Below are positions 1-64,000 of a stretch of DNA of 64,000 nucleotides, piece by piece. The notes under the pieces are model-generated. The model was not told the origin of the DNA. It worked only from the letters and a program-made list of their open reading frames with translations, and ran no database searches. The stretch is from Botryosphaeria dothidea (Eukaryota > Ascomycota > Dothideomycetes > Botryosphaeriales > Botryosphaeriaceae). The stretch covers positions 2,542,001 through 2,606,000 of the forward strand of contig WWBZ02000001.1 of NCBI GenBank assembly GCA_011503125.2. The letters are read 5' to 3'. Both the position numbers and the translations under genes were made by a program. Every line of letters starts with the position of its first letter. Within the stretch, counting starts at the first letter, position 1.

Positions 1-929
1 AAGATAGCCCTGGGCACCATGTCAGGCCTGTTCATAGGGTTTTCGTTCTTCGATGCGGACCATTCGATCCAAGGCACGGAGAGCGTGATATTCAGCGTGT
101 TCACCGTCTCCTCGATTCTCGCGACGCTGGCTCAACAGGTAGACTGCCGTTTCCCGTCCTCATGACCGTATCGACGCTGACGAGGAAGCAGGTGTTTCCA
201 ATGTTCGTCTCGCAGCGCTCTCTCTACGAGATCCGAGAGCGCCCGGCGAAGGCGTACTCGTGGAAGGCGTTCCTCATCGCCAACGTCATCGTCGAGGTCC
301 CGTACCAGATCTTCGCCGCCATCCTCGTCCACGCGAGCTTCTTCTACGCCGTGAACGGCGTCGAGTCGTCCGTGCGGCAGCTCACGGTGCTCGTCTTCGT
401 CGTCGAGTTCTTCATCTACGCCTCCTCGTTCGCCCACCTCATCATCGCCATCATGCCCGACGCCGAGTCGGCCAGCCACGTCGACGTGCTCCTGTTCTCG
501 CTCATCCTCGCCTTCAACGGCGTCATGCAGCCGCCGAACGCCCTGCCCGGCTTCTGGAAGTTCATGTGGCGCGTCTCGCCGCTGACCTACTGGATCTCGG
601 GCGTCGTCAGCACCGTCACGCACGGCCGTCAGATCGAATGCGCGCGGTCGGAGCTGGCCGTGTTCGACCCGCCGGCGGGCCAGGCGTGCGGGCAGTACCT
701 GGCGTCCTACATGCGGCAGAGTTCGGGTCAGCTGGTCAACCCGAACGACACGGCCGGCTGCCAGTACTGCGGCTTCTCGGTTGCGGATCAGTACATCGCC
801 GGGTTCAGGATCGATTGGGGCGACAGGTGGCGCGACTTTGGGATTGTCTGGGTGTACATCGGGTTCAACATTGCCATGGCGACGTTCTTGTACTACCTTT
901 TCCGAGTCAAGAAATGGCGGCGCAGTTAG
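1..929 (+). CDS. PDR-type ABC transporter, C-terminal part (5' end outside window)
   Basis: This is the last membrane half of a pleiotropic-drug-resistance (CDR/PDR, ABCG full-size) exporter of the plasma membrane. The family pumps out drugs, lipids and xenobiotics. The gene enters the window already open, in frame from base 1. An intron at 139-191 (53 bp, GTAGAC...GCTGAC...CAG) joins ...ILATLAQQ to VFPMFVSQRSLYE, and removing it bypasses an in-frame TGA. Exon 2 is 192-929. Family hallmarks are the RSLYEIRERPAKAYSW segment, about four hydrophobic membrane segments, the cysteine-bearing last external loop (GCQYCGFS) and a basic end KKWRRS. The ATPase domains lie upstream of the window, so substrate class cannot be judged. 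Confidence 0.93.
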   Translation, partial: DSPGHHVRPVHRVFVLRCGPFDPRHGERDIQRVHRLLDSRDAGSTGRLPFPVLMTVSTLTRKQVFPMFVSQRSLYEIRERPAKAYSWKAFLIANVIVEVPYQIFAAILVHASFFYAVNGVESSVRQLTVLVFVVEFFIYASSFAHLIIAIMPDAESASHVDVLLFSLILAFNGVMQPPNALPGFWKFMWRVSPLTYWISGVVSTVTHGRQIECARSELAVFDPPAGQACGQYLASYMRQSSGQLVNPNDTAGCQYCGFSVADQYIAGFRIDWGDRWRDFGIVWVYIGFNIAMATFLYYLFRVKKWRRS

Positions 930-2472
930 ACACGGCCAGGGGATTTTTCGAGAACCTCAGAGCTGGCCCTATATGTTTCTGCGACTGAGTGTTCGCTCGA
1001 GGAGATCACCTCCATCAGCAGCTTCTCGCCCGTACTTCTCTCCCAAGAAGGTCGACTTGAGTCTCCATCATGAGAAGAAAAGTATCAAGGATAGAGAAGA
1101 GAGCAAACACGTTGTTCTATAGTCGGATTCTGGCGTAATTTAATATAGACATATGCAATAGCTTTAAACCTGAACTTGAGTTAAATTGTAAGAGACTGTA
1201 CGGTTTACGTAAGGCAAGCCCGCACGAGGTGTCTATATACGTAGAAATGCGTGTTGCGTAGCCACTTGATCACGTGAGTTCGTGAGCCGTAGTTACTCTA
1301 GACGGAAAGCCGTAATATATATCTTTGAAGGAGTAGAATAAGTCATATATTTGATTTTGAATACTTGTTATATTATTAGTATTTTGTAAGCTTTGTTATG
1401 CTCGCTACTACTCCAATGATCAGCAATTTCTCATCCAAGAGTCGGACACTGTGGCACTGGTGTTTCGAGATACTAAGCGGGCACTCTGCACGCTTACACC
1501 AGGAAGGATAGCGTGGAGAATCCCGAGAGAAATGCAGGGGACATGGCACTCGTTGGCAAAATTTGGAAATGTTGAGCAATCGCTAGTACGTGTTGAAAAC
1601 GGCGTAGGTATTCCTCACTTGATAGAGCTTATACCAGCGACTAATCCGCAAAAAAGCTTGGAAGCAGCAGCTGATCCAGGCCCATCTGCCTTGATCAACG
1701 CGGCCAAAGTGAGCATCAGTTCTTGGGCACTCCCCGTGCGAAACTCTTCACCTACTATAGAGCAACTTCAACACCATCTCCTCAGGAAGCATCACAAATA
1801 CATCCAAAAAGATTCTAACCACCAATCTCCTTCGCCCCCGGCTACATCCCATGAGCGGCTCGCAGAGCCAGCCCTTAATCACGCGGAAAAATAGCTAAAA
1901 GTAGATAAAACGATTGCAGAGGAAATACTTGCGGCGTCTTCGAGTAACGTTAAAAAGATTGACCAAGAGGACGACGGTGTAGAGAGCTTTGAAGAATAAT
2001 CGCAACATTTAAGGGCTGGACCCCTTGATGCGTACGAAAAAGAAGACGACGATGAGTAGGTGGAGGAGTGATAAGCTACGAGGGAAAGTAGAAATGGCGG
2101 GACTGAGTTCAAGATGGCAGAGAAATGATTAATGGAACCCAGCCAGCACTAGAAAATAGGTATTTAGACGAAATGCTCTTAATTCAAGTGCGTCTGAGAG
2201 AACAATTTTGAACGGGATCGAAGACAACGGACGTACCAATTGAGCACCACTTCCACCTGAAGATTTCCTAATAAATGTCATGTGGCTAGAAATAGTATGT
2301 GAATTGTGTCTCTGGAGCACTTAACAACCTGATGCATATAATATAGGGGATTTGATTTATAAACTATGCTGGCGGGTCAAATTCCAACGCTCAAACATTC
2401 AGCACTCTTAATCATCCTCTACTAGAGAGTAGATCTACACTCTTATACCAAGCAACCATTAGAGAAGCCAAG
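930..2472. other. AT-rich intergenic stretch, no supported gene
   Basis: About 1.5 kb after the transporter with no gene I can support. It is clearly richer in A/T than the neighbouring coding DNA, especially 1140-1400. The longest open frame (1451-1894, plus strand) has no recognisable motif and no convincing start context. It could be a decayed mobile element or mutated gene relic, but I see no terminal repeats or transposase motifs. Confidence 0.5.
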
Positions 2473-3413
2473 ATGGCAGACGAAACACCCAGATAGATAT
2501 CCTGAAGTGGTCATCGAGATTGTCGCCGACGATGTTCTGATGCAATTGCCCGAGCTGCCTTCGGACCTCGACAATGCAGTGGACTCCGCCATGGATACCC
2601 TGCACAGCTTTGTTGGACAAAAAGATACTCGTGAGGCTCTGGGAACTCAAGTAGAGACACAATTTGAGATCACTTTTATCGTGTGACCACCGCCACCGCT
2701 GAACGATCCTGTTGCCACACCGTCGGATCGCTTCAAGTCTTCGCGCAAATGGCCGAAGCCGTTCGGGATCTCTACAAACACGACAGATACTTCCCAATTC
2801 GCGGAAAGATGAAGGTACTGGGAAAAGCTCCTGAAGAATACGTTGCATCAAATGAGGAAGTTACGAGCACACTGACCATCAGCGTAGACTTGGCTGAAGA
2901 GACTGCCGTTTACGAGACGCGCGCTGGCTATACCAAGACTTGGAGGTTCTACATCTCATGCAAGAACAGTCAAGACTCGTGTGTCAACCAGAACATAGAG
3001 AAGACCATTATTAGATTCGTCGTGGCAGCGGAGGGTGTTTGGAAGTATGGCTTTCCAGAAGGCGGATTCGGCTTTTTCTGGATCGCTTCGATTGCCAGTG
3101 AGTACCATCCATCTTAATATGGAGCATGTTTGAATAGACTAATGGTGGCTCAGCCGTGCATCACCTCATCTCGGGTCTGGAGTGGAGTCAGCCTCTGGGG
3201 CCAGTCATGGGCATTGGTTGCAAGGTGATTGATGATGCAATACTGGACTGTTCGGAGTATGTGCTCCAATTTGCGAGAATCACAACCTCGTACGTGCCCG
3301 TCAACCCGGGCACCTTTTGCAGCGATTGTGGCCGAGATGTCTTTTTTTTTTTGGAGTGCTTGCATATACTCCTTCCCCTCCATCTAACTGCTGCAGTAGT
3401 AAACCCAGTGTAG
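2473..3413 (+). pseudogene. Unknown protein gene, probably disrupted in its 5' part
   Basis: I do not recognise the family. Protein-like sequence runs in frame 2 from about 2486 (RYPEVVIEIVADD...) to a TGA at 2684-2686. It continues past that stop (PPPPLNDPVATPSDRFK), then moves to frame 1 from about 2735 (FAQMAEAVRDLYKHDRYF...). The 3' part is well formed. A 56-bp intron at 3098-3153 (GTGAGT...ACTAAT...CAG) joins WIASIA to TVHHLISGLEWSQP, ending at a stop at 3411-3413. The upstream ATG at 2473 opens only seven codons before a stop. I found no GT/AG pair that repairs the upstream frame change and stop, so either a small frameshift plus nonsense change has occurred or an unusual intron is missed. 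No signal peptide or membrane segment is obvious. Confidence 0.45.
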
Positions 3414-3862
3414 TCCTTCACTACTCGTTGATGAATCGACAAAATGAAGCTTACTATCTTTGTCTACCAAGAGAGTGTCCATGGTGATACCTTCCATAAA
3501 AACAGGAATTCAGCCTTGCCGGCACAGGTTTTTGAAACTGATATAGAGGTGTCGTCATCTTTTATCCGCATTCTGCGGGCCGTGAATAGGGGCTGGTATG
3601 ATTTAATGGACTTTGCAAGATGTAATTTTGGGCTATATATTTACTCTATGACCATTATCCCGCAAGCCCAGTCATAGAGGAGCCTTCGAGGCCTTTATCA
3701 ATCAAATTAACAGTTACAGACCGAGAAAGATTCTTTGGCGCCTCAATGGATGGAGAGCTGGTGAGTTCAAACAATCACTTGAGCTTCAATCAGTCCGTTG
3801 TCTCAAATACAAGGCATACACTAGACTTACCCTGGTTTTTCTTCCATGCTGCCTTTACTGGC
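3414..3862. other. Intergenic, nothing recognised
   Basis: A plus-strand open frame of 77 codons starts at 3444 (MKLTIFVYQ...), but it has no family resemblance, splice partners or codon pattern that supports it. Confidence 0.4.
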
Positions 3863-4273
3863 TCAACAGCTGACAGTCTTCTTAACCGTGCAAGCACCGA
3901 CTGTGCCACCCTTCGGGGGAGCATAGACAATGCTCTTAAGCTGGTCTCCTATCTTCCCATTGTCGGTGGCTCTCCAGATGGCGAGGTCACCTTCGGCGAG
4001 TATGCCTAGGCCGGATCCGTCGCAAGAGGCTTGCGCGTTCGGGGAGTCCGCAGCGGCAAAAACAGGCTCCCTATGCCAACCGCAACCGTCTCTGCCGACG
4101 AGACTTTGTCCATCGACGCGTGTCTGGCCCAAAAGATCACACGCGATCTTAAGGGCATCCTCGGCGCTGCTGGCGCAAACTTGTTGGACGGGGCAGGAGA
4201 GCTGCAGGCAGGCGAGAATGGTGGAGGGTGCTGCTAGAAGCACCAGAAAGAGAGAGGTCAACGAGCGTGTCAT
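3863..4273 (-). CDS. Small secreted cysteine-rich protein (effector candidate)
   Basis: A 136-residue protein from the ATG at 4273-4271. The start was chosen because it gives a clean signal peptide: MTRS, a hydrophobic core LTSLFLVLLAAP, and a likely cut after STILA (residue 21). An in-frame ATG twelve codons upstream would spoil this. The mature part of about 115 residues has eight cysteines, four of them in the first 25 residues (CLQLSCPVQQVC...IAC) and a C-terminal pair GAC...SC, which suggests disulphide bonds. No intron is needed. Size, secretion and cysteine content are typical of fungal small secreted proteins, many of which act on hosts or competing microbes. I match it to no named family. 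It sits alone in gene-poor sequence, a common setting for such genes. Confidence 0.7.
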   Translation of the reverse strand: MTRSLTSLFLVLLAAPSTILACLQLSCPVQQVCASSAEDALKIACDLLGQTRVDGQSLVGRDGCGWHREPVFAAADSPNAQASCDGSGLGILAEGDLAIWRATDNGKIGDQLKSIVYAPPKGGTVGACTVKKTVSC

Positions 4274-5131
4274 TTTGCAGGCAGTAGAGCTCCAAATGAA
4301 AGAGGGCATGCAACTTCAAGTTTTCAAGAGTTCGAAATGTATAGCACGAGGACGACCGTGCAGTCAATTTATCTATTAAGGCCGAGATCAGGCATCCAGC
4401 TACAGAGTCAGCGCTTGGCCAATGTGTCCGCAAGGCCTTCCCGTAAATAGGAGAATCAAGGGAGATCTACCCGACATCTTCGTACTCGGTCGTACTTGAT
4501 GCGAGCTTTGGCTGACCCGTGGCTCTTTAATGGTGTGTTCGTATGAGCGATATAGGCCTTGTCCCTTTTTGCTTGCTCGGGGTTGGATATAGGCGCGCTA
4601 ACTGCTTGGCAAAGTATCCAAGATAGATAGCCTGGAAGCCTTAGTTGAGGGGACTTATTTCCGCGGTCAATGTCTCCGCCAAGAGCTAGCCCGACGACCG
4701 CTGCACTCTGTGCGACCCGGGCACAAGGCCAAGCTACCTTCGCAATGAGCAATTCACCTAATTCATTGCTATCAGAACTACTTTTATAGGGTTGGGGCCT
4801 CAAACAAAAAGGGGAAACTCAAAGGACACAAATTTTGCAACGAGGCATTATGTGTAAATCGCGCGTAATCCGCTAGTGATGACTCCATCTCGTCGTTGTT
4901 CACAAAGGATCCAGTCCATTATCAGGAGAATCAGATCAACCTATTATCATCTTGAAGTCTTTTTCTAGCCTTTTTACATAGGTCATATATGTGTGAGCAG
5001 AAGGGTGATGGAAACGTCGTGTACTGCTATCCCGTTACATGGTTCGGTTCTTGAAGAGAGAAAAAAATGAGCCATGTAATGAGCCATGTAAAAGAAATTC
5101 TATTACTTTCTAACTACTACTCTTAGTTAGG
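4274..5131. other. Intergenic, short tandem repeat only
   Basis: No gene seen. Two adjoining copies of ATGAGCCATGTA lie at 5068-5090. The minus-strand open frame 4456-4803 has no family match or start context. Confidence 0.4.
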
Positions 5132-5140
5132 AAAAAAAAA
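5132..5140 (-). terminator. Pol III terminator of tRNA-Asp (T9)
   Basis: On the minus strand a run of nine T residues begins five bases after the discriminator base of the tRNA. This is the normal RNA polymerase III stop signal and it supports the tRNA gene being transcribed. Confidence 0.8.
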
Positions 5141-5161
5141 TTAATCTCTCCGACGGGGAAT

Positions 5162-5214
5162 CTGTTTGATATTAGTGACGTTGTAAACTGTGAGATTCGA
5201 ACGTGTAATCTTAC
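5162..5214 (-). other. 53-nt spliceosomal-type intron in the tRNA T-loop
   Basis: It starts GTAAG, has ACTAAT about ten bases before the end, and ends in AAACAG. Its length and signals match the protein-gene introns in this window (for example 139-191, also 53 bp). It splits the T-loop and therefore the B-box promoter of the tRNA, yet contains its own B-box-like GTTCGAATC at 5202-5194. I see no obvious bulge-helix-bulge across the borders. Confidence 0.65.
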
Positions 5215-5233
5215 CGAACCCCGGTCTCCCGCG

Positions 5234-5276
5234 CTTGTAACGATACTCTTGTTGTGGCAATTTGCCAAGGTGGCAG
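5234..5276 (-). other. Canonical tRNA intron (position 37/38)
   Basis: 43 nt lie between A37 (5277) and C38 (5233), the universal site cut by the eukaryotic tRNA-splicing endonuclease. It contains a small hairpin TGGCA-AAT-TGCCA near its 5' end. Confidence 0.8.
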
Positions 5277-5313
5277 TGACAAGCGGAAATCATGACCACT
5301 AGACCATCGAAGA

Positions 5314-7307
5314 TATAGGAGCGAGGCTCCTGATGGCTTCTTGAAAAGAGCAGCTCTTTGTAAAACTATATCGTAAAACAAAATTTGGAAAGCACGACCG
5401 TGAGCATCCATATCAAACCGCTCGAAAACTGGAGGTGAGTGGTCGAGCGCTTCGGCTACCTATCCCAGAAGCCCAAAGACCTCCCTCTGACCATCAACGA
5501 AGCCCTGAGAACCTGTATGCGGCTTACCTCTACAGCGAGGTTCGGGCTACACTGTGAAGGCAGCCCTTAGCTTCGCAAAATAGTACCCGAAAGGTTTCCC
5601 AGTCTCAAGACCCACAAGTATACGCCCACGTCCACTTGGCGTGTAACCTCCGTACAAACGCCCGAAACGAAGTAAAGACGCCTCACGGGGCCGAAAAAAA
5701 GAACTAGAGTAAGCAATGTAAGCGCGCCAAAATGAGGCACATCCTATCTACGGACATACGGCCACCACATGTCCGCGACATACAACACTCAAATGCCTAT
5801 ACCTATCTTATTGGCCAGGACTCCTATCTGACAGGCATCAAGCCGCGTTCTCGCCGCTTCAGCATGCCCTAGAAAACGCGCACGCGACGACGCCCCTCTA
5901 ACCGATATGCTCCGTGCCGAATCGGGCACAATTCCATTGCCAACGTAAAGCAGCATGCAATCATCACCGGCATCAGCATGCATTGTGCCTGCGCGGCACA
6001 CTCAACTCTCTGTGCGTATGGTCATAACTGCACGAGACAGAGGGCATAATTTGTGTATCAGCATTCGCGAGATAAGAAGAAGATATCGAATGATCTTGAC
6101 TTTTTTCCCCGCTCCAAGTCGGCAAGACTTGTAGGATATTTGAATAGCGGCCAAAAATACGTGAATGCAGATGCTGGCTCGGCATTTGATGAGGGACTCA
6201 AGATTCCTTGTGACAATGTCGACAGGTTGGGAAACGTGGTGGGCCACAGAAGACATCGCTTATAGACTTTTTGACATTCGACCGCAAGTGCAAGGTTCGA
6301 CCTTGAGCAGCTACAAGAAGAAGGCACTTATATCAAATACAACCCTGACATATTATTTTTTGTCCGAATATCTGCTTCAGCTCTTGAGGCCGCGTAATTC
6401 AGTGTCGTTGCAAAAGCAGTGGACATATGATCAGGCAGTCGCCATCCTTCCAACAAGTGTCCCTCAGCAACAACCAGAACAACCCACCAGCAGCACCACC
6501 ACAACCCCAGCCGTCTCCCCGAGACATCTCTGACCACCTCAACATCAGCTCAAGCATACCAAAACCCTACGGCACCGCGGGGCATCTTCCGCTGCCAAAC
6601 ACCCAAAATCGGACCGAGGCAGGCACTTTGATCACATCCGACAAGGCAACCAGCAGCAGATCATCAAACCCGCACTCATCACGTTTCTTCTCACTGATAT
6701 TAATTCATGATCTACGAAGCTTGCAAACGTCGATCACTATATTTTTTTTGCTATGCCCTCCGACCTGCTTTGCCATCATCATCATTCCGTCAATCCCAAC
6801 CTCATCGGATTCTCTGAAACTCGGGTGTTAAAACATCCCAAAACCCACCCAGTTCGCAGATCTCCTCAGTTCATTCCATGCTTCCTGACAAGTTTTTCCT
6901 CTCTTCCTTCAACAGGGCAGGAGAGCGAGGGAGCAAATGAAATCGTAAACGTGGACGTCGATCCCCGAGTCTTCTCTCCCTGTCTTTTTTATGTGGTGTC
7001 GTGAGGAGCCACCAAGGCCGTGAACGGAAAGGGTGAGGAAAAGAGAGAATTATGAGTACGGGAAAGTTAGGATTCGACACCCAGGGTATCATCAAGAGAA
7101 ACAAAAAGAGCAAATCCCCAGCGCCATAGCTGAAAAACGAAAGAAAAAGAGATATCCACCCCGATGTATCGACAGGACAAAACCTCGCCGCTCTAGGCGT
7201 CCAATCCGGACATGTCACCGCTGTGCCACGGGGACAAGACACGGAGCGAGGCGTACCGTACCCGGCATTCCCCACAAAAATGTGCTCGGGACGTTGAAGA
7301 TTCTCCA
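5314..7307. other. 2 kb without a supported gene
   Basis: Several short open frames on both strands lack recognisable motifs or splice partners. 5440-5690 on the plus strand has a weakly protein-like frame with stops, possibly an old coding remnant. 6430-6850 is C/A- and C/T-rich low-complexity sequence. The last few hundred bases are the 3' flank of the rhodopsin-like gene. Confidence 0.4.
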
Positions 7308-9037
7308 CTAATCACCCACCACAAGTCTCGGCGGAGAAGGCGGGTTGCTGCCATCTTGACTCTTTGGATGCGTTTCCTGCGCTGCGACCGGCGCTGCTGA
7401 CGATGCGGCAGCAGCTCCGTCAAGCCTTGCCTCTTCATTGATTGCTGTATCCCAGCGTTCCGGTCTCAGGAGAGCTCGTTCTAGTTCCATAAGCTCTGCC
7501 GCATCCTTGTGCGCGTTGTCCAAGCCGAGCCTCGAGGGGTCAATCTCCGCATAGGCATCCTTGAAAGCCTGCGCACTGGTTTTCTTGTCCTCCTTGTATT
7601 TGGCCACCTCATCGTCTTCCTCTTCCTCCTCAGCAACGCTCCCGCCCAAATCTATACCAAAGTCCCAAGGTTCGACGGCCAGAGCCTCCTGGTCTGCGCG
7701 GCCGTATATCTCGTGGTTATGCGGATAGGTCTTGAGCAGCAGGTTGTCAGAGCGGGTTGCCGAACTGCGGCTGCTATCCAGGGTGCTGGCCGCGCCGGTG
7801 GTGGGAGCGCCGCTGTGGCGACGGTTTGCGCCGTCGACGGAGCCGCGAATCGTCCCAACGTGGCTGTCGGACCGGCGCCATACCTTGCCATTGGGCGTCG
7901 CGGCGGATGGAGGAGGCGGAGAAATGGGCGAGCCATTGAGTGTATTGGGTTGAATAGAGTGGCGAGCCCGAGCAGTGCGGTTTGTGTGGTAGGTGAAATG
8001 CGTTCCGTTCTGCGTGTTGGTGCCGGTGTTCGAAGACCGCCCATCGAAGGATCGGAGATTGAAGAGGCGGCGGAGAAGAGTCCACGTGTAGGGAAGATTA
8101 GCCACGAGGAGAGATGTGCTGCTTTCTCGGGTGTACCAATACGTCCAGGCCGTGCCGTAAGGGTTTGAGAACGAGTAGTATTTGTTCAAGATCGACGCCA
8201 GGATGACGAAAACTCCCAAACCGAAGATGAGGCTGAGAACAAGTTTTCTGTGTAATGGTAATCGGCTCCGGATGATCATTTGCAGCGCAAGGACGAGGAG
8301 AAACAGGTCCGAGGATATGTTGAAGACGGCATTCGTGATAAGGTGGTTCGTGGCAGCGTTGCATTGCGGATTAGGCGTCGGGACGGCCCAGTAGTTGTGG
8401 AACGGCCGGCACCAGACGCCAAAATAGAATATCTCCATAAACATGAAACCAAACGTTACGTAGACGGCGAGAATTTTTACTGCGATGTTTTCCTTGAGGG
8501 CAACACTGAAACGACAAAGTCAGTATGGTGACATTGGCGCCAAGAAAAGAGCGAAAACATACGTTAAGCGGTAGTACATGATCAGAAGACACGCCTACAC
8601 CGCGGTTAGCCTGATGTTCTCACCGCCGGAAGGAGTAGCAGTCATCCGTGAAAGAATTCCAGACTTCTTGCTTCGATGAAAGCTCCAGCTCAGCATGTGG
8701 TACGACGTACCTTTACCGCCCAGACTGTCACACATTGACATTGCTCGACCACGAGTACCAACTTGCTCCCGAACCTCCGCTCGGAGATGTCGTCCGCAGT
8801 GAGAGAATCTAAATCGAATCCAGGAGGTAGTAGGTTGCTCTCGGTAAAAGCGACGATATTAATAGTGACGATTAAGGTGGTGTACGAGCAGATAGCGCAA
8901 GCCATAAGCCAGTCATCAACCTGGAGCTTCCGCACGTCGCCACGAAAGAGGAGGATGCGCGAGGCAAAGCGGGCGCAGGCCACGAAGACGACGAGAGAGT
9001 ACCAGATCCATGACTCCTCCTTGAGCGGGAGGCCCAT
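7308..9037 (-). CDS. PTH11/rhodopsin-like seven-helix integral membrane protein
   Basis: Exons on the minus strand are 9037-8711, 8594-8563 and 8505-7308, in phase, giving 518 residues from ATG 9037. The family (fungal rhodopsin-type domain, related to PTH11-like receptors) is thought to sense extracellular or surface signals. The ligand here is unknown. About seven hydrophobic segments fill residues 10-270. Family motifs are LQVDDWLM in the first loop, FGVWCRPFHNYWAVP...QC, then NISSDLFLLVLALQMI...RLPLHRKLVLSLIFGLGVFVILASILNKYYSF and YTRESSTSLLVANLPYTWTLLRRLF. The C-terminal 240 residues are soluble and low complexity, with Ser/Thr/Asn-rich and acidic (VAEEEEEDDE) stretches likely to be regulatory. 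Introns are 116 and 57 nt, and exon 2 is only 32 nt. Confidence 0.88.
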
Positions 9038-10633
9038 GGTGTGGGCGCAGAAGGAGAGAGGACTGGGGCGAGGCTGAGGAGTGAGTGGCGAGGACTCGAG
9101 ATAGGGTTGGCTAAGAGTAGCAGGCGTGGAATTGACTCTTAGGACTCGACGAGAAGCTCATGGTAGCATGGACGGGGGATTGCGGCAGGAGCGTAACAGC
9201 GGCCTGAAGCTCGCGCGGTCGCGGCTTGGAGGGACGCGAGAGAGGGAGTGACGAGGAGAGATAGCGGGAGGAGAAGAGGGCTGAATAATAATAGATCGGC
9301 GGCTCGGTAGCAGGTGGCGTCGGCGTGAAGCATGCGGGACGGGCAACGGGGGATTTTGGGAGCTGAAAAAAGGCTTGGTATCTTGGAGCGGGCTGCAGGT
9401 AAGTGCGGCGCGGATCAGGGCCTGGTTCGTAGGATTTTGAGGCGCGGGGGTTTATGTGAAGCTCAATGGCGGAGGGCATTGGGAGCTTGCGAGCGCAAGC
9501 GGAGCATGCGCGCCGAATCTGGGCTGGTGCGCTGGCCAAAGTGGCCTGTCAGGTCACAAACGTCACGGCTGCCACGGGATCGCCGGCCAGCACGCGGCCC
9601 ACGCAACCGCTCGTCGAGTCGCCGGCCTATCTTCGCACTTTCGCAGGAGTACCATCTGCTCTGCCGCATCCTGCTGCCTTCCTTCGCCCGCTGCCGGCCC
9701 TCGGCCGGACCAGCCAGACACCCAGGCCAGCAGGGTTGCAGCGCAGGCGTGACGCGCGCCCTCGGCCTGCAGCTGCTTGTCTGTCCGCTCTTGGCCTGAT
9801 GCGGCGAGCACTGTGTCTCTGTGTGAGCGAGCTCGAGACCTGCTGCAACGATCGCCGGCCTCACACTCGCATCCCGCCGCATCCCTGTGGCCCTTGCCTT
9901 GCCCTATCCGCGCCCTCGGTAATTTGACCATCCAAACTGTGAGGCTGCTGAAGGCACACGCCGCGCAAAGGGGTCCCGCACGCCCACTCCACGCGTCGGG
10001 GAAGTGCGGCTGATGGCTCGTCGGCAACACGCCTGCGGATGCTGAGCCGCCACACGCACCACCGGCTGCTCCCTTTCGCACCACGCCAGGCGCCTCCGCC
10101 CGCATTCTGCGCGTGCGTGCCCGTCCTGTGGCTGTTGCGGCCGACGCTGCTCCCATGGTCCTGGTAACCCGATTTCAGATCGTGCGAGTTGTCATGCTTT
10201 CAGCTATGGTTCTTCGATTTGTCTGGAACTCTGCAATTCTGACTAGCAGTTTGCTGGTGTGCTTTTAGCTTCCCATGCCTGATCGGAACGCTCCGTCCAT
10301 GAGGAGACCCAATCCAATACGAGCGGCCTGATGAAGAAAGTTGCTCTGATTTCATGCCAAGGCCGTGCGCGCTTCCGACGGGACCCAATCCCAGATCAGC
10401 GGTAGGAAGACGCCAAATGAACAGGGGCCTCTGCAGAAAATCTCGGGGAAGAGGAAAACTCAGAAATGGAAAATCGTGCCCGTCCAAGGTGGACCCTCCT
10501 CACTGTCCACCCCATGCCCCCAGTTGCCACGCAAACGCCCAATGCGCCTCCAGGAAAAAAAAAATCGAACCTGTTGCCGTAGCTCGCCCCGACCACCGAC
10601 CGTTGCAAGCCACACCCACTTCTCCGCCACACC
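9038..10633. other. GC-rich intergenic region, no supported gene
   Basis: 1.6 kb between the promoter of the rhodopsin-like gene and the 3' end of eaf3. Overlapping open frames on all strands (for example 9563-10156 minus) come from high GC and show no protein family signal. The first 300 bp must hold the promoter of the membrane protein gene. Confidence 0.45.
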
Positions 10634-12723
10634 TCAGCGCCTCTCGTCTCCCTTGGCTTTGTCGATGTACTCGTTGTCGGCAGCTTCATACTCCGACACA
10701 AACACCTTTCCGACAGTCTCATCCTTGTTGAGCCACATGGTGATCTTGAGAAGTTCCTCACGGAGGCGATTAACCGACTGAGGGTCCATATTCGTCTGTG
10801 CGATGAGCTCCGGTAATGACACTGCGACGATTGGTCAGCCTTGGCACCGGAAATAAAATAACTAATCAACGAGTCGAAACAGTGCGCGTCAGGACGCGAA
10901 CATGAGAGCCAAGCATCAAGCGATATTGCCACGCTGTTGGGAGTTTCCAATAGCGCTGGACAATTTAAGTCCGCTCCTCACACAACCCGTTCCATGATCG
11001 CTCCTGCGCCCTGCAAAAGTGCTTTGCAAGCTCGTGCCAGATATTGGTGTTTCACTTCACTTACCGAAGAGACGGAGAAGGTGCTCGCCACCGTAGATAT
11101 CGCTCATCGTCTTGCCTGCCAGATCGTCCGTGCCACTTTCAGTCTTCTTGAAGATCTCGAGGTACTGGTCCCGTTCGAACCGGTACAGTAGAATGCGTCC
11201 GAGGGCCTTGTTGAAGTACTCCTTTACCCCGGCGATGATCTCCTCGAGGATGTCTGCTTCGGCACTGCCAACAACACGCTTTGGTGCTTCCTGCTCGGCG
11301 TACATGTCGAGAATAGTGCTGACAGGGATCTCAACGGGGAGCTTGACAAGCTGAAGGTTCTTCGTAATATTCTCCCAATCATCGACGAGTAGTGACTTGA
11401 GCCTATCCGGCATGTGCAGGCGGATTGCTGGCCTAGAGCGGAAGCTCTCCTCCTGTGTGACAGATGATTTGTTAGCGAACTTCTATTTTGAAAATAATGA
11501 AAGCAATGCAGAACAGCGACATAGTTGATAGTACATCGGGGTCGCCAGTCTCATGCCTGTTCCAGTTCTTCAACACGGTCAGGTAGGCATCAGAGGGCCG
11601 GTGGTTGACCAGCCTGGCCCCCTTGGCCGGCCGAACTCCGGCCTCCTGTTCATCCTCCTGCTCTCCTCTCTTTCTCTTGCCGCACTTCTTCTCGGCGGTC
11701 TTCTTTTCCTCCGCCGGCTTCTTCTTCTCTTCGGGCCTCTTCTTCTCAGGGGCTGGTGTCTTTCTCTTCGGCGGCTTTCTGTCCGGCTGAGGATTCTTGA
11801 TCTCCGGAATCTCGGTCCCTGTGGCCTTGGCGGCGCGGCGAGTGGTAACCATTGTGTGGGGAATGTTCAAGGATATACAAGAAAGGTGTTGGAAAGGTTG
11901 AGGAGTAAAAGGAGCAAGTGCAAGGACGAAGCACGAACATAAAGGGTACAGGTGTGAAGTACACACAACAGGACAATAGGTGACAATGATGACAATAGGT
12001 TATGAAACTGGAACAATAAAAAGCAAGATGAAGCAAAGTGAAGTTGAAGTGGCCTACCCTCTCGACTTCGAAGTCTCTGCCCCTCTTGCGACCCGCCAGA
12101 CTCGTCGATGCAACGGGCGTCTCGCGGCCCTCACTGCCCCGCGTCGAACCGACGTCCGGCTTCTTTTTGTGAGAAGTGGACGCCGTCTTCTGAGCCTGAG
12201 AACCGCGGCGCATGGCCTCCAGCTCCTTCTTCAGATTGTTGGCTAGCTCACGGTTCTCGTCATTTAGCTTGCGCAGACGATCTTGCGGCACCCAGTCGTC
12301 CCACCTGGCACGTTCGTTAGCGATGTCAAGGTCACGGTAAAGTGTCATGTTCGGCCCGCTGGAAGTGAAGCCGCGCGATGACGGGTGGGCCTCAGGAACT
12401 GGGATTCTCTGCGTCAAGGGCGGCGGAGCAAACGGGTAGGGACGTGAACTCAAACAAACGGAGCAATGGCCGAAGGGCAGACGCGAAGTGAGGACAAGGG
12501 GATCCCGCAGGACACGACCCTGAAGCGGTGACGAGATCGGTGAATGAGGGCGTACTTACGTGGCCTTCCAGCCCTTGTAATGGACCTTGTACTGGTACGC
12601 GCTCTTCTTGTCGTTGGGATCTACGAGCTTCACGTCAAGCACCTTAGCCTCGTAGAGCAGCTCGTGATGGAAGCACAGCGCTTTCTCGTCCTTGGCGAAC
12701 ATGGGTTGCGATGCCGGCGCCAT
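10634..12723 (-). CDS. eaf3: Eaf3, chromodomain/MRG subunit of NuA4 and Rpd3S
   Basis: A chromatin reader: the chromodomain binds methylated H3K36 and the MRG domain docks into NuA4 acetyltransferase and Rpd3S deacetylase. Minus-strand exons are 12723-12560, 12304-12058, 11452-11065 and 10821-10634. All phases agree and give 328 residues, the usual length for fungal Eaf3. The chromodomain occupies residues 10-75 ([36 protein letters not shown]). A basic linker follows (RKRGRDFEVER). The MRG domain covers about 138-328 (RPAIRLHMPDRLKSLLVDDWENITK...GEHLLRLFVSLPELI). The intron between the linker and MRG exon (12057-11453, 605 nt) is far larger than its neighbours and contains a lysine-rich open frame, described separately. 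The gene is divergent from cnl2/nkp2, 321 bp apart. Confidence 0.9.
11472..11852 (-). CDS. Lysine-rich open frame inside an eaf3 intron (cassette exon or nested gene)
   Basis: Within the 605-nt eaf3 intron an ATG at 11852-11850 opens 126 codons, beginning MVTTRRAAKATGTEIPE. There follow Lys/Glu/Pro-rich repeats (PEKKRPEEKKKPAEEKKTAEKK), a nuclear-localisation-like patch CGKRKRGEQEDE, and VNHRPSDAYLTVLKNWNRHETGDPD. The 150 bases upstream are CT-rich and look like a fungal 5' leader. Alternatively it is a cassette exon. A donor GTACTA at 11534 follows GACCCCGAT in phase 0, and the next eaf3 exon starts in phase 0 at 11452, so it could splice into eaf3. I could not fix a matching good acceptor. 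No family is recognised, and it may be neither. Confidence 0.35.
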   Translation of the reverse strand: MVTTRRAAKATGTEIPEIKNPQPDRKPPKRKTPAPEKKRPEEKKKPAEEKKTAEKKCGKRKRGEQEDEQEAGVRPAKGARLVNHRPSDAYLTVLKNWNRHETGDPDVLSTMSLFCIAFIIFKIEVR

Positions 12724-13044
12724 GACGGGCGAGCGAAGGGGTGGCGCGAGATGAAGTGAGTCGATGGGAGGCGAGATCAGCAAGGCAGTAGCGAGTAGGA
12801 AGGGGCGTCTCGAGGCAGGGTCTTGATTGCGGGTGTTCACGTGTTATGCGCTCCGCGGGCAGGAGGGAAGAAATGTTGGCGGCTCTCTGCTGCACGCCCC
12901 GGCGCGTCGCCAGCAGCCTCGCTTGTCCGAGAGAACGCGTCTCCCGGACCACCGCCAACCCTCCCGCCAACAACGCGTCCGTCACCCGCGCGCATTCGAC
13001 TCTTCGCCGCTTTCCACGCTCGATCTGCCCCCATCATCGCCATC
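12724..13044. promoter_or_regulatory. Shared divergent promoter of eaf3 and cnl2/nkp2
   Basis: 321 bp between two divergent start codons. A palindromic E-box CACGTG lies at 12838-12843, the site bound by Cbf1/USF-type bHLH factors. No TATA box is evident. Confidence 0.5.
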
Positions 13045-13665
13045 ATGGCGCCGTCCGAGGCTTCCATCCTGTCGAACTTCCTTCTCCCACCGGCACCGCT
13101 GCAGACCATCATTTCCTTGCGCCAATTCACCGACCTGTTCCCGCGCGCCCATCAATCCAATCCCGCCATTCCTAGGCTGTATCGCGAACTGCAACACCAG
13201 CGAGCCATCGACACCGATGACGTCAAGCGGAATATTGCTGCTGAGTGCAAACGCGGCGAGCGCCAGGCGCGCGAAGTCGCACGCGCGAGGAGACGCGACG
13301 AGACTGCAGACAGTGCTGCCGCTGGCTTGACACGAGGCGAAGAGGTTGATGTCATGATGGAGGAGGATTTACATGGGCGCGCGGGTGCTGCTGCAGAACG
13401 GGACAAAGGTAGACCGAGGAAGAGGACAGCGGATGCAGTGGAGGACATGGAGCAAGCGAAGCAAGACCTCGAGGACGAGATTGCTGAAATCGAAAGAGAA
13501 TCTGAGGCTGTTCTAGCAGATCTCAGGGGCATCGTCGGCGATCTCAGCGATCTTAGATATGGGCGTTTCAATAAACCTGCTGCTGGAGGAGAGGAATTGG
13601 GCCCAGAGACTGTGGACACTCTCCGGCAGCTACAGACTACGTGCTACGAGATTGACAACGACTGA
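13045..13665 (+). CDS. cnl2: Cnl2/NKP2 family inner kinetochore protein
   Basis: A single exon of 206 residues from ATG 13045. An in-frame extension upstream has no conserved sequence and lies in the promoter. The family is part of the constitutive centromere-associated network (yeast Ctf19 complex, fission yeast Cnl2), which links centromeric chromatin to the outer kinetochore. The conserved N-terminus is ESILSNFLLPPAPLQTIISLRQFTDLFP (residues 4-32), followed by the YRELQHQRAIDTDDVKRNI helix. A charged, probably disordered middle contains PRKRTADAVED. A coiled coil covers about 130-165 (MEQAKQDLEDEIAEIERESEAVLADL). The start methionine follows a short CT/CA-rich leader typical of fungal genes. 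Confidence 0.85.
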   Translation: MAPSEASILSNFLLPPAPLQTIISLRQFTDLFPRAHQSNPAIPRLYRELQHQRAIDTDDVKRNIAAECKRGERQAREVARARRRDETADSAAAGLTRGEEVDVMMEEDLHGRAGAAAERDKGRPRKRTADAVEDMEQAKQDLEDEIAEIERESEAVLADLRGIVGDLSDLRYGRFNKPAAGGEELGPETVDTLRQLQTTCYEIDND

Positions 13666-14070
13666 AGCATCAGCATGGATACTTCCTGATCTACATTGTG
13701 CTCGTGCCCATGAGAGGATTGCACTTCGGCGGCGACATGCCATGCGCCAGGAGAGACGGCGGGTCCAGCCTCGGCTACCGACTGAACAGGACGCAAATTC
13801 CTCCGCAGCCGACCTGGAGAACAAAAGAAAGTGGTACAGCTTCTGGCCCTCCGGTGTGGATGATTGCATATGGCGGGCTCAAGCACCGCAATTTCATGGA
13901 CGAATCTTCGAACAAAGGTGTCGGCGTTTACTGCAATATGAATACTGGCAACTGTCATCCCATAGAACAGTCATGCAAGCGGGAAAGTGTTCCTACGTTT
14001 GAGACAATAAATATCTGTCTAGAGCAGAGAACTCTATCTCTGAACTGTATCATTTCTTCTTCATTACCAT
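13666..14070. other. Tail-to-tail intergenic region
   Basis: This holds the 3' flanks of cnl2 and the flavin protein gene. Open frames across it (13559-14002 and 13698-14141, plus strand) lack family signal and overlap coding ends, so I treat them as chance. Confidence 0.5.
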
Positions 14071-15636
14071 TCAAACAATCTTTTTTTCGTCTCGACCCTT
14101 CCCAACTCCAACCAATGCGAGTGCAGTCTCATACAGCCTGATTGCAATCATCACAAGCGCGATGATGACCCTCACTACATAATCCTTGGTCGTGAATTGC
14201 GGCCTTCGTCCTCGAATAAACTTCGTTTCAACCCGCTCCCACGGCACATCTCCACCTAGCCCCTCACACGCAACCTTTATCCCCGACGTAAACCCATCCT
14301 CATGAAAGCCATATCCGGTCCAGGCACCAGCGTACCAGATACCCCGCTTCCCCTGGATTTTAGGCAGTAGCTCCTGCGACTTCACCGCCGCAGCCGTGTA
14401 CAGCGGATGCGCGTACTGGATGGCCGCCTGCGTCAGCTCCGGGTTTGGCATGTGCGGCGGGTTCATTGTGACGAGGACGTGGCCATATTCAGCCACGGGG
14501 ATGTGCTGCAGGATGTTCATGTTGTACGTCAGGGACACGGTGCTGAGAGCGCCGGATGGAGAGCCTTTGGGAGCTGCCGGGTTGGATGGCCTGGATTTCG
14601 GCGGCTGCTGGGAGCTTGCCGTGAGATAGTTCCAGGAGGACCAGGCGACTTCGCGGCGGGGCATGAGCGAGAGGTCGGAGTGCAAAAAGACGGTATTTGG
14701 GGTGGTGTGGAAGGCGCCCATAATGTTCTTTTCCTCGGCCGTGGCGGAGGCGGAAATTATGTCTCGCGCTTGGTTGCCATGGCAGGCGAGGATAACGTCG
14801 TCGAACGTCTCCTTGTGGCCACCCTTCAGCTCTAGAATGACCTTGCCATTTTTATTCGCAAGACTCTTGACAGGAGATGAAAGGTGGACTCGCTCGGAAG
14901 GGAATTTCCGCATGACGGCATTGATATATGCCCGAGAACCATTCTTTACAGTCAGCCACGGAGGGCGTTCACTGATAGTGCTAAGTAGATGATGATTCCA
15001 CAAGAAGCGAATCAATGTCATGGCAGGGAATTCCAAAGCACATTTATCAGCGCCAGTACTCCAAACGCAAGCAGTCATGGGAATTAGGTAATCGTCGCGA
15101 AAGCTGGCGGAGTATCCTTCGCGGTCCAGATACTCGCCGATGCTCAGGTCCAAATCAGCATGCGATTCATCCTGGAGAAGATCCAAAGCGAACTGGTTGA
15201 AGCGTATGATGTCGAAAATCATCCTCCAATGGGAAGGGTTGAGAAGATTTTCTCGCTGGGCAAATACAGCGGAGAGTGAAGTGCCAGCCCATTCGAAGGC
15301 TCCTTCGTCACGGGAGACGCCAAAAGTCATGGCTGTTTCTACGATTTCGACATTGAGCTCTTTGAGAAAGGCAATGAAATTTGCTTGACATAGTCAGTTT
15401 GAGAATCACGAATTGATGGAATGTATCTCACGGTATGTCGCATTGTTGAGCACAATAAAGCCGGTGTCTACCGGGGTCTTGCGATCGTCATGTGTGAACT
15501 GAACCGTGTTCGTATGGCCGCCCAAGCGATCAGCCGCTTCAAAGAGGTGTACTTCATGAGGGGTCTCTCTGAGAGCATAGAGAGCACCGAGTCCGGTGAT
15601 CCCGCTGCCTACAATGGCAATTCTCTTCTTCTCCAT
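14071..15636 (-). CDS. FAD-dependent amine oxidase-like protein (COG2907-type)
   Basis: Minus-strand exons are 15636-15432 and 15383-14071, separated by a 48-nt intron (GTGAGA...CTGAC...AAG), giving 505 residues. The N-terminus carries the dinucleotide-binding fold IAIVGSGITGLGALYAL followed by the acidic ribose contact in HLFEAADRLGGHTNTV. The splice junction gives NNATYPNFIAFLKELNV, as expected for the family. The FAD-binding C-terminus reads KRGIWYAGAWTGYGFHEDGFTSGIKVA. The family is a predicted NAD/FAD-binding oxidoreductase. In bacteria it is often next to cyclopropane-fatty-acid synthase, but its substrate is not established in fungi. No such neighbour lies in this window. The final 35 residues include a hydrophobic stretch (VRVIIALVMIAIRLYETALALV), suggesting a membrane anchor. 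Confidence 0.85.
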
Positions 15637-16258
15637 GGCTTTGAGGTTTTGTTGTTGGTTGCGGGCAAAGACGGACAGAACTTCCTTAAACAGCAGGTAC
15701 TGACATCGTCTATTGCAAGACTCGAGAGACAGAGGGCTGGGAGCTCAAAGGGCAGAGCACTGGAATGAACGAGATAGTGCAGGAGAGGAGAAGAAGGATG
15801 TTGAGTGAAAGCAAGACTCAAACACAACTAAAACGATCGTAGGGCGGAATGTAGCCGGGGTCTCCGTGGTATCGGATCGTGGAAGCACGAGCAGGGATCG
15901 GCTGCTAGCGCCAAGCCAGGAACGGCCAGCAACAACTCCGGCCGCGGACGTGCAACTTGGCGTGCGGCGACTCTCGAGCACCGCCGCCTGTCCACCGCTC
16001 AACGCTCGACGACTGCCCCGCCCGCTGCCTTGAGATACCCCGCGCATCTACTGTTTATCGGCTTCGCTCCTGCTGGTCCGTCGAGCGCTTGCTTCATTCC
16101 CTTTTACGACTCACGACCGCCCCTTCTTCCACTGCGTCAGCGGCGCACGCGCACCACAGGCACCAGCCACTTCTGAAGAGGCCGTCCTTTGTCCTTCCAC
16201 GCGCCAGTTCCGACATCATTTCATCCGTGTAGCCGAGAACCCATCAAAACCAGCAATC
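15637..16258. promoter_or_regulatory. Divergent promoter region of the flavin protein and vti1
   Basis: 622 bp between two outward-facing starts. The vti1-proximal half is CT-rich, as is common for fungal leaders. No TATA box or specific site recognised. Confidence 0.4.
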
Positions 16259-17073
16259 ATGACGGACATTCTGGATTCCGAGGCCGGTTCGGAGCGCTTC
16301 GCTAGCTACGAGGCCGAGCTCAAGCTGGTCCAAGCAGATCTCCAGCAGAAACTTGACCAGCTCCCCGAGCTGTCCGGCGAGCCCAGGAAAGCCGCGATAC
16401 GGCAGGCCGAGCGCGCTTTGGAGGAGGCCAAGGAGTTGGTACGTACCACACCACCAGGTTGAATGAGGCTAAGACTGACGAATATCTTCCTGGACAGATT
16501 GATCAAATGCGCATCGAGAAGCCCAACATCCCAGCGCCCGCCAAGAACAAGATCAACCAGCGTTTCCGCAATCTGCAGCAGGATGTTGACGAGTTGGGTC
16601 GCAAGTTGACGTCCCTGTCATCGGACCGCCGTGCGCTGTTCGGCAACAGGTACTCTGACAATCCCACTTCGGATGACCAGCTCGAGCAGCGTCAGCAGCT
16701 GCTCTCAGGAACGGACCGCTTGGAGCGCAGCAGTGGTCGCCTGAGGGATAGCCACCGTATCGCTTTAGAGACGGAGGATATTGGTCGTAACACCCTAGCT
16801 GATCTTGCGACCCAGAGGGAAACTATCCAAAGGACGAGAGAGACCTTGCTGGAGAGCGAGGGATACACGGACAGGAGTATCAAGACGCTGAGGGGGATGG
16901 CCCGTAGGTACTGTCTCCCTATAATCTCGCAGCGCCGCTTTGGTGGCCTTCTGAAAATCAATTGCTAACCAGATACAATGAACAGGATGGCTACGAATCG
17001 GGTGATCACCATCGCGATCATTACGGTTCTTGTTCTTCTTATCATTGCGGTTGTTGTCAGCAAATTTAGGTGA
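16259..17073 (+). CDS. vti1: Vti1, Qb-SNARE
   Basis: A SNARE for traffic among Golgi, endosome and vacuole, tail-anchored facing the cytosol. Exons are 16259-16438, 16498-16907 and 16986-17073, giving 225 residues, the normal size. The N-terminal three-helix domain covers residues 10-95 (SYEAELKLVQADLQQKLDQLP). The SNARE motif lies around 130-190 (LLSGTDRLERSSGRLRDSHRIALETEDIGRNTLADLATQRETIQRTRETL), with the central polar layer in the DIGRNTLADLATQRE stretch. One membrane segment (VITIAIITVLVLLIIAVVVSKF) lies at the very C-terminus. Introns are 58 and 78 nt. The last 88-nt exon carries the whole anchor, so splicing decides whether the protein is membrane-bound. Confidence 0.95.
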
Positions 17074-17346
17074 TTCAGCGCGTTTTTAGCGGAGTTTTTA
17101 GCGGAGTTTTGTATGATTCAAGTCAAAGCTGGCGTTACAGGAAGATCCAGAGGGTGGCTTATTCAATGACATATTTGGCCCACGACGGGAATTTCGACTC
17201 TGCCTATTGAACTCGCATGTTGCTAGCCAAACTCAAAATTTCTTGGTGATATGTCAGACATGCATGGGATGATATGATCATAAAGTCTCGTGAGCTTCAT
17301 GTCTATTTCATTACACGTTTCCCTTGTTGCTTCCCCCCCCCCTTTC

Positions 17347-19529
17347 TCAGATCGCTGTCTGAGTCTCCGTCTTCTCCTTCTCCTTACCTTCACCACTGGT
17401 GCCTCCCAATCGCAGCTTTTCTGTCGTCCACTCCATCAAGCTCATTTGACTCTTCTTTTCGACTTCCTTCTCTAAGTCCTCTGCCTCCTTGTCAGCATCT
17501 TTGCGCTGTCCCTGCTCCTCCTCCTTCTTCTCTTCTTCCTCCGCCTCCCGCATCTCCTGCTCTTCCCTCTCAACTTCTTCAAGATCCACATCTTCGAATC
17601 CAATCTTCTTCAGGATCCGACCCGTCAGGTAACGGTATCTTGTGTGGCCTGAGACCATGTCACTAACATCCACATTTTCAACGCCCTTGACATCCTCAAC
17701 CTTCTGCAAGCCCGCGACACCGTATTGAATGCTCGAGGTGCGATACAGGAAGGCGAGAATGTAGTCGTTTGTACTGTAAACGTTCACAACTCGCCCGGAC
17801 ACCACACTACGGATGCGACGCCAATCTCCGGCCGTCGAGGGTGTGGGAGCGCCAAGCAGGACAACGCTCTCAACCAGACCGAAAGCCTTACGCTCGGCGA
17901 GGGACTGGAGGCATGCATAGATGACGCGAGCACCGAGAGAATATCCGATAAGTGTGACTGGGCGCTCGCCCTGCGCCCTATTGATCAGCGCATCCGCCAG
18001 CACCTCTCCAGCCTTCTCGCTGCGGGCCTTGGCGACGCTGAACGGGTTATCGACGACGCGGCTGATCTTCAGCAGACCGATAGGCCACAGTGCTGCAGTC
18101 AAGCTCGCGAAGACGGTGCGCTTGATGATCTCGCTCTTTGCGTAGCTCCATGCTGCGCTTTTGACCATGCCGAGCAGTGCGTTACCCAGGTTCAACATTG
18201 CCTCCAGCTCGTAGCGCAGCGCGAATCCCTCGATGGAGGTATCAATGACCCGCCAGGGTTCGACGACTTCGTCCTTGCTGGTCAGCCAGCCAGATATGCC
18301 GATGGCGACGCGAAGTCGCCTGTGCTCCTTTTCAATTTTGCGAGGGCGGTGGAATTCCTGGATGGGGACGAAGCCGAAGTCTGAGACCTCTTTTGCGTAC
18401 TGGTCCATCATCTTGCCAGTCATGCGTCCACCATAAGCCCCGAAGAGGCTGCCGACGATCACACCGCTGCTAGCCAATGTGCCCAGGTATCCAGCTGCAG
18501 CTGTGGCACCAAGACCAAGACCGCCCATGACTGAACCTGTTTGTGGATTGTTAGCCGGTAAGGTTTACATAAGGGTCGAGTATTCCATGGTGACGTACCT
18601 AAGCCAGCAGCAAGAAGAGGAGCTGCCAAACCACCAGTGATGCCTATGACGGCCGCACCAGCAACAGAAGCCAGTCCGACCTTCCATTTTCTGCTCGTAG
18701 CATTCTCCTCTGCCTTCTTCTTGGTCTCTTCATCTGCAGACATCTTGTGGGCCGCTTCTAGCAAGACTCTCGCGACCTTGGACTCATCGTCTATCAAGAA
18801 CTCAATATCCAGCTTCAAACTGCTCGTCAGGTGCAACAGCAACACCCTCGAATGTGCTGAATAGCGCTCTAAGCTCAGCAAAAGCAAGAGCATTGAATGC
18901 AACACTAACGCCCTCTTTTCCTCCTCTAACTTGGTGAGAGGTGTCTCGATGGGCGGATACAGCTCCCTCAGCGCCTTACTCGCCGCCTCATCTTTATCCT
19001 TCGCATCCACCTTCCTCTCCTTCGCACTTTCCTTGGCCCGAGACTTCGGCTTCGCATCTTTCTTCTGCTCCTGCGCCTTCTCCTTCGAGTTCACAATCTC
19101 CCCCACCCGCGCCAACACGACATCCCTCCAGTCATCGAAGAAAGTGAGCGCGGACGTCTTGAACTCCTGCATCTTCGGCGCCGACAACTCCTTCTCGCGC
19201 TGCTCGCGTTCCTTACGAGCCTTGTCCGCGGCCTCGACATCGGCTTTGGCCGGATCGAGGTTGGGGTTCCGCAGGGCGTCGTCCCCGGCGAGCTCGGGCA
19301 AGGCATCTGAGGCGGCGTTGCCGGTGTAGCGAGCGTCGAAGGCGTCGGTGATGGTTGCGCGCATGGACTCGAGGCAGGTGGCCAGCAGCAGCGTGAGCTC
19401 GCTGCACAGCTCCGGCGTCTCGAGCACGGTCGTGAGGGATTGATCGGAGTCGTTCGCATCTTGAGAATTCTTCTGCTGGTCGGAGTCACCGTGCGACCAG
19501 GGCATGTGCCCTGAGAGCATTTTAGACAT
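17347..19529 (-). CDS. DUF726 family protein (Mil1/TMCO4-like)
   Basis: Minus-strand exons are 19529-18599 and 18536-17347, giving 706 residues. The yeast relative (YFL034W, Mil1) is an alpha/beta-hydrolase-like membrane protein that binds the AP-1 clathrin adaptor at the Golgi/endosome. Residues 1-230 hold a charged coiled-coil region (KEREQREKELSAPKMQEF, KEKAQEQKKDAKPKSRAKESAKERK). A hydrophobic glycine/alanine-rich segment follows at about 290-345 (VGLASVAGAAVIGITGGLAAPLLAAGLGSVMGGLGLGATAAAGYLG). The DUF726 core has the nucleophile elbow GYSLGARV and LLGAPTPS. The C-terminus is acidic and basic (EEVEREEQEMREAEEEEKKEEE). The 62-nt intron falls inside the membrane segment. The in-frame sequence upstream of 19529 is not conserved-looking. 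It is convergent with vti1. Confidence 0.85.
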
Positions 19530-20316
19530 GGGGGTATGGTTGACGAACGTATTGTGTGAGAGCGTAAGTCGTATTTCTCGGGCCTGATTCTGAGATAAGC
19601 CTATTCGGTCATGTTCACAGTGGGACTTCGAGCTTATGTGGAGGATGTGAAGCAAGGAAGTGTTGTAAGACGCGTATGAGTTACGATGACGTATATGGCT
19701 TGGGCGCGCCCTGCAGGGTGCAGCTGAGATGGGAAGGTTCCCCCCTGCACGGGATCATCCTCCGTTGCTCAGCATTGTTGAGGGTACGTGGAGAATGTGT
19801 AAATAATGGAGATTGCATATTTCGATAGAGCAGTCTCGAGTGGAGGTGTCAGAATGGAGGTAAGGCACGGGATGACGTAGATTGACGATTACAGCATCTT
19901 TGGCCTTACGAGCACTCCAGCATGCCAGTTGAGACCTTATCAATCTCCAAACGAGGTCACCAAACCTAAAAAGTAAATTCAAAAGCCAACCAGCGCCGTT
20001 GTTCTTGCCATCTACACTTTAATCTCTACTGGCTGCTTAAGGAGATCGATATCGTTGCTCCGTGCTTACTCACCAGCTTAAGTAGAATGCCTTCATGGCA
20101 TCAGCAAATATCTGGGGATTATAGATCGAGTCCATGAATGAGTGCTAAATCATTTATTCGTGATCCTGTAGTGGAACAAGTGGAATAAGTGAAAAAAAAG
20201 GTTCAAAACGCCTTCGCAACTCTGGCCTATATGGATAAACAAGTCGCCCGTCCTTGCCGGTATTCAATCCAACACGCGCTCCTGCTGGCTCAACATCGGA
20301 GTGATTTCTTCTCAGC
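19530..20316. other. Intergenic, promoter side of the DUF726 gene
   Basis: No gene. It contains the upstream region of the DUF726 gene and the 3' flank of sec17. GATCGATATCG at 20045-20055 resembles, but does not match, the TATCGATA element noted elsewhere. Confidence 0.4.
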
Positions 20317-21418
20317 TTACGAGAAATCCTCCTCCTGCTTCTCGATGTTATTCTTCACGCGCAGAAGCAGGGTCGTCTTCCACTTATCAAGCTTCGAGAG
20401 CTGGTCGAACTGGAAAAGCTTCTCCGAGAAAAGTTCCTGGTCACCGCCCTCAACAGCTTCAGCCAAGTCATTGAGAAGCATGTTCTCGCGAGTCGAGGAG
20501 AAAGTGTGATCGAGGTCGTTGTAGCTTTCGAGTGCCCGCCTAGCGCCAACCATATCCTGTACCAAGTCAGCTTTGGACTTCTGCAATTATCAGGCGCGTA
20601 ATGCTCACGTTGGTCGCCAAATGGCAGACGCCAGCCTTCAGCAAATAGTCCTTGACAGACCACTTCATGAGGTTGTTGTTGATGCTGGACTTAGCAACAC
20701 GTTCGAAGTTCTCAATCGCCTTGTAGTAATCGCCTTCGAGAGCCGCAAGATCGCCGACCTTAAGGAAGAGCTTGTTCGCCAATCTAAAAGCGTTATCAGT
20801 TTGGAGCTGCAGAAATGCCGTAGTCACATTCACTCACGCTTCCGCATTGTCCTGCTCGTACCAGCCGGCAGCAGTCTCGTACGCCTCCATAGCGCGCTTC
20901 TGGTCTCCAAGCTCTACCTCAAAGAGCTCCGCAATGTTCTGCTTCCACGTCGCGGCTCGCCTAAAGTTGCCCTTCAGCGTGTAGTGGTTGATCGCCTGTT
21001 CAAGACAGCGAGCAGCATCCTCGGGGTCCGTCTTTCTGTACGTCTTGAAGGCCTCGGTCAGAGTGTTGGCGGCATCGTCGGGCTCGTTCAAGTTGTTCGT
21101 CTGGATTGCGGCTGCGCGCTCGAACGCCAGACCGGCTTCCTTGCCTGTGAGAACAATTGTTTAGTATCGCGCGTGTTGAGAACAGGACACGCGGGGCTCG
21201 GCGCACCTTGCTTCTGCATTCTGAAAGCGTTCGCCGCCTGGATATAGAGCTCCGCCGCATTCTCGTACTTCTCAGCGCGACCACCGAAAAGACTGAAGCC
21301 TGAACCCGCGGAGGCAACGGCCTTCTCTGCCTGCAGAAAGCTGTGAGCATGCGCCTGAGCTGCGCTGGAATCGATTTGTTACCTTCTGAAGCAGCGCGCG
21401 GGGATCTTGTGAGGCCAT
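20317..21418 (-). CDS. sec17: Sec17, alpha-SNAP
   Basis: The adaptor that recruits the Sec18/NSF ATPase to used SNARE bundles so that they can be taken apart. It acts on all cytosolic membranes. Five minus-strand exons (21418-21383, 21330-21207, 21144-20838, 20783-20609, 20556-20317) give 293 residues, the exact family size. The sequence is all helical TPR-like repeats: AEKYENAAELYIQAANAFRMQKQ, KEAGLAFERAAAIQ, LNEPDDAANTLTEAFKTY, WKQNIAELFEVELGD and LANKLFLKVGDLAALEGDYYKAIENFERVAKSS. The C-terminal part that stimulates Sec18 is KLDKWKTTLLLRVKNNIEKQEEDFS. The first exon is only 12 codons, so its intron (52 nt) must be removed to reach the fold. Confidence 0.95.
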
Positions 21419-21815
21419 GATGGGTCGGGGATATTATGAGATCGGATTTGACAGTCTATCAGAGAGAATAATCCAAGGTATCTGGTGGGTGGTGGTAGGA
21501 GGGTGTATGCGTGGCTCTGAGGGGCGGTGTTACTCTTGGAACCATTACGAGGCAGCGGCGGCGCCAGCCCACTTGTTCCCGACAAGCCACTTATCGATAA
21601 GCACCACGTTTCGGGCATGCGCGGACTCCATCTCATTCAAGCTATCACCGTCGCTCGTTGTTGCGCAGTGCCGTAATTATCGCCTACAAGTCTCAGAAGG
21701 CTTTCACTTTTGGTAGGAAACCCGTGGCCCTTTACACACCTACCGTCTCGCGAACCGGCCTTCTCGAAGACATAAATGATGCAACCTGCAAGCTAACCTC
21801 TTCGCTCACAGGACC
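21419..21815. promoter_or_regulatory. Divergent promoter of sec17 and gta3
   Basis: 397 bp between the two start codons. It contains a 12-bp palindrome CTTATCGATAAG at 21590-21601 (listed separately), centred 177 bp from the sec17 ATG and 220 bp from the gta3 ATG. Confidence 0.55.
21590..21605 (-). promoter_or_regulatory. GGTGCTTATCGATA element
   Basis: Read on the minus strand, 21605-21592 is GGTGCTTATCGATA, with the palindrome CTTATCGATAAG at its end. An identical 14-mer occurs at 58122-58135, and one-base variants occur at 25348-25362 and 46127-46141. All four lie in divergent intergenic regions. Confidence 0.55.
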
Positions 21816-22406
21816 ATGTCAAGAACACAGTACGCTGCGCATGGTGCAAGATGTACCACAGCCCTCCTACGCCAGCGATTGCGACATTGTGCAAACCCCA
21901 AGACCTCGCTACGATACTCGTCCTCAATCAGGTCCGCCGAAGAAATCGAATCGCTGCTCTCCAAACCCACATGGTCTGTTAAGGCTCTCCTTCCCTCCGA
22001 CTCTCAATCCACCGATGCACCTACGATCACACCCGCCCAACTCAAACATCTTCTGAACCTCTCCGCTTTACCGGAGCCGAAAGACGGAGAAGAAGAGGCA
22101 AAAATGTTGAAGACACTGCGGTCACAATTACATTTTGTGCGCGCTATTCAGGAAGTGGATACGAAGGGCGTACCACCACTTCGTGCCATTCGAGATGAGA
22201 CACAATCGGCTGAAGACGAGGTCAAAATATCACTTGACGCCGTCAAAGGGGCTTTGGAGCAGGAAGAAGTACGTGGGAAGCACTACAAGAGGATACAAAG
22301 GAAAGATGGCCCGATCAATACCAAGGGAGCTGAGGACTGGGATGTTTTGGGTCACGCGGAACGCAGAGCTGGAAAGTATTTCGTCGTCGATAGCGGAAAA
22401 TCGTGA
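21816..22406 (+). CDS. gta3: Gta3, mitochondrial glutamyl-tRNA(Gln) amidotransferase subunit (GatC-like)
   Basis: A single exon of 196 residues. The GatABC/GatFAB enzyme turns Glu-tRNA(Gln) into Gln-tRNA(Gln) in mitochondria. This subunit steadies the catalytic pair. The N-terminal 40 residues are Arg/Ala/Ser-rich without acidic residues (MSRTQYAAHGARCTTALLRQ...SLRYSS), a good mitochondrial targeting peptide. The family core follows: WSVKALLPSDSQ, TPAQLKHLLNLSALPEPKDGEEEAKMLKTLRSQLHFVRAIQEVDTKGVPPLRAIRDET and the end EDWDVLGHAERRAGKYFVV. It is the nuclear fungal family named Gta3. The amidotransferase partners are not in the window. Confidence 0.85.
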   Translation: MSRTQYAAHGARCTTALLRQRLRHCANPKTSLRYSSSIRSAEEIESLLSKPTWSVKALLPSDSQSTDAPTITPAQLKHLLNLSALPEPKDGEEEAKMLKTLRSQLHFVRAIQEVDTKGVPPLRAIRDETQSAEDEVKISLDAVKGALEQEEVRGKHYKRIQRKDGPINTKGAEDWDVLGHAERRAGKYFVVDSGKS

Positions 22407-22985
22407 AGGAGCCCCATCGACAAATTGCTGCCATCATCTGATGTGCATGCAGTCACCCATTCATTCTGGTTGTGTGGATATCTTTGGGGGTTTGCTGAAG
22501 TGGAGAAGTCAACAAGCCATCAAAATCATCTTAATCTCGAATATGGACCCTCGGGAACCATCACCATAGCGCATCACCGAGATGACCTCCATGGCACCGT
22601 TCCAGGACAAGGTCACATCATAGTTCGCACTCTCAGCGAGCTGGTAACGTGTGATATGAACGATCACATGGTTCAAGCAAACAGGAAAGGAGACCATATT
22701 CCAGAAACTACCCATGACCGAACTTTCCACGGTCCTAGCGCCCGACTTTTCTTTGTTTGAGCCTCAAATACTCGTACGTCGACCCACTCAGTTTTGAGTC
22801 GGTTCGTTTTGTGTAACCGGTGTAGACAACGTATTTGCACCATTCGTTCGTTTCCTCATTAACCTCATTTGCAGAATCCTTGATAAACCGACCTTACAAT
22901 CTTCAACCTTTCCACGCACAATCTGGCACGTGATTCAGTTTGACCAACGCCACCTTAAAAACGCCATATTAAAGAAAAATGGAAC
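22407..22985. other. Tail-to-tail intergenic region
   Basis: No gene seen. CACGTG occurs at 22928-22933, but it lies downstream of both flanking genes. Confidence 0.4.
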
Positions 22986-23711
22986 TCAATCGAACATCGA
23001 ACCAACGCCAAAGAGGTCAAAATCGCGCTCGACCTTCCTTTTCTGGCAGAGCTCGCAAGGCTTTCGAGGGCCCGATGTTGTACAGCAGTCGCAGAAAGCA
23101 CGAGCCTCCATGGGTACCAGGTCAGGAGTCTGCAGACGCTCTATCCTTGGGGTAGCCGGAGGGGAGTACAGATCCCTCATGTCAGATCCCGCATTGGAAG
23201 GTTTGGTCGCAGCTTGTGTCCATGAGCGATACGAGTTTGGGGTCGGATATCCTAAACCCGACGCATGGATAATTCCTGGGCGAACGGTTCCAGGCAGAAG
23301 CTCGACCGTACTTCGGGAGAGTGCAACACCCCCAGCACCACAGCTTGAATTGGTTTGATCGGCTGGCAGGCTTTGTATTGGTGAGAGCGACTTGAGCGCT
23401 GCCAAGTAATGTTCATGCTCGGAGACCGGATTGGCCGGCAGCACGGTGCGATATTTCTCCTTTTGCAGATCCTCACTGGTCTTGATGGCTCCTTGAGGAA
23501 CCCTCTTCTCTATGGACTGTACAGCCTTGGAAGGCATGGCCATGTACGGTGAGGTGCCTACGGTATCATCTGGGAAGAGTTGGAAGTCATATGACAGGGC
23601 GGCCTCTGACCTTTGGTTGTGTCCAGGAAGAGAGGCATGGTCATTGGAAAAGGTGTTGATGATTGAGGGGTTAGGTGCCCGTTGCGGAAACGGCGATGAC
23701 AGGGAAGCCAT
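22986..23711 (-). CDS. Unknown protein with C-terminal cysteine cluster
   Basis: I do not recognise this family. The first true ATG of the open frame is 23711-23709 (MASLSSPFPQRAPN...), giving 241 residues. The frame is open ten codons further up without an ATG. The protein is mostly low complexity, rich in Ser, Pro and Ala, and probably disordered. The last 50 residues are more ordered: YSPPATPRIERLQTPDLVP, then a cysteine group with spacing C-x-C-C-x8-C-x2-C (from CDCC to CELCQ), then KRKVERDFDLFGVGSMFD. The cysteines could bind zinc. There is no signal peptide or membrane segment, so a nuclear or cytosolic protein is likely. Confidence 0.5.
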   Translation of the reverse strand: MASLSSPFPQRAPNPSIINTFSNDHASLPGHNQRSEAALSYDFQLFPDDTVGTSPYMAMPSKAVQSIEKRVPQGAIKTSEDLQKEKYRTVLPANPVSEHEHYLAALKSLSPIQSLPADQTNSSCGAGGVALSRSTVELLPGTVRPGIIHASGLGYPTPNSYRSWTQAATKPSNAGSDMRDLYSPPATPRIERLQTPDLVPMEARAFCDCCTTSGPRKPCELCQKRKVERDFDLFGVGSMFD

Positions 23712-24738
23712 GTGACTTGCGGGCGACAAGCAGGAGTCCAATGCGTAGTAGCGACAGCAGCAGCAGCAGTTGATCGCAGAGGTCGGAGTGGTCTTGGCAA
23801 AACAGGGGAAGACTATTGAGAACGTGGTTGGTTGGTGCCAGGGGTGTGATTGAGAGGGGCAGAGGAGAGAGGAATGGCGGAAGAGGAGGGCTGAGGGGGA
23901 GAGTTGGGCTTATAAGGCAAGTAGCGAGGTAGGTCTTGGCGGCCTCCCGCTGGTGCACCCCTACCTCCTACCCACCCCACCTGCGTCTAGCACTGATCGG
24001 CTCTATTGCGCTTGATCAATCGGGACCCTGCAAAGCAACAAGAGTGCACTGGAGGGCTTCTGGGCTTGCGAGAAGACGTATCTTCTTTGGTAGAACCTTT
24101 GGGTGTCACACAGATGGGAGCCTGGGGGAGTGGGACTCCTTCTTGTGCAAGCGGAGTGATGAGGTGCACATTACCATTCCGAGCTTCTGAAGACCCGGTG
24201 CATTGATGACGGGAAGTTCCCTCTACGAGAGCAGCCAGTCAGGCTCTCGTGCAACCGGCATGTGCATATATGGGTGGGCGCTGGGCATACAGTCTGGGAA
24301 TACTCGAGCGGTTGCCTGCAGTTGTTGGAATCTTGTAAATGATTTCAGCTGAACAATGTCAGGATTTACATCGCAAGTGTGTGGCCATGCACTTGTATGT
24401 GGTGGTTATTTCGTGGGGTGCGCGGTCTGAAGAGATGGTGGGTGACTGGAAGTGAAGGAGACAGTGCAATTTTATCAGCTGACATGAGTTCTCCAATGTC
24501 GATACCGGGAAACAGCTACACACCAGCAACGAATAGCGTGAATCTGAATAATTTTTTTTAAACAACAGTCGATCTCATTATCTTACAGGTGTTAAATCGT
24601 CCGAAAGCGCTGGTTGTTTTCCCGGCACGTGATATGTCGCTCTACGTGGTCCAGAAGTGCAGTCAGGTTGAATCTCGTTGTACGATGGGCTCGAATACCT
24701 AAAGAGCCATTGTGCAGCTGATATGTCTCCTCTGGCCT
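23712..24738. other. 1 kb intergenic
   Basis: The promoter side of the cysteine-cluster gene and the 3' flank of the next gene. It has a short CAG-type repeat near 23757-23771 and an E-box CACGTG at 24625-24630. No coding sequence is supported. Confidence 0.4.
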
Positions 24739-25251
24739 TTACTTTGAGTTTTCTTGGGATTTCGTTGTAGATAATGATTGTTCGAGAGGCTTTGGCGCGT
24801 CTTGTCTGGGTTGCTCCGCCTCATTGTTTGCTTTGCTGCCTGGCCACGCTAAGCCCCAGCTTTCGAACCAAGATCCAGAGCCTGAGGCATATTTTGAAGC
24901 GGCTACTTTCTGGGGAACTTCTGGGGCTATGCTCTTCAACTTCTCCGGCTCCGCACTGTTCGCAGCTGCTTCTGGTTTCGCAAGATCCTGAGATGCATCC
25001 GACTGCAGGTTGCTGCTATCTATCATTAGTTGTGGATAAGCAGAGAGAAACTTATGTGGACGCACTGCTGCTTCTCGAATGTCTTTTCTCGTCGCTCCTT
25101 TTGCTCCCTGAGAGCCGGTTCAAAGGCGTACATGCCTAGAGAGATCACGTCAGCGACGGCATGGCCAATGGAGGACGGCGAAAGCATTACCATTGAATAT
25201 ACCAAGACCTGTTACAATAACGAGAGGTATAATCGTGTTAATTCTCGACAT
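24739..25251 (-). CDS. Small single-pass membrane protein, unknown function
   Basis: Three minus-strand exons (25251-25191, 25135-25066, 25015-24739) give 135 residues. All exon ends are in phase, and the last intron uses GTGCGT...CTAAT...TAG. The N-terminus MSRINTIIPLVIVTGLGIFNGMYAF is a short membrane anchor, followed by a charged helix EPALREQKERREKTFEKQ and a long Ser/Ala/Glu/Lys-rich tail. This design (short N-terminal anchor with no other fold) is common among small fungal mitochondrial-membrane proteins, but targeting is inferred only. It is divergent from mus7, 254 bp apart, with the TATCGATA element between them. Confidence 0.65.
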
Positions 25252-25347
25252 GTCGATGCGCCTTTCGTGATGACTTGCGGTTAGAATTGTGGTAACGCCT
25301 CGAAAATCGGAAATCATGTAAGTCAGCGGCGCTACTGCCTGTAGCCT

Positions 25348-25362
25348 TATCGATAAGCCACC
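25348..25362 (-). promoter_or_regulatory. GGTGGCTTATCGATA element between divergent genes
   Basis: On the minus strand, 25362-25348 is GGTGGCTTATCGATA: the shared 14-mer with one extra G. The palindrome CTTATCGATAAG spans 25346-25357. It lies 97 bp from the small-protein ATG and 150 bp from the mus7 ATG. Confidence 0.5.
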
Positions 25363-25505
25363 ATCCCTGCGACGCGTTCTCGCGTCGCGCGTCACCCCGG
25401 CGCGGCTTTACGTCTGTGATCGTCTCCGGCTGCTGTACGACAGCACAAACCTCACCCTCGGCTCTACAGTTTCTGGAGGGCCAACCGCTATGCTAACCGG
25501 TCTCC

Positions 25506-28500
25506 ATGTCGAATTGGCGGATCAAAGGCTACGTCCAGGACTCAGATGAGGAGGAGGACCTCGATCTTGGCGATGCCTACGCTCCAAAGCCGCTGGAGGT
25601 ATGTACAGCAGACGTTGGAAGGCCGGAGACGACCACAGCTCCACAATCGAGTCACCACCAAGCCGTGGACGATACGATCGCAAACCCACCAGGAAGCCGG
25701 GATGAGCTCGCCTTGGAAAGCTCGCAGAATGCGCTGGTCAACCGAACCAAGTCTTCTTCGGATGCCTCCCATGCGAATCCTTCATCGGCCGTGGAGGCAA
25801 TTGCCACGCGAGCTGGAATTTTGTCACATTGTGATTCCACCAATGACAAATATGGTGCACCCATCTCTTCAATTGAAATCCCCTACGGCGATCACCCTCA
25901 CTCTGAGGCCCCAACGACAGGCTCGGCCAACGCATTGTCCCGAAAGTCTCTCGCCACTCAGCTCTTTTCGGAGGAACAGATGACTTCTACGCCGGGGCGC
26001 GGTCGGCAAAGTCGATCATCAAGACCAGCTACACCCACTTTGCAAGATGACGACCTGAACGAGCTGCAGCGCGATTGGCCCCTGGGGCTAAACGGAACAT
26101 CCTCTACGGCCTCTAGCCCTCTTAGTGATGCTCGTTCCGATATTGAGCCGCCAGATTGGATGCAATCGTCTCCACCTATGGTTACAGCTCCAAGGGAACC
26201 GCCACAAGACATCACTGGTACAGGTCGGCAATTAGTTGAGGTCGGTATACCTCCTTGCCGGGGATCCCAGCTTGACCAAGCAGCATTCGATCAGTTGGAC
26301 GACGCAGAGAAGACCAGGATAAGACGAGCTCTCAGGAAAAGAAATCCAATACAGCTCCACCCCTACCTTCTCGAGGCGGAAAAGTACCGACAGAACCTCA
26401 AGGCAAGAGGGTTGAAGCCAGTCAATATTGGCGTAGAGCACCATAGGCACCATGAGAAGCAGCATGAGAGGCTACCTGAGAAACAAAATGGAGATACCGA
26501 TGATAATTCTCAAAATTTGGATTCTCAGGACAGAGAGTTCGTGATGGACGATACTCAATCAAGCGACGTACGGCAGAGCTCTCCAGGCGACCTCCCATCT
26601 TCACCTCCTCGCGGTGTTCAAGGAACGTTGCTGCTAGCGCGACCAAATTCCCAGCCAGGTGTGAGCAGTGGTGGTGTGGATGTTGACGACGAGGACTTTG
26701 AGTTTCCGGATTTAAGTGTTCTCTTGCAAAGAAAACATCATGGAAGCGTGCAACAAGGCTTCAAGCGGCGGAAAACCTTGCACACCTTCTCAAGAAAGGG
26801 AGCACTCAACAGGACTAGCTCCCTTCCCCAATCTCCGCACGCGATTCCGCCCAACCGACTGGAGCAAGACCGCGGAGTGCTCGAAATCCCGCCCTCCCCG
26901 CCGGCCTCAGAGACTCCTCCAATTAATGATCAGCTACCCCAGAAACCCCATGTGCCACCTAGATTACGGCTTCTATCTCCAACCAGGATTCTTCAGCCTC
27001 CAACACCAGCCATGTCATCTACAAGACGACAACCTCAGACAATGGTCATCAATTCTGACTCAGACGATGAGCCACCAATCAGTACAGCAAGGCACCGTGG
27101 CTTTCAACGTACAAATTCCCATGCTGCACTCTCTGGTTCCTCTTCCGGATCGGGTGAAGATGAAGATCAGGAACTGCAACATGTAAAGAAGCGGATCAAA
27201 GGTGTTCTTCCCGCGTCGTGGTTGAGACTCGACAAACAGGCACAAGCAAACAAGAAGCCTAAAGCAAACCATGCACATCGACGGCGGGCTTCTAACGCTT
27301 CTACCGAAATGGGGAGGGCGACACCTACATGGCCGTCACGCCGTGCCAGCCCGGTTTTGGCAATGGGAACGGGCGATCAACAGGGCCCAATGGGCATCAA
27401 CGATGACCTCGCCGGATCAGATACGGATTCGAATTCAACAATTGCTCCACGGGCCCGGCAAAACTTGAGCCTCGAGCTTGGTTTTGCCGACAGCTTTGAC
27501 AACTTGGAGAATTTCGAGGTCCAAGAACATGACTGGGTTGACCCGATGCTTCCTTCAGGATCCCGTCAAATTGGTAGCAAAAAGACAAGACGAAAGCGCC
27601 AGTTGAAAATGACTGATTCTGTTCGTGGTACTACAAAACGACCTCGGCTTGATAGTTTTGACAGGCCAGACCGGACTGATTTCGCCCGATCTAGAGAATC
27701 ACACCAGAAATCAAGCGCCAAAGAACGGCGGCAATCAAGACATCAGCCTAGACTTAAGCCCCCAAACCTGAGTATTCTCGATGCGCCCGTTCTTAACAAC
27801 TCAGAGTCTGCGCAGATCCCGCAGTTCCTCAGAATAGCTGCTCGTCAAGTTCGTCGGCAACCAAACAAAGGAAGACATAGCCCTGCCAACAAGCACATCA
27901 GACTCCAGAACGAGGCGGACACCGAAGACGCCCACTCGACTCTTCGGGCTTGGCGGGCCGGCAAGGTCAGGCCATCGACAAGATATGAACATGACATTCC
28001 GGATACCCGTCTACCATTATCGGACCTTGTTGCCAATCAGCAAGGGATGTTACATCAGCAGCAACTGCCGAGACCCCAAAAGCTGGGAGGGGAAAGGGCT
28101 CAGAGGATGGAACATGTTGCGGATTCGAAAGCTCCTCTGAAACAAAATAGACAACCACGCATGCACCAAATCAAGCTCAATCCGGTAGTGGTATCGAGAA
28201 ACACGTCAACAACTCCTTCCTCGAGGTCGAGGCGGCCAAACCTAGCTGTCAGCATTGCCCGCAGACCTACAATGCAGAAGCCGAAGGCAAAGCAGCCGGA
28301 GTACAGAACTGCTCAACTTGAGAGACCTGAGAATGACTACGATTCCCGGAATAGAGCTGCTGCGTTCCAGAAAAAGCTCAACCAACTGGATCGTATGTAT
28401 GCCACCGCCACTCAGCTTCAATTCCAAGATGCTTGGACCGGAAAAAGTCGGACTCCCAAGCTGGCGAGATTTCTTGAAGATGAAGACCAGGTTGCACCTT

Positions 28501-31500
28501 TACCAATTCCTGAACTTTCGCCAGATAAAGTCGTCGCAAGCGTAGAAACAGATCCTCCGCAACCTGCTCCAAAACCAAAGAGAAAGACCAAGGCCAAAGT
28601 CCAACGTATCGATGTGGACACACGTGAATACAGGCAGCCGAGTGAACCTCTCCCTCCTGTCCGAGAGGACTCTTCTCTGCCGTCAGTTCAACCGGTAGAG
28701 GTTGAAGCTCCCAGGCTGGAAGGACTCGGCGGCTTCGGGACCCGATACTCCACAGACTTCGACATTGCGCCTTTATGGACAGGCACTTTCTTCCATGAAA
28801 GTACATTTATTGGCAGCGGAGAGTTCCAACAATCTTTGCTCTTTGATCGCCGTGACCTGGATATGCCATGTGGTCTCTCCAGTTTTACCCACGATGGGAC
28901 TTTCTTCCGCTGGGGTGCCTGGACGGAAGATGTTGCGTCGGAAATGACGTTGCTTCTGTCATCCATTGCCTCTCGCGTGGAAACAGCTCAGAGCACTTCT
29001 CAGGGCGCAGGGTCAGAAGATACGGTAGCAATCGCTCTCGTAGACTTTCTCTGTGTTCTGAGAAATGTTGTGCGATATTTGGCTACGCATGTTCATTTCC
29101 TGGACCCTGTTGACCGCCGTTCATTTGTGGCTAGAATGCACAGCTTGCTCAATTCTGCCACCAGTAACGTTTTGGCAGACCTTGCTTATCTTCCTCAGGA
29201 TGTCTTCTCAGGCAACAGCACTGGAAGAACGAGATTTCGGTTGCCAATCATGCTCCTGCTGCTCGTGCACCAAGTTTCCCGGATTGCTGAACATCCCCAG
29301 GTCGACACTTCAATGAAGAAGAACCTGGACCTGCTCTTCAAAGCACTCGTCAAATCCGTCTTGCAGTTGATCTTGAGAAAAGGTATGGGTGAAATCCGCA
29401 AATACATCGACGAGAATCGCCGTCACACAGCCCGTGAGCAAGGAATCCGCGAGGACCGGCTTGCCATCGAGAGCCTTGTCATCATCTACCACTTACTTGG
29501 TACGCACAAGTCATCGCAATGGTGTTTTTGGGGCCTTGTCAAGGAAGAATGGGGGCCTTCTCTGTCGAGAATCAACCACGTCCAGTCATTCGAGCGGCTG
29601 TGGTATGACACCTTCGCCTTGCTCCCTTACCTTGAGATTGACGCCGGTGGTCTCATCAAAGCAAGTCACCGCTTTCAATCCGTCCAGGGTGATTGGTCTG
29701 TGGTTGTACCGCTTCTGAACCGGGTGTTCGCGCTATATCCTGAGACCGCAAAGACAAACGAAGTATCCGTTAATGTCTACCTCCGGGCTTGCCTCACGAG
29801 ATGTTACAACCTCATCCACTCTTGGGGATGGAAAAAGTGCGACATCTTGCTCACGAGTGTCTTCGACTTCTTTTCACGTAGAGGTTTCAAACATCTACAA
29901 AATGAAGAAAGCAAGGGTTCTCCACGCTTCTTGGAGGATCTCCACGAGCATCCTAATCTCAATATCCAGCCAGATGATCGAGCTTTTCATGTGTTTCTAA
30001 AGACTTTGGCGACCGGCTTCGGCGGTTTGAGGAATTCTTGCACGGCAAGACAAATCCAAAACATTGCTTGGCGGCTCGTGCCAAACCACCGAAGGACATA
30101 CCACAAGGAAGAAGCCTTGAGACAAGAAGATTTGGATGGATTACGGAATCAACATGATCTTCTCTGTACCCTCTACTGGGCATCTCCTCCTGGCTTCCGT
30201 CCTCGGTTGACGTCCCTCCGGAATCTCGTGGATCAGACTCGTTCCCATCGAGAAGTCTGTCGTCTTAGCGTGCGCGCTTGGTCAAACCTAGCCAGGTACC
30301 AGATTTCTACCGATGAAGGGATGCAGGGTCTAGAGCCGTTCGCAGATTGGTTCAAGGAAATCATCTCTCAAAATCTTACTCAGTACAAGCTGGCTAGATC
30401 TGAAGCAGAAGGTCAATACGAAACAGCGCGGTCTCTTGGCCATGAGGGAATTTCGGCAGAGCATCTTCAGCTGACCATCAAGAACAACCAAGCTCAGATC
30501 TTAGCCACGCTTACAGATGCTGTCTATGGGATGAAGGCTACGATCAACACAGCTAACGACGCGGATTGCGCTACGTCTTTACTCCGCGATTCTGCTATTA
30601 CTGATATCTTCAAAGTGTTTGACGCGAAGAATCCACAGACTAGCAAGCTCATTGTCGACGTCTTACAGATCTTCCAGACCTATCTCGAACTCCTTCAGAG
30701 AAAGAAGCCACAGTTGGAGATCCAAGAGACTAGCGAAGACAGTCAGGACTACGGTGGGAGTTTCAGCCTGGAAGATGTTGAGCAAATCGCACCAAGCGAC
30801 ACTAATGGCTCGGATCCCTCAATTGACTTCATCAATGACGCTGTGTGGCACTTGGTCTCAAGCTGTTTTGGAGCCGAATCATCGCCAGACGACACCCTGC
30901 TTGTGGCCGTGGTTGAGACATGGAGCATGATTGCACGGCGTCTGGTGCAAAAGGGCTTAAGAGGGTGGAGTAACTTCCTGGACTCATACAACGCGAATTC
31001 CTGGAGGCAGCTGCAGGACACGGAGCAAACTCGCAAATACAGTGCTCTTTTCATGTCGACTGTCTTAGCTCAGGACCCCAGTAGCTACGACGATAACAAG
31101 GATAACATGCTTTGGTCCTGGTTCGTATCGCTTGTCGAGCGAGAGTCTATGTTGAAGTTCCAACATCGCCTCACAACTAGTCTCATCAACAGAGATCCAG
31201 ACCATCCGCTCTTTAGGAATCTGCCCTTCTTGAAGGATTCCAAAACAACCTGCGTTGATGTCAAGCTGCCTGAATTTCGTCAGCGGCGTCTAAACTTGAT
31301 CTCTAGTGTTCTAGCGAACATGCGCGACGACTACGAGTCAGCGATGCAATCAAGCAATCGGGATCTTCCAGGACTGCGTAGGGAGTACAGCGGGCTTCTC
31401 AAGCATTTCATGGCGACAATGAAGAAGAACTATCAGGACCTGGGACAAAACTCTGGTCTCAAGAGTGCATATGTGGAATTCGTACAGAACGTTGTTGAAT

Positions 31501-32567
31501 TCCTTCAGCAACACACTCACGATATCTGCCCCGTGGATCCATTCTTCACTGACTCGAGTGCTTTCCCATTACCGGCTACAGACCCTACTTACGTGATAGG
31601 AAGACTCAAGAGTTATGTGCCGAGACTCATGGAGCAGCGAACTCTCAAGCAGCTGGTCTCGTTTATCCAGAATGTGTCTGAGCGAGCTGCGGTAGACAAC
31701 GAGCAGGGATACTTGGCAAGTCAACTAAAAACGGCGACTTTGGGAGCATTTGAGAGCGGTGATGCACGAAGACCAACGCTGCGCCAAGTCTTTTTGGGTG
31801 CTATCTTCCCCGCTTACATTGACCAAACCTTCGCAACGACCGCTGGTTGGATCTTTGTCAAGCCCCTGCTCCAGGCCTCTCGTTCCATTCTCCAGGAACT
31901 GAACTACCAGGGCTGCCAATACAGCATCTCCGACACCGAAAGCGTCGCGATCGTCGACTCGCTCCTGTCGACCATGCTCGACGCCATGTACAGCGCAACC
32001 GAGCTACTAATCACGCATTCCGGCCTGCTCGAGCAGCCCCACGTGCTGCACATCCTCTCGCTCGTCTTCGCCGCAGTGGCCGCAACCGTCTTGCCAGCGG
32101 CCCACATCTACCGGCGCACCGGCCTCGCCACAGCTGCCGTGCAGCGCATCGACGCGTTCGAGGCCTTCAGCCTTTTCGTGGCCGCCCAGATCACCGCGCC
32201 CGAGGCTGCGCATGACTTCTCGCCGTACCCGCAGAACGACCCGAGGCCTTTGTCCGAGGCGCAGACGAGGCGTTTCGCGGAGGTGCGGCAGCTTTGCGCG
32301 AAGGATCTGGGGCAGGTGCTCGGAAGTGGCAGTTGGGTCAAGCAGGGGGAGCAGTGTTTCTTGGTCAGGAAGAACGGAAGGAGGTTGGTCCAGACGGCTG
32401 TTGGATCGTTCGAGGAAGAGAGTCAGAGGGTCGTGCGCGCGATTGAGGAGTTCCATGGGGTGCTGCGGACTGCGTTGTGGAGGGGAGAGGAGGATCTGAG
32501 GGAGAGGAGGAGGAATGGGAAGAAGGGCAAGTGGCCAACGTCGGAAGGGGAGATGGTTGTGATTTGA
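25506..32567 (+). CDS. mus7: Mus7/Mms22 family DNA repair protein
   Basis: An intronless gene of 2,353 residues. Mms22/Mus7 works with the Rtt101-Mms1 cullin ubiquitin ligase to rescue damaged replication forks and promote recombination in the nucleus. The N-terminus SNWRIKGYVQDSDEEED is the conserved opening of the fungal family. Residues 30-1050 are low complexity, with many Ser/Pro and basic patches, acidic short motifs (VDVDDEDFEFPDLSVLL; INSDSDDEPP) and nuclear-localisation-like KKTRRKRQ. The ordered Mus7/MMS22 domain starts near 1070 (LEGLGGFGTRYSTDFDIAPLWTGTFFHESTFIGSG) and continues as helical repeats to the C-terminus. A single 7-kb exon in a genome where most genes have introns is notable. 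It has no frame breaks. Confidence 0.92.
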   Translation: MSNWRIKGYVQDSDEEEDLDLGDAYAPKPLEVCTADVGRPETTTAPQSSHHQAVDDTIANPPGSRDELALESSQNALVNRTKSSSDASHANPSSAVEAIATRAGILSHCDSTNDKYGAPISSIEIPYGDHPHSEAPTTGSANALSRKSLATQLFSEEQMTSTPGRGRQSRSSRPATPTLQDDDLNELQRDWPLGLNGTSSTASSPLSDARSDIEPPDWMQSSPPMVTAPREPPQDITGTGRQLVEVGIPPCRGSQLDQAAFDQLDDAEKTRIRRALRKRNPIQLHPYLLEAEKYRQNLKARGLKPVNIGVEHHRHHEKQHERLPEKQNGDTDDNSQNLDSQDREFVMDDTQSSDVRQSSPGDLPSSPPRGVQGTLLLARPNSQPGVSSGGVDVDDEDFEFPDLSVLLQRKHHGSVQQGFKRRKTLHTFSRKGALNRTSSLPQSPHAIPPNRLEQDRGVLEIPPSPPASETPPINDQLPQKPHVPPRLRLLSPTRILQPPTPAMSSTRRQPQTMVINSDSDDEPPISTARHRGFQRTNSHAALSGSSSGSGEDEDQELQHVKKRIKGVLPASWLRLDKQAQANKKPKANHAHRRRASNASTEMGRATPTWPSRRASPVLAMGTGDQQGPMGINDDLAGSDTDSNSTIAPRARQNLSLELGFADSFDNLENFEVQEHDWVDPMLPSGSRQIGSKKTRRKRQLKMTDSVRGTTKRPRLDSFDRPDRTDFARSRESHQKSSAKERRQSRHQPRLKPPNLSILDAPVLNNSESAQIPQFLRIAARQVRRQPNKGRHSPANKHIRLQNEADTEDAHSTLRAWRAGKVRPSTRYEHDIPDTRLPLSDLVANQQGMLHQQQLPRPQKLGGERAQRMEHVADSKAPLKQNRQPRMHQIKLNPVVVSRNTSTTPSSRSRRPNLAVSIARRPTMQKPKAKQPEYRTAQLERPENDYDSRNRAAAFQKKLNQLDRMYATATQLQFQDAWTGKSRTPKLARFLEDEDQVAPLPIPELSPDKVVASVETDPPQPAPKPKRKTKAKVQRIDVDTREYRQPSEPLPPVREDSSLPSVQPVEVEAPRLEGLGGFGTRYSTDFDIAPLWTGTFFHESTFIGSGEFQQSLLFDRRDLDMPCGLSSFTHDGTFFRWGAWTEDVASEMTLLLSSIASRVETAQSTSQGAGSEDTVAIALVDFLCVLRNVVRYLATHVHFLDPVDRRSFVARMHSLLNSATSNVLADLAYLPQDVFSGNSTGRTRFRLPIMLLLLVHQVSRIAEHPQVDTSMKKNLDLLFKALVKSVLQLILRKGMGEIRKYIDENRRHTAREQGIREDRLAIESLVIIYHLLGTHKSSQWCFWGLVKEEWGPSLSRINHVQSFERLWYDTFALLPYLEIDAGGLIKASHRFQSVQGDWSVVVPLLNRVFALYPETAKTNEVSVNVYLRACLTRCYNLIHSWGWKKCDILLTSVFDFFSRRGFKHLQNEESKGSPRFLEDLHEHPNLNIQPDDRAFHVFLKTLATGFGGLRNSCTARQIQNIAWRLVPNHRRTYHKEEALRQEDLDGLRNQHDLLCTLYWASPPGFRPRLTSLRNLVDQTRSHREVCRLSVRAWSNLARYQISTDEGMQGLEPFADWFKEIISQNLTQYKLARSEAEGQYETARSLGHEGISAEHLQLTIKNNQAQILATLTDAVYGMKATINTANDADCATSLLRDSAITDIFKVFDAKNPQTSKLIVDVLQIFQTYLELLQRKKPQLEIQETSEDSQDYGGSFSLEDVEQIAPSDTNGSDPSIDFINDAVWHLVSSCFGAESSPDDTLLVAVVETWSMIARRLVQKGLRGWSNFLDSYNANSWRQLQDTEQTRKYSALFMSTVLAQDPSSYDDNKDNMLWSWFVSLVERESMLKFQHRLTTSLINRDPDHPLFRNLPFLKDSKTTCVDVKLPEFRQRRLNLISSVLANMRDDYESAMQSSNRDLPGLRREYSGLLKHFMATMKKNYQDLGQNSGLKSAYVEFVQNVVEFLQQHTHDICPVDPFFTDSSAFPLPATDPTYVIGRLKSYVPRLMEQRTLKQLVSFIQNVSERAAVDNEQGYLASQLKTATLGAFESGDARRPTLRQVFLGAIFPAYIDQTFATTAGWIFVKPLLQASRSILQELNYQGCQYSISDTESVAIVDSLLSTMLDAMYSATELLITHSGLLEQPHVLHILSLVFAAVAATVLPAAHIYRRTGLATAAVQRIDAFEAFSLFVAAQITAPEAAHDFSPYPQNDPRPLSEAQTRRFAEVRQLCAKDLGQVLGSGSWVKQGEQCFLVRKNGRRLVQTAVGSFEEESQRVVRAIEEFHGVLRTALWRGEEDLRERRRNGKKGKWPTSEGEMVVI

Positions 32568-33459
32568 TGGGATGCTTTCAGGGGCAGAGGAAGTTGTTGC
32601 GCTTTTATGGTTTGTGATGCTGCATTTTTATGGGTTGAGCGAGATACATAGCTTAGCGGCATGGGGAGGCGTTTGGCATAGCATATGTTAATCTGCATAC
32701 TTCCAATAACAGGAAAATTTGGCGAATCAGGTCTTCCATCCGCAAGGAGTGTACCAATGTGCAAAGTGATTGTGCCAATTCGTCAAGACGGCGAAGTTAT
32801 TAAAGCTGACCAGGAAGAATTGCTTGGAACTGTCAACGACTCACCCAATCGTGGCCCTACTGAGGGGTGACCACTCACAGCCACCGCAAGCTTATGAATG
32901 CAGAGCGGAGGTTGCGATCAATTAAGTCTTGTATTTCTATCGTAAAGGCTCGTCTTATTATTATCGCAACATGTCCTTTATCATGCTAGTAGGAGCATCC
33001 ACGGCAACGTCACCCCTGGGTGGATAAACTCATCCCAAGGTGTCAACCTATGAGAAGAGTACGAGGAGCGGTGTCTAGAGCTAAAGCAGCGGCCAAGAAA
33101 TCACAAAGCGCAGGAAGAGCATACGAGAGGTGTATAGTAAATTAAGCGGCCATTATATTCCATGAAATACTGAGAATACTATTTCAAGGGGAAGACACGA
33201 GCTAAACCAAAAGTGCGAGCTATACCATCGCCACTATCCATCCCGCGGTATCTGTCCCAACAACCCAGAAAAACACAATAAACAGCTCCCAACGCGACAT
33301 CGTTTCGTGTTGTTTGCCAATGCGCGCGATGTTACGGGGAGACGGAAAAGGAGAGGAATGCATGAGATTGCAGAAGGCAACGAAGAGCACTCGATCGTGT
33401 TACCGTCCTCGTCGGGAATACACTGACGCTCCGACGGAGAACAATAGCGGAATGCATAT
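32568..33459. other. Tail-to-tail intergenic region
   Basis: The 3' flanks of mus7 and the GPI-protein gene. No coding or RNA gene seen. Confidence 0.45.
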
Positions 33460-34126
33460 TTAGAGGATGACGGGCAGACCGATGAGGGCGGCGAGGCCGA
33501 GGTACTTAACGCCGGCGGTAGGCATGGTGGCAGCGCCGGTGAACTGGGCGGCGCCGGTACCTGTTGCGCCTGCTGTACCAGTGGCACCAGTAGTCAGCCG
33601 AGTAGTTCCAGTGGTTGGCGTGCCCGCGAGACCGGTGGTGCCGGTAGTAAGGGTTCCGGCGGGGCCAGTGGTAGGGCGAGGAGTGTTGACACCCGTGCCG
33701 GGGCCGGGCTGAGTAGGGGCGGCGGCAGCACCTGTGCTCCAAGAAGTGGCAGTCGGGAAGCTGCAGGCCCGGATGATGTCGACGACATCTGTTGTGTTTG
33801 ATTAGTGTCTATTCTTTTTAAGAGGATCGCATGGGGTGTATACCGTTCTCGGGAGTGGTGTCATCGTCATCGTCAAAGTCAGTGCCGCCGTTGGCAGAAA
33901 CGCAAGCTGCGCAGTTGGGCACGTCGTTCCTGGCATTGGGGGCCTGGCAGATGCAGTCACGGTAGGCAACGCTGTCGTCGTCGATGCGGCGGTCGCAGTC
34001 GGTGGTCAGCTGGACAACGGACTGGCAGACGTTGCGGCAGGCCTGAGGGATGTCGTTGTTGTCAACATCCTGGGTGTAGCCGAGAGCGGCGAGAGTGAAG
34101 AGAACGGCGATGGTCTTGAACTGCAT
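33460..34126 (-). CDS. Secreted GPI-anchored-type cell wall protein with N-terminal cysteine module
   Basis: Minus-strand exons are 34126-33844 and 33788-33460, giving 203 residues. A signal peptide MQFKTIAVLFTLAALGYTQ is followed by a cysteine-rich module of about 55 residues (ACRNVCQSVVQLTTDCDRRI...YRDCICQAPN...PNCAACVSAN). Next comes an acidic spacer (DFDDDDDTTPENG), a conserved VVDIIRACSF segment and a Thr/Gly/Ala/Pro-rich repeat region (TTG, ATG units) likely to be O-mannosylated. The short hydrophobic tail KYLGLAALIGLPVIL fits a GPI signal. The cysteine pattern is related to, but not a full match for, the eight-cysteine CFEM domain. Likely place: plasma membrane or cell wall. Confidence 0.75.
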
Positions 34127-35498
34127 TTTGAGTTGTTCGGTTGGTTGTTCGACGAATTGAGATCGGAGAAAGATGTGTGATTTTGATGAAAGATCGTTAA
34201 AGTTCGTTGTGATTGTGGTGCTGGATGTGTTTGGTCGACGCAGAGTTGTTCTTCACTTTATACCCTTTAGTCTTGAGATCAACGCACTGACTGACGACCG
34301 CCCATGGAGGCGCAGCCGTTGGGCCTTGGAAACAGCATTCACCAGATTTCCTCAGCCCAGACATCTGTGTCTTTCGACAAAGCTTCTGGACTTGCATCGG
34401 TATGCTGTCACGCCGACATGTGGTAGGCTGCCCGTTTCGCGGGGGAGGCGTCGATCGCTCCAGGCCAAGGCGTGCCGAGCCGGCCAAGAGTGTCTCAGGA
34501 AGGCTGTAACAGACAGTCTTCACACACTCAGCACGCTGTGATTGGTGCAGCGCAAGCATTACCCCTGGTGAACGGGCGACTGCGGATGCCAGTCACTTAG
34601 CCCAAGGTCAGTCCGCTTGTGGCTGGTCCATCCGGTACGTCACCTCCCAAGCCTGGCGCAGTGTCTCGTGGGCTAACCTGACGCTGGGAAACGCGTCTTG
34701 CAGTTCTTGGGCGCTGGCTCAAGGCGGGTTAACCGTTTCGAAGAACAAAAAATAGCAACCGTAGATGCATTCGGCAGTCCAGGATAACAAGCCGACCCAA
34801 GAACAAGAAGAATAGCGCGACTTAGCCAGCCCTGCGCAGGTGCCATGACGCGGCGGGCTGGCCACTTTCCTGCTTGTGCCCTATCGTATTCTCTCACCGA
34901 TTCCACGTTGCGATTCATGCTTGCTGGGTTCTCTTCTGGTCTGCTGGAAAAAAGGTCTGACGCCGGGGAAATTTATTGTCATCTCTCGAATGGCCCTTCA
35001 TCTCCTCGCTGGTGCTTTCTCAAAATCGCAAGAGAGAATCAGCCAGTGATTCGTTTGAACGCTGGTAAGAGTCCAGCCTATTAGGACCTTGATGTCTGCA
35101 CTGCGCTTTGCTCGAGCCCGGGCTCATATTGTTGCGAAATATTCATTAAGGCCCTGTTTCTTGTAACTCCAAACGTTGCTGAGGCTGCTCGAGCATGGTG
35201 CCGCACTTGGCATGAGTCCGCCGTGCTCAATTTACAGCCAAGATGTGGTGGCGCACATGCCACCTCGATGGCTTGGAAGCAGCAAGAGATCTCAAGCAAA
35301 TGGAGCCACCCTTATCCTACTGCGCAATGCTTACGCAAGCTTGTAGATACCTATATGTCAAGAAAATAGCTCCAGTGACGACGGCATGCTTAGTGGCTTC
35401 AGTCTATGCGGTCTAATCGTGGGAGACTGCTACGAAGGAGCTAGCGCAGTGAAGTTGACTACATGCCGCTCTCTGCAATCGTCGAAGTAAACATGTCG
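34127..35498. other. 1.4 kb intergenic
   Basis: The promoter side of the GPI-protein gene and the 3' flank of the Zn2Cys6 regulator. No gene supported. Open frames around 34200-34560 are GC-driven and overlap each other. Confidence 0.45.
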
Positions 35499-37625
35499 TC
35501 ACTCGAAGACGAACGGGAAAATTCCGAGTTCTTGCTGCAAAGAGTCGTTATGCCATGGCCAGCTAATAATCATGTCAGGAGGTAGTTGAAATTGTGACGT
35601 TGCAGACATGGTATCCATGCCGTTAGCGGGCGCAAAGGCGGTGCGATTTGACGGTACAGTGGCTGTGAGGTCTGCGATGGTATTTTGAAATGGTGGCTGT
35701 ATCGCGGCATTGCGTTGCATACCCATGTATTCGTCAAGGCGGTCAGCCTGAGCGCGCAGGGCGCGGCTGATGCCTTGTGTACGGTAGAGACCTGATTCCA
35801 GACTCTCCAGAAGCTCGGCCATGTTTAGCCTTGTATAGGTCAGCACAAATTGCTTTTTGCGCAAGGACTCTTGAGTTGCGAGGGAATTTTCCACATTGGG
35901 AAAGCTGTCACGCGACACTTACATCATGCTTCGAACTTGCAGACAGGATGACTCGGATAGCGGGCTTTCTATAACCGAGCCCAGAATAGAGCCTATTCCT
36001 TTCAGGTGGTAAATCTGCAAATTAGCAGAAGTTCCAGGAGACAAGGCAGACATGCTCACCAGAGGGGTACTGATTGCTCTCATGTAGGGCACGGGCACAC
36101 GGCGAAATGTTGATAGTAACTCAGCCGCAACAGCGCATTTCTCCTCCACATTGGCTTTCTGCTCCATATTGTCATTTTCTTGGACAGAAAAAAGAATCAT
36201 CCGTAGCAGCTGCTTCGTTGCTTGGATATTAGCAGCTTGGAAGCCGAAGATATCCTTACAGGAGTCACCAGTCACCGGAGGAATGTCCTTGAAGCAGGGA
36301 GGCAGTTGTGAGTACATATCAAGCACGGATTCCATCACACCAGGGCCGGAAAAGGTGTCGGGCGTGAAGAACCTTCTGACGGGTTGCAATGTCGAATTGG
36401 CATTGGAATGTGAGCGCTGACGGCTGAGAGAATGTTCCAGCACGCGATATAGATCTGTGGTGAAATTCCAGCCGTGGATCCAGCAAGCGGGATTAGTGAT
36501 GCCGGGTGGAGCGAGTTCCAGCTCCTCGCCGTCGGCCTCGGCCGGATAGCGCACGTGGCTATGGGCCTCACGAGAATACAGCGGTCCGTTCCATACGATA
36601 GAAGAATACACATCGAGGGTATAGGTTGACCAAAAGAGACGGCGTCTCTCCTCGCGCTCAATGGAGGTGATGTCCTTCGGCCAGAGGGCCTCATCAGAAA
36701 AATGCTGCATGGCAGAAAGGGTGAAATAGTGACCCTTGTACTCATGCAAGCTGTCAATCTTCCCAAACTGAATGCTTGCAATGGCGATGAGGGCGCATGC
36801 TCTGAGATAGTGTAGGCCATTTGCGCCGGGCAGGTCCTTCTGGACGGCGTCTTTGGCAGCGCAGTAGAACGTCTCGGCAGGAATGTCCTCAGGCTGTGCG
36901 GGCCGGGTAATCCAAGGAGCAATGGCGCCGTCGCGGGCTCTTGCAGCAACGATGGAACAGGCGGCCATTATGGAAGCGAAGAAGCCGCGATCGTACAAAT
37001 ATTCTCGCTGGTTAAGCATGTGGATAAGGGTCTCGCGGTGGAAAAAAGGGAAAATTGGGTAGACTATCTGGTGGTAAATTTCCATCAGAGAGCGAATCGA
37101 AGGCCCTGCCGACGGGGAATTAGCAAAGCGGAAGGCGAGAGCAGTGGGGGTTGCGGTAGCATACCGCAGGCCACGGCAAAGGCCTTCCATGCTTCGCCAA
37201 GTGGGTCGCGGGTGTAGGAGGTGAGATGGCGCTCGGGCGTCTTGCGTGGGGTGGCATCGACGGTCGGAGGTTGGGCGAACGAGGGCAAGTGAGGGTGGTG
37301 GTGGTTGTTCGTCTGGGCGGGGCTGGGATGGGAGTCGGAGGGCGTGCTGTAGGTGACGGTGGACTGGTGCGGCTCCTGCTTCACGCCGGCATTGGAACCG
37401 CGGGCACGGCGCCAGGGACGGGTGTATGCGCAGGGAATGTCGAAGTCGACGCAATTCTGGCAGCGCTGCGGATCGGAGTCGCTGGGCTTGCACCGTATGC
37501 TCCGCTTGTGACAAAAGTCACCTAGGTAGTAAAGTTAGCGAGGGCGACGGCGGGGTGGGGGCGGGGCGGGGGCGCTTACAAGCGCGAGAGGCGCGTTGCA
37601 GCTTCCTGGGGCGGCCATCGGGCAT
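35499..37625 (-). CDS. Zn2Cys6 transcription factor
   Basis: Minus-strand exons are 37625-37580, 37521-37165, 37105-35923 and 35829-35499, giving 638 residues with all phases consistent. The binuclear zinc cluster is at residues 16-43, spanning the first intron: C-DF-C-HKRSIR-C...C-QN-C-VDFDIP-C. A basic linker RPWRRARG follows. The middle domain (fungal_trans) starts near 130 (SIRSLMEIYHQIVYPIFPFFHRETLI) and includes RLFWSTYTLDVYSS, the typical xxRRxFW motif. The C-terminus ends in FPFVFE. It likely controls genes in the nucleus through CGG-containing sites. Next door lie a sugar transporter and a levoglucosan-kinase-type enzyme, so a local pathway regulator is the natural inference, not shown by sequence. 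Confidence 0.9.
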
Positions 37626-38140
37626 TTAGGATGATTTGTTGGGGACCGCGCCTGAACGGCAATGCGTGGGAAAGGTCGCGATGGAGAGCTGCTGTTCGGT
37701 TGTTGACGCGATGCGATGATGCTTGTGGAGCCGAGCAGGCCCGTGCCCGCGAGCGTGTGTCAGACCAAGCGCCGCCACCACTCACAGCCGCCGGTCGCAG
37801 CTCTCCGGACAAGTCTCCGCTCTCTCTCTCTGTGTCCCCTCTGTCCAGCACCGCCCTCCACCATCACCGACTCGTGCTCCAGGTGGCAGTGTCGCAGCAA
37901 AGAGCCTCGCCACCTGGCCAAGAGTACTCAAAATAACTCTCGCCGAGTCTTCACGCTAAAGTGCACTGCATTGCCGGAAAGCAACACCATAGTATACGCC
38001 TGAGCTACGTCGAGGTACATGGGTTTCTCCATCTGCTTCCTCCGTTGATTCCTGGAAACCAACCCCTCATCTTGGCCCGCTGCAACACTCCGCTCCACCA
38101 TCCCGTCTGGCGCCCTCCGGCTGGACGTTCGCAGTGGACT
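37626..38140. other. Promoter of the Zn2Cys6 regulator
   Basis: 515 bp between the regulator start and the transporter stop. It is rich in CT/CCA near the start and has a CT microsatellite at 37818-37830. No specific site is identified. Confidence 0.4.
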
Positions 38141-39933
38141 CTACACTGCCATGCTCTCGTTCTTCAGCGAGTGTGCCTTCGCTCCCATCTTTCCCGATCC
38201 CAACGACAGTCCCATTTCCCTCAGAATGTCTCCATGCTCTCTATATTGCTGTTCCATCTTCCAGTTGAATGGACTCGATGTCGAAAACAAGACATCAATC
38301 GACTCCAGAGACCTATCCGCTGTTTCGGGATAGACTAAACCAATCGTCAGCATTCTGTCCACTATTCCGCGAGAACACGCACTCACAGAGGTATACAATC
38401 GGCATCCAAACCATGTTCAGCCCTGCGAAGAGAAAATACGTTCGGTTCTTCAGAGTGTCGAACATGATTGGATTGACGAGAACCGTCCAGCCGACCCCGA
38501 TCGCCCACCCGGTAATCCCGAATCCATTACCTTGAGCCCGCATTTCCGACGACCATATCTCGGTAGGGATCAGGAATGCCACTGTTCCCCATGTCGCCGC
38601 ATAACACAGATTGAACAGGAACAGCATGGCTACTGCTGCCGGCGCTAACAGCCCGGCCTTGTCTGGCTGCGAGCGTGCTGCCTCATAAAGAGATCCAGCG
38701 ATGAGGTTTACTGCGAAAAGTCCGGCTGCTCCAACTATAAGGCATAAACGACGCCCCAACCTGTCAACAATCTGCGCGCTGATGATGGTTCCAACAATCC
38801 CGATCGTGTTCAGCCCACCAGCAAGTCCATTCTGAGTGAGCGTTGAATATCCTGCTTGTGACAGAAGGACTGGAGAGTACGCAGTTACGGCCTACCCGCC
38901 ACTGTCAGCAAAGCGAACATAGTCGAGAGAATCCATCACATATCCTACCGTAATCCCAGTCCACGATGCCATGATCTGCAACCACAGGCAGAGCCATGCC
39001 CGCCGGCCCAGATGTCCCCCGCGCTTTCCACCCTTTCCGACCAGGATCTTGGCGAACTGCAAAGGCGAACTTTTCTTGCTCTCCTTTGCTACCGCCACGA
39101 TCTCGAGGAACTCTGTCTCCACAGAGGCGTCGTACTTGCCGCGTACCTGCTCGAGAACTTCTCGTGCTTCGTCATACCGGCCCACAGATGCAAGGAAGCG
39201 GGGGCTATCCGGAAGCATCTTAATTCCGGTAAACAACAAGAGAGCTGGAAAGCACTGGAAAGCGAGCAAGAATCGCCAGCGGACGTCCGAGTATCCATTG
39301 TTGATGAAGGCAAGCCCAAAGCTTAACCAATACGCAACCGAGATACCCAAATCTGTAATGCGTAAGTCACTGGCTCCCTTGTGTGCCGAAGATATTCTTA
39401 CAATTGGCGATGAAGACGTATCCCAGAAATCCTCCACGATGCGAAGCTGTTGATGTCTCGGAAACGAGAACGGGTGTGATGCCAGTCAATGCACCAGTTC
39501 CAAGGCCCGTGACCACACGCGCTACAAGAATAAAGTCGCTTGACTGTGTTGCAGCTTGCAAGGCACCTCCGATGAGTGCGAAGATGGATCCGATGAAGAG
39601 TCTGCAATGTATTAGTCGGTTGGATATGCGGTTGAGGATCTCGACCAACCCATTAACACGACCGATCCTGTCTGCAGCCCAGCCTCCAGCAAAGCAACCC
39701 ACGATGCAGCCGAGATAGTAGATGGAAACAATGCCACCTTGGTGGACTTCATCCGTGACTTGACCGTTCGGCAGACCGATGCCGACTTTTTCAACATATC
39801 TGGGAGCCGCGTTCACCCCTCCCATGACCCCCTGGTCATATCCCTCGAAGAATATGCTTATGAGGGAGAACGTTTGAATAGCTATATTCAGTTTGGCCGG
39901 GGACAAGCCTTTCCAAAGCGTCGTATAACCCAT
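38141..39933 (-). CDS. MFS sugar transporter
   Basis: Five minus-strand exons (39933-39650, 39601-39402, 39352-38949, 38891-38387, 38334-38141) give 528 residues. It is a plasma membrane sugar/H+ symporter-type carrier with twelve helices. Family motifs are FFEGYDQGVMGG in helix 1, the A-loop GGWAADRIGRVNG, the VARVVTGLGTGAL helix, the PDSPRFL motif before the central loop, VDRLGRR after helix 8, and FYPETADRSLESIDVLF at the end of helix 12. The start ATG at 39933 places MGYTTLWKGL before helix 1. It is closest in feel to lactose/hexose-permease-like carriers, and the real substrate cannot be read from sequence. It is divergent from the sugar kinase gene, suggesting co-regulation. Confidence 0.92.
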
Positions 39934-40692
39934 ATTGATGGGGCACGCTTGGAGTGTCAGGACTCGAGGAAGGGACAATACTTGGCAGAATGATACAAAC
40001 AAGCGCAATTCCCCGAAACGGTAAGCTCCAAACTATCGTTCGCAGACGATCGCAGTCTTTCGGCCCCACCTTGAGGCGAGTCACAGACGGCTGGTGCGCT
40101 CCGGCGGTCGCGGCAGGCTCATGCCGCAAGTCGTCCTTGCCAGGTTCTCTCAAGGATCTCACGGGCCGGGTGCCCAAACCCGGCAGTGTGGGTTGTGGAG
40201 ACGGTACTTGAACGAACTAACGTGCGGTCGATCAAGTGTTGTTCGCTCAGGCTAGGTTCAGGATTCTTCAGGGCCCGTTGCCGAGCACACGCTTAGCCGC
40301 TTTGCCGCATTCCAGCAAAGCCGCTGCCCTGTGCTATTCGTCGAACCAAAATATGAACCACTGCTAAGCGCTTATGTCAGCCGCTTCCCGCTTCCCGCTT
40401 TCTTCACGCTACGTTCCATTTACCCGCACAGCGGGCCGTCTGACATGTGCAGCGCACTCATGCCGGCCTAGTGCCTCTGCAGGCTGGCCTTTCGCAGCAA
40501 TCAGCCCGTGAAACTCATGATCGATGGCCTGGTGGAATGACGCCTAGGACTGTATCACCTGCATGATAACAATGCCGCCCTTGCTCTTCAGCCATTCATT
40601 CATTGCTTCTTCTTTGCTTTTCCGCCTACTTAAGTCAGCCTGCCGGCTTTGCGCAAGGCTCCATTCCCCCAACTCCGACATCACTCAACAAT
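39934..40692. promoter_or_regulatory. Divergent promoter of the sugar transporter and anhydrosugar kinase
   Basis: 759 bp between the two start codons. It contains the CGG-N10-CCG palindrome at 40166-40183 (separate entry) and repeated CCGCTT blocks around 40300-40420. Confidence 0.5.
40166..40183. promoter_or_regulatory. CCGGGT-N6-ACCCGG palindrome (CGG-N10-CCG)
   Basis: A perfect 6+6 inverted repeat in the promoter between transporter and kinase. The CGG and CCG triplets are ten bases apart, the layout bound by Gal4-type Zn2Cys6 dimers. It is 232 bp from the transporter ATG and 509 bp from the kinase ATG. Binding by the neighbouring regulator is inference. Confidence 0.45.
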
Positions 40693-42169
40693 ATGCAGCC
40701 TGAGCATGTCAATGGTCACAACGGCGTCAATGGGGCCGACGGCATTCACTCGAACGGCTTCCATACTGGTCAGCCCCTAGATCTCACCGTCCTCGGCCTC
40801 AACAGTGGTACCTCTATGGTAAGACTCCCAGCGTACCATCCTGAGCCCCTGCTGAGCCTTACGTCAGGATGGCATCGACTGTACCCTCTGTCGCTTCAAA
40901 CAGGACCATCCAGATGCCCCAATGCACTTCGAGCTTCTTAAGTACGGCGAAATACCACTTGAGCAGACGATCAAAAAGCGGGTCATGAAAGTCATTCTTC
41001 ACGACCGCACCTCCGCCTCCGGCCTGTCCGAAATTAACGTCCTCTTGGGTGAGACCTTCGCCCTTGCAGTTGAAAATTTCTGCAAGGAGCACGGCATCAA
41101 CAAGTCCTCCATCGATGTCATTGGCTCGCACGGCCAGACCATTTGGCTCCTTTCGATGCCCGAGCCAGGCCAAACCAAATCGGCCCTCACCATGGCCGAA
41201 GGCACCTTCATCGCTTCTCGCACTGGTATCACTACGATCACTGACTTCCGAGTGAGCGACCAGGCTGCCGGTCGCCAAGGTGCGCCCCTAATTGCTTTTT
41301 TCGATGCCCTGCTGCTTCACCACCCCACCAAACTCCGCGCCTGCCAGAACATCGGCGGCATTGCCAACGTCTGCTTCATCCTGCCAGACACTTACGGCGG
41401 CGTGTCCGAGACGTATGACTTCGACACGGGCCCAGGAAACGTCTTCATCGACGCAGTCGTTCGGCACTACACGAACGGAGCGCTGGAGTATGACCGCGAC
41501 GGCGAGATGGGGAAGCGTGGCATCGTCAACCAAGAACTCGTTGAGGAATTTCTGTGTCACCCGTATTTCGCGCTCGGCCCGCCGAAGACAACCGGCCGCG
41601 AGGTCTTCCGTGACACCCTTGCCTTCGACCTCATCAAGAAGGCCGAAGCGAAGGGCATGAGACCTGACGATGTAGTCGCAACGGTCACACGAATCACGGC
41701 GCAGGCCATCATTGATCATTACCGTAGGTATCAGCCCCCAGGATTGGAGATTGAGGAGATCTTCATGTGCGGAGGCGGCGCGTACAACCCCAACATCACG
41801 GAGTACATCCAGGAGAGCTACCCTAACGCGAAGATCATGATGCTGGATGAGGCGGGCATCCCAGCGGGAGCGAAGGAGAGCATTACGTTTGCCTGGCAGG
41901 CGATGGAGGCGGTGGTGGGAAGGAGCATTCCAGTGCCGACGATGGTTGAGACGAGGAGAGAGTATGTGCTTGGCAAGGTAAGCTCAATGATCTTCTTCTG
42001 AAATTTTATGTAGAATGTTGCTAATGACTTACGCTAGGTCTCGCCCGGCGGCAATTACCGCCAGGTGATGCAGAAGGGGATGAACTTTGGAGGTGGTAAG
42101 AATCATCTTCCGCCGGTGAAGGAAATGATCAACTACGTTGATGGACAACCTTTCAACAACAAGTGGTAA
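40693..42169 (+). CDS. AnmK-family 1,6-anhydrosugar kinase (levoglucosan kinase-like)
   Basis: Exons 40693-40818, 40868-41977 and 42038-42169 give 455 residues, close to the yeast levoglucosan kinase of Lipomyces (about 440). The family opens the 1,6-anhydro bridge and phosphorylates at once: levoglucosan to glucose-6-phosphate, or anhydro-MurNAc to MurNAc-6-P in bacteria. Motifs in order are [15 protein letters not shown] (phosphate loop, residues 35-49), [44 protein letters not shown] with Asp near 228 as the likely catalytic region, and CGGGAYNP. The first 30 residues are Asn/Gly/His-rich and non-conserved. Fungi have no peptidoglycan of their own, so an anhydrosugar from burnt or degraded plant matter, or scavenged bacterial wall sugar, are the candidate substrates. 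Confidence 0.9.
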
Positions 42170-42829
42170 ACTAAGGGTCATTTGGCCTTTCGATCTTGGC
42201 ATTGCGACTGGAGTTTGCATATGCGATAGAAACTTTCTCCGATATCCAAGTTGCTCCCGAAAGACCTGGACTCATTATTCTACTAAGCACTATTTACGGC
42301 GGAGTTAGGCCCTAAGTTAGGACATCCTCTTATGACGAGCAAAACGTAGGTCTCTAATTATTACTTCTACTGAGAATCAGGAGCGGTGTCAGACTCAATA
42401 ATAAGTGCCTTCGATATTCTTAGTCCATTCCTCCTCTTTTTTCCTAATTCACTGGATTTAATCATGACACAGTCAACCCAGTGATCATCCCTTGTTTTCC
42501 ATTCTTTGTCTTGCCCAGAACGAAGAGCCATGTCAGTATACCTCCAAAAAAGCGATACCAGAAACTATGCAGTGCTCTGCTGTTCCTTCTGCTGTATGAC
42601 TCCCACAACGAACAAGAAGAATCCACAACAATACGAGACATAATTTGTTTGTGTATAGTGAAGTTTCGAGACTTTCAAGAAGAGACAATGCAACGCTCAG
42701 AAGTGCTTCGAAGCGATCAGACATGGGTTCCAAATCACTCGTAGTTAACTCTGATAACCGTTGCGCTATATCTCGCAGCACGTACCCAGTTACCTCTGCT
42801 TGAGCGTTGATTCAACCAACCGACACAAC
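42170..42829. other. Intergenic
   Basis: The 3' flank of the kinase gene and upstream region of the next gene. AT-rich, with no coding sequence supported. Confidence 0.4.
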
Positions 42830-43446
42830 ATGGCGCTGAGCGAACACAACAGGAACGTCATCCTCTTCGAGATCTCATTTCTTATCATCGGCATCCTCGC
42901 CATAACCAGCATCCACTTCTACCGCCGCGCGCGCCTTCTCCAAAAGCAACGCGCATGGGACATCGACCGCGGCGCTCTCAAGAGCCCACTTCCCTCCCTA
43001 CCTCTCGCTCACTCACGGCTCCTCATTCGTCTCCTCCCGCGCCCTCGTCAACCAGCCACAGCGCTCGTCGACGGACATCCCACCCCTCCCCTCCTTCACC
43101 ACCGCCGCCGCCTTCTCCGCCCCCCCCCCCATCCTCCTCGTCCAGCACCCGCACCAGCATCCGCTCCACACCGCCTCCCACCGCGTACACGCAGACTTTC
43201 TGGTACGACGAGCCGTCCTCGTATCCGTACCATGCGTATTCCCGTCCTACACCTGCGAGGAGAGAGCGGAGCTTGATCCTGCGTCCGCCGGCGTCGAGCA
43301 ATGTGCCAAATTCGTCTGTCTTGCCGGACGTAACTGAGACTCCGGAAGCGCACGTGAGGAGGGACGGGGAAGTGCGGAGGGTGACGGTGCAGGATGCGTT
43401 GAGGACGGTGCGCTTTCATGTGAGTGTGGGGAGGACGGGGTTGTGA
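42830..43446 (+). CDS. Small single-pass membrane protein, gene model uncertain
   Basis: ATG 42830 opens MALSEHNRNVILFEISFLIIGILAITSIHFYRRARLLQKQRAWDIDRGALKS: an N-terminal membrane segment (residues 10-30) followed by a basic flank. This frame later becomes Arg/Pro-rich. The convincing C-terminal part lies in another frame (TQTFWYDEPSSYPYHAYSRP ... VRRDGEVRRVTVQDALRTVRFHVSVGRTGL, stop at 43446). The change happens somewhere before or at an 11-base C run (43120-43130). A missed intron, a sequencing error in the C run or a real frameshift are all possible. I do not recognise the family. The layout (N-terminal anchor, Pro/Ser-rich tail) resembles the next gene. Confidence 0.45.
43120..43130. 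repeat. Homopolymer C run (11 bases)
   Basis: Eleven C in a row inside the coding region of the small membrane protein, at the point where the reading frame must change. Such runs are error-prone in sequencing and replication. Confidence 0.8.
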
Positions 43447-44044
43447 GGTGGTGGAGAGATTAGTTTCTGTGGTTGGGTGTGAGGGTAGGGGATTTTTCTA
43501 GCGCGGGAGTCTCATTGTTTGGGCTTTTGATGGGCGTGCACATGTGGATTATGTGAAGCTGCGGCTCCACCGATGACACGCTTACACTGACACTTTGCGA
43601 GGCTTTCACTGCATGCTCGTATAGGAAACCAGCATCGCAGAATGCCTGAAAGAGTACATTTGTGCTGCAAAATGCTCCTGCGATTGTCTTGCTGGTAACA
43701 ATGATGTACTATCCGCCAACATCTTCCATTGCAGTTTTCTCGGTCGTTTTCAAGGCAGTTCAAGGGCGTAGAAGAAAGAAAGGGGAAACGAAAAGAATCA
43801 CGCTGGCACATTGTGTTCGCGCGAACCCTCCATTGTCCATATTCAACACCCACTAGATCTCAGCATATAGAACCAGAAAGTGCCATAAGACTTCCCCCTC
43901 TCGTCGAACAGAGATCTAACGCATCCTGCACGTCCACAAAGCTCTGTTTGTGCTAGCACCGCAATCGTGTCGTTTCCTACCCAGCTTATCCCTTCTCCGT
44001 TCCCCACCTCCATAGAAGCACCTGATCAGCGTAATCCGCCTGAC
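43447..44044. other. Intergenic
   Basis: No gene supported. The second half must carry the promoter of the following small membrane protein gene. Confidence 0.4.
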
Positions 44045-44614
44045 ATGGCCATTTCTAGCATCCTCGTCGGTGTGCTGTCACTCATCGGCGTCGGCGTCGG
44101 GTACGCGATAGCTTACTACCTGTACAAGCGCTTCTACCTTGGAAGACAGCAGAACCGACGCCAGGAACGCCAATGGTACGGGCACGGGCGCGGCTTCCAT
44201 CCCGAGCACGGCTCGATGCCGCAAGAGACGTGGACAGAGCTCCAGCAATTCTTTCGCAATCCCAGGGACGAGCCGGAGCCAGAGCAGGAGCTGCAGCCGG
44301 TTGGGCCGAGGCATATGTGTTCGCAGATGGATGATTGGTTTCGCCAGCAGGATAGGCTTGAGGGGCAGTACGAAGGAGTTGGTCGGGAAAAGGAGCAGCG
44401 CTCCCATCCTGCGAACCTGGCGGCTGTCCCGCGCAGGAAGCCAGTTGCTGTGCCGCAAGGCCTGCTTTCTATGAAGGTGGGTAGTGTGCACGCCAGCTAC
44501 GAGCCGCTACCTGCGGAATCGGTTGGCAAAGCTTCATCGTCGTCCTCGTGGTCTTCTTCGTCAGAGGTCGATCCGCAGTCGATACTGAGAGTGATAGATC
44601 CGAAGCCGGAGTAG
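44045..44614 (+). CDS. Small single-pass membrane protein, unknown function
   Basis: A single exon of 189 residues from ATG 44045. The open frame extends upstream only through non-ATG codons. The N-terminal membrane segment MAISSILVGVLSLIGVGVGYAIAYYLYKRFYL (residues 2-28) is followed by an Arg/Gln-rich stretch (GRQQNRRQERQWYGHGRG), a region that looks ordered (MPQETWTELQQFFRNPRDEPEPEQE...HMCSQMDDWFRQQDRLEGQYEGVG), and a Ser-rich end. There is no cleavable signal, so a type I/III membrane protein with a cytosolic tail is likely. I recognise no family. It sits beside another gene of the same general design. Confidence 0.6.
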   Translation: MAISSILVGVLSLIGVGVGYAIAYYLYKRFYLGRQQNRRQERQWYGHGRGFHPEHGSMPQETWTELQQFFRNPRDEPEPEQELQPVGPRHMCSQMDDWFRQQDRLEGQYEGVGREKEQRSHPANLAAVPRRKPVAVPQGLLSMKVGSVHASYEPLPAESVGKASSSSSWSSSSEVDPQSILRVIDPKPE

Positions 44615-44824
44615 AGTCTGAGAGAAATCTGGAGAGTTCTGGTGATCTTGAAACGGCGAATTCATGTAGAAGAGAGTTCTTTTTGTGAGACCTTGCTTGA
44701 GTTCCGGCGTCGGTAGGCAATTTAATAGTTTTCCTCCCATATTAAAGTTTCGTATGGCTTCTAAGCGTAAGTATCTTGTGATGTGCTAACTTTTAGTCGC
44801 CATGAAATAGTGCAATATTGATTG

Positions 44825-45763
44825 TTACTTCTTGTTGACCCTTTTCCAAATATCCTGGGAGGAGATGAGCGAACTGATAATACTCGTGATGGCCACCGCG
44901 GCTGGCGATACTGGTGTGTAGTTGACCACGGCTCCAGGGGTCAGCAAGTCACAGGAGGCGCCAATGAGCTGACGCAGAAGGGCGTGCCGTCGGAATCTGG
45001 CTTTCTCAAGGGCTTGCTTATCGTCCAGTAAACGGTTCTTCTTTTGCTCTGGAGCAGCAGTATCCTTGATATCTTCTTTTGATCTTTTTTCTTTTCTAGT
45101 CCTGGTGGCGCCGTCCCCGTTCTCAGTGGTTTCTGCAGCCTCTTTTGCAGCTGCTATTTCTGCTTGTAGCCGGATGATCTCATTCCGGTTCATGTAGAGA
45201 TCGTAGCAGGTAAGAATGATGGAACAGCTGATAGAGTAGAACCAGAAACGCATGGACTCGACAAAGAGCATAGGTGCCCAGGAAAACTTTCGAACTCCCA
45301 ATGCATCAACCTGAAGAAGGCGCACGCGAGTCAGTCGCAACTGGGGCTTAATCGTGCTGCAAATGGAGGAATCTTGAAGCAAAAGTGGCAAGACAAAGAA
45401 AGTGGAAATACCTACGATTGTGAATGCTTCGGTGAATAGGAACATGCCCAAATACGACCACTTTGCAATGTTTAGCAGGGCTAGCACTCCCTCACGCTCG
45501 CTATCAACAAGTGCTTCGTTGTTGCGCAAGGCATCCGCTGCGATCAGCGCACAATCGATCCACTTGAAGACGCGGAAATAGCGGCGACCAAGAGCAAAGT
45601 GCTTGCGAAGGGTGCCGCTGACATCGACCAGGTGAGCAGCTTCTTCGGTCTCAACGGTAGCGAAGATGCTCACGCTCAGCTGAGCGATGCCTTGTAGTAG
45701 GCGCAGCGTCTTTTCTAGCGCCGCAGCATCGTTCATGAACCGGGTGAACTCGACAAGAGACAT
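44825..45763 (-). CDS. Pex11-family peroxisome membrane protein (Pex11C-like)
   Basis: Minus-strand exons are 45763-45416 and 45310-44825, giving 277 residues from ATG 45763. Pex11 proteins bend and elongate the peroxisome membrane before it divides. Seen here: N-terminal amphipathic region VEFTRFMNDAAALEKTLRLLQGIAQ, RKHFALGRRYFRVFKWIDCALIAADAL, hydrophobic FLFTEAFTI/VDALGVRKFSWAPMLFVESMRFWFYSISCSIILTCYDLY, a charged loop (RTRKEKRSKEDIKDTAAPEQKKNR), and the conserved end LLRQLIGASCDLLTPGAVVNYTPVSPAAVAITSIISSLISSQDIWKRV. The 105-nt intron (45415-45311) is a multiple of three and has no stop, so a retained form would add 35 mostly hydrophobic residues. I spliced it because the joined sequence reads like the family. 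Confidence 0.82.
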   Translation of the reverse strand: MSLVEFTRFMNDAAALEKTLRLLQGIAQLSVSIFATVETEEAAHLVDVSGTLRKHFALGRRYFRVFKWIDCALIAADALRNNEALVDSEREGVLALLNIAKWSYLGMFLFTEAFTIVGISTFFVLPLLLQDSSICSTIKPQLRLTRVRLLQVDALGVRKFSWAPMLFVESMRFWFYSISCSIILTCYDLYMNRNEIIRLQAEIAAAKEAAETTENGDGATRTRKEKRSKEDIKDTAAPEQKKNRLLDDKQALEKARFRRHALLRQLIGASCDLLTPGAVVNYTPVSPAAVAITSIISSLISSQDIWKRVNKK

Positions 45764-46585
45764 TTTGGTATGTGCCGAAGCAAAAGTGGGGAAGGACTGA
45801 AGACTCAATGAAATTCCGAGTGAAAAGGGGATATGTGGTGGCGTTGCGGTGTGTGGCGCGCGCGTCAGGTACCTGGTCGCCAGCAACCAGGAGGGAGCGC
45901 GCTGTCAGGTTTTGAAGAGCGCAGCAGAGATAATTGAGAAAACATGGCTGCGAGATACCCGAAGACAGATGTCCCTGTGCTTATCCTGGGGTGGGCTGTG
46001 GGCCGGCAACGGCCTTGGGCTGCCGATTCCAGCGGCTCGGCGTGCCATTTTTCGGCCAGCACGCCATGGCCGGCCGTCACGTGAGCGGCTGCCTCGAAAG
46101 AGAAGGACAGCTGCACGTCAATCCGCGGTGCTTTATCGATATGTGGCCGCGAGAGCGGCAGGGCGGAGCGCAGAGCTGCGAAGTAGTGGCCGTGCTGGTG
46201 ATGAAACGGGGCAGGAATTTGCGCGCGTCGGCGGAGCGGAGACGCGACAGTCGTTGGTCAATGGCAAAACTTCGTTTCCGGGCGTCTCGGAACGCTCTCT
46301 TGCTCTCATATCGTCATGTCTGCCCTGCGAAACGCGTGTTGTCGGCAGCATACCAAGCTGCCTAATTGGCGTCGCGCAGCCGCAGGGCAAATCGCGGGGT
46401 TCCACTCTGTGCCCTCGACCTTGGCGGGGCAACAGCGGCTCAAGGCAACTTTGCACACATCCTCCACCTCGCCCTCGACTCGCTCTCCCCGTCCTCTGCC
46501 CAACCCTCGCCTGTTTCTGCGAGGCTTGCCCACTCTATCACCGCTATCACGCTTCTGCAGCTCCGACTCGTGGCATCGAGCAGCC
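45764..46585. promoter_or_regulatory. Divergent promoter of pex11-like and M1 aminopeptidase genes
   Basis: 822 bp between the start codons. It holds the GGTGCTTTATCGATA element at 46127-46141, a related half GTGCTTATC at 45977-45985, and an E-box CACGTG at 46078-46083. Confidence 0.5.
46127..46141 (+). promoter_or_regulatory. GGTGCTTTATCGATA element
   Basis: The shared 14-mer with one extra T. The 8-bp palindrome TATCGATA is 46134-46141. It sits between two divergent genes, as the other three copies do. Confidence 0.5.
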
Positions 46586-49500
46586 ATGGCTTCTGACAGG
46601 GATATTCTTCCGGACACGTGAGACAAGCTCCGCCCTCCATTCCATTCCTGTTCGATGCCCTGACTCCTACGTAGCGTCAAGCCTACCAACTATGCCATCT
46701 CCCTCTATGACCTGGAGTTTGGCGGTGCCTTTGCCTACCACGGCACCGTTACCATCTCCTCCGAGATCCGCAAGCCCACCAAGGAAATCGTGCTCAATTC
46801 TCACCAACTGAAGATCCACGAGGCCTCCGTGGCCACCGAGCACACCAAGACCCAGCAATCCATCAAGACTACCAATGTTTCGTATGACGAGACGAATCAG
46901 CGTGCTACTCTCACCTTCGACCAAGAGCTTCCTGCTTCCTCCAAGGCCGAGGTTACCATCAAGTTCCAAGGCACCATCAACAACGCAAGTCTGCCCGATG
47001 ATTACCAAAGCGCCGCCCTGTACTAACTGTAGTCTAGTTGATGGCTGGATTCTATCGCTCCAAGTATAAGCCTGCTGTCACCCCCGCTGCGTCCGTCGCC
47101 AAGGACGATGAGTACCACTACATGTTCAGCACTCAATTCGAATCCTGCGATGCTCGCAGGGCCTTCCCCTGCTTTGACGAGCCCAACCTGAAGGCAACTT
47201 TCGACCTCGAGATTGAGATCCCCGAGGATCAGGTCTCCCTGAGCAACATGCCAGAGAAGGAGACCAAGAAGGCCTCCAAGTCTGGCTTCAAGATCGTCTC
47301 CTTTGAGAAGACCCCGGTCATGAGCACTTACCTTCTTGCTTGGGCTGTTGGTGACTTCGAGTACGTCGAGGACTTCACCCGCAGGAAGTACAATGGCAAG
47401 AGCCTTCCCGTCCGCGTCTACACTACCAGGGGCCTCAAGGAACAGGGCAACTTTGCTCTTGAGCATGCTCACAAGACTGTCGACTATTTCTCCGAGGTCT
47501 GTCTTGGCCTGACATTAGTGAACTAGACATACTGACACATGACACAGATCTTCCGCATCGAGTACCCCTTGCCTAAGGTCGACCTTATTGCTGTCCATGA
47601 ATTTGTAAAGCTCCCTTTCTTGTTCCCCTTGTGCTCGTGACGGCCATGCTTGGCTAATGCCTATTTAGCCAATCATAAGCCACCCCTCTCATTTACATCA
47701 CCTGTAAAGATTCTCCCGCTAACATGTGGTCCTAGTCACACGGTGCCATGGAAAATTGGGGCCTCATCACTTACAGGTTTGCTGTACCACCACATCAAGC
47801 AAACACTGTTACTAACCAGATCAAAGGACAACGACCGTTCTGTTCGACCCAGAGAAGTCAGATCAGAAGTACAAGAACAGGGTCGCGTACGTCGTCGCTC
47901 ACGAGCTTGCGCATCAGTGGTTCGGTAACCTGGTCACGATGGACTGGTGGAGCGAAGTGCGTTTTTTTGTTCCCGTTGATTAGTCTTTGGATGCTAATTT
48001 GGTATAGCTGTGGCTCAACGAGGGCTTTGCCACCTGGGTTGGCTGGCTTGCTGTGGACCACCTTCACCCTGGTACGTTAATACCGACTTGTTGTTAACGA
48101 AGTTGCTGACATGTCACAGAATGGAATGTCTGGGGACAGTTCTGCGTACGTCAACGTCGAGGTACTATTCCAATTCAACCATGTGCTGACCAGTTTATGC
48201 CTGACTTAGAGCGAATCTCTGCAATCAGCATTCGCCCTTGACTCGCTTCGCAACTCCCACCCCATTGAGGTGCCCGTCAGGAACGCTCTGGAAGTCGACC
48301 AGATTTTCGACCACATCAGCTATCTGAAGGGTAGTTCCGTTATTCGCATGCTGAGCGCCCATCTCGGTGTCGAAACTTTCCTCCTTGGAGTTTCGCATTA
48401 TCTGAACGCGCACAAGTTCGGTAATGCTACGACGAACGATCTGTGGTCGGCTTTGAGCAAGGCTTCTGGACAGGATGTTAACACGTTCATGGATCCCTGG
48501 ATTCGCAAGATCGGTTTCCCGGTCGTTACTGTCGCGGAGGAGCCTGGCCAAATTAGCGTGCAACAGCGTCGCTTCCTTCTAACAGGCGACGTAAAGACCG
48601 AGGAGGATCAGACCACTTGGTGGATCCCGCTCGGGTTGAAGACAGCCTCCAAGACTGCAAGCAGCACTGCCGGAGCTCTCACCACCAAGGAGGACACCAT
48701 CCGTGGCATCGACGACAGCTTCTACAAGCTGAATGCGGACCAGACTGGCTTCTACAGGACGAACTACCCGCCCGAGCGTCTCCTGAAGCTCGGTGAGAAC
48801 AAGGACAAGCTCAGTATTGAAGACAAGATCGGTCTTGTGGGAGATGCTGCTGGCCTGGCTCAGTCTGGCGATGCCACCACTGCTGCTTTCTTGGCCCTTC
48901 TGGAGGGCCTCCAGAGCGAATCTGAGTATATGTACGTGAGGCCCCACTCCGCTCAGCTGACAAATTCTTACATCTCTCAGTGTCTGGCAACAGATTCTCC
49001 TCACATTGGGCAATGTTCGGTCCATCTTTTCTGAGAATGAGGAGATATCGAAGGGTCTTCGCCTGCTCACACGCAAGCTGGTGACACCGGCCACCGATAA
49101 GATCGGATGGGAGTTTGCTAAGAATGAGGATTTCCTTACGGGCCAGCTTAGATCTCTCCTGATATCAGCCGCCGGTCTCGCAGGCCATGAGAGGTGAGGA
49201 TTCCCCACTCGAATTTCGCTTCGTCCTGTTGGATAGTGCTAACATTCCTGGTAGTGTCATCAAAGAGGCGCAACGCCGCTTTGCTGCGTACCAGGGCGGT
49301 GACAAGAAGGCGATTCACCCATCGTTGCGTGGACCTATCTTCAGGATTGTGGTTACGGAGGGTGGTGAACAGGGCTTTGAGGCGATCAAGCAGGAGTACC
49401 TCAACAACACATCGATCGACGGCCGGGAGATTTGCCTGCAGGCGCTTGGACGCGTGCAGACGCCGGAGCTCGCGAAGGCTTACCTCGACTTCCTCTTCTC

Positions 49501-49849
49501 ACCGGCTGTGGCCGTACAGGACATGCACAGTGGGGCAGCATCGCTGGCAGCAAACTCAAAGACGCGGTACACGCTGTGGGCGTACATCAAGGAGCACTGG
49601 GACTCCAAGGTGTACCCGGAGCTGAGCGGCAACATGGTGGTGCTGGACCGGTTCATCAAGCTTTCGCTGTCCAAGTTCGCCAGCTACGATGTTGCGAAGG
49701 ACGTGAAGAGCTTCTTCGCCAACAAGGATTGCAAGGGTTTCGACAGGGCGCTTGCGCAATCGGATGATATCATGACGGGTGGCGCCAAGTACCGTGAGAG
49801 GGACAGCGCGGTCGTCAAGGAGTGGCTCTCGGCGCACGGCTACCTCTAG
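46586..49849 (+). CDS. ape2: M1-family metallo-aminopeptidase (Ape2/Aap1, puromycin-sensitive type)
   Basis: Eleven exons (46586-46617, 46675-46984, 47038-47496, 47548-47604, 47736-47776, 47827-47956, 48008-48071, 48120-48145, 48210-48931, 48981-49193, 49255-49849) give 882 residues with every phase consistent. It removes N-terminal amino acids from peptides in the cytosol using one zinc. Seen: [28 protein letters not shown], the substrate-binding GAMENWG, zinc-binding [10 protein letters not shown] with the third ligand in WLNEGFA, and the ERAP1-type helical C-terminal half. The intron after residue 114 starts with GC rather than GT (46985-47037, GCAAGT...TACTAAC...TAG). The catalytic residues are split over exons 5-7, each short. 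There is no signal peptide. Confidence 0.95.
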
Positions 49850-50708
49850 ACAACTGAGTCCTGTCGTCGACGGTAGGCCGTTTGGGGTGGACGTGGAGAG
49901 ACTAAAGTGGAGCAAAACAGCAAGCCCACATGTAGCAAGAGTAAAAAAACGTCGTTGACGAATAACATGATGCGCGCACACTAGCTGGGACTATAATGGT
50001 TCGATGCCGTAAAGGCGTCGTCAGGAAAAGGAAGCAAAAAATCCGTGGGCCAGCATCGGCAGTTGGATTGCCCGTTTGGTACGGCGGATTCGGCTCGCAG
50101 CAAGAAGCTGGTGTGAGGAGATCGGCAATCGAGACCCTGCAAAGCGGATTGGGCGAAGGGTGGTGATTCCCTGCAGGAGTCGTACGACGCGTCTGCCGCT
50201 TGGGGGCGGGTGTGAGAAGAGCTGCTAGGGCGGGAAGCAGCCGAAAGCGGAGAGGGTTCGATTGCGAATAGGGCCGCAGGCATTGGGCGGCGGGCGTGGC
50301 GTGGGCAAGGCGGAGCGGGCGCCCCCGCAAAACACGTGAGGGGAGAGCAAGGGCTGCGACGAACGACGAACTGGACCCGGCTCGGGCAAGCAGGGCGCAC
50401 GGACCCGGTGACCTGATCGCCGTCGACTGATCTTTTGGAAAGTCCGCCAAAGCTCGACCGACGAGACAACCACCAGCACTTCTGCCACGGACAAATAAAT
50501 TGGTGACAGCGCCGCCCACCTGCACTACCCTCCCTCAATCTGCCCCATCCCAATCGCCCCACCCAGCCCGAGTCCCAGCTCTAGACTCTTCCCTTCTGCA
50601 TAATCTCTGCTTCTTAATTCGTCCCACCAAGCTCGAAGGAAGCTCCGCGCAGCCCCCTCCTTCCCTCTCCTCCTGCGCGCGCGCCAAGCCACCCCAATAA
50701 CTGTCACC
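49850..50708. promoter_or_regulatory. hem13: Upstream region of hem13
   Basis: 859 bp between the aminopeptidase stop and hem13 start. An E-box CACGTG lies at 50333-50338, and a CT/CCT-rich leader is next to the ATG. Minus-strand open frames here (49902-50562) have no family signal. Confidence 0.4.
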
Positions 50709-52213
50709 ATGTCCGTGGTACGTAGTGTTTCCGCTTCTCTTTCCGCTTCCTCTCCCTCCGCCACCACCACCTTCCGCGCATACCGCCCGCCGCTCTACTT
50801 CCAGCGCTCCTCGGCCCCGGCCCTGCGCCCCAGCTTCTTCAATCACTCCGCCCGCATACGCCACGGCGTCCGTGCCCTCCCGGCGATCCAGCGTCACGTC
50901 TCAAATGGCGGGGGTGCTCCCAATCCTTCGGGTCCCAGCGACCCGCGGGGGCGTCCGCAGGGGCCGGGGGTGTGGGCGCCGAAGACGCGGATAGCCATTG
51001 GCGTGGTGTTTGTGGGCGCCTTGATATACTCCATGGTACGGGCGTTGTGATCGATGGCCGACATTGTCGTTCTTGCCGCTTGCGGGCCCCTTGCTGCTTT
51101 CCGTGGACTTCCTGTCCGCATCGGCTCAATTGCTTGCCACACTGTTGCTATCTAGCAGACGTTTTGCTGACATGCCATGTGGCTTTGCAGGCTACCGAGG
51201 ACGTTCAGCAGCTCGACGGCCTCTCCCTCGCGGAGCAGGATAAGCTGACGAAGCGCGAATCCGGCGTCACCAACTCCTCACCGATGCGCCTGCGTATGGA
51301 GAAATTCATCCACGAACAACAGAAGGAGATTGTGTCATCGCTCGAGGAAGTCGATGGAAAGTTCTTCCAGGTGGACACATGGGAGCGGCCGCACGGCGGT
51401 GGGGGCATCACCTGTGTGCTCCAGGATGGCAACGTCTTCGAGAAGGCCGGCGTCAACACATCTGTCGTCTACGGCACCCTGCCGCGCGCCGCCATCGCCA
51501 AGATGCGCGTGAACCACAAGGCTCTCGATCCAGACGTCGAGTCTCTCGAGTTCTTCGCCGCCGGTCTGTCACTAGTCCTTCACCCGTGGAACCCCATGGC
51601 GCCGACTGTCCACCTCAACTACCGCTACTTCGAGACGTGCGACCCGCGCGACAACAACACACACGCTTGGTGGTTCGGCGGCGGCTGCGACCTGACACCT
51701 TCGTACCTCTTCGACGAGGACGCAATCCACTTCCACAAGACGATCAAGGACGTGTGTGACCGCCACGACCGGGCATACTACCCGCGCTTCAAGAAGTGGT
51801 GCGACGACTACTTCAACAACAAGCACCGCAGCGAGTCGCGCGGCATCGGCGGCATCTTCTTCGACGACCTGGACGAGACGGAGAAGGACCAGGAGCAGCT
51901 GTTCTCGTTCATCCAGGACTGCCTCAAGGCCTTCATCCCGCAGTACCGCCCCATCATCGAGCGCCGCAAGGACATGCCCTACACGGACGAGGAGAAGCAG
52001 TGGCAGCAGATCCGCCGCGGCCGCTACGTCGAATTCAACCTCGTGCACGACCGCGGCACCAGCTTCGGCCTCAACACCCCCGGCTCGCGCGTCGAGAGCA
52101 TCCTGATGAGCTTGCCGCTCACGGCGAGATGGCAGTACATGCACGAGCCGGAGAAGGGCAGCAGGGAGGAGCGGTTGTTGAGTGTATTGAGGAAGCCGCA
52201 GGAGTGGGTGTAG
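50709..52213 (+). CDS. hem13: Coproporphyrinogen III oxidase, oxygen-dependent (HemF/Hem13)
   Basis: Exons 50709-51035 and 51191-52213 give 449 residues. It makes protoporphyrinogen IX from coproporphyrinogen III with O2, the step before the last two of haem synthesis. The catalytic domain covers residues about 130-449: [142 protein letters not shown] and [14 protein letters not shown]. The first exon encodes an Arg/Ser/Ala-rich leader plus a membrane segment [16 protein letters not shown], so the protein looks mitochondrial and membrane-anchored, unlike the cytosolic yeast enzyme. The 155-nt intron falls exactly between leader and enzyme. Confidence 0.95.
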
Positions 52214-53074
52214 TAGATAGACTTTGTCGTTGTACGGGAAAGATACCCGGAGGAGGAGCGTTGTTGTATAATGAGGAGTTCTCTTTGATGTAAATAAACC
52301 AAAACACATGGCATGGGTGTGTGGTATGTCCAACTGCTCGGCGCAAATATGAAGGCGGGAATGGGGGCTTTAATTCAACGCTCAAAAAAAGCACGCATGT
52401 GAAGGCCACTAGCGTGTCCTTCAGAATATCGAGAAGAATAAATCTTTCCAAACTCAACGATTTCACTTGTGGATTTCTTCATGGGACATCATGTTTATGT
52501 GGAGAACGGCCGGCATGCTACCGAGATATATGCGCATCAGAAACTGTTTTTTTCTCTTTCTCTTTTATATGCTGGTTCCATGTATCTATAGATTTACTGA
52601 CATGGCGGAAAATCACGAAACATCAATCATCTCTATATTGGGGCGTATCGCCGTGCATCAAGGATAGTGAAGGAAGGCAAGAGTCTACGCGGTGAAAACA
52701 AAAACAAGACTAAAAAAGGAAATCAGCGCCTGTGCCATTGGTCGTTGAAACGCTAGGCACACAAACATCAAAGACGCAAGGACTTCGCTCGGCACGCGTA
52801 AAAACGGTATCAGCAGCAGTGTCCCGTCTTATTGCTAACCATCAGGAGAAGGGCATGGTGGCTTGCACAATCTACACACACGCCATTCCTCCCCCTCTCC
52901 TTTGCCTCCCGTCGCCATCTTATGCTAGGAGCAGTCGCTGCTCCAATTCATCAAGAACATGCGTGTTGAACCACGTCTTCCCATCCAAATCTCTCTCCCT
53001 TCTTTCCTTCCTTCCTCTCACCACGGGAGCCCCGTAGATTGGGAAGAGGTACTCAATCACTCGTACACTCCCCC
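52214..53074. other. Tail-to-tail intergenic region
   Basis: The 3' flanks of hem13 and the antiporter gene. No gene supported. Confidence 0.45.
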
Positions 53075-55148
53075 TCACCTATCCCTCTCCGCATTGGCCG
53101 TCCCATAGTTCCTTTCCGTCCCATCCGCAAACCTAATCGTCCGTGGCCCGAGCACCAGCTCCTGGCCCTCCGTGTGCCTTGACGACAGCACGGCCGCCGG
53201 ATTACTGCTCGAGAAGCTCGAGTCCTCCTGCGCCAGCTCGTCGGGTGGAGAGCCGCGCGGCTTGTTGCTGGCGGGGGTGACGGGCGCGTCGATCGGAGTG
53301 GACGAACCTACGGCCTGGACGTTGCTGTTCGCCGCGCTCGGGGGCTGCTGCTCGACGTCGTCCGCGTCAGCAGGCGAGTCTGTGCCCTTTTTGTTGTTGT
53401 TGGACGGCGGAGGGAGCTGTTGGCAGCCGCTCTTGCTGCGGATGACGGAGCCGCCGATGCGGTAGAGCGGGCGCGGAAGCAGGTTGGCAGCTGTGCTGCC
53501 GGTGGCGGCGGAACGAGGGGTTGCGGTGCCGGAGGCGGAGGCGGAGGCGGAGTGGCGGTTGCGCAGGACGCCGGCGAGTGACTGCTCGGTGAAGGAGCGG
53601 ATGTGGAAGGGGACGGGCTCGTCCGGGTCGCGGTCGGACGAGACGGCGTTGGAGAGGGAGCGCGGGATGAGGATGCCGAGCTTACCCATGGGGATGGAGA
53701 GGCCGTGGACGACGATGCTGCAGATCACGAGGAACCAGATCACGACGTACATGACTTCTTGCAGGTGCGCGGCATCGACGCGCTGGGTGCCATCTTCGAC
53801 GGTGATTTTCTTTAGGAAGTCGATGCTGATGTAGAGGTAGAAGATGGCGCTGACGCCGATGGGGCCGAAGAAGCCGACGAAGAGCGCCTGGCGGAGCTGC
53901 TCGATCTGGTGAATGTGCTTATGCATGGCCACAACTACAGGGAGACGGCGTAGTAGGAGAACGAGGACGCCTAGGAAGATCAGACGGTAGATGGGGATCA
54001 CGTTGTTGGTATTGAAGTCAGGCCAGGGGCAGACGGCTCCAAACCAAATGAAGATGGACACGTTGAGAAGCATGTCTATCGTCGGCTGCAGGGAGTCGTC
54101 CATAGTCTCGAGGCGGAACCAGTCGCTATCACAGCAAATCAGACCAGAACAAACGGCGGGCTGGGGCTCTTACTCCCATGTGAACACATTACCGGCGATG
54201 AAGCAGGCAAGGACGTCATCACTTCCTACCATTCCAACAGTCCCGACTATGAAGAGCTAGAAGTCGTTAGTAAATTAGAGTGATATTTCCGAGAGAACTT
54301 ACGGCAAGGGTAATCGCAAAGACCAAGAAGCTCTCACGGTCGACATATCTCCTCTCTTCAGCCCAGTGAAGCAGCTCCTTCGCAATCCACCCTACAGTGG
54401 CACCATACGCAATGCTCATAATGATGGTGTAGCCCCACGTTTCGCCAAACCAAAGGCCCATGGCTTCACGAGCGCCACCTGCAGCTCCCTCACTGTGATC
54501 AAAATACTTGATCAAGTACAGCGGTAGGAAGAGAAAAGGGTACCCTAGACCATCGTTGGCACCAGACTCAGCAATGACCAGTTTGGCAAGCTCTTTTGGG
54601 ATATTTTTGTCCGCAAATTTGCCCTTGACAATCGAGTTGGACAGAATCGGGTCGGTAGGCGTCACGCAGGCTCCGACCGCCAGAGCTTGCAGGAAGCTGA
54701 GCTTTGGCACCATGGCCCACACGATCAGGCTCGTCAATGCCCACATGCCTGTCATGCCGGGCCCAAGCAGCAGGGACAGAGACCTCCATTCCAGCTTCAG
54801 GTACCTGCTCGGTAGCTGCACGCCTGCGATGACTAGCTGCACACCGAGTACAAGTCTGGTAAAGTATAGATTGATTGTATTCAAGGTCTCCTCGTTGCCG
54901 AGGGCGTAGTCGTGAGGTCTGACGAAGTTGGCTGCATGGGGCCCGAAGACGACGCCGAAGACGGTCGAGATTACTGCCGTGCGTTAGCGGGCTGTCTGAT
55001 GCTTCTCATGCACCAGGATGGAAGACGTACGGGCTTCAGAGAGGTAGAACCTCTCCTTACACAAGTAGGACACGAGCCCGAAGACCGTCACAAAGCCGCC
55101 GAGCGTCGCGCAGACGATGTTGAAGTTAGAAAGATCGAGAGTCGGCAT
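53075..55148 (-). CDS. nha1: Nha1-type Na+(K+)/H+ antiporter of the plasma membrane
   Basis: Minus-strand exons are 55148-55031, 54973-54303, 54256-54174 and 54125-53075, giving 640 residues. It exports Na+ and K+ in exchange for protons. About twelve helices fill residues 10-430. The family signatures are VTPTDPILSNSIVKGKFADKNIPKELAKLVIAESGANDGLGYPFLFLPLYL, with the ND pair that binds cations, and TWDDWFRLETMDDSLQPTIDMLLNVSIFIWFGAVCPWPDFN. The C-terminal tail is short for the family (about 210 residues; the yeast protein has over 500). It is disordered, with a SASASAS run and poly-Asn/Lys, and ends in RTIRFADGTERNYG, a conserved type of ending. Regulation through the tail is known in the family. 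Confidence 0.92.
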
Positions 55149-55841
55149 TTTGAAGCACGATGTCGAGTGTTGAGAAAACGGAGACGTATGCAGCGCCTCC
55201 GTAGAGCAAGTGTTAGGGAATCCTCAGCACGTAGAGGCAAACAAGCGACTGCTGGACGGGTTGCACAGCGTTCAAGAGGAAATCCACTGGTGTTATTGAA
55301 TCATTTGTGAAGAACGTTCGAGGTGAAGGCAATGTCACAGCGGATGCCACTTTTTCTTACTGGCTTGTAGCCGTACGGTAAGCTGTCGAGAGACCTCAAA
55401 AAGCGTTGTGAGTGAGTGCGAAGGGGATTGTTGTGGAGAAGGGGGAGAGAGTTCGGGACGCTGGAGAAGACGAGGGCAGGCGTCACAACTAGCGCGGGCC
55501 CCACCCCGCTTAAATAGCGCGAGTCATGCGCAGCGTCATCAGGCACACTGGGCGGCATTTTAAGTCTCAAAATCGGGTAATGGACCATGTGCTGCTGGAG
55601 ATCGTTGTTTGCTCTCCCGAATGTTTCTGGCGCTCCCTCACGTTCTTGTGTCACCTACCTGCCGCTTGCCGTATGGATGTATGTACATAGAAACTAAGTC
55701 CTAAACCGGGAAAGATTATGTGTAGACGCGTCTGATAAAAATGATCATTGTAATAGGATATTTCATGCAACATAACGGCCGAAAAAATCCCGGAGTTGTT
55801 TCTTCTTCTGTTTTCTTTTGTTACTGCCACACGGCGTTCCA
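55149..55841. other. Upstream region of nha1 and 3' flank of the Crt10-like gene
   Basis: No gene supported. The minus-strand open frames between 55301 and 55845 have no family signal. Confidence 0.4.
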
Positions 55842-57779
55842 TCAAACCACCAGTCCGCCAAACTCATGCACATTAACCCGGCCTTCGCAAGATTTGCCCA
55901 ACTCATAGCTCAAAACCGAGTTGTCCCCGTACATCATGAGCAACCTCCATCGTCTCGAAAAATCGGCCTGTCGACCGAGCATGCCTTGTACAGGTCCCAC
56001 TGCTATTCCCACCAGTGGCGCTATGGGCCGTTTGCCTTCCTCCTCTTGGTCACGAAAGGGTAGAATCCAGTCAATCCGGCATCCGTAGAACGGTCTTCGG
56101 CTTTTTGAGCCTTCCTCCTCCGCTTGAGTTAGCGAGATCACCGCAGCCCGCCCCTTCGCAGAGCCAACGATAACAATCCCGAGTTCTACAATCTGCGCAT
56201 GCAAGTTGATTCGATCGTGCATGCACACGCCCTCCAAGCGTGGATGGTTCTTGATGTGCTGGTAGAATGGATCGAAGATTCCGACGGGAGACCGCTCTCC
56301 TGTCTTGGTACTGCGGGGCTGAATCAAGAACATGTCTTTCACTGAAAGTCGCATGATAGGCGACGCTGGTATCTTGACCTGGCTGTTAAGTACAGCACCG
56401 GGATTGATCGGTTGTCGTCTGCAGATGGATATCAGTTTTATGTTATTGCTGCCAAAAAGATGAACTCTAAGGACTTCTTACTTGAGGCGGACATTACGAG
56501 CGATTTGCAATTCATTCACAGGTTCTGTAATTTCTGCGCTGTCTTCAGAATCGGATTCGTCCGAATCTTCCTCATGGATGCCGTCTGTATGGCCGAAGAT
56601 AGTGCTGGCATTTCGGACTCGTTGTCGATTACTACTGTTGTCGTAGCAATTTAAGGTTGGAGATGCTCTTTCAAGCTTGAGTGGCAGACCCTCTGAGCCC
56701 AAGGCTTCGCTCACGCTTTCTGTACGCTTGAAAGCTCTTCGGTCAAGCCACATCACGCCCCAAGCTAAAGAATTCGTTAGCGATCTACGCCTGGCGGCTC
56801 ATTTGGTGGTTTTGATAATCGTCTTGGTGAGCTCAGATATCTTTTCTGAAGACCATGCGAAGAGGTGAGAAGGCTAAGATTGAGTTCAAAGATTAGACCA
56901 AAAGGGAAAAAATTGACTGACTTGCATGTAGGTAATATCGCATCCCGTTATCGAGGAAATGGCAGCCGCATTCCTTCTGTCCTGATCTATCGAACATGGC
57001 ACAGAATCTGAGAGAGTGTATGTCAACTCCGGAGTGCTCTTCCTTGTAGCATTTGGCAAGATCTAGTATTCTGGTAAAGCCAGTGATGTCGCTGGTCAGG
57101 ATCCAACGGCCCTCAGGGTCGTCGCCAGTGTTGCAAAACGCCACAGAGGGTATGTTCTCTCCGGTGTCTGGTGTGACTATGTTGTGTTGTTGAGACCTGT
57201 CCGGCAGCCATGAGCGAACCTTGGGCAGTGATTCTTTGGTCAAAGCAAGAGCAAAGACGGTCACGGTATGAGAGTTGCAGCTGACGGCGATGAGGCGAGC
57301 CTCCTGATGCACAGCAAGACCCCAGGCACTGCTATTAACACTTTCGGTGAAGAAAGGACGTACATCATCCCCTACAACAGTCTCTACGCAGTCCGGCTCC
57401 TGGCGCTTGTCAATAGCACGTTGGATCTGGTTAACGTGGTAGCCTATAACGCGGCCATTGTGCAGTGCAAAGAGGAGAATCTCATCGTTGCCCAGAAAAT
57501 CGACCAGGAGGTTGTTGATGGTCCTGCCTCCACCCAAGGGCGAGCCTTCGTCGTAGTCAGGTCCGGTCCCGGTAGGGTGGAGGATGAGGCTGGGCTGAGA
57601 TAGCTTCTGGTCAGGAAAATTGGGCTCGTAGACAAGGATGGAGTATCGGCTGGCAACGAAGTAAAGGTTATGAATGTGTGACAGCGCAGTCTTCACCGAT
57701 GTAAGTAGCAACACGTGATTCCATGTAGAAGTGGACAGACCAGATTGCAGCGCCAGTGTTCAAGTTTAGGAGGTGGGTT
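55842..57779 (-). CDS. crt10: Crt10-family WD-like protein, 5' end unresolved
   Basis: Firm minus-strand exons are about 57714-56922, 56764-56482 and 56418-55842 (phases agree). Crt10 in yeast affects transcription of ribonucleotide reductase genes. Its fold is a beta-propeller-like domain. Seen: HNLYFVASRYSILVYEPNFPDQ, a typical family opening, INNLLVDFLGNDEILLFALHNGRVIGYHV, SSAWGLAVHQEARLIAVSCNSHTVTVF, NIPSVAFCNTGDDPEGRWILTSDITG, SHDTVRxxW-like WGVMWLDRRAF, an acidic low-complexity stretch (EEDSDESDSEDSAEI), and a C-terminal part with IFDPFYQHIKNHPRLEGVCMHDRINL and LVGIAVGPVQG. The upstream sequence (THLLNLNTGAAIWS, about 57779-57738) looks real but lies in another frame. A weak intron (about 57737-57692, GTCCAC...AAG) would join it. 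The start codon was not found. Confidence 0.65.
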
Positions 57780-57979
57780 GGTTGTCCAGGATCTCCGAGG
57801 GAAGCGCTCAATGCCTCGTTGAACGCTCGTGGGCGCGGTCGGGAATTCTTTAAAGAATTGGTGCTGGCTGCGATGATCCATGCTGAGATGGATGCGCTCG
57901 GCAAGGCGCAGATGAGCTGAGCGGCGCGGTTTTTATTGGAGTGCCCAGGAAGGGTGTGCCGAGCTGGTAGTGGAGACAC

Positions 57980-58301
57980 CCTGGAGAGTCATAGCTCGTT
58001 GCGCAGTCGCTGGACCAATTCCAATCGTTGTACAGCGACAGGTACGGTTGCCCTCGCTGGTTGCGATGTGAGTGCTGTCAGCAAACGAAGAAGAGAGGGA
58101 GAGGAAGCGGCACGTCGGGGAGGTGCTTATCGATAGTGCGACTCGTGCGAGCTCGGGATCCCTGCTCGTAGCGGGGCATCGGGGGAGGCTGCATCGTGAC
58201 GGGCCCTTGACGTTGCCCGTTGCCCGCCGACTTTCTCGCGCCGCCTCGGGCATCCGCGCGACCCTTCACTTTCGGTCCACCACATTCGACCACCCTGCTG
58301 C
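57980..58301. promoter_or_regulatory. Divergent promoter between the crt10-like and thioredoxin-domain genes
   Basis: It holds the GGTGCTTATCGATA element. The exact left border is unknown because the crt10-like start is unresolved. Confidence 0.45.
58122..58135 (+). promoter_or_regulatory. GGTGCTTATCGATA element
   Basis: An exact 14-mer match to the copy between sec17 and gta3 (21605-21592, minus). It is 167 bp before the first ATG of the thioredoxin-domain gene. Confidence 0.55.
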
Positions 58302-60875
58302 ATGCGCATTTGGCATTCGCGCCTCGCTCGGACCCTTTCAGCCTTCTCCAGACCCTCGTTGACCTCGCTATCTCTTCACTACTCCGCACGGTTCCCTTCC
58401 TTTCTCATTGCCGCTTCTCCTTCTCTCCGGTCTTTGCAGCAAAGCTTTCGATTTTCTGCCCGCGCAATGGATGTCAGGGATCTGGCCGATGGTGGCTCGG
58501 CCACGGGTAGTGTCAGGCTTGTGAACAGGCTCAGCGAAAGCAGAAGTCCCTATGTAAGCACACCAGCTCTCACGACCCGCGCATTCGCGCGCGAACATGA
58601 TCGCTGACCACATTCAAGGTTCGTGGCCACATGAACAATCCGGTCGCATGGCAGATGTGGGGCCCTGAAGCCATAGAGCTGGCTCGGAAGACGAACCGCT
58701 TGCTCTTCGTGAGCATTGGTTATTCCGCTTGTCACTGTACTTCTTAGAACTCCATTGCTCGCGGTGATGTGCCACTGACAGTCCTTCAGGGTGCCATGTC
58801 ATGGAGCGCGAGTCGTTCGAAAATCCAGAAATCGCAGGTATAATCAACAAGAACTTCATTCCCGTCAAGGTGGATCGCGAAGAACGCCCCGACGTCGACC
58901 GCATATACATGAACTACGTCCAGGCCACGACTGGCTCTGGTGGCTGGCCTCTCAATGTCTTCATAACCCCAGGCCTCGAGCCCATATTCGGTGGCACCTA
59001 TTGGCCCGGCCCCGGCTCTACGACCGTTCTTGGAGACCATCCTTCGTTCTTGGAAATATTGGAGAGGATCCGGGATGTCTGGCAGACCCAGCATCAGAGG
59101 TGTCTGGAATCTGCGAAGGAGGTCACCACTCAGCTCCGCGAATTCGCGCAGGAGGGTACCATTAGTAAGACTGGCGAAGGGGCTGTTGGAGACGGCTTAG
59201 ACTTGGAGCTGCTGGAAGAAGCCTACACGCACTTTGCCAACAAGTACGATAAGCAATATGCCGGCTTCGGCAAAGCACCCAAGTTCCCAACTCCTGCCAA
59301 CATCACCTTTTTGCTTCGTCTAGCCCAATACCCCGAGGCCGTGGAACACGTTGTCGGCGACAAGGAGTGCGCTCAGGCAAGAGATATGGCTGTGGAGACT
59401 TTGAAAAGAATGGCACATGGAGGTCTGCATGACCAGATCGGCAACGGCTTCGCCCGCTATTCAGTGACGCAGGACTGGAGTCTGCCACACTTTGAGAAAA
59501 TGTGAGTGTCTTCTGGCTGATTGCTCGACCTGTCTAACTTCAGAAAAGGCTCTACGACCAGGCTCAGCTGCTTACGGCATATCTCGATGCCTACACGATC
59601 ACGAAAGATGCTGAATTATTGGATGCTGCGCACGATATTGCAATTTATCTGACGAGCCAGCCCCTGCAAGCGCCCGATGGCGGCTTCTTCTCCTCCGAAG
59701 ATGCGGATTCTCTGTACCGCCCCAATGACAAGGAGAAGCGTGAAGGTGCTTTCTACGTGTGGACAAGAAAAGAGTTCAAGTCAATATTGGGGGAGAAAGA
59801 TGCAGAAGTATGTGCCAGATACTATAATGTTCGCGAGAACGGCAACGTCAGTCCTGAGCATGATGCGCACGATGAGCTTATCAACCAAAACGTTCTGGCT
59901 GTCACTTCAACACCGGAGGCTTTGGCCAAAGAGTTTGGTCTGTCGAAAGACGAGGTTACGAAGATTCTCGAGAGTGGAAGGCAGAGGCTCCTGGAACACA
60001 GGAATAAGGAGCGGCCTCGTCCCTGCTTAGATGACAAGATCGTGGTTGCATGGAATGGCCTCGCCATCGGCGCTCTTGCACGATTCAGCGCTTTTCTCCA
60101 GGCTTCTGGTTCCAAAGAGGCGAACAAGTACCTTCCAGCAGCAGAGAAGGCAGTGCGCCTCATCAAGACGAAGCTTTACGATTCTACGGACGGTACAATG
60201 AAGCGTGTATACCGTGAAGGTCCCGGCGAAGCACCCGCGTTCGCAGATGACTACGCCTTCCTGATCTCGGGCCTTATTGACCTCTACGAGACTACCTTTG
60301 ACGACTCATACCTCGAATTCGCTGACCAGCTACAACGCACACAAATCAAGCTCTTCTGGGACTCTGCATCAGGTGGCTTCTTCTCTACTGCAGAAGGACA
60401 AACGGATCTTATTCTGCGTCTGAAAGATGGCATGGACAACGCAGAACCCAGCACCAATGGCGTCTCTGCTTCGAACCTATACCGTCTCGGTGCGTTGTTT
60501 GAGGACGCAGACTACACTAAGCGCGCAAAGGAAACTTGCGAGGCGTTCGAGGCGGAGATCATGCAACATCCATTCCTCTTCCCAAGTATCCTGAACAGCA
60601 TCGTGGCTTTGAGGTTGGGCATGAAGGGCATTGTTGCATCCGGTAGCGCCGATAATGTAGACAAGGCCATCAGTAAGGCGAGAAGCAGAGTCAACACGAA
60701 CACGACTATCGCACGAATCGGCGGTGGTGCGAAGAGCGAATGGTTGAAGAAGAGGAACATTTTGTTCAAGAGTCTGAATGAGAAGACACCTAGAGTGCAG
60801 GTCTGTGAGGGCGGTGTCTGCAAGGATGAGCTTGATATGACGGATATTGATAAGGCGCTGAGGGAGGTGAAGTGA
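58302..60875 (+). CDS. SPATA20/YyaL-type thioredoxin-domain protein, mitochondrial form
   Basis: Exons 58302-58553, 58619-58736, 58790-59501 and 59549-60875 give 802 residues. The family (DUF255 plus an alpha/alpha-barrel) joins a thioredoxin-like fold to a six-hairpin glycosidase-like barrel. The cellular role is unsettled. Seen: [44 protein letters not shown] with the C-x-x-C active site split by intron 2, VDREERPDVDRIYMNYVQATTGSGGWPLNVFITP, GFGKAPKFPTP, DWSLPHFEKMLYDQAQLL, GGFFSSEDADSL, EGAFYVWTRKE, DDKIVVAWNGLAIGALA and FADDYAFLISGLIDLYE. From ATG 58302 the first 55 residues are Arg/Ser/Leu-rich (MRIWHSRLARTLSAFSRPS...), a mitochondrial targeting peptide. A second in-frame ATG at 58467 (MDVRDLADGG) would give a cytosolic form. 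Confidence 0.9.
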
Positions 60876-61266
60876 TGTGGGGATAGATTCATGCAACTCA
60901 TGGTGTTCTCGGCGAAGTTTGAAAATGCTCTCCGAACAATTTTAGCTTCTTCCTATCTTGCACTGTAGATGCACTTCAAGTCCTACATAATTGGTACAAA
61001 TACGGCAATGCTGGACTAGCAAAAATTCAAAATATGTTAGCGCAAACAAAGCTATCAATTTGGCCCTCCCCTCATCATAGGCAGCTACACGCCCTACTAC
61101 AGGCAGCACCTACACAGGCAGCAACCAGTTCAAATATTCCCAAACCCACCCGTATTGTCGTTTATCTCCCTTACTAGCCACAGAAACTCATGTAGTGATT
61201 ATGGTCGTGACGTCGGATACCTCCAGGCAGCAGCTGTGGCTTGCACTAAGAACGAGGTACATTGAT
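60876..61266. other. Intergenic
   Basis: No gene seen. It forms the 3' flanks of the genes on both sides. Confidence 0.4.
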
Positions 61267-61614
61267 TCACACATCACGCATCGCCTCTTCTCTCTTGAAT
61301 ATAAAAGCAGCCATCTTGTCGTCCATCAGTGAATTTTCTTCTCCATTTCTCTTTGCTGGAAGGCTTAGATCAAGTGTAGTATCTGTTCTTTTCAGTTTGA
61401 CCGCTGAAACGTCGATTATCGGTCGACTTCCTTTCACCAAGGCAAACATATTTTTGGAACCTTGCGGGATGCAGGGTAAATCGACCACTGGGCGGTGCTC
61501 ATTGTCGTACCTGGTACTTGCACTGTGTCGCCGGTATTGCACTGCCTCCGGCTGACGCGACATTTTCTTTTTTCTTCTTTCTCGGCCGTGCTCGGCCGGT
61601 GAGGGGAAGATCAT
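61267..61614 (-). CDS. Possible small basic protein, unknown
   Basis: The first ATG in the open frame is at 61614 (MIFPSPAEHGRERRKKKMSRQPEAVQ...), giving 115 residues. The sequence is basic at the start (GRERRKKKM), then HRPVVDLPCIPQGSKNMFALVKGSRPIIDVSAVKLKRTDTTLDLSLPAKRNGEENSLMDDKMAAFIFKREEA, which looks more protein-like than chance frames. The open frame continues upstream without an ATG to about 61818, where TATAAATA (61793-61800, plus sense) lies. I recognise no family. Confidence 0.35.
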   Translation of the reverse strand: MIFPSPAEHGRERRKKKMSRQPEAVQYRRHSASTRYDNEHRPVVDLPCIPQGSKNMFALVKGSRPIIDVSAVKLKRTDTTLDLSLPAKRNGEENSLMDDKMAAFIFKREEAMRDV

Positions 61615-64000
61615 CTTCTTGTTTTTCTTTCGTTGATCCTGCTCACCACGCGTGGGAGATTGAGGAAGGAACACCTGGAATGATGTCGGGGAATATGTTG
61701 GATCTGCGGGGTTGATGAGTGGGCTGGTGGATGGAGGGGTACGTAAATGGGCGGAGGATCTAGGCAGGCTGACGAGAGCACGCCCGACTACTATAAATAT
61801 GGACGACGCGTGTAACACAGTAACAGATCGCTGTGTTCATGACTAGGTGAGTGGATGTTGCACGTCAAATCTGATTTTTGGGACGAGTGCGGCGGAGCGG
61901 AGAGGCTGACGTCGATGTGCAACGTCGATGTATTGGGCTTCAGTGCAGAATGCGCACCCTCGGCACACTGCATATCAGCAACCAATTGATGTGAGATCTT
62001 CACTTTGCGCTGAAGACCAATAATAGGGCATTGAGCCTTGCTGTATGCCACTGCATATTGTGGAACAGTAGATCTTGTGCTCCGAGGAGCCTGATGAGCG
62101 ACCTCTGACGATGCCTATAGCACGAGAACGAAACTCGCCCATCCATGTGAGGATGCACTTTGCGAAGGGGATTCCGCAAAAACTTTCTCCCCGAAAATGA
62201 GACACTTTGGTGTCATCGATGCCTCCTGCGCTGAGGAGCATGGTGAAATTAAGCGAGAAGAGGCTGGGGACACAAGCTTAATGAAGAAACAAAGGAGATG
62301 ACAAGAACTGCTTGCAGCGATAATCCCGCGGAAGAATTTCCAGGGATGTGGAAATGATGAGCCGCAATCGTTCCCGCCACGAACATATGATTGCTTCGAT
62401 TGAACAATTGTGCTATACTACATAAGCGGGTGGACTGGCTGTTCAGAACACCCGAAACGAATGGAAAAATCCTTAAAGAAGACAGAGAGCAGAGAACGTT
62501 TGAAGAGGTTCAGATCGTTCGAAGAGCTCAATCGATCTATCGAGTTCACAGATGATTGCGTTAAAACGATTGCCGGATAATTAGTCAACGGATACAAGAG
62601 TTTTATATATGTTAGCAGGGGTAGGCAGATAGGGCTTATAGATGATAGCCCAAATTTGCCACTAGGTGGCCTTGCGGAAGACGCCGGAGTGTGGCGAAAG
62701 CCTCTTGAATTGCCCCCAAAGCTCCCTTTGACCGTTGCGATCTGGAGAAGGCACGAGGAAGGCTCTCCACGATTGGGAACGTGGTGGAGGATCGGCGACG
62801 AAGTCTGACGATGAGACAGTGTTTGCGGGCAGCCGGCGCTAGCAGAGACCATTTTATTTCTGGTGGAGCCGTGCCCGCCACCTCCGACGAGCATGCCCCC
62901 AAGCTGCAAGGCACGGTTGAAATAGAGTGGTACGCTTGGGAAACAACGGAGATCCCCCACACAAACACACCCGTACTCGCATGATGACTGCGGCGCTCAA
63001 TTCGCGGATGGCAGAGGCGTCATAGCTCGGTGACGGTGCGCGCAATGGTGTCGTGAAGAAACCACGACACACGATGCTCTGGCGGTTCCATCCCACGCTC
63101 TTGCTTGCGCCCGATCTCTGGCCGCGGCGTCTGCTCCCTGCATAGAGTTGTTTCAGAGGGTGTATAGCCGCTTGACCCGCGGCGGCGGCTGCAAGGGTGC
63201 CCCAATGAGAGCGAGCCTGGGGGCTAGGGCATCAGCGGCTGGCGGGCGGGCTGATGAGGCGCAAACGGAGGGCGGTTGTGAGGAGGCATAGCGGCCGTGA
63301 TGAGAGAGAGCGCAAGCGCCGCGCGCAGACGCAGGTGCGGCCGGGGCCGCATAACAACCCACCCGTTCGAGCCGCTGAAAGGCTGTGCTTCTGTTGCGGC
63401 GTGATCAGCGAGCTTCCCTTTCCGTTTCGAGCGCAGCACCGGCGCTGTCAGTTTCAGCTTCTATCTAATAACCTGCAGCGCGCCCACCCGTCGGCCGGCA
63501 TTGCTGTCATTTCACGATACGACCGCCTCGCGAGCATCACCAGCGCAGCCATCATCCACTGTGCCCGCCGCCCTTCGTTGCGAGGCATTTCCAGCCACTG
63601 TTCCGCGCCGCATTCTTCGATCGCGTTCGTGCTGCTTCACCGCTGCGTCGCGTTGACTCGTGCTCGGAGGGTCCCTCGCGTTGGACGCCGACAGCACGCT
63701 AGAGCCCAGCCACCCCTGCTCGCGCAGAGGCCTTGGTTCAAGCAGCAGGATCCCGTGCTGGCCGCCAGGCTGTTTACCACCAAGCACAAGCTGCCTTTGC
63801 ACCGCCGCCAGCGCTCCGCCTCCTCTCTCCCGGCCTCTCTGGTATAACCAACGTTCAACACCATCCCGTCGCTCGCCTCGGCCGAGTCGCAAGCAATTCG
63901 ACTGTCGCCTGTCGACTCTCATTCTCCGCTCCGCCGTTCGGCGCTTCCTCCGCGACTAGCGCTGGGCGACCAGTCAGATCCGCTCATTGGCAAGAATGTC
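61615..64000. other. Window end without a supported gene
   Basis: About 2.4 kb. From 63150 on, the sequence becomes strongly GC- and CT-rich, like the leader region of a plus-strand gene that starts beyond the window. Open frames on both strands (62418-62968 minus; 63254-63847 plus) show no family motif. Confidence 0.4.

What the first reader, a model, noticed from the sequence alone, without database searches (positions are those of the whole stretch)
5146..5313. tRNA-Asp gene interrupted in its T-loop by a spliceosomal-looking intron, plus a normal anticodon-loop intron
Seen: minus-strand tRNA-Asp(GUC) closes into a perfect 72-nt cloverleaf only after removing 43 nt at the usual 37/38 site and 53 nt between positions 57 and 58. 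The 53-nt piece starts GTAAG, has ACTAAT, ends in CAG, and has the same length and signals as mRNA introns in the window. Known: nuclear tRNA introns normally sit at 37/38 and are cut by the tRNA endonuclease. T-loop introns are known from archaea and red algae. Spliceosomal introns in a Pol III RNA are known for yeast U6. Inference: this tRNA may need both splicing machineries. I do not know of a described fungal nuclear case.
Basis: partly seen in the sequence, partly recalled or inferred. Interest (0 to 1): 0.88.

Follow-up and report, generated by a model that had tools for sequence, protein, structure and literature searches.

The report
Spliceosomal-type introns inside fungal tRNA genes
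In a Botryosphaeria-like fungus, several transfer-RNA genes are split in the T-loop by what look like ordinary mRNA-type introns that also carry a promoter box, so these tRNAs probably need the messenger-RNA splicing machine to become functional.

Summary
Window 5313-5146 (-) is a tRNA-Asp(GUC) that gives a 72-nt tRNA only after removing 43 nt at 37/38 and 53 nt at 57/58 (GTAAG...ACTAAT...CAG). It is not a lone insertion: of seven tRNA-Asp places matched, four carry a 53-nt insert at this site and three do not. The inserts have diverged but keep 5' splice site, branch site, AG and a B-box-like CGTTCGAA; the 16-nt 3' exon is nearly unchanged. Three further loci (two distinct sequences) of a tRNA-Ala(CGC) type have a 57-58-nt insert at the same position, again with GTTCGA at intron position 13; they differ by a compensatory pair (A5-U68/G5-C68) across the intron. 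One of three U6 loci has a 58-nt GT-AG intron with a B box. Best reading: spliceosomal introns in Pol III genes that break the exonic B box and bring a replacement, so these tRNAs need both the tRNA endonuclease and the spliceosome. One copy (L006) indicates that the insert moved between tRNA-Asp genes as DNA. No RNA evidence and no related genome were available.

The parts
5277..5313 (-). tRNA-Asp(GUC) exon 1, positions 1-37 (holds the A box)
5234..5276 (-). 43-nt intron at the canonical 37/38 site
   Evidence: ARAGORN i(38,43) once the T-loop insert is removed
5215..5233 (-). tRNA-Asp exon 2, position 38 to G57 (CGCGGGAGACCGGGGTTCG)
5162..5214 (-). 53-nt T-loop insert at 57/58, spliceosomal-type intron
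5210..5214 (-). 5' splice site GTAAG
   Evidence: invariant in 4 of 4 tRNA-Asp T-loop inserts
5193..5203 (-). intronic B-box-like element CGTTCGAATCT
   Evidence: PWM 9.6 against 0.3 for the interrupted exonic box; GTTCGA at intron position 13 in all 6 distinct T-loop inserts read
5171..5175 (-). branch-site-like CTAAT, A 10 nt before the 3' end of the insert
5162..5164 (-). 3' splice site CAG
5146..5161 (-). tRNA-Asp exon 3, A58 to G73
   Evidence: 15 of 16 columns invariant in the four interrupted copies
5132..5140 (-). run of nine T, Pol III terminator-like
5031..5131 (-). downstream tail ending in an inverted repeat (hairpin 5091-5031, end GTAACGGG); a 20-base pattern for its 3' end matches exactly only here and behind two other interrupted tRNA-Asp genes

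Best explanation
The gene is a functional tRNA-Asp(GUC) gene with two introns of different kinds. Pol III starts at the A box in exon 1 and uses a B box that lies inside the T-loop intron, because the intron splits the exonic B box (GGTTCG|ATTCC). The 43-nt 37/38 intron is removed by the tRNA splicing endonuclease and ligase. The 53-nt 57/58 intron is removed by the major spliceosome (GTAAG / ACTAAY / YAG). T-loop removal probably comes first, since the T-arm must close before 3' end processing. The same arrangement occurs in tRNA-Ala(CGC)-type genes and a like one in a U6 gene, so it is a small class of Pol III genes with spliceosomal, promoter-carrying introns. Shown: the sequence anatomy, its recurrence and the selection pattern. 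Inferred: transcription, splicing, B-box use and order of steps.
For: (1) Four tRNA-Asp loci on four contigs share site and length; splice columns 11/13 invariant and B-box columns 9/11, against 8/29 for other intron columns. (2) The 16-nt 3' exon lies between diverged intron and diverged flank yet keeps 15/16 columns in four copies (binomial about 5e-8 at the 8/29 rate); conversion of so short a tract is unlikely. (3) L006 carries its own control: the displaced old 3' end behind the insert has a 5-bp insertion and one or two substitutions, while the intron-linked 3' exon is intact. (4) Ala-CGC-type genes L108 and L112: exons differ at 3 of 72 positions, two of them a compensatory acceptor pair A5-U68 to G5-C68 with partners on opposite sides of the T-loop intron; the introns are identical at only 37 of 58 columns. 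(5) GTTCGA starts at intron position 13 in all 6 distinct T-loop inserts read, from two tRNA families; of 197 GTRAG sites in the window only this one has GTTCGA in the next 20 nt. (6) Of three U6 loci, L100 has a 58-nt GTAAG...CTAAC...CAG intron with a B box, and its flanking sequence from TTGAAACG to the T run matches the intronless L098. (7) U2 in the window holds GTAGTA. (8) No canonical bulge-helix-bulge: central helix 2 of 4 pairs in all four Asp copies.
Against: No RNA data. Three of seven tRNA-Asp loci lack the insert, so the interrupted ones need not work. L003 has an uncompensated G65 to A change in the T-stem. The B box of L003 scores only 4.5 (0.13-0.25% of window positions score as high) and of L006 6.3; the Ala-type boxes were not scored. 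TTCGAA can also pair with exonic TTCG, so the element could serve RNA pairing instead. Both Ala-type introns end in AAG rather than YAG, and L112's branch is TTAAC. Signal and B-box columns were chosen after seeing the alignment.
Confidence: 0.82

Rival explanations
1. Insertion pseudogenes: the T-loop inserts are junk that disabled spare tRNA copies, and the intron signals are inherited from one source.
For: Three tRNA-Asp copies without the insert exist. A review says T-arm insertions in eukaryotic tRNA genes are mostly seen in one of many synonymous genes and taken as pseudogenes (PMC4090602, section 5 read). L003 has one unpaired change.
Against: Insert cores diverged while the 3' exons, splice signals and B box largely did not. 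Compensatory pair across the intron in the Ala-type genes, for which no uninterrupted relative was matched (3 of 3 matches have the insert). The true relic in L006 does decay.
Confidence: 0.1
2. A non-canonical tRNA intron cut by the tRNA endonuclease, as in Cyanidioschyzon and archaea.
For: T-arm introns exist in those lineages and in nucleomorphs (PMC4090602, PMC9602550, PMC3978253).
Against: No canonical bulge-helix-bulge in any of four Asp copies (2 of 4 pairs; the Ala-type genes were not tested); the conserved positions are those of spliceosomal signals; a like intron sits in U6, which is not a tRNA.
Confidence: 0.05
3. The inserts are the left part of a small mobile element that targets tRNA T-loops and replaces the tRNA 3' end behind a spliceable spacer; intron-like behaviour is a by-product of element survival. 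(This concerns origin and can be true together with the best explanation.)
For: L006: a 245-nt insert (intron, 3' exon, terminator, tail) flanked by a 14-bp direct repeat GGAGACCGGGGTTC and followed by the displaced old 3' end; the sequence on both sides resembles the uninterrupted paralog L007 (about 27 nt of 5' flank and the gene up to the T-loop at 96%; 3' side 73% over 90 columns). L001, L003 and L006 tails end at the same point and that end is found nowhere else (3 exact hits).
Against: No tail in L002; no direct repeat or relic at L001 or L002, and only a doubtful one at L003 (9 of 200 shuffles reach it). No copy of the tail end outside tRNA-Asp loci. Copying from a donor gene during repair of a staggered break explains L006 as well.
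Confidence: 0.25

Closest known systems
Spliceosomal introns in fungal U6 snRNA genes, in S. pombe with the B box inside the intron (recalled: Tani and Ohshima 1989; Frendewey et al. 1990; Canzler et al. 2016; the latter two looked up and not held)
   Same: Pol III gene, short GT-AG intron, B box inside the intron; this genome has such a U6 (L100)
   Different: Here the host RNA is a tRNA, the intron splits the exonic B box itself, and the same gene also has an endonuclease-type 37/38 intron
Ectopic T-arm tRNA introns of Cyanidioschyzon merolae (for example tRNA-Ile(UAU), 53/54) and of Guillardia theta nucleomorphs (passages and one section seen)
   Same: Nuclear or nucleomorph tRNA genes with introns both at 37/38 and in the T-arm
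   Different: C. merolae introns are described as bulge-helix-bulge dependent and its transcription as probably TFIIIC-independent; G. theta inserts are 3-24 nt with unknown removal. Here canonical spliceosomal signals and a replacement B box
Spliceosomal introns in rRNA genes of lichen fungi (passages of PMC8527467)
   Same: Ectopic spliceosomal introns (one of 57 bp) in a stable non-coding RNA that is not a Pol II product; yeast spliceosomes removed it
   Different: rRNA and Pol I; no promoter element in the intron mentioned in the passages seen

Membership tests
U2-type spliceosomal intron | 5' splice site matching fungal GTRNG and able to pair with U1 | tested here: met
   GTAAG in 7 of 7 distinct Pol III inserts read (6 T-loop, 1 U6); the U1 gene was not looked up
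U2-type spliceosomal intron | branch site CTRAY 8-20 nt before the 3' end | tested here: met
   CTAAY in 6 of 7, A 10-13 nt from the end; L112 has TTAAC
U2-type spliceosomal intron | YAG 3' splice site | tested here: inconclusive
   YAG in 4 Asp and U6; AAG in both Ala-type introns
U2-type spliceosomal intron | excision as a lariat by the spliceosome | not testable with these tools
   no RNA data
Endonuclease-type tRNA intron (T-loop insert) | 37/38 location or bulge-helix-bulge | tested here: not met
   57/58 location; central helix 2 of 4 pairs in 4 of 4 Asp copies
Endonuclease-type tRNA intron (the 43-nt intron) | 37/38 location | tested here: met
   ARAGORN i(38,43)
Pol III intron with internal B box (S. 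pombe U6 type) | B-box match inside the intron | tested here: met
   GTTCGA in 7 of 7; Asp PWM scores 9.6, 7.8, 4.5, 6.3 against 0.3 for the split exonic box
Pol III intron with internal B box (S. pombe U6 type) | B box needed for transcription | not testable with these tools
   needs a transcription assay
tRNA insertion pseudogene | relaxed constraint on the exons | tested here: not met
   exon 3 15/16 columns invariant against 8/29 in the intron; compensatory A5-U68 to G5-C68; against: G65 to A in L003
Mobile element | target-site duplication and copies at independent sites | tested here: inconclusive
   14-bp repeat at 1 of 4 Asp loci; tail end not found outside tRNA-Asp loci

The most novel reading that the evidence does not exclude
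This fungus has a class of spliceosome-dependent tRNAs: a B-box-carrying spliceosomal intron has settled at position 57/58 in at least two, probably three, tRNA families, acts as a portable internal promoter, and has moved between genes as DNA. At least one isoacceptor, the Ala(CGC) type, may be made only through the spliceosome, which would tie tRNA supply to mRNA splicing capacity.
Probability: 0.4. Interest if true: 0.95.

Novelty: new variant of a known kind. Interest (0 to 1): 0.87.

Why it matters
Textbook division of labour gives tRNA introns to a protein endonuclease and mRNA introns to the spliceosome. A tRNA that carries one of each breaks that division and gives a natural system for asking how an uncapped Pol III transcript reaches the spliceosome, how the two machineries are ordered, and how a spliceosomal intron is tolerated inside a promoter (it brings its own B box). 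tRNA finders may not see such genes: ARAGORN missed four of four Asp and two of two Ala-type sequences tested until the insert was removed, so they may be widespread and unannotated. L006 offers a look at intron spread between tRNA genes.

Tried and rejected
Chance match: rejected. Bulge-helix-bulge intron: rejected as canonical motif for the Asp genes. Exon-intron helix GGGGTTCG/CGAAYYTC: predicted for L001-L003 (0 pairs with both sides changed); by eye it does not hold in L112, so it ranks below the B box. The repeat next to L003 is a solo-LTR-like sequence with 40 scored matches (L003 itself included; 40 of 62 candidates scored), near the tRNA and not part of it. Tail as a dispersed repeat: rejected, 3 exact sites; the fourth hit, 3 mismatches, is at control level (controls 4 and 7); the L006 tail as DNA query matched only itself, so that search was too strict to see even L001 and L003. 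Relic 3' ends (200 shuffles each): L006 downstream 0 of 200; L003 downstream 9; L001 upstream 5 (not expected there, taken as chance among 14 tests); L003 upstream 0, which is the neighbouring tRNA; L001 and L002 downstream nothing. A U6 origin of the T-loop intron: alignments little better than chance (70-230 of 1000 shuffles reach them). C3/C12 duplicate as source of an empty allele: the stretches tested do not align. Viral contigs: 8 matches to a 15-base pattern, none in a tRNA by eye. Conventional tRNA-Ala(CGC): 0 matches, but the positive-control pattern found only 1 place with 0 and 6 in its own controls, so this says nothing. Literature: 10 searches (listings with titles and starts of abstracts) plus passages of five papers and one section showed me no spliceosomal intron in a tRNA gene; the listed papers were not read through, and the library holds open-licence PMC papers only. 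The first B-box matrix was hampered by a slicing error and replaced; that one still includes at least one mis-cut box (GATTCGGGTTC), and a sixteenth, too short, was left out.

Full report
Setting. The window is position 2542001-2606000 of contig C1 of a 51.7-Mb genome in 78 contigs. A PEX11 protein encoded in it is 87% identical to one of Botryosphaeria dothidea and 60-69% to named proteins of Neofusicoccum, Macrophomina, Diplodia and Lasiodiplodia, so the source is a Botryosphaeria or near relative (Dothideomycetes). U2 snRNA lies in the window at 61343-61566.

The observation. On the minus strand, 5313 to 5146, lies a tRNA-Asp(GUC) whose 72 mature positions are split into 37, 19 and 16 nt by a 43-nt insert at 37/38 and a 53-nt insert between G57 and A58. 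The 53-nt insert reads GTAAG...CACTAAT...CAG with the branch A 10 nt from its end. Nine T follow five bases after the gene. ARAGORN sees no tRNA in the window; with the T-loop insert removed it calls tRNA-Asp with an anticodon-loop intron.

Copies in the genome. Searching with the 168-nt gene gives seven places. L001 (window), L002, L003 and L006 have a 53-nt insert at the same site; L004, L005 and L007 have none. A composite pattern for the T-loop insert hits exactly the four, controls 0. The seven mature sequences are the same except one D-loop change shared by L006 and L007 and G65 to A in L003.

Selection. In the gapless four-way alignment, 11 of 13 splice-signal columns and 9 of 11 B-box-like columns are invariant, against 8 of 29 others. 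These column classes were set after looking. The 16-nt 3' exon keeps 15 columns although it is bordered by a diverged intron and a diverged flank. If the inserts were dead weight, exon 3 should have drifted with them. L006 gives an internal control: behind its insert lies the old 3' end of the same gene, displaced, and that piece has a 5-bp insertion and one or two substitutions in about 36 nt, while the exon behind the intron is intact.

A second tRNA family. A genome search for GTRAG followed by a B box and CTAAY gave five places (reversed controls 1 and 1): L001, L002, one U6 gene, and a duplicated locus L108/L109. L108 is a tRNA with a 16-nt anticodon-loop intron and a 58-nt T-loop insert at the same 57/58 site; without the insert ARAGORN calls tRNA-Ala(cgc), and the drawing shows G3:U70 and A73. 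A search with it gives three places, the identical pair and L112, all with the insert. L112 and L108 differ at 3 of 72 exon positions; two are a compensatory change of one acceptor pair, A5-U68 to G5-C68, with the partners in exon 1 and exon 3, i.e. on either side of the T-loop intron. Their inserts agree at 37 of 58 columns. It is the most direct sign that exons on both sides of the insert act in one cloverleaf.

Promoter in the intron. The insert destroys the exonic B box: GGTTCGGTAAG scores 0.3 on a matrix made from 15 distinct boxes of 36 called tRNA genes here (at least one box mis-cut), and the best box within each interrupted Asp gene is the intronic one, at 9.6, 7.8, 4.5 and 6.3. The 4.5 of L003 is weak: 0.13-0.25% of window positions score as high. 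In all six distinct T-loop inserts read, of both families, GTTCGA starts at intron position 13. Of 197 GTRAG sites in the window only this one is followed by GTTCGA within 20 nt. A fixed-spacing pattern found the seven known loci plus a colinear pair of new loci with zero mismatches; that pair could not be read, so a third tRNA family is likely but not shown. With up to two mismatches the pattern gives 118 places against 185 for its controls, so the mismatched hits carry no weight; the controls are not broken down by mismatch.

U6. Three U6 loci score. L098 and L099, 99.5% identical 3.1-kb copies, have no intron and a B-box-like GTTCGACCCCC just behind the terminator. L100 carries a 58-nt GTAAGCCGTTCGATCCC...CTAAC...CAG insert with GTTCGA at position 8, and its flanking sequence from TTGAAACG to the T run equals L098. 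That S. pombe U6 has its B box in a spliceosomal intron is recalled from the literature and was not readable here. So this genome places spliceosomal-type introns with B boxes in two kinds of Pol III gene.

Mechanism. Most likely: A box in exon 1 plus B box in the intron recruit TFIIIC; Pol III transcribes to the T run; the spliceosome removes the 57/58 intron; the T-arm closes; ends are trimmed; the endonuclease removes the 37/38 intron. In C. merolae, T-arm introns are supposed to leave before the anticodon intron (passage in PMC9602550), which fits this order. Each step is inference. The major alternative for removal, the tRNA endonuclease, lacks a canonical bulge-helix-bulge here.

Spread. 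L006 resembles L007 in about 27 nt of 5' flank, the first exon and the short type of 37/38 intron (96% over 104 nt; 21 against 19 nt of intron), and on the 3' side (73% over 90 columns), but has a 245-nt insert (T-loop intron, 3' exon, terminator, tail) followed by a repeat of GGAGACCGGGGTTC and the old 3' end. The tail resembles those of L001 and L003 and all three agree up to GTAACGGG, L001 and L003 for about four bases more; that end occurs nowhere else. So the unit most likely moved between tRNA-Asp genes as DNA, either by repair copying from a donor gene with a staggered break or as a small element. L001 and L002 show no such scar and L003 at most a doubtful one, so I do not file it as a transposon.

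Limits. No RNA data, no related genome and no verified mRNA intron set. The mRNA-intron comparison is a signal scan. Three uninterrupted tRNA-Asp loci mean interrupted ones could be dispensable. L003 has an uncompensated T-stem change; the Ala-type introns end in AAG; L112's branch site is TTAAC. Whether another tRNA-Ala(CGC) without insert exists is unknown. The tRNA census is partial: 63 of 1497 candidates were scored. Two of the three Ala-type loci lie on contigs that share a colinear duplicated stretch and may be one gene.

Novelty. A 2014 review treats T-arm insertions in eukaryotic tRNA genes as mostly pseudogenes, with algae and nucleomorphs as exceptions (PMC4090602, section 5). Ten searches of the held library (listings) and the passages read showed no spliceosomal intron in a tRNA gene. 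Against the closest known kind, U6 introns with an internal B box, this is a new variant: tRNA as host, intron within the B box, two intron classes in one gene.

Noticed in passing
L100 (G000:C18:304005-304103 and downstream), with L098/L099: U6 snRNA gene with a 58-nt spliceosomal-type intron holding a B box, in a genome that also has intronless U6 copies with a B-box-like sequence downstream of the terminator.
   Followed up: yes
L108/L109 (C36:3128781, C78:2243096) and L112 (C29:2960472): tRNA-Ala(CGC)-like genes with a T-loop intron at the same 57/58 site and a 16-nt 37/38 intron; no uninterrupted relative matched.
   Followed up: yes
G000:C36:3806408 and C78:2920750: Two further exact matches to the T-loop exon + 5' splice site + B box pattern (GTTCGGTGAGTCTCTTGGTTCAA), probably a third tRNA family; not read. 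Six one-mismatch places are also unread.
   Followed up: no
L006 (C36:1213690), downstream side: 245-nt insert flanked by a 14-bp repeat, with a displaced decayed tRNA-Asp 3' end behind it.
   Followed up: yes
window 5031-5131; L003 and L006 downstream: Tail with an inverted repeat ending GTAACGGG, shared only by three interrupted tRNA-Asp loci, lying beyond the terminator; no Rfam match above gathering score. Its role is unexplained.
   Followed up: partly
C36/C78 (offset about 885.7 kb) and C3/C12 (offset about 1699.5 kb): Matching loci at constant offset between contigs, identical or nearly so where compared; perhaps uncollapsed haplotypes or segmental duplication, so counts of loci there may be doubled.
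   Followed up: partly
L003, about 110 nt behind the tRNA: Solo-LTR-like sequence (TGATGGAATGC...) with an apparent 5-bp ATATC duplication by eye; 40 scored matches in the genome, the others at 92-98% identity.
   Followed up: partly
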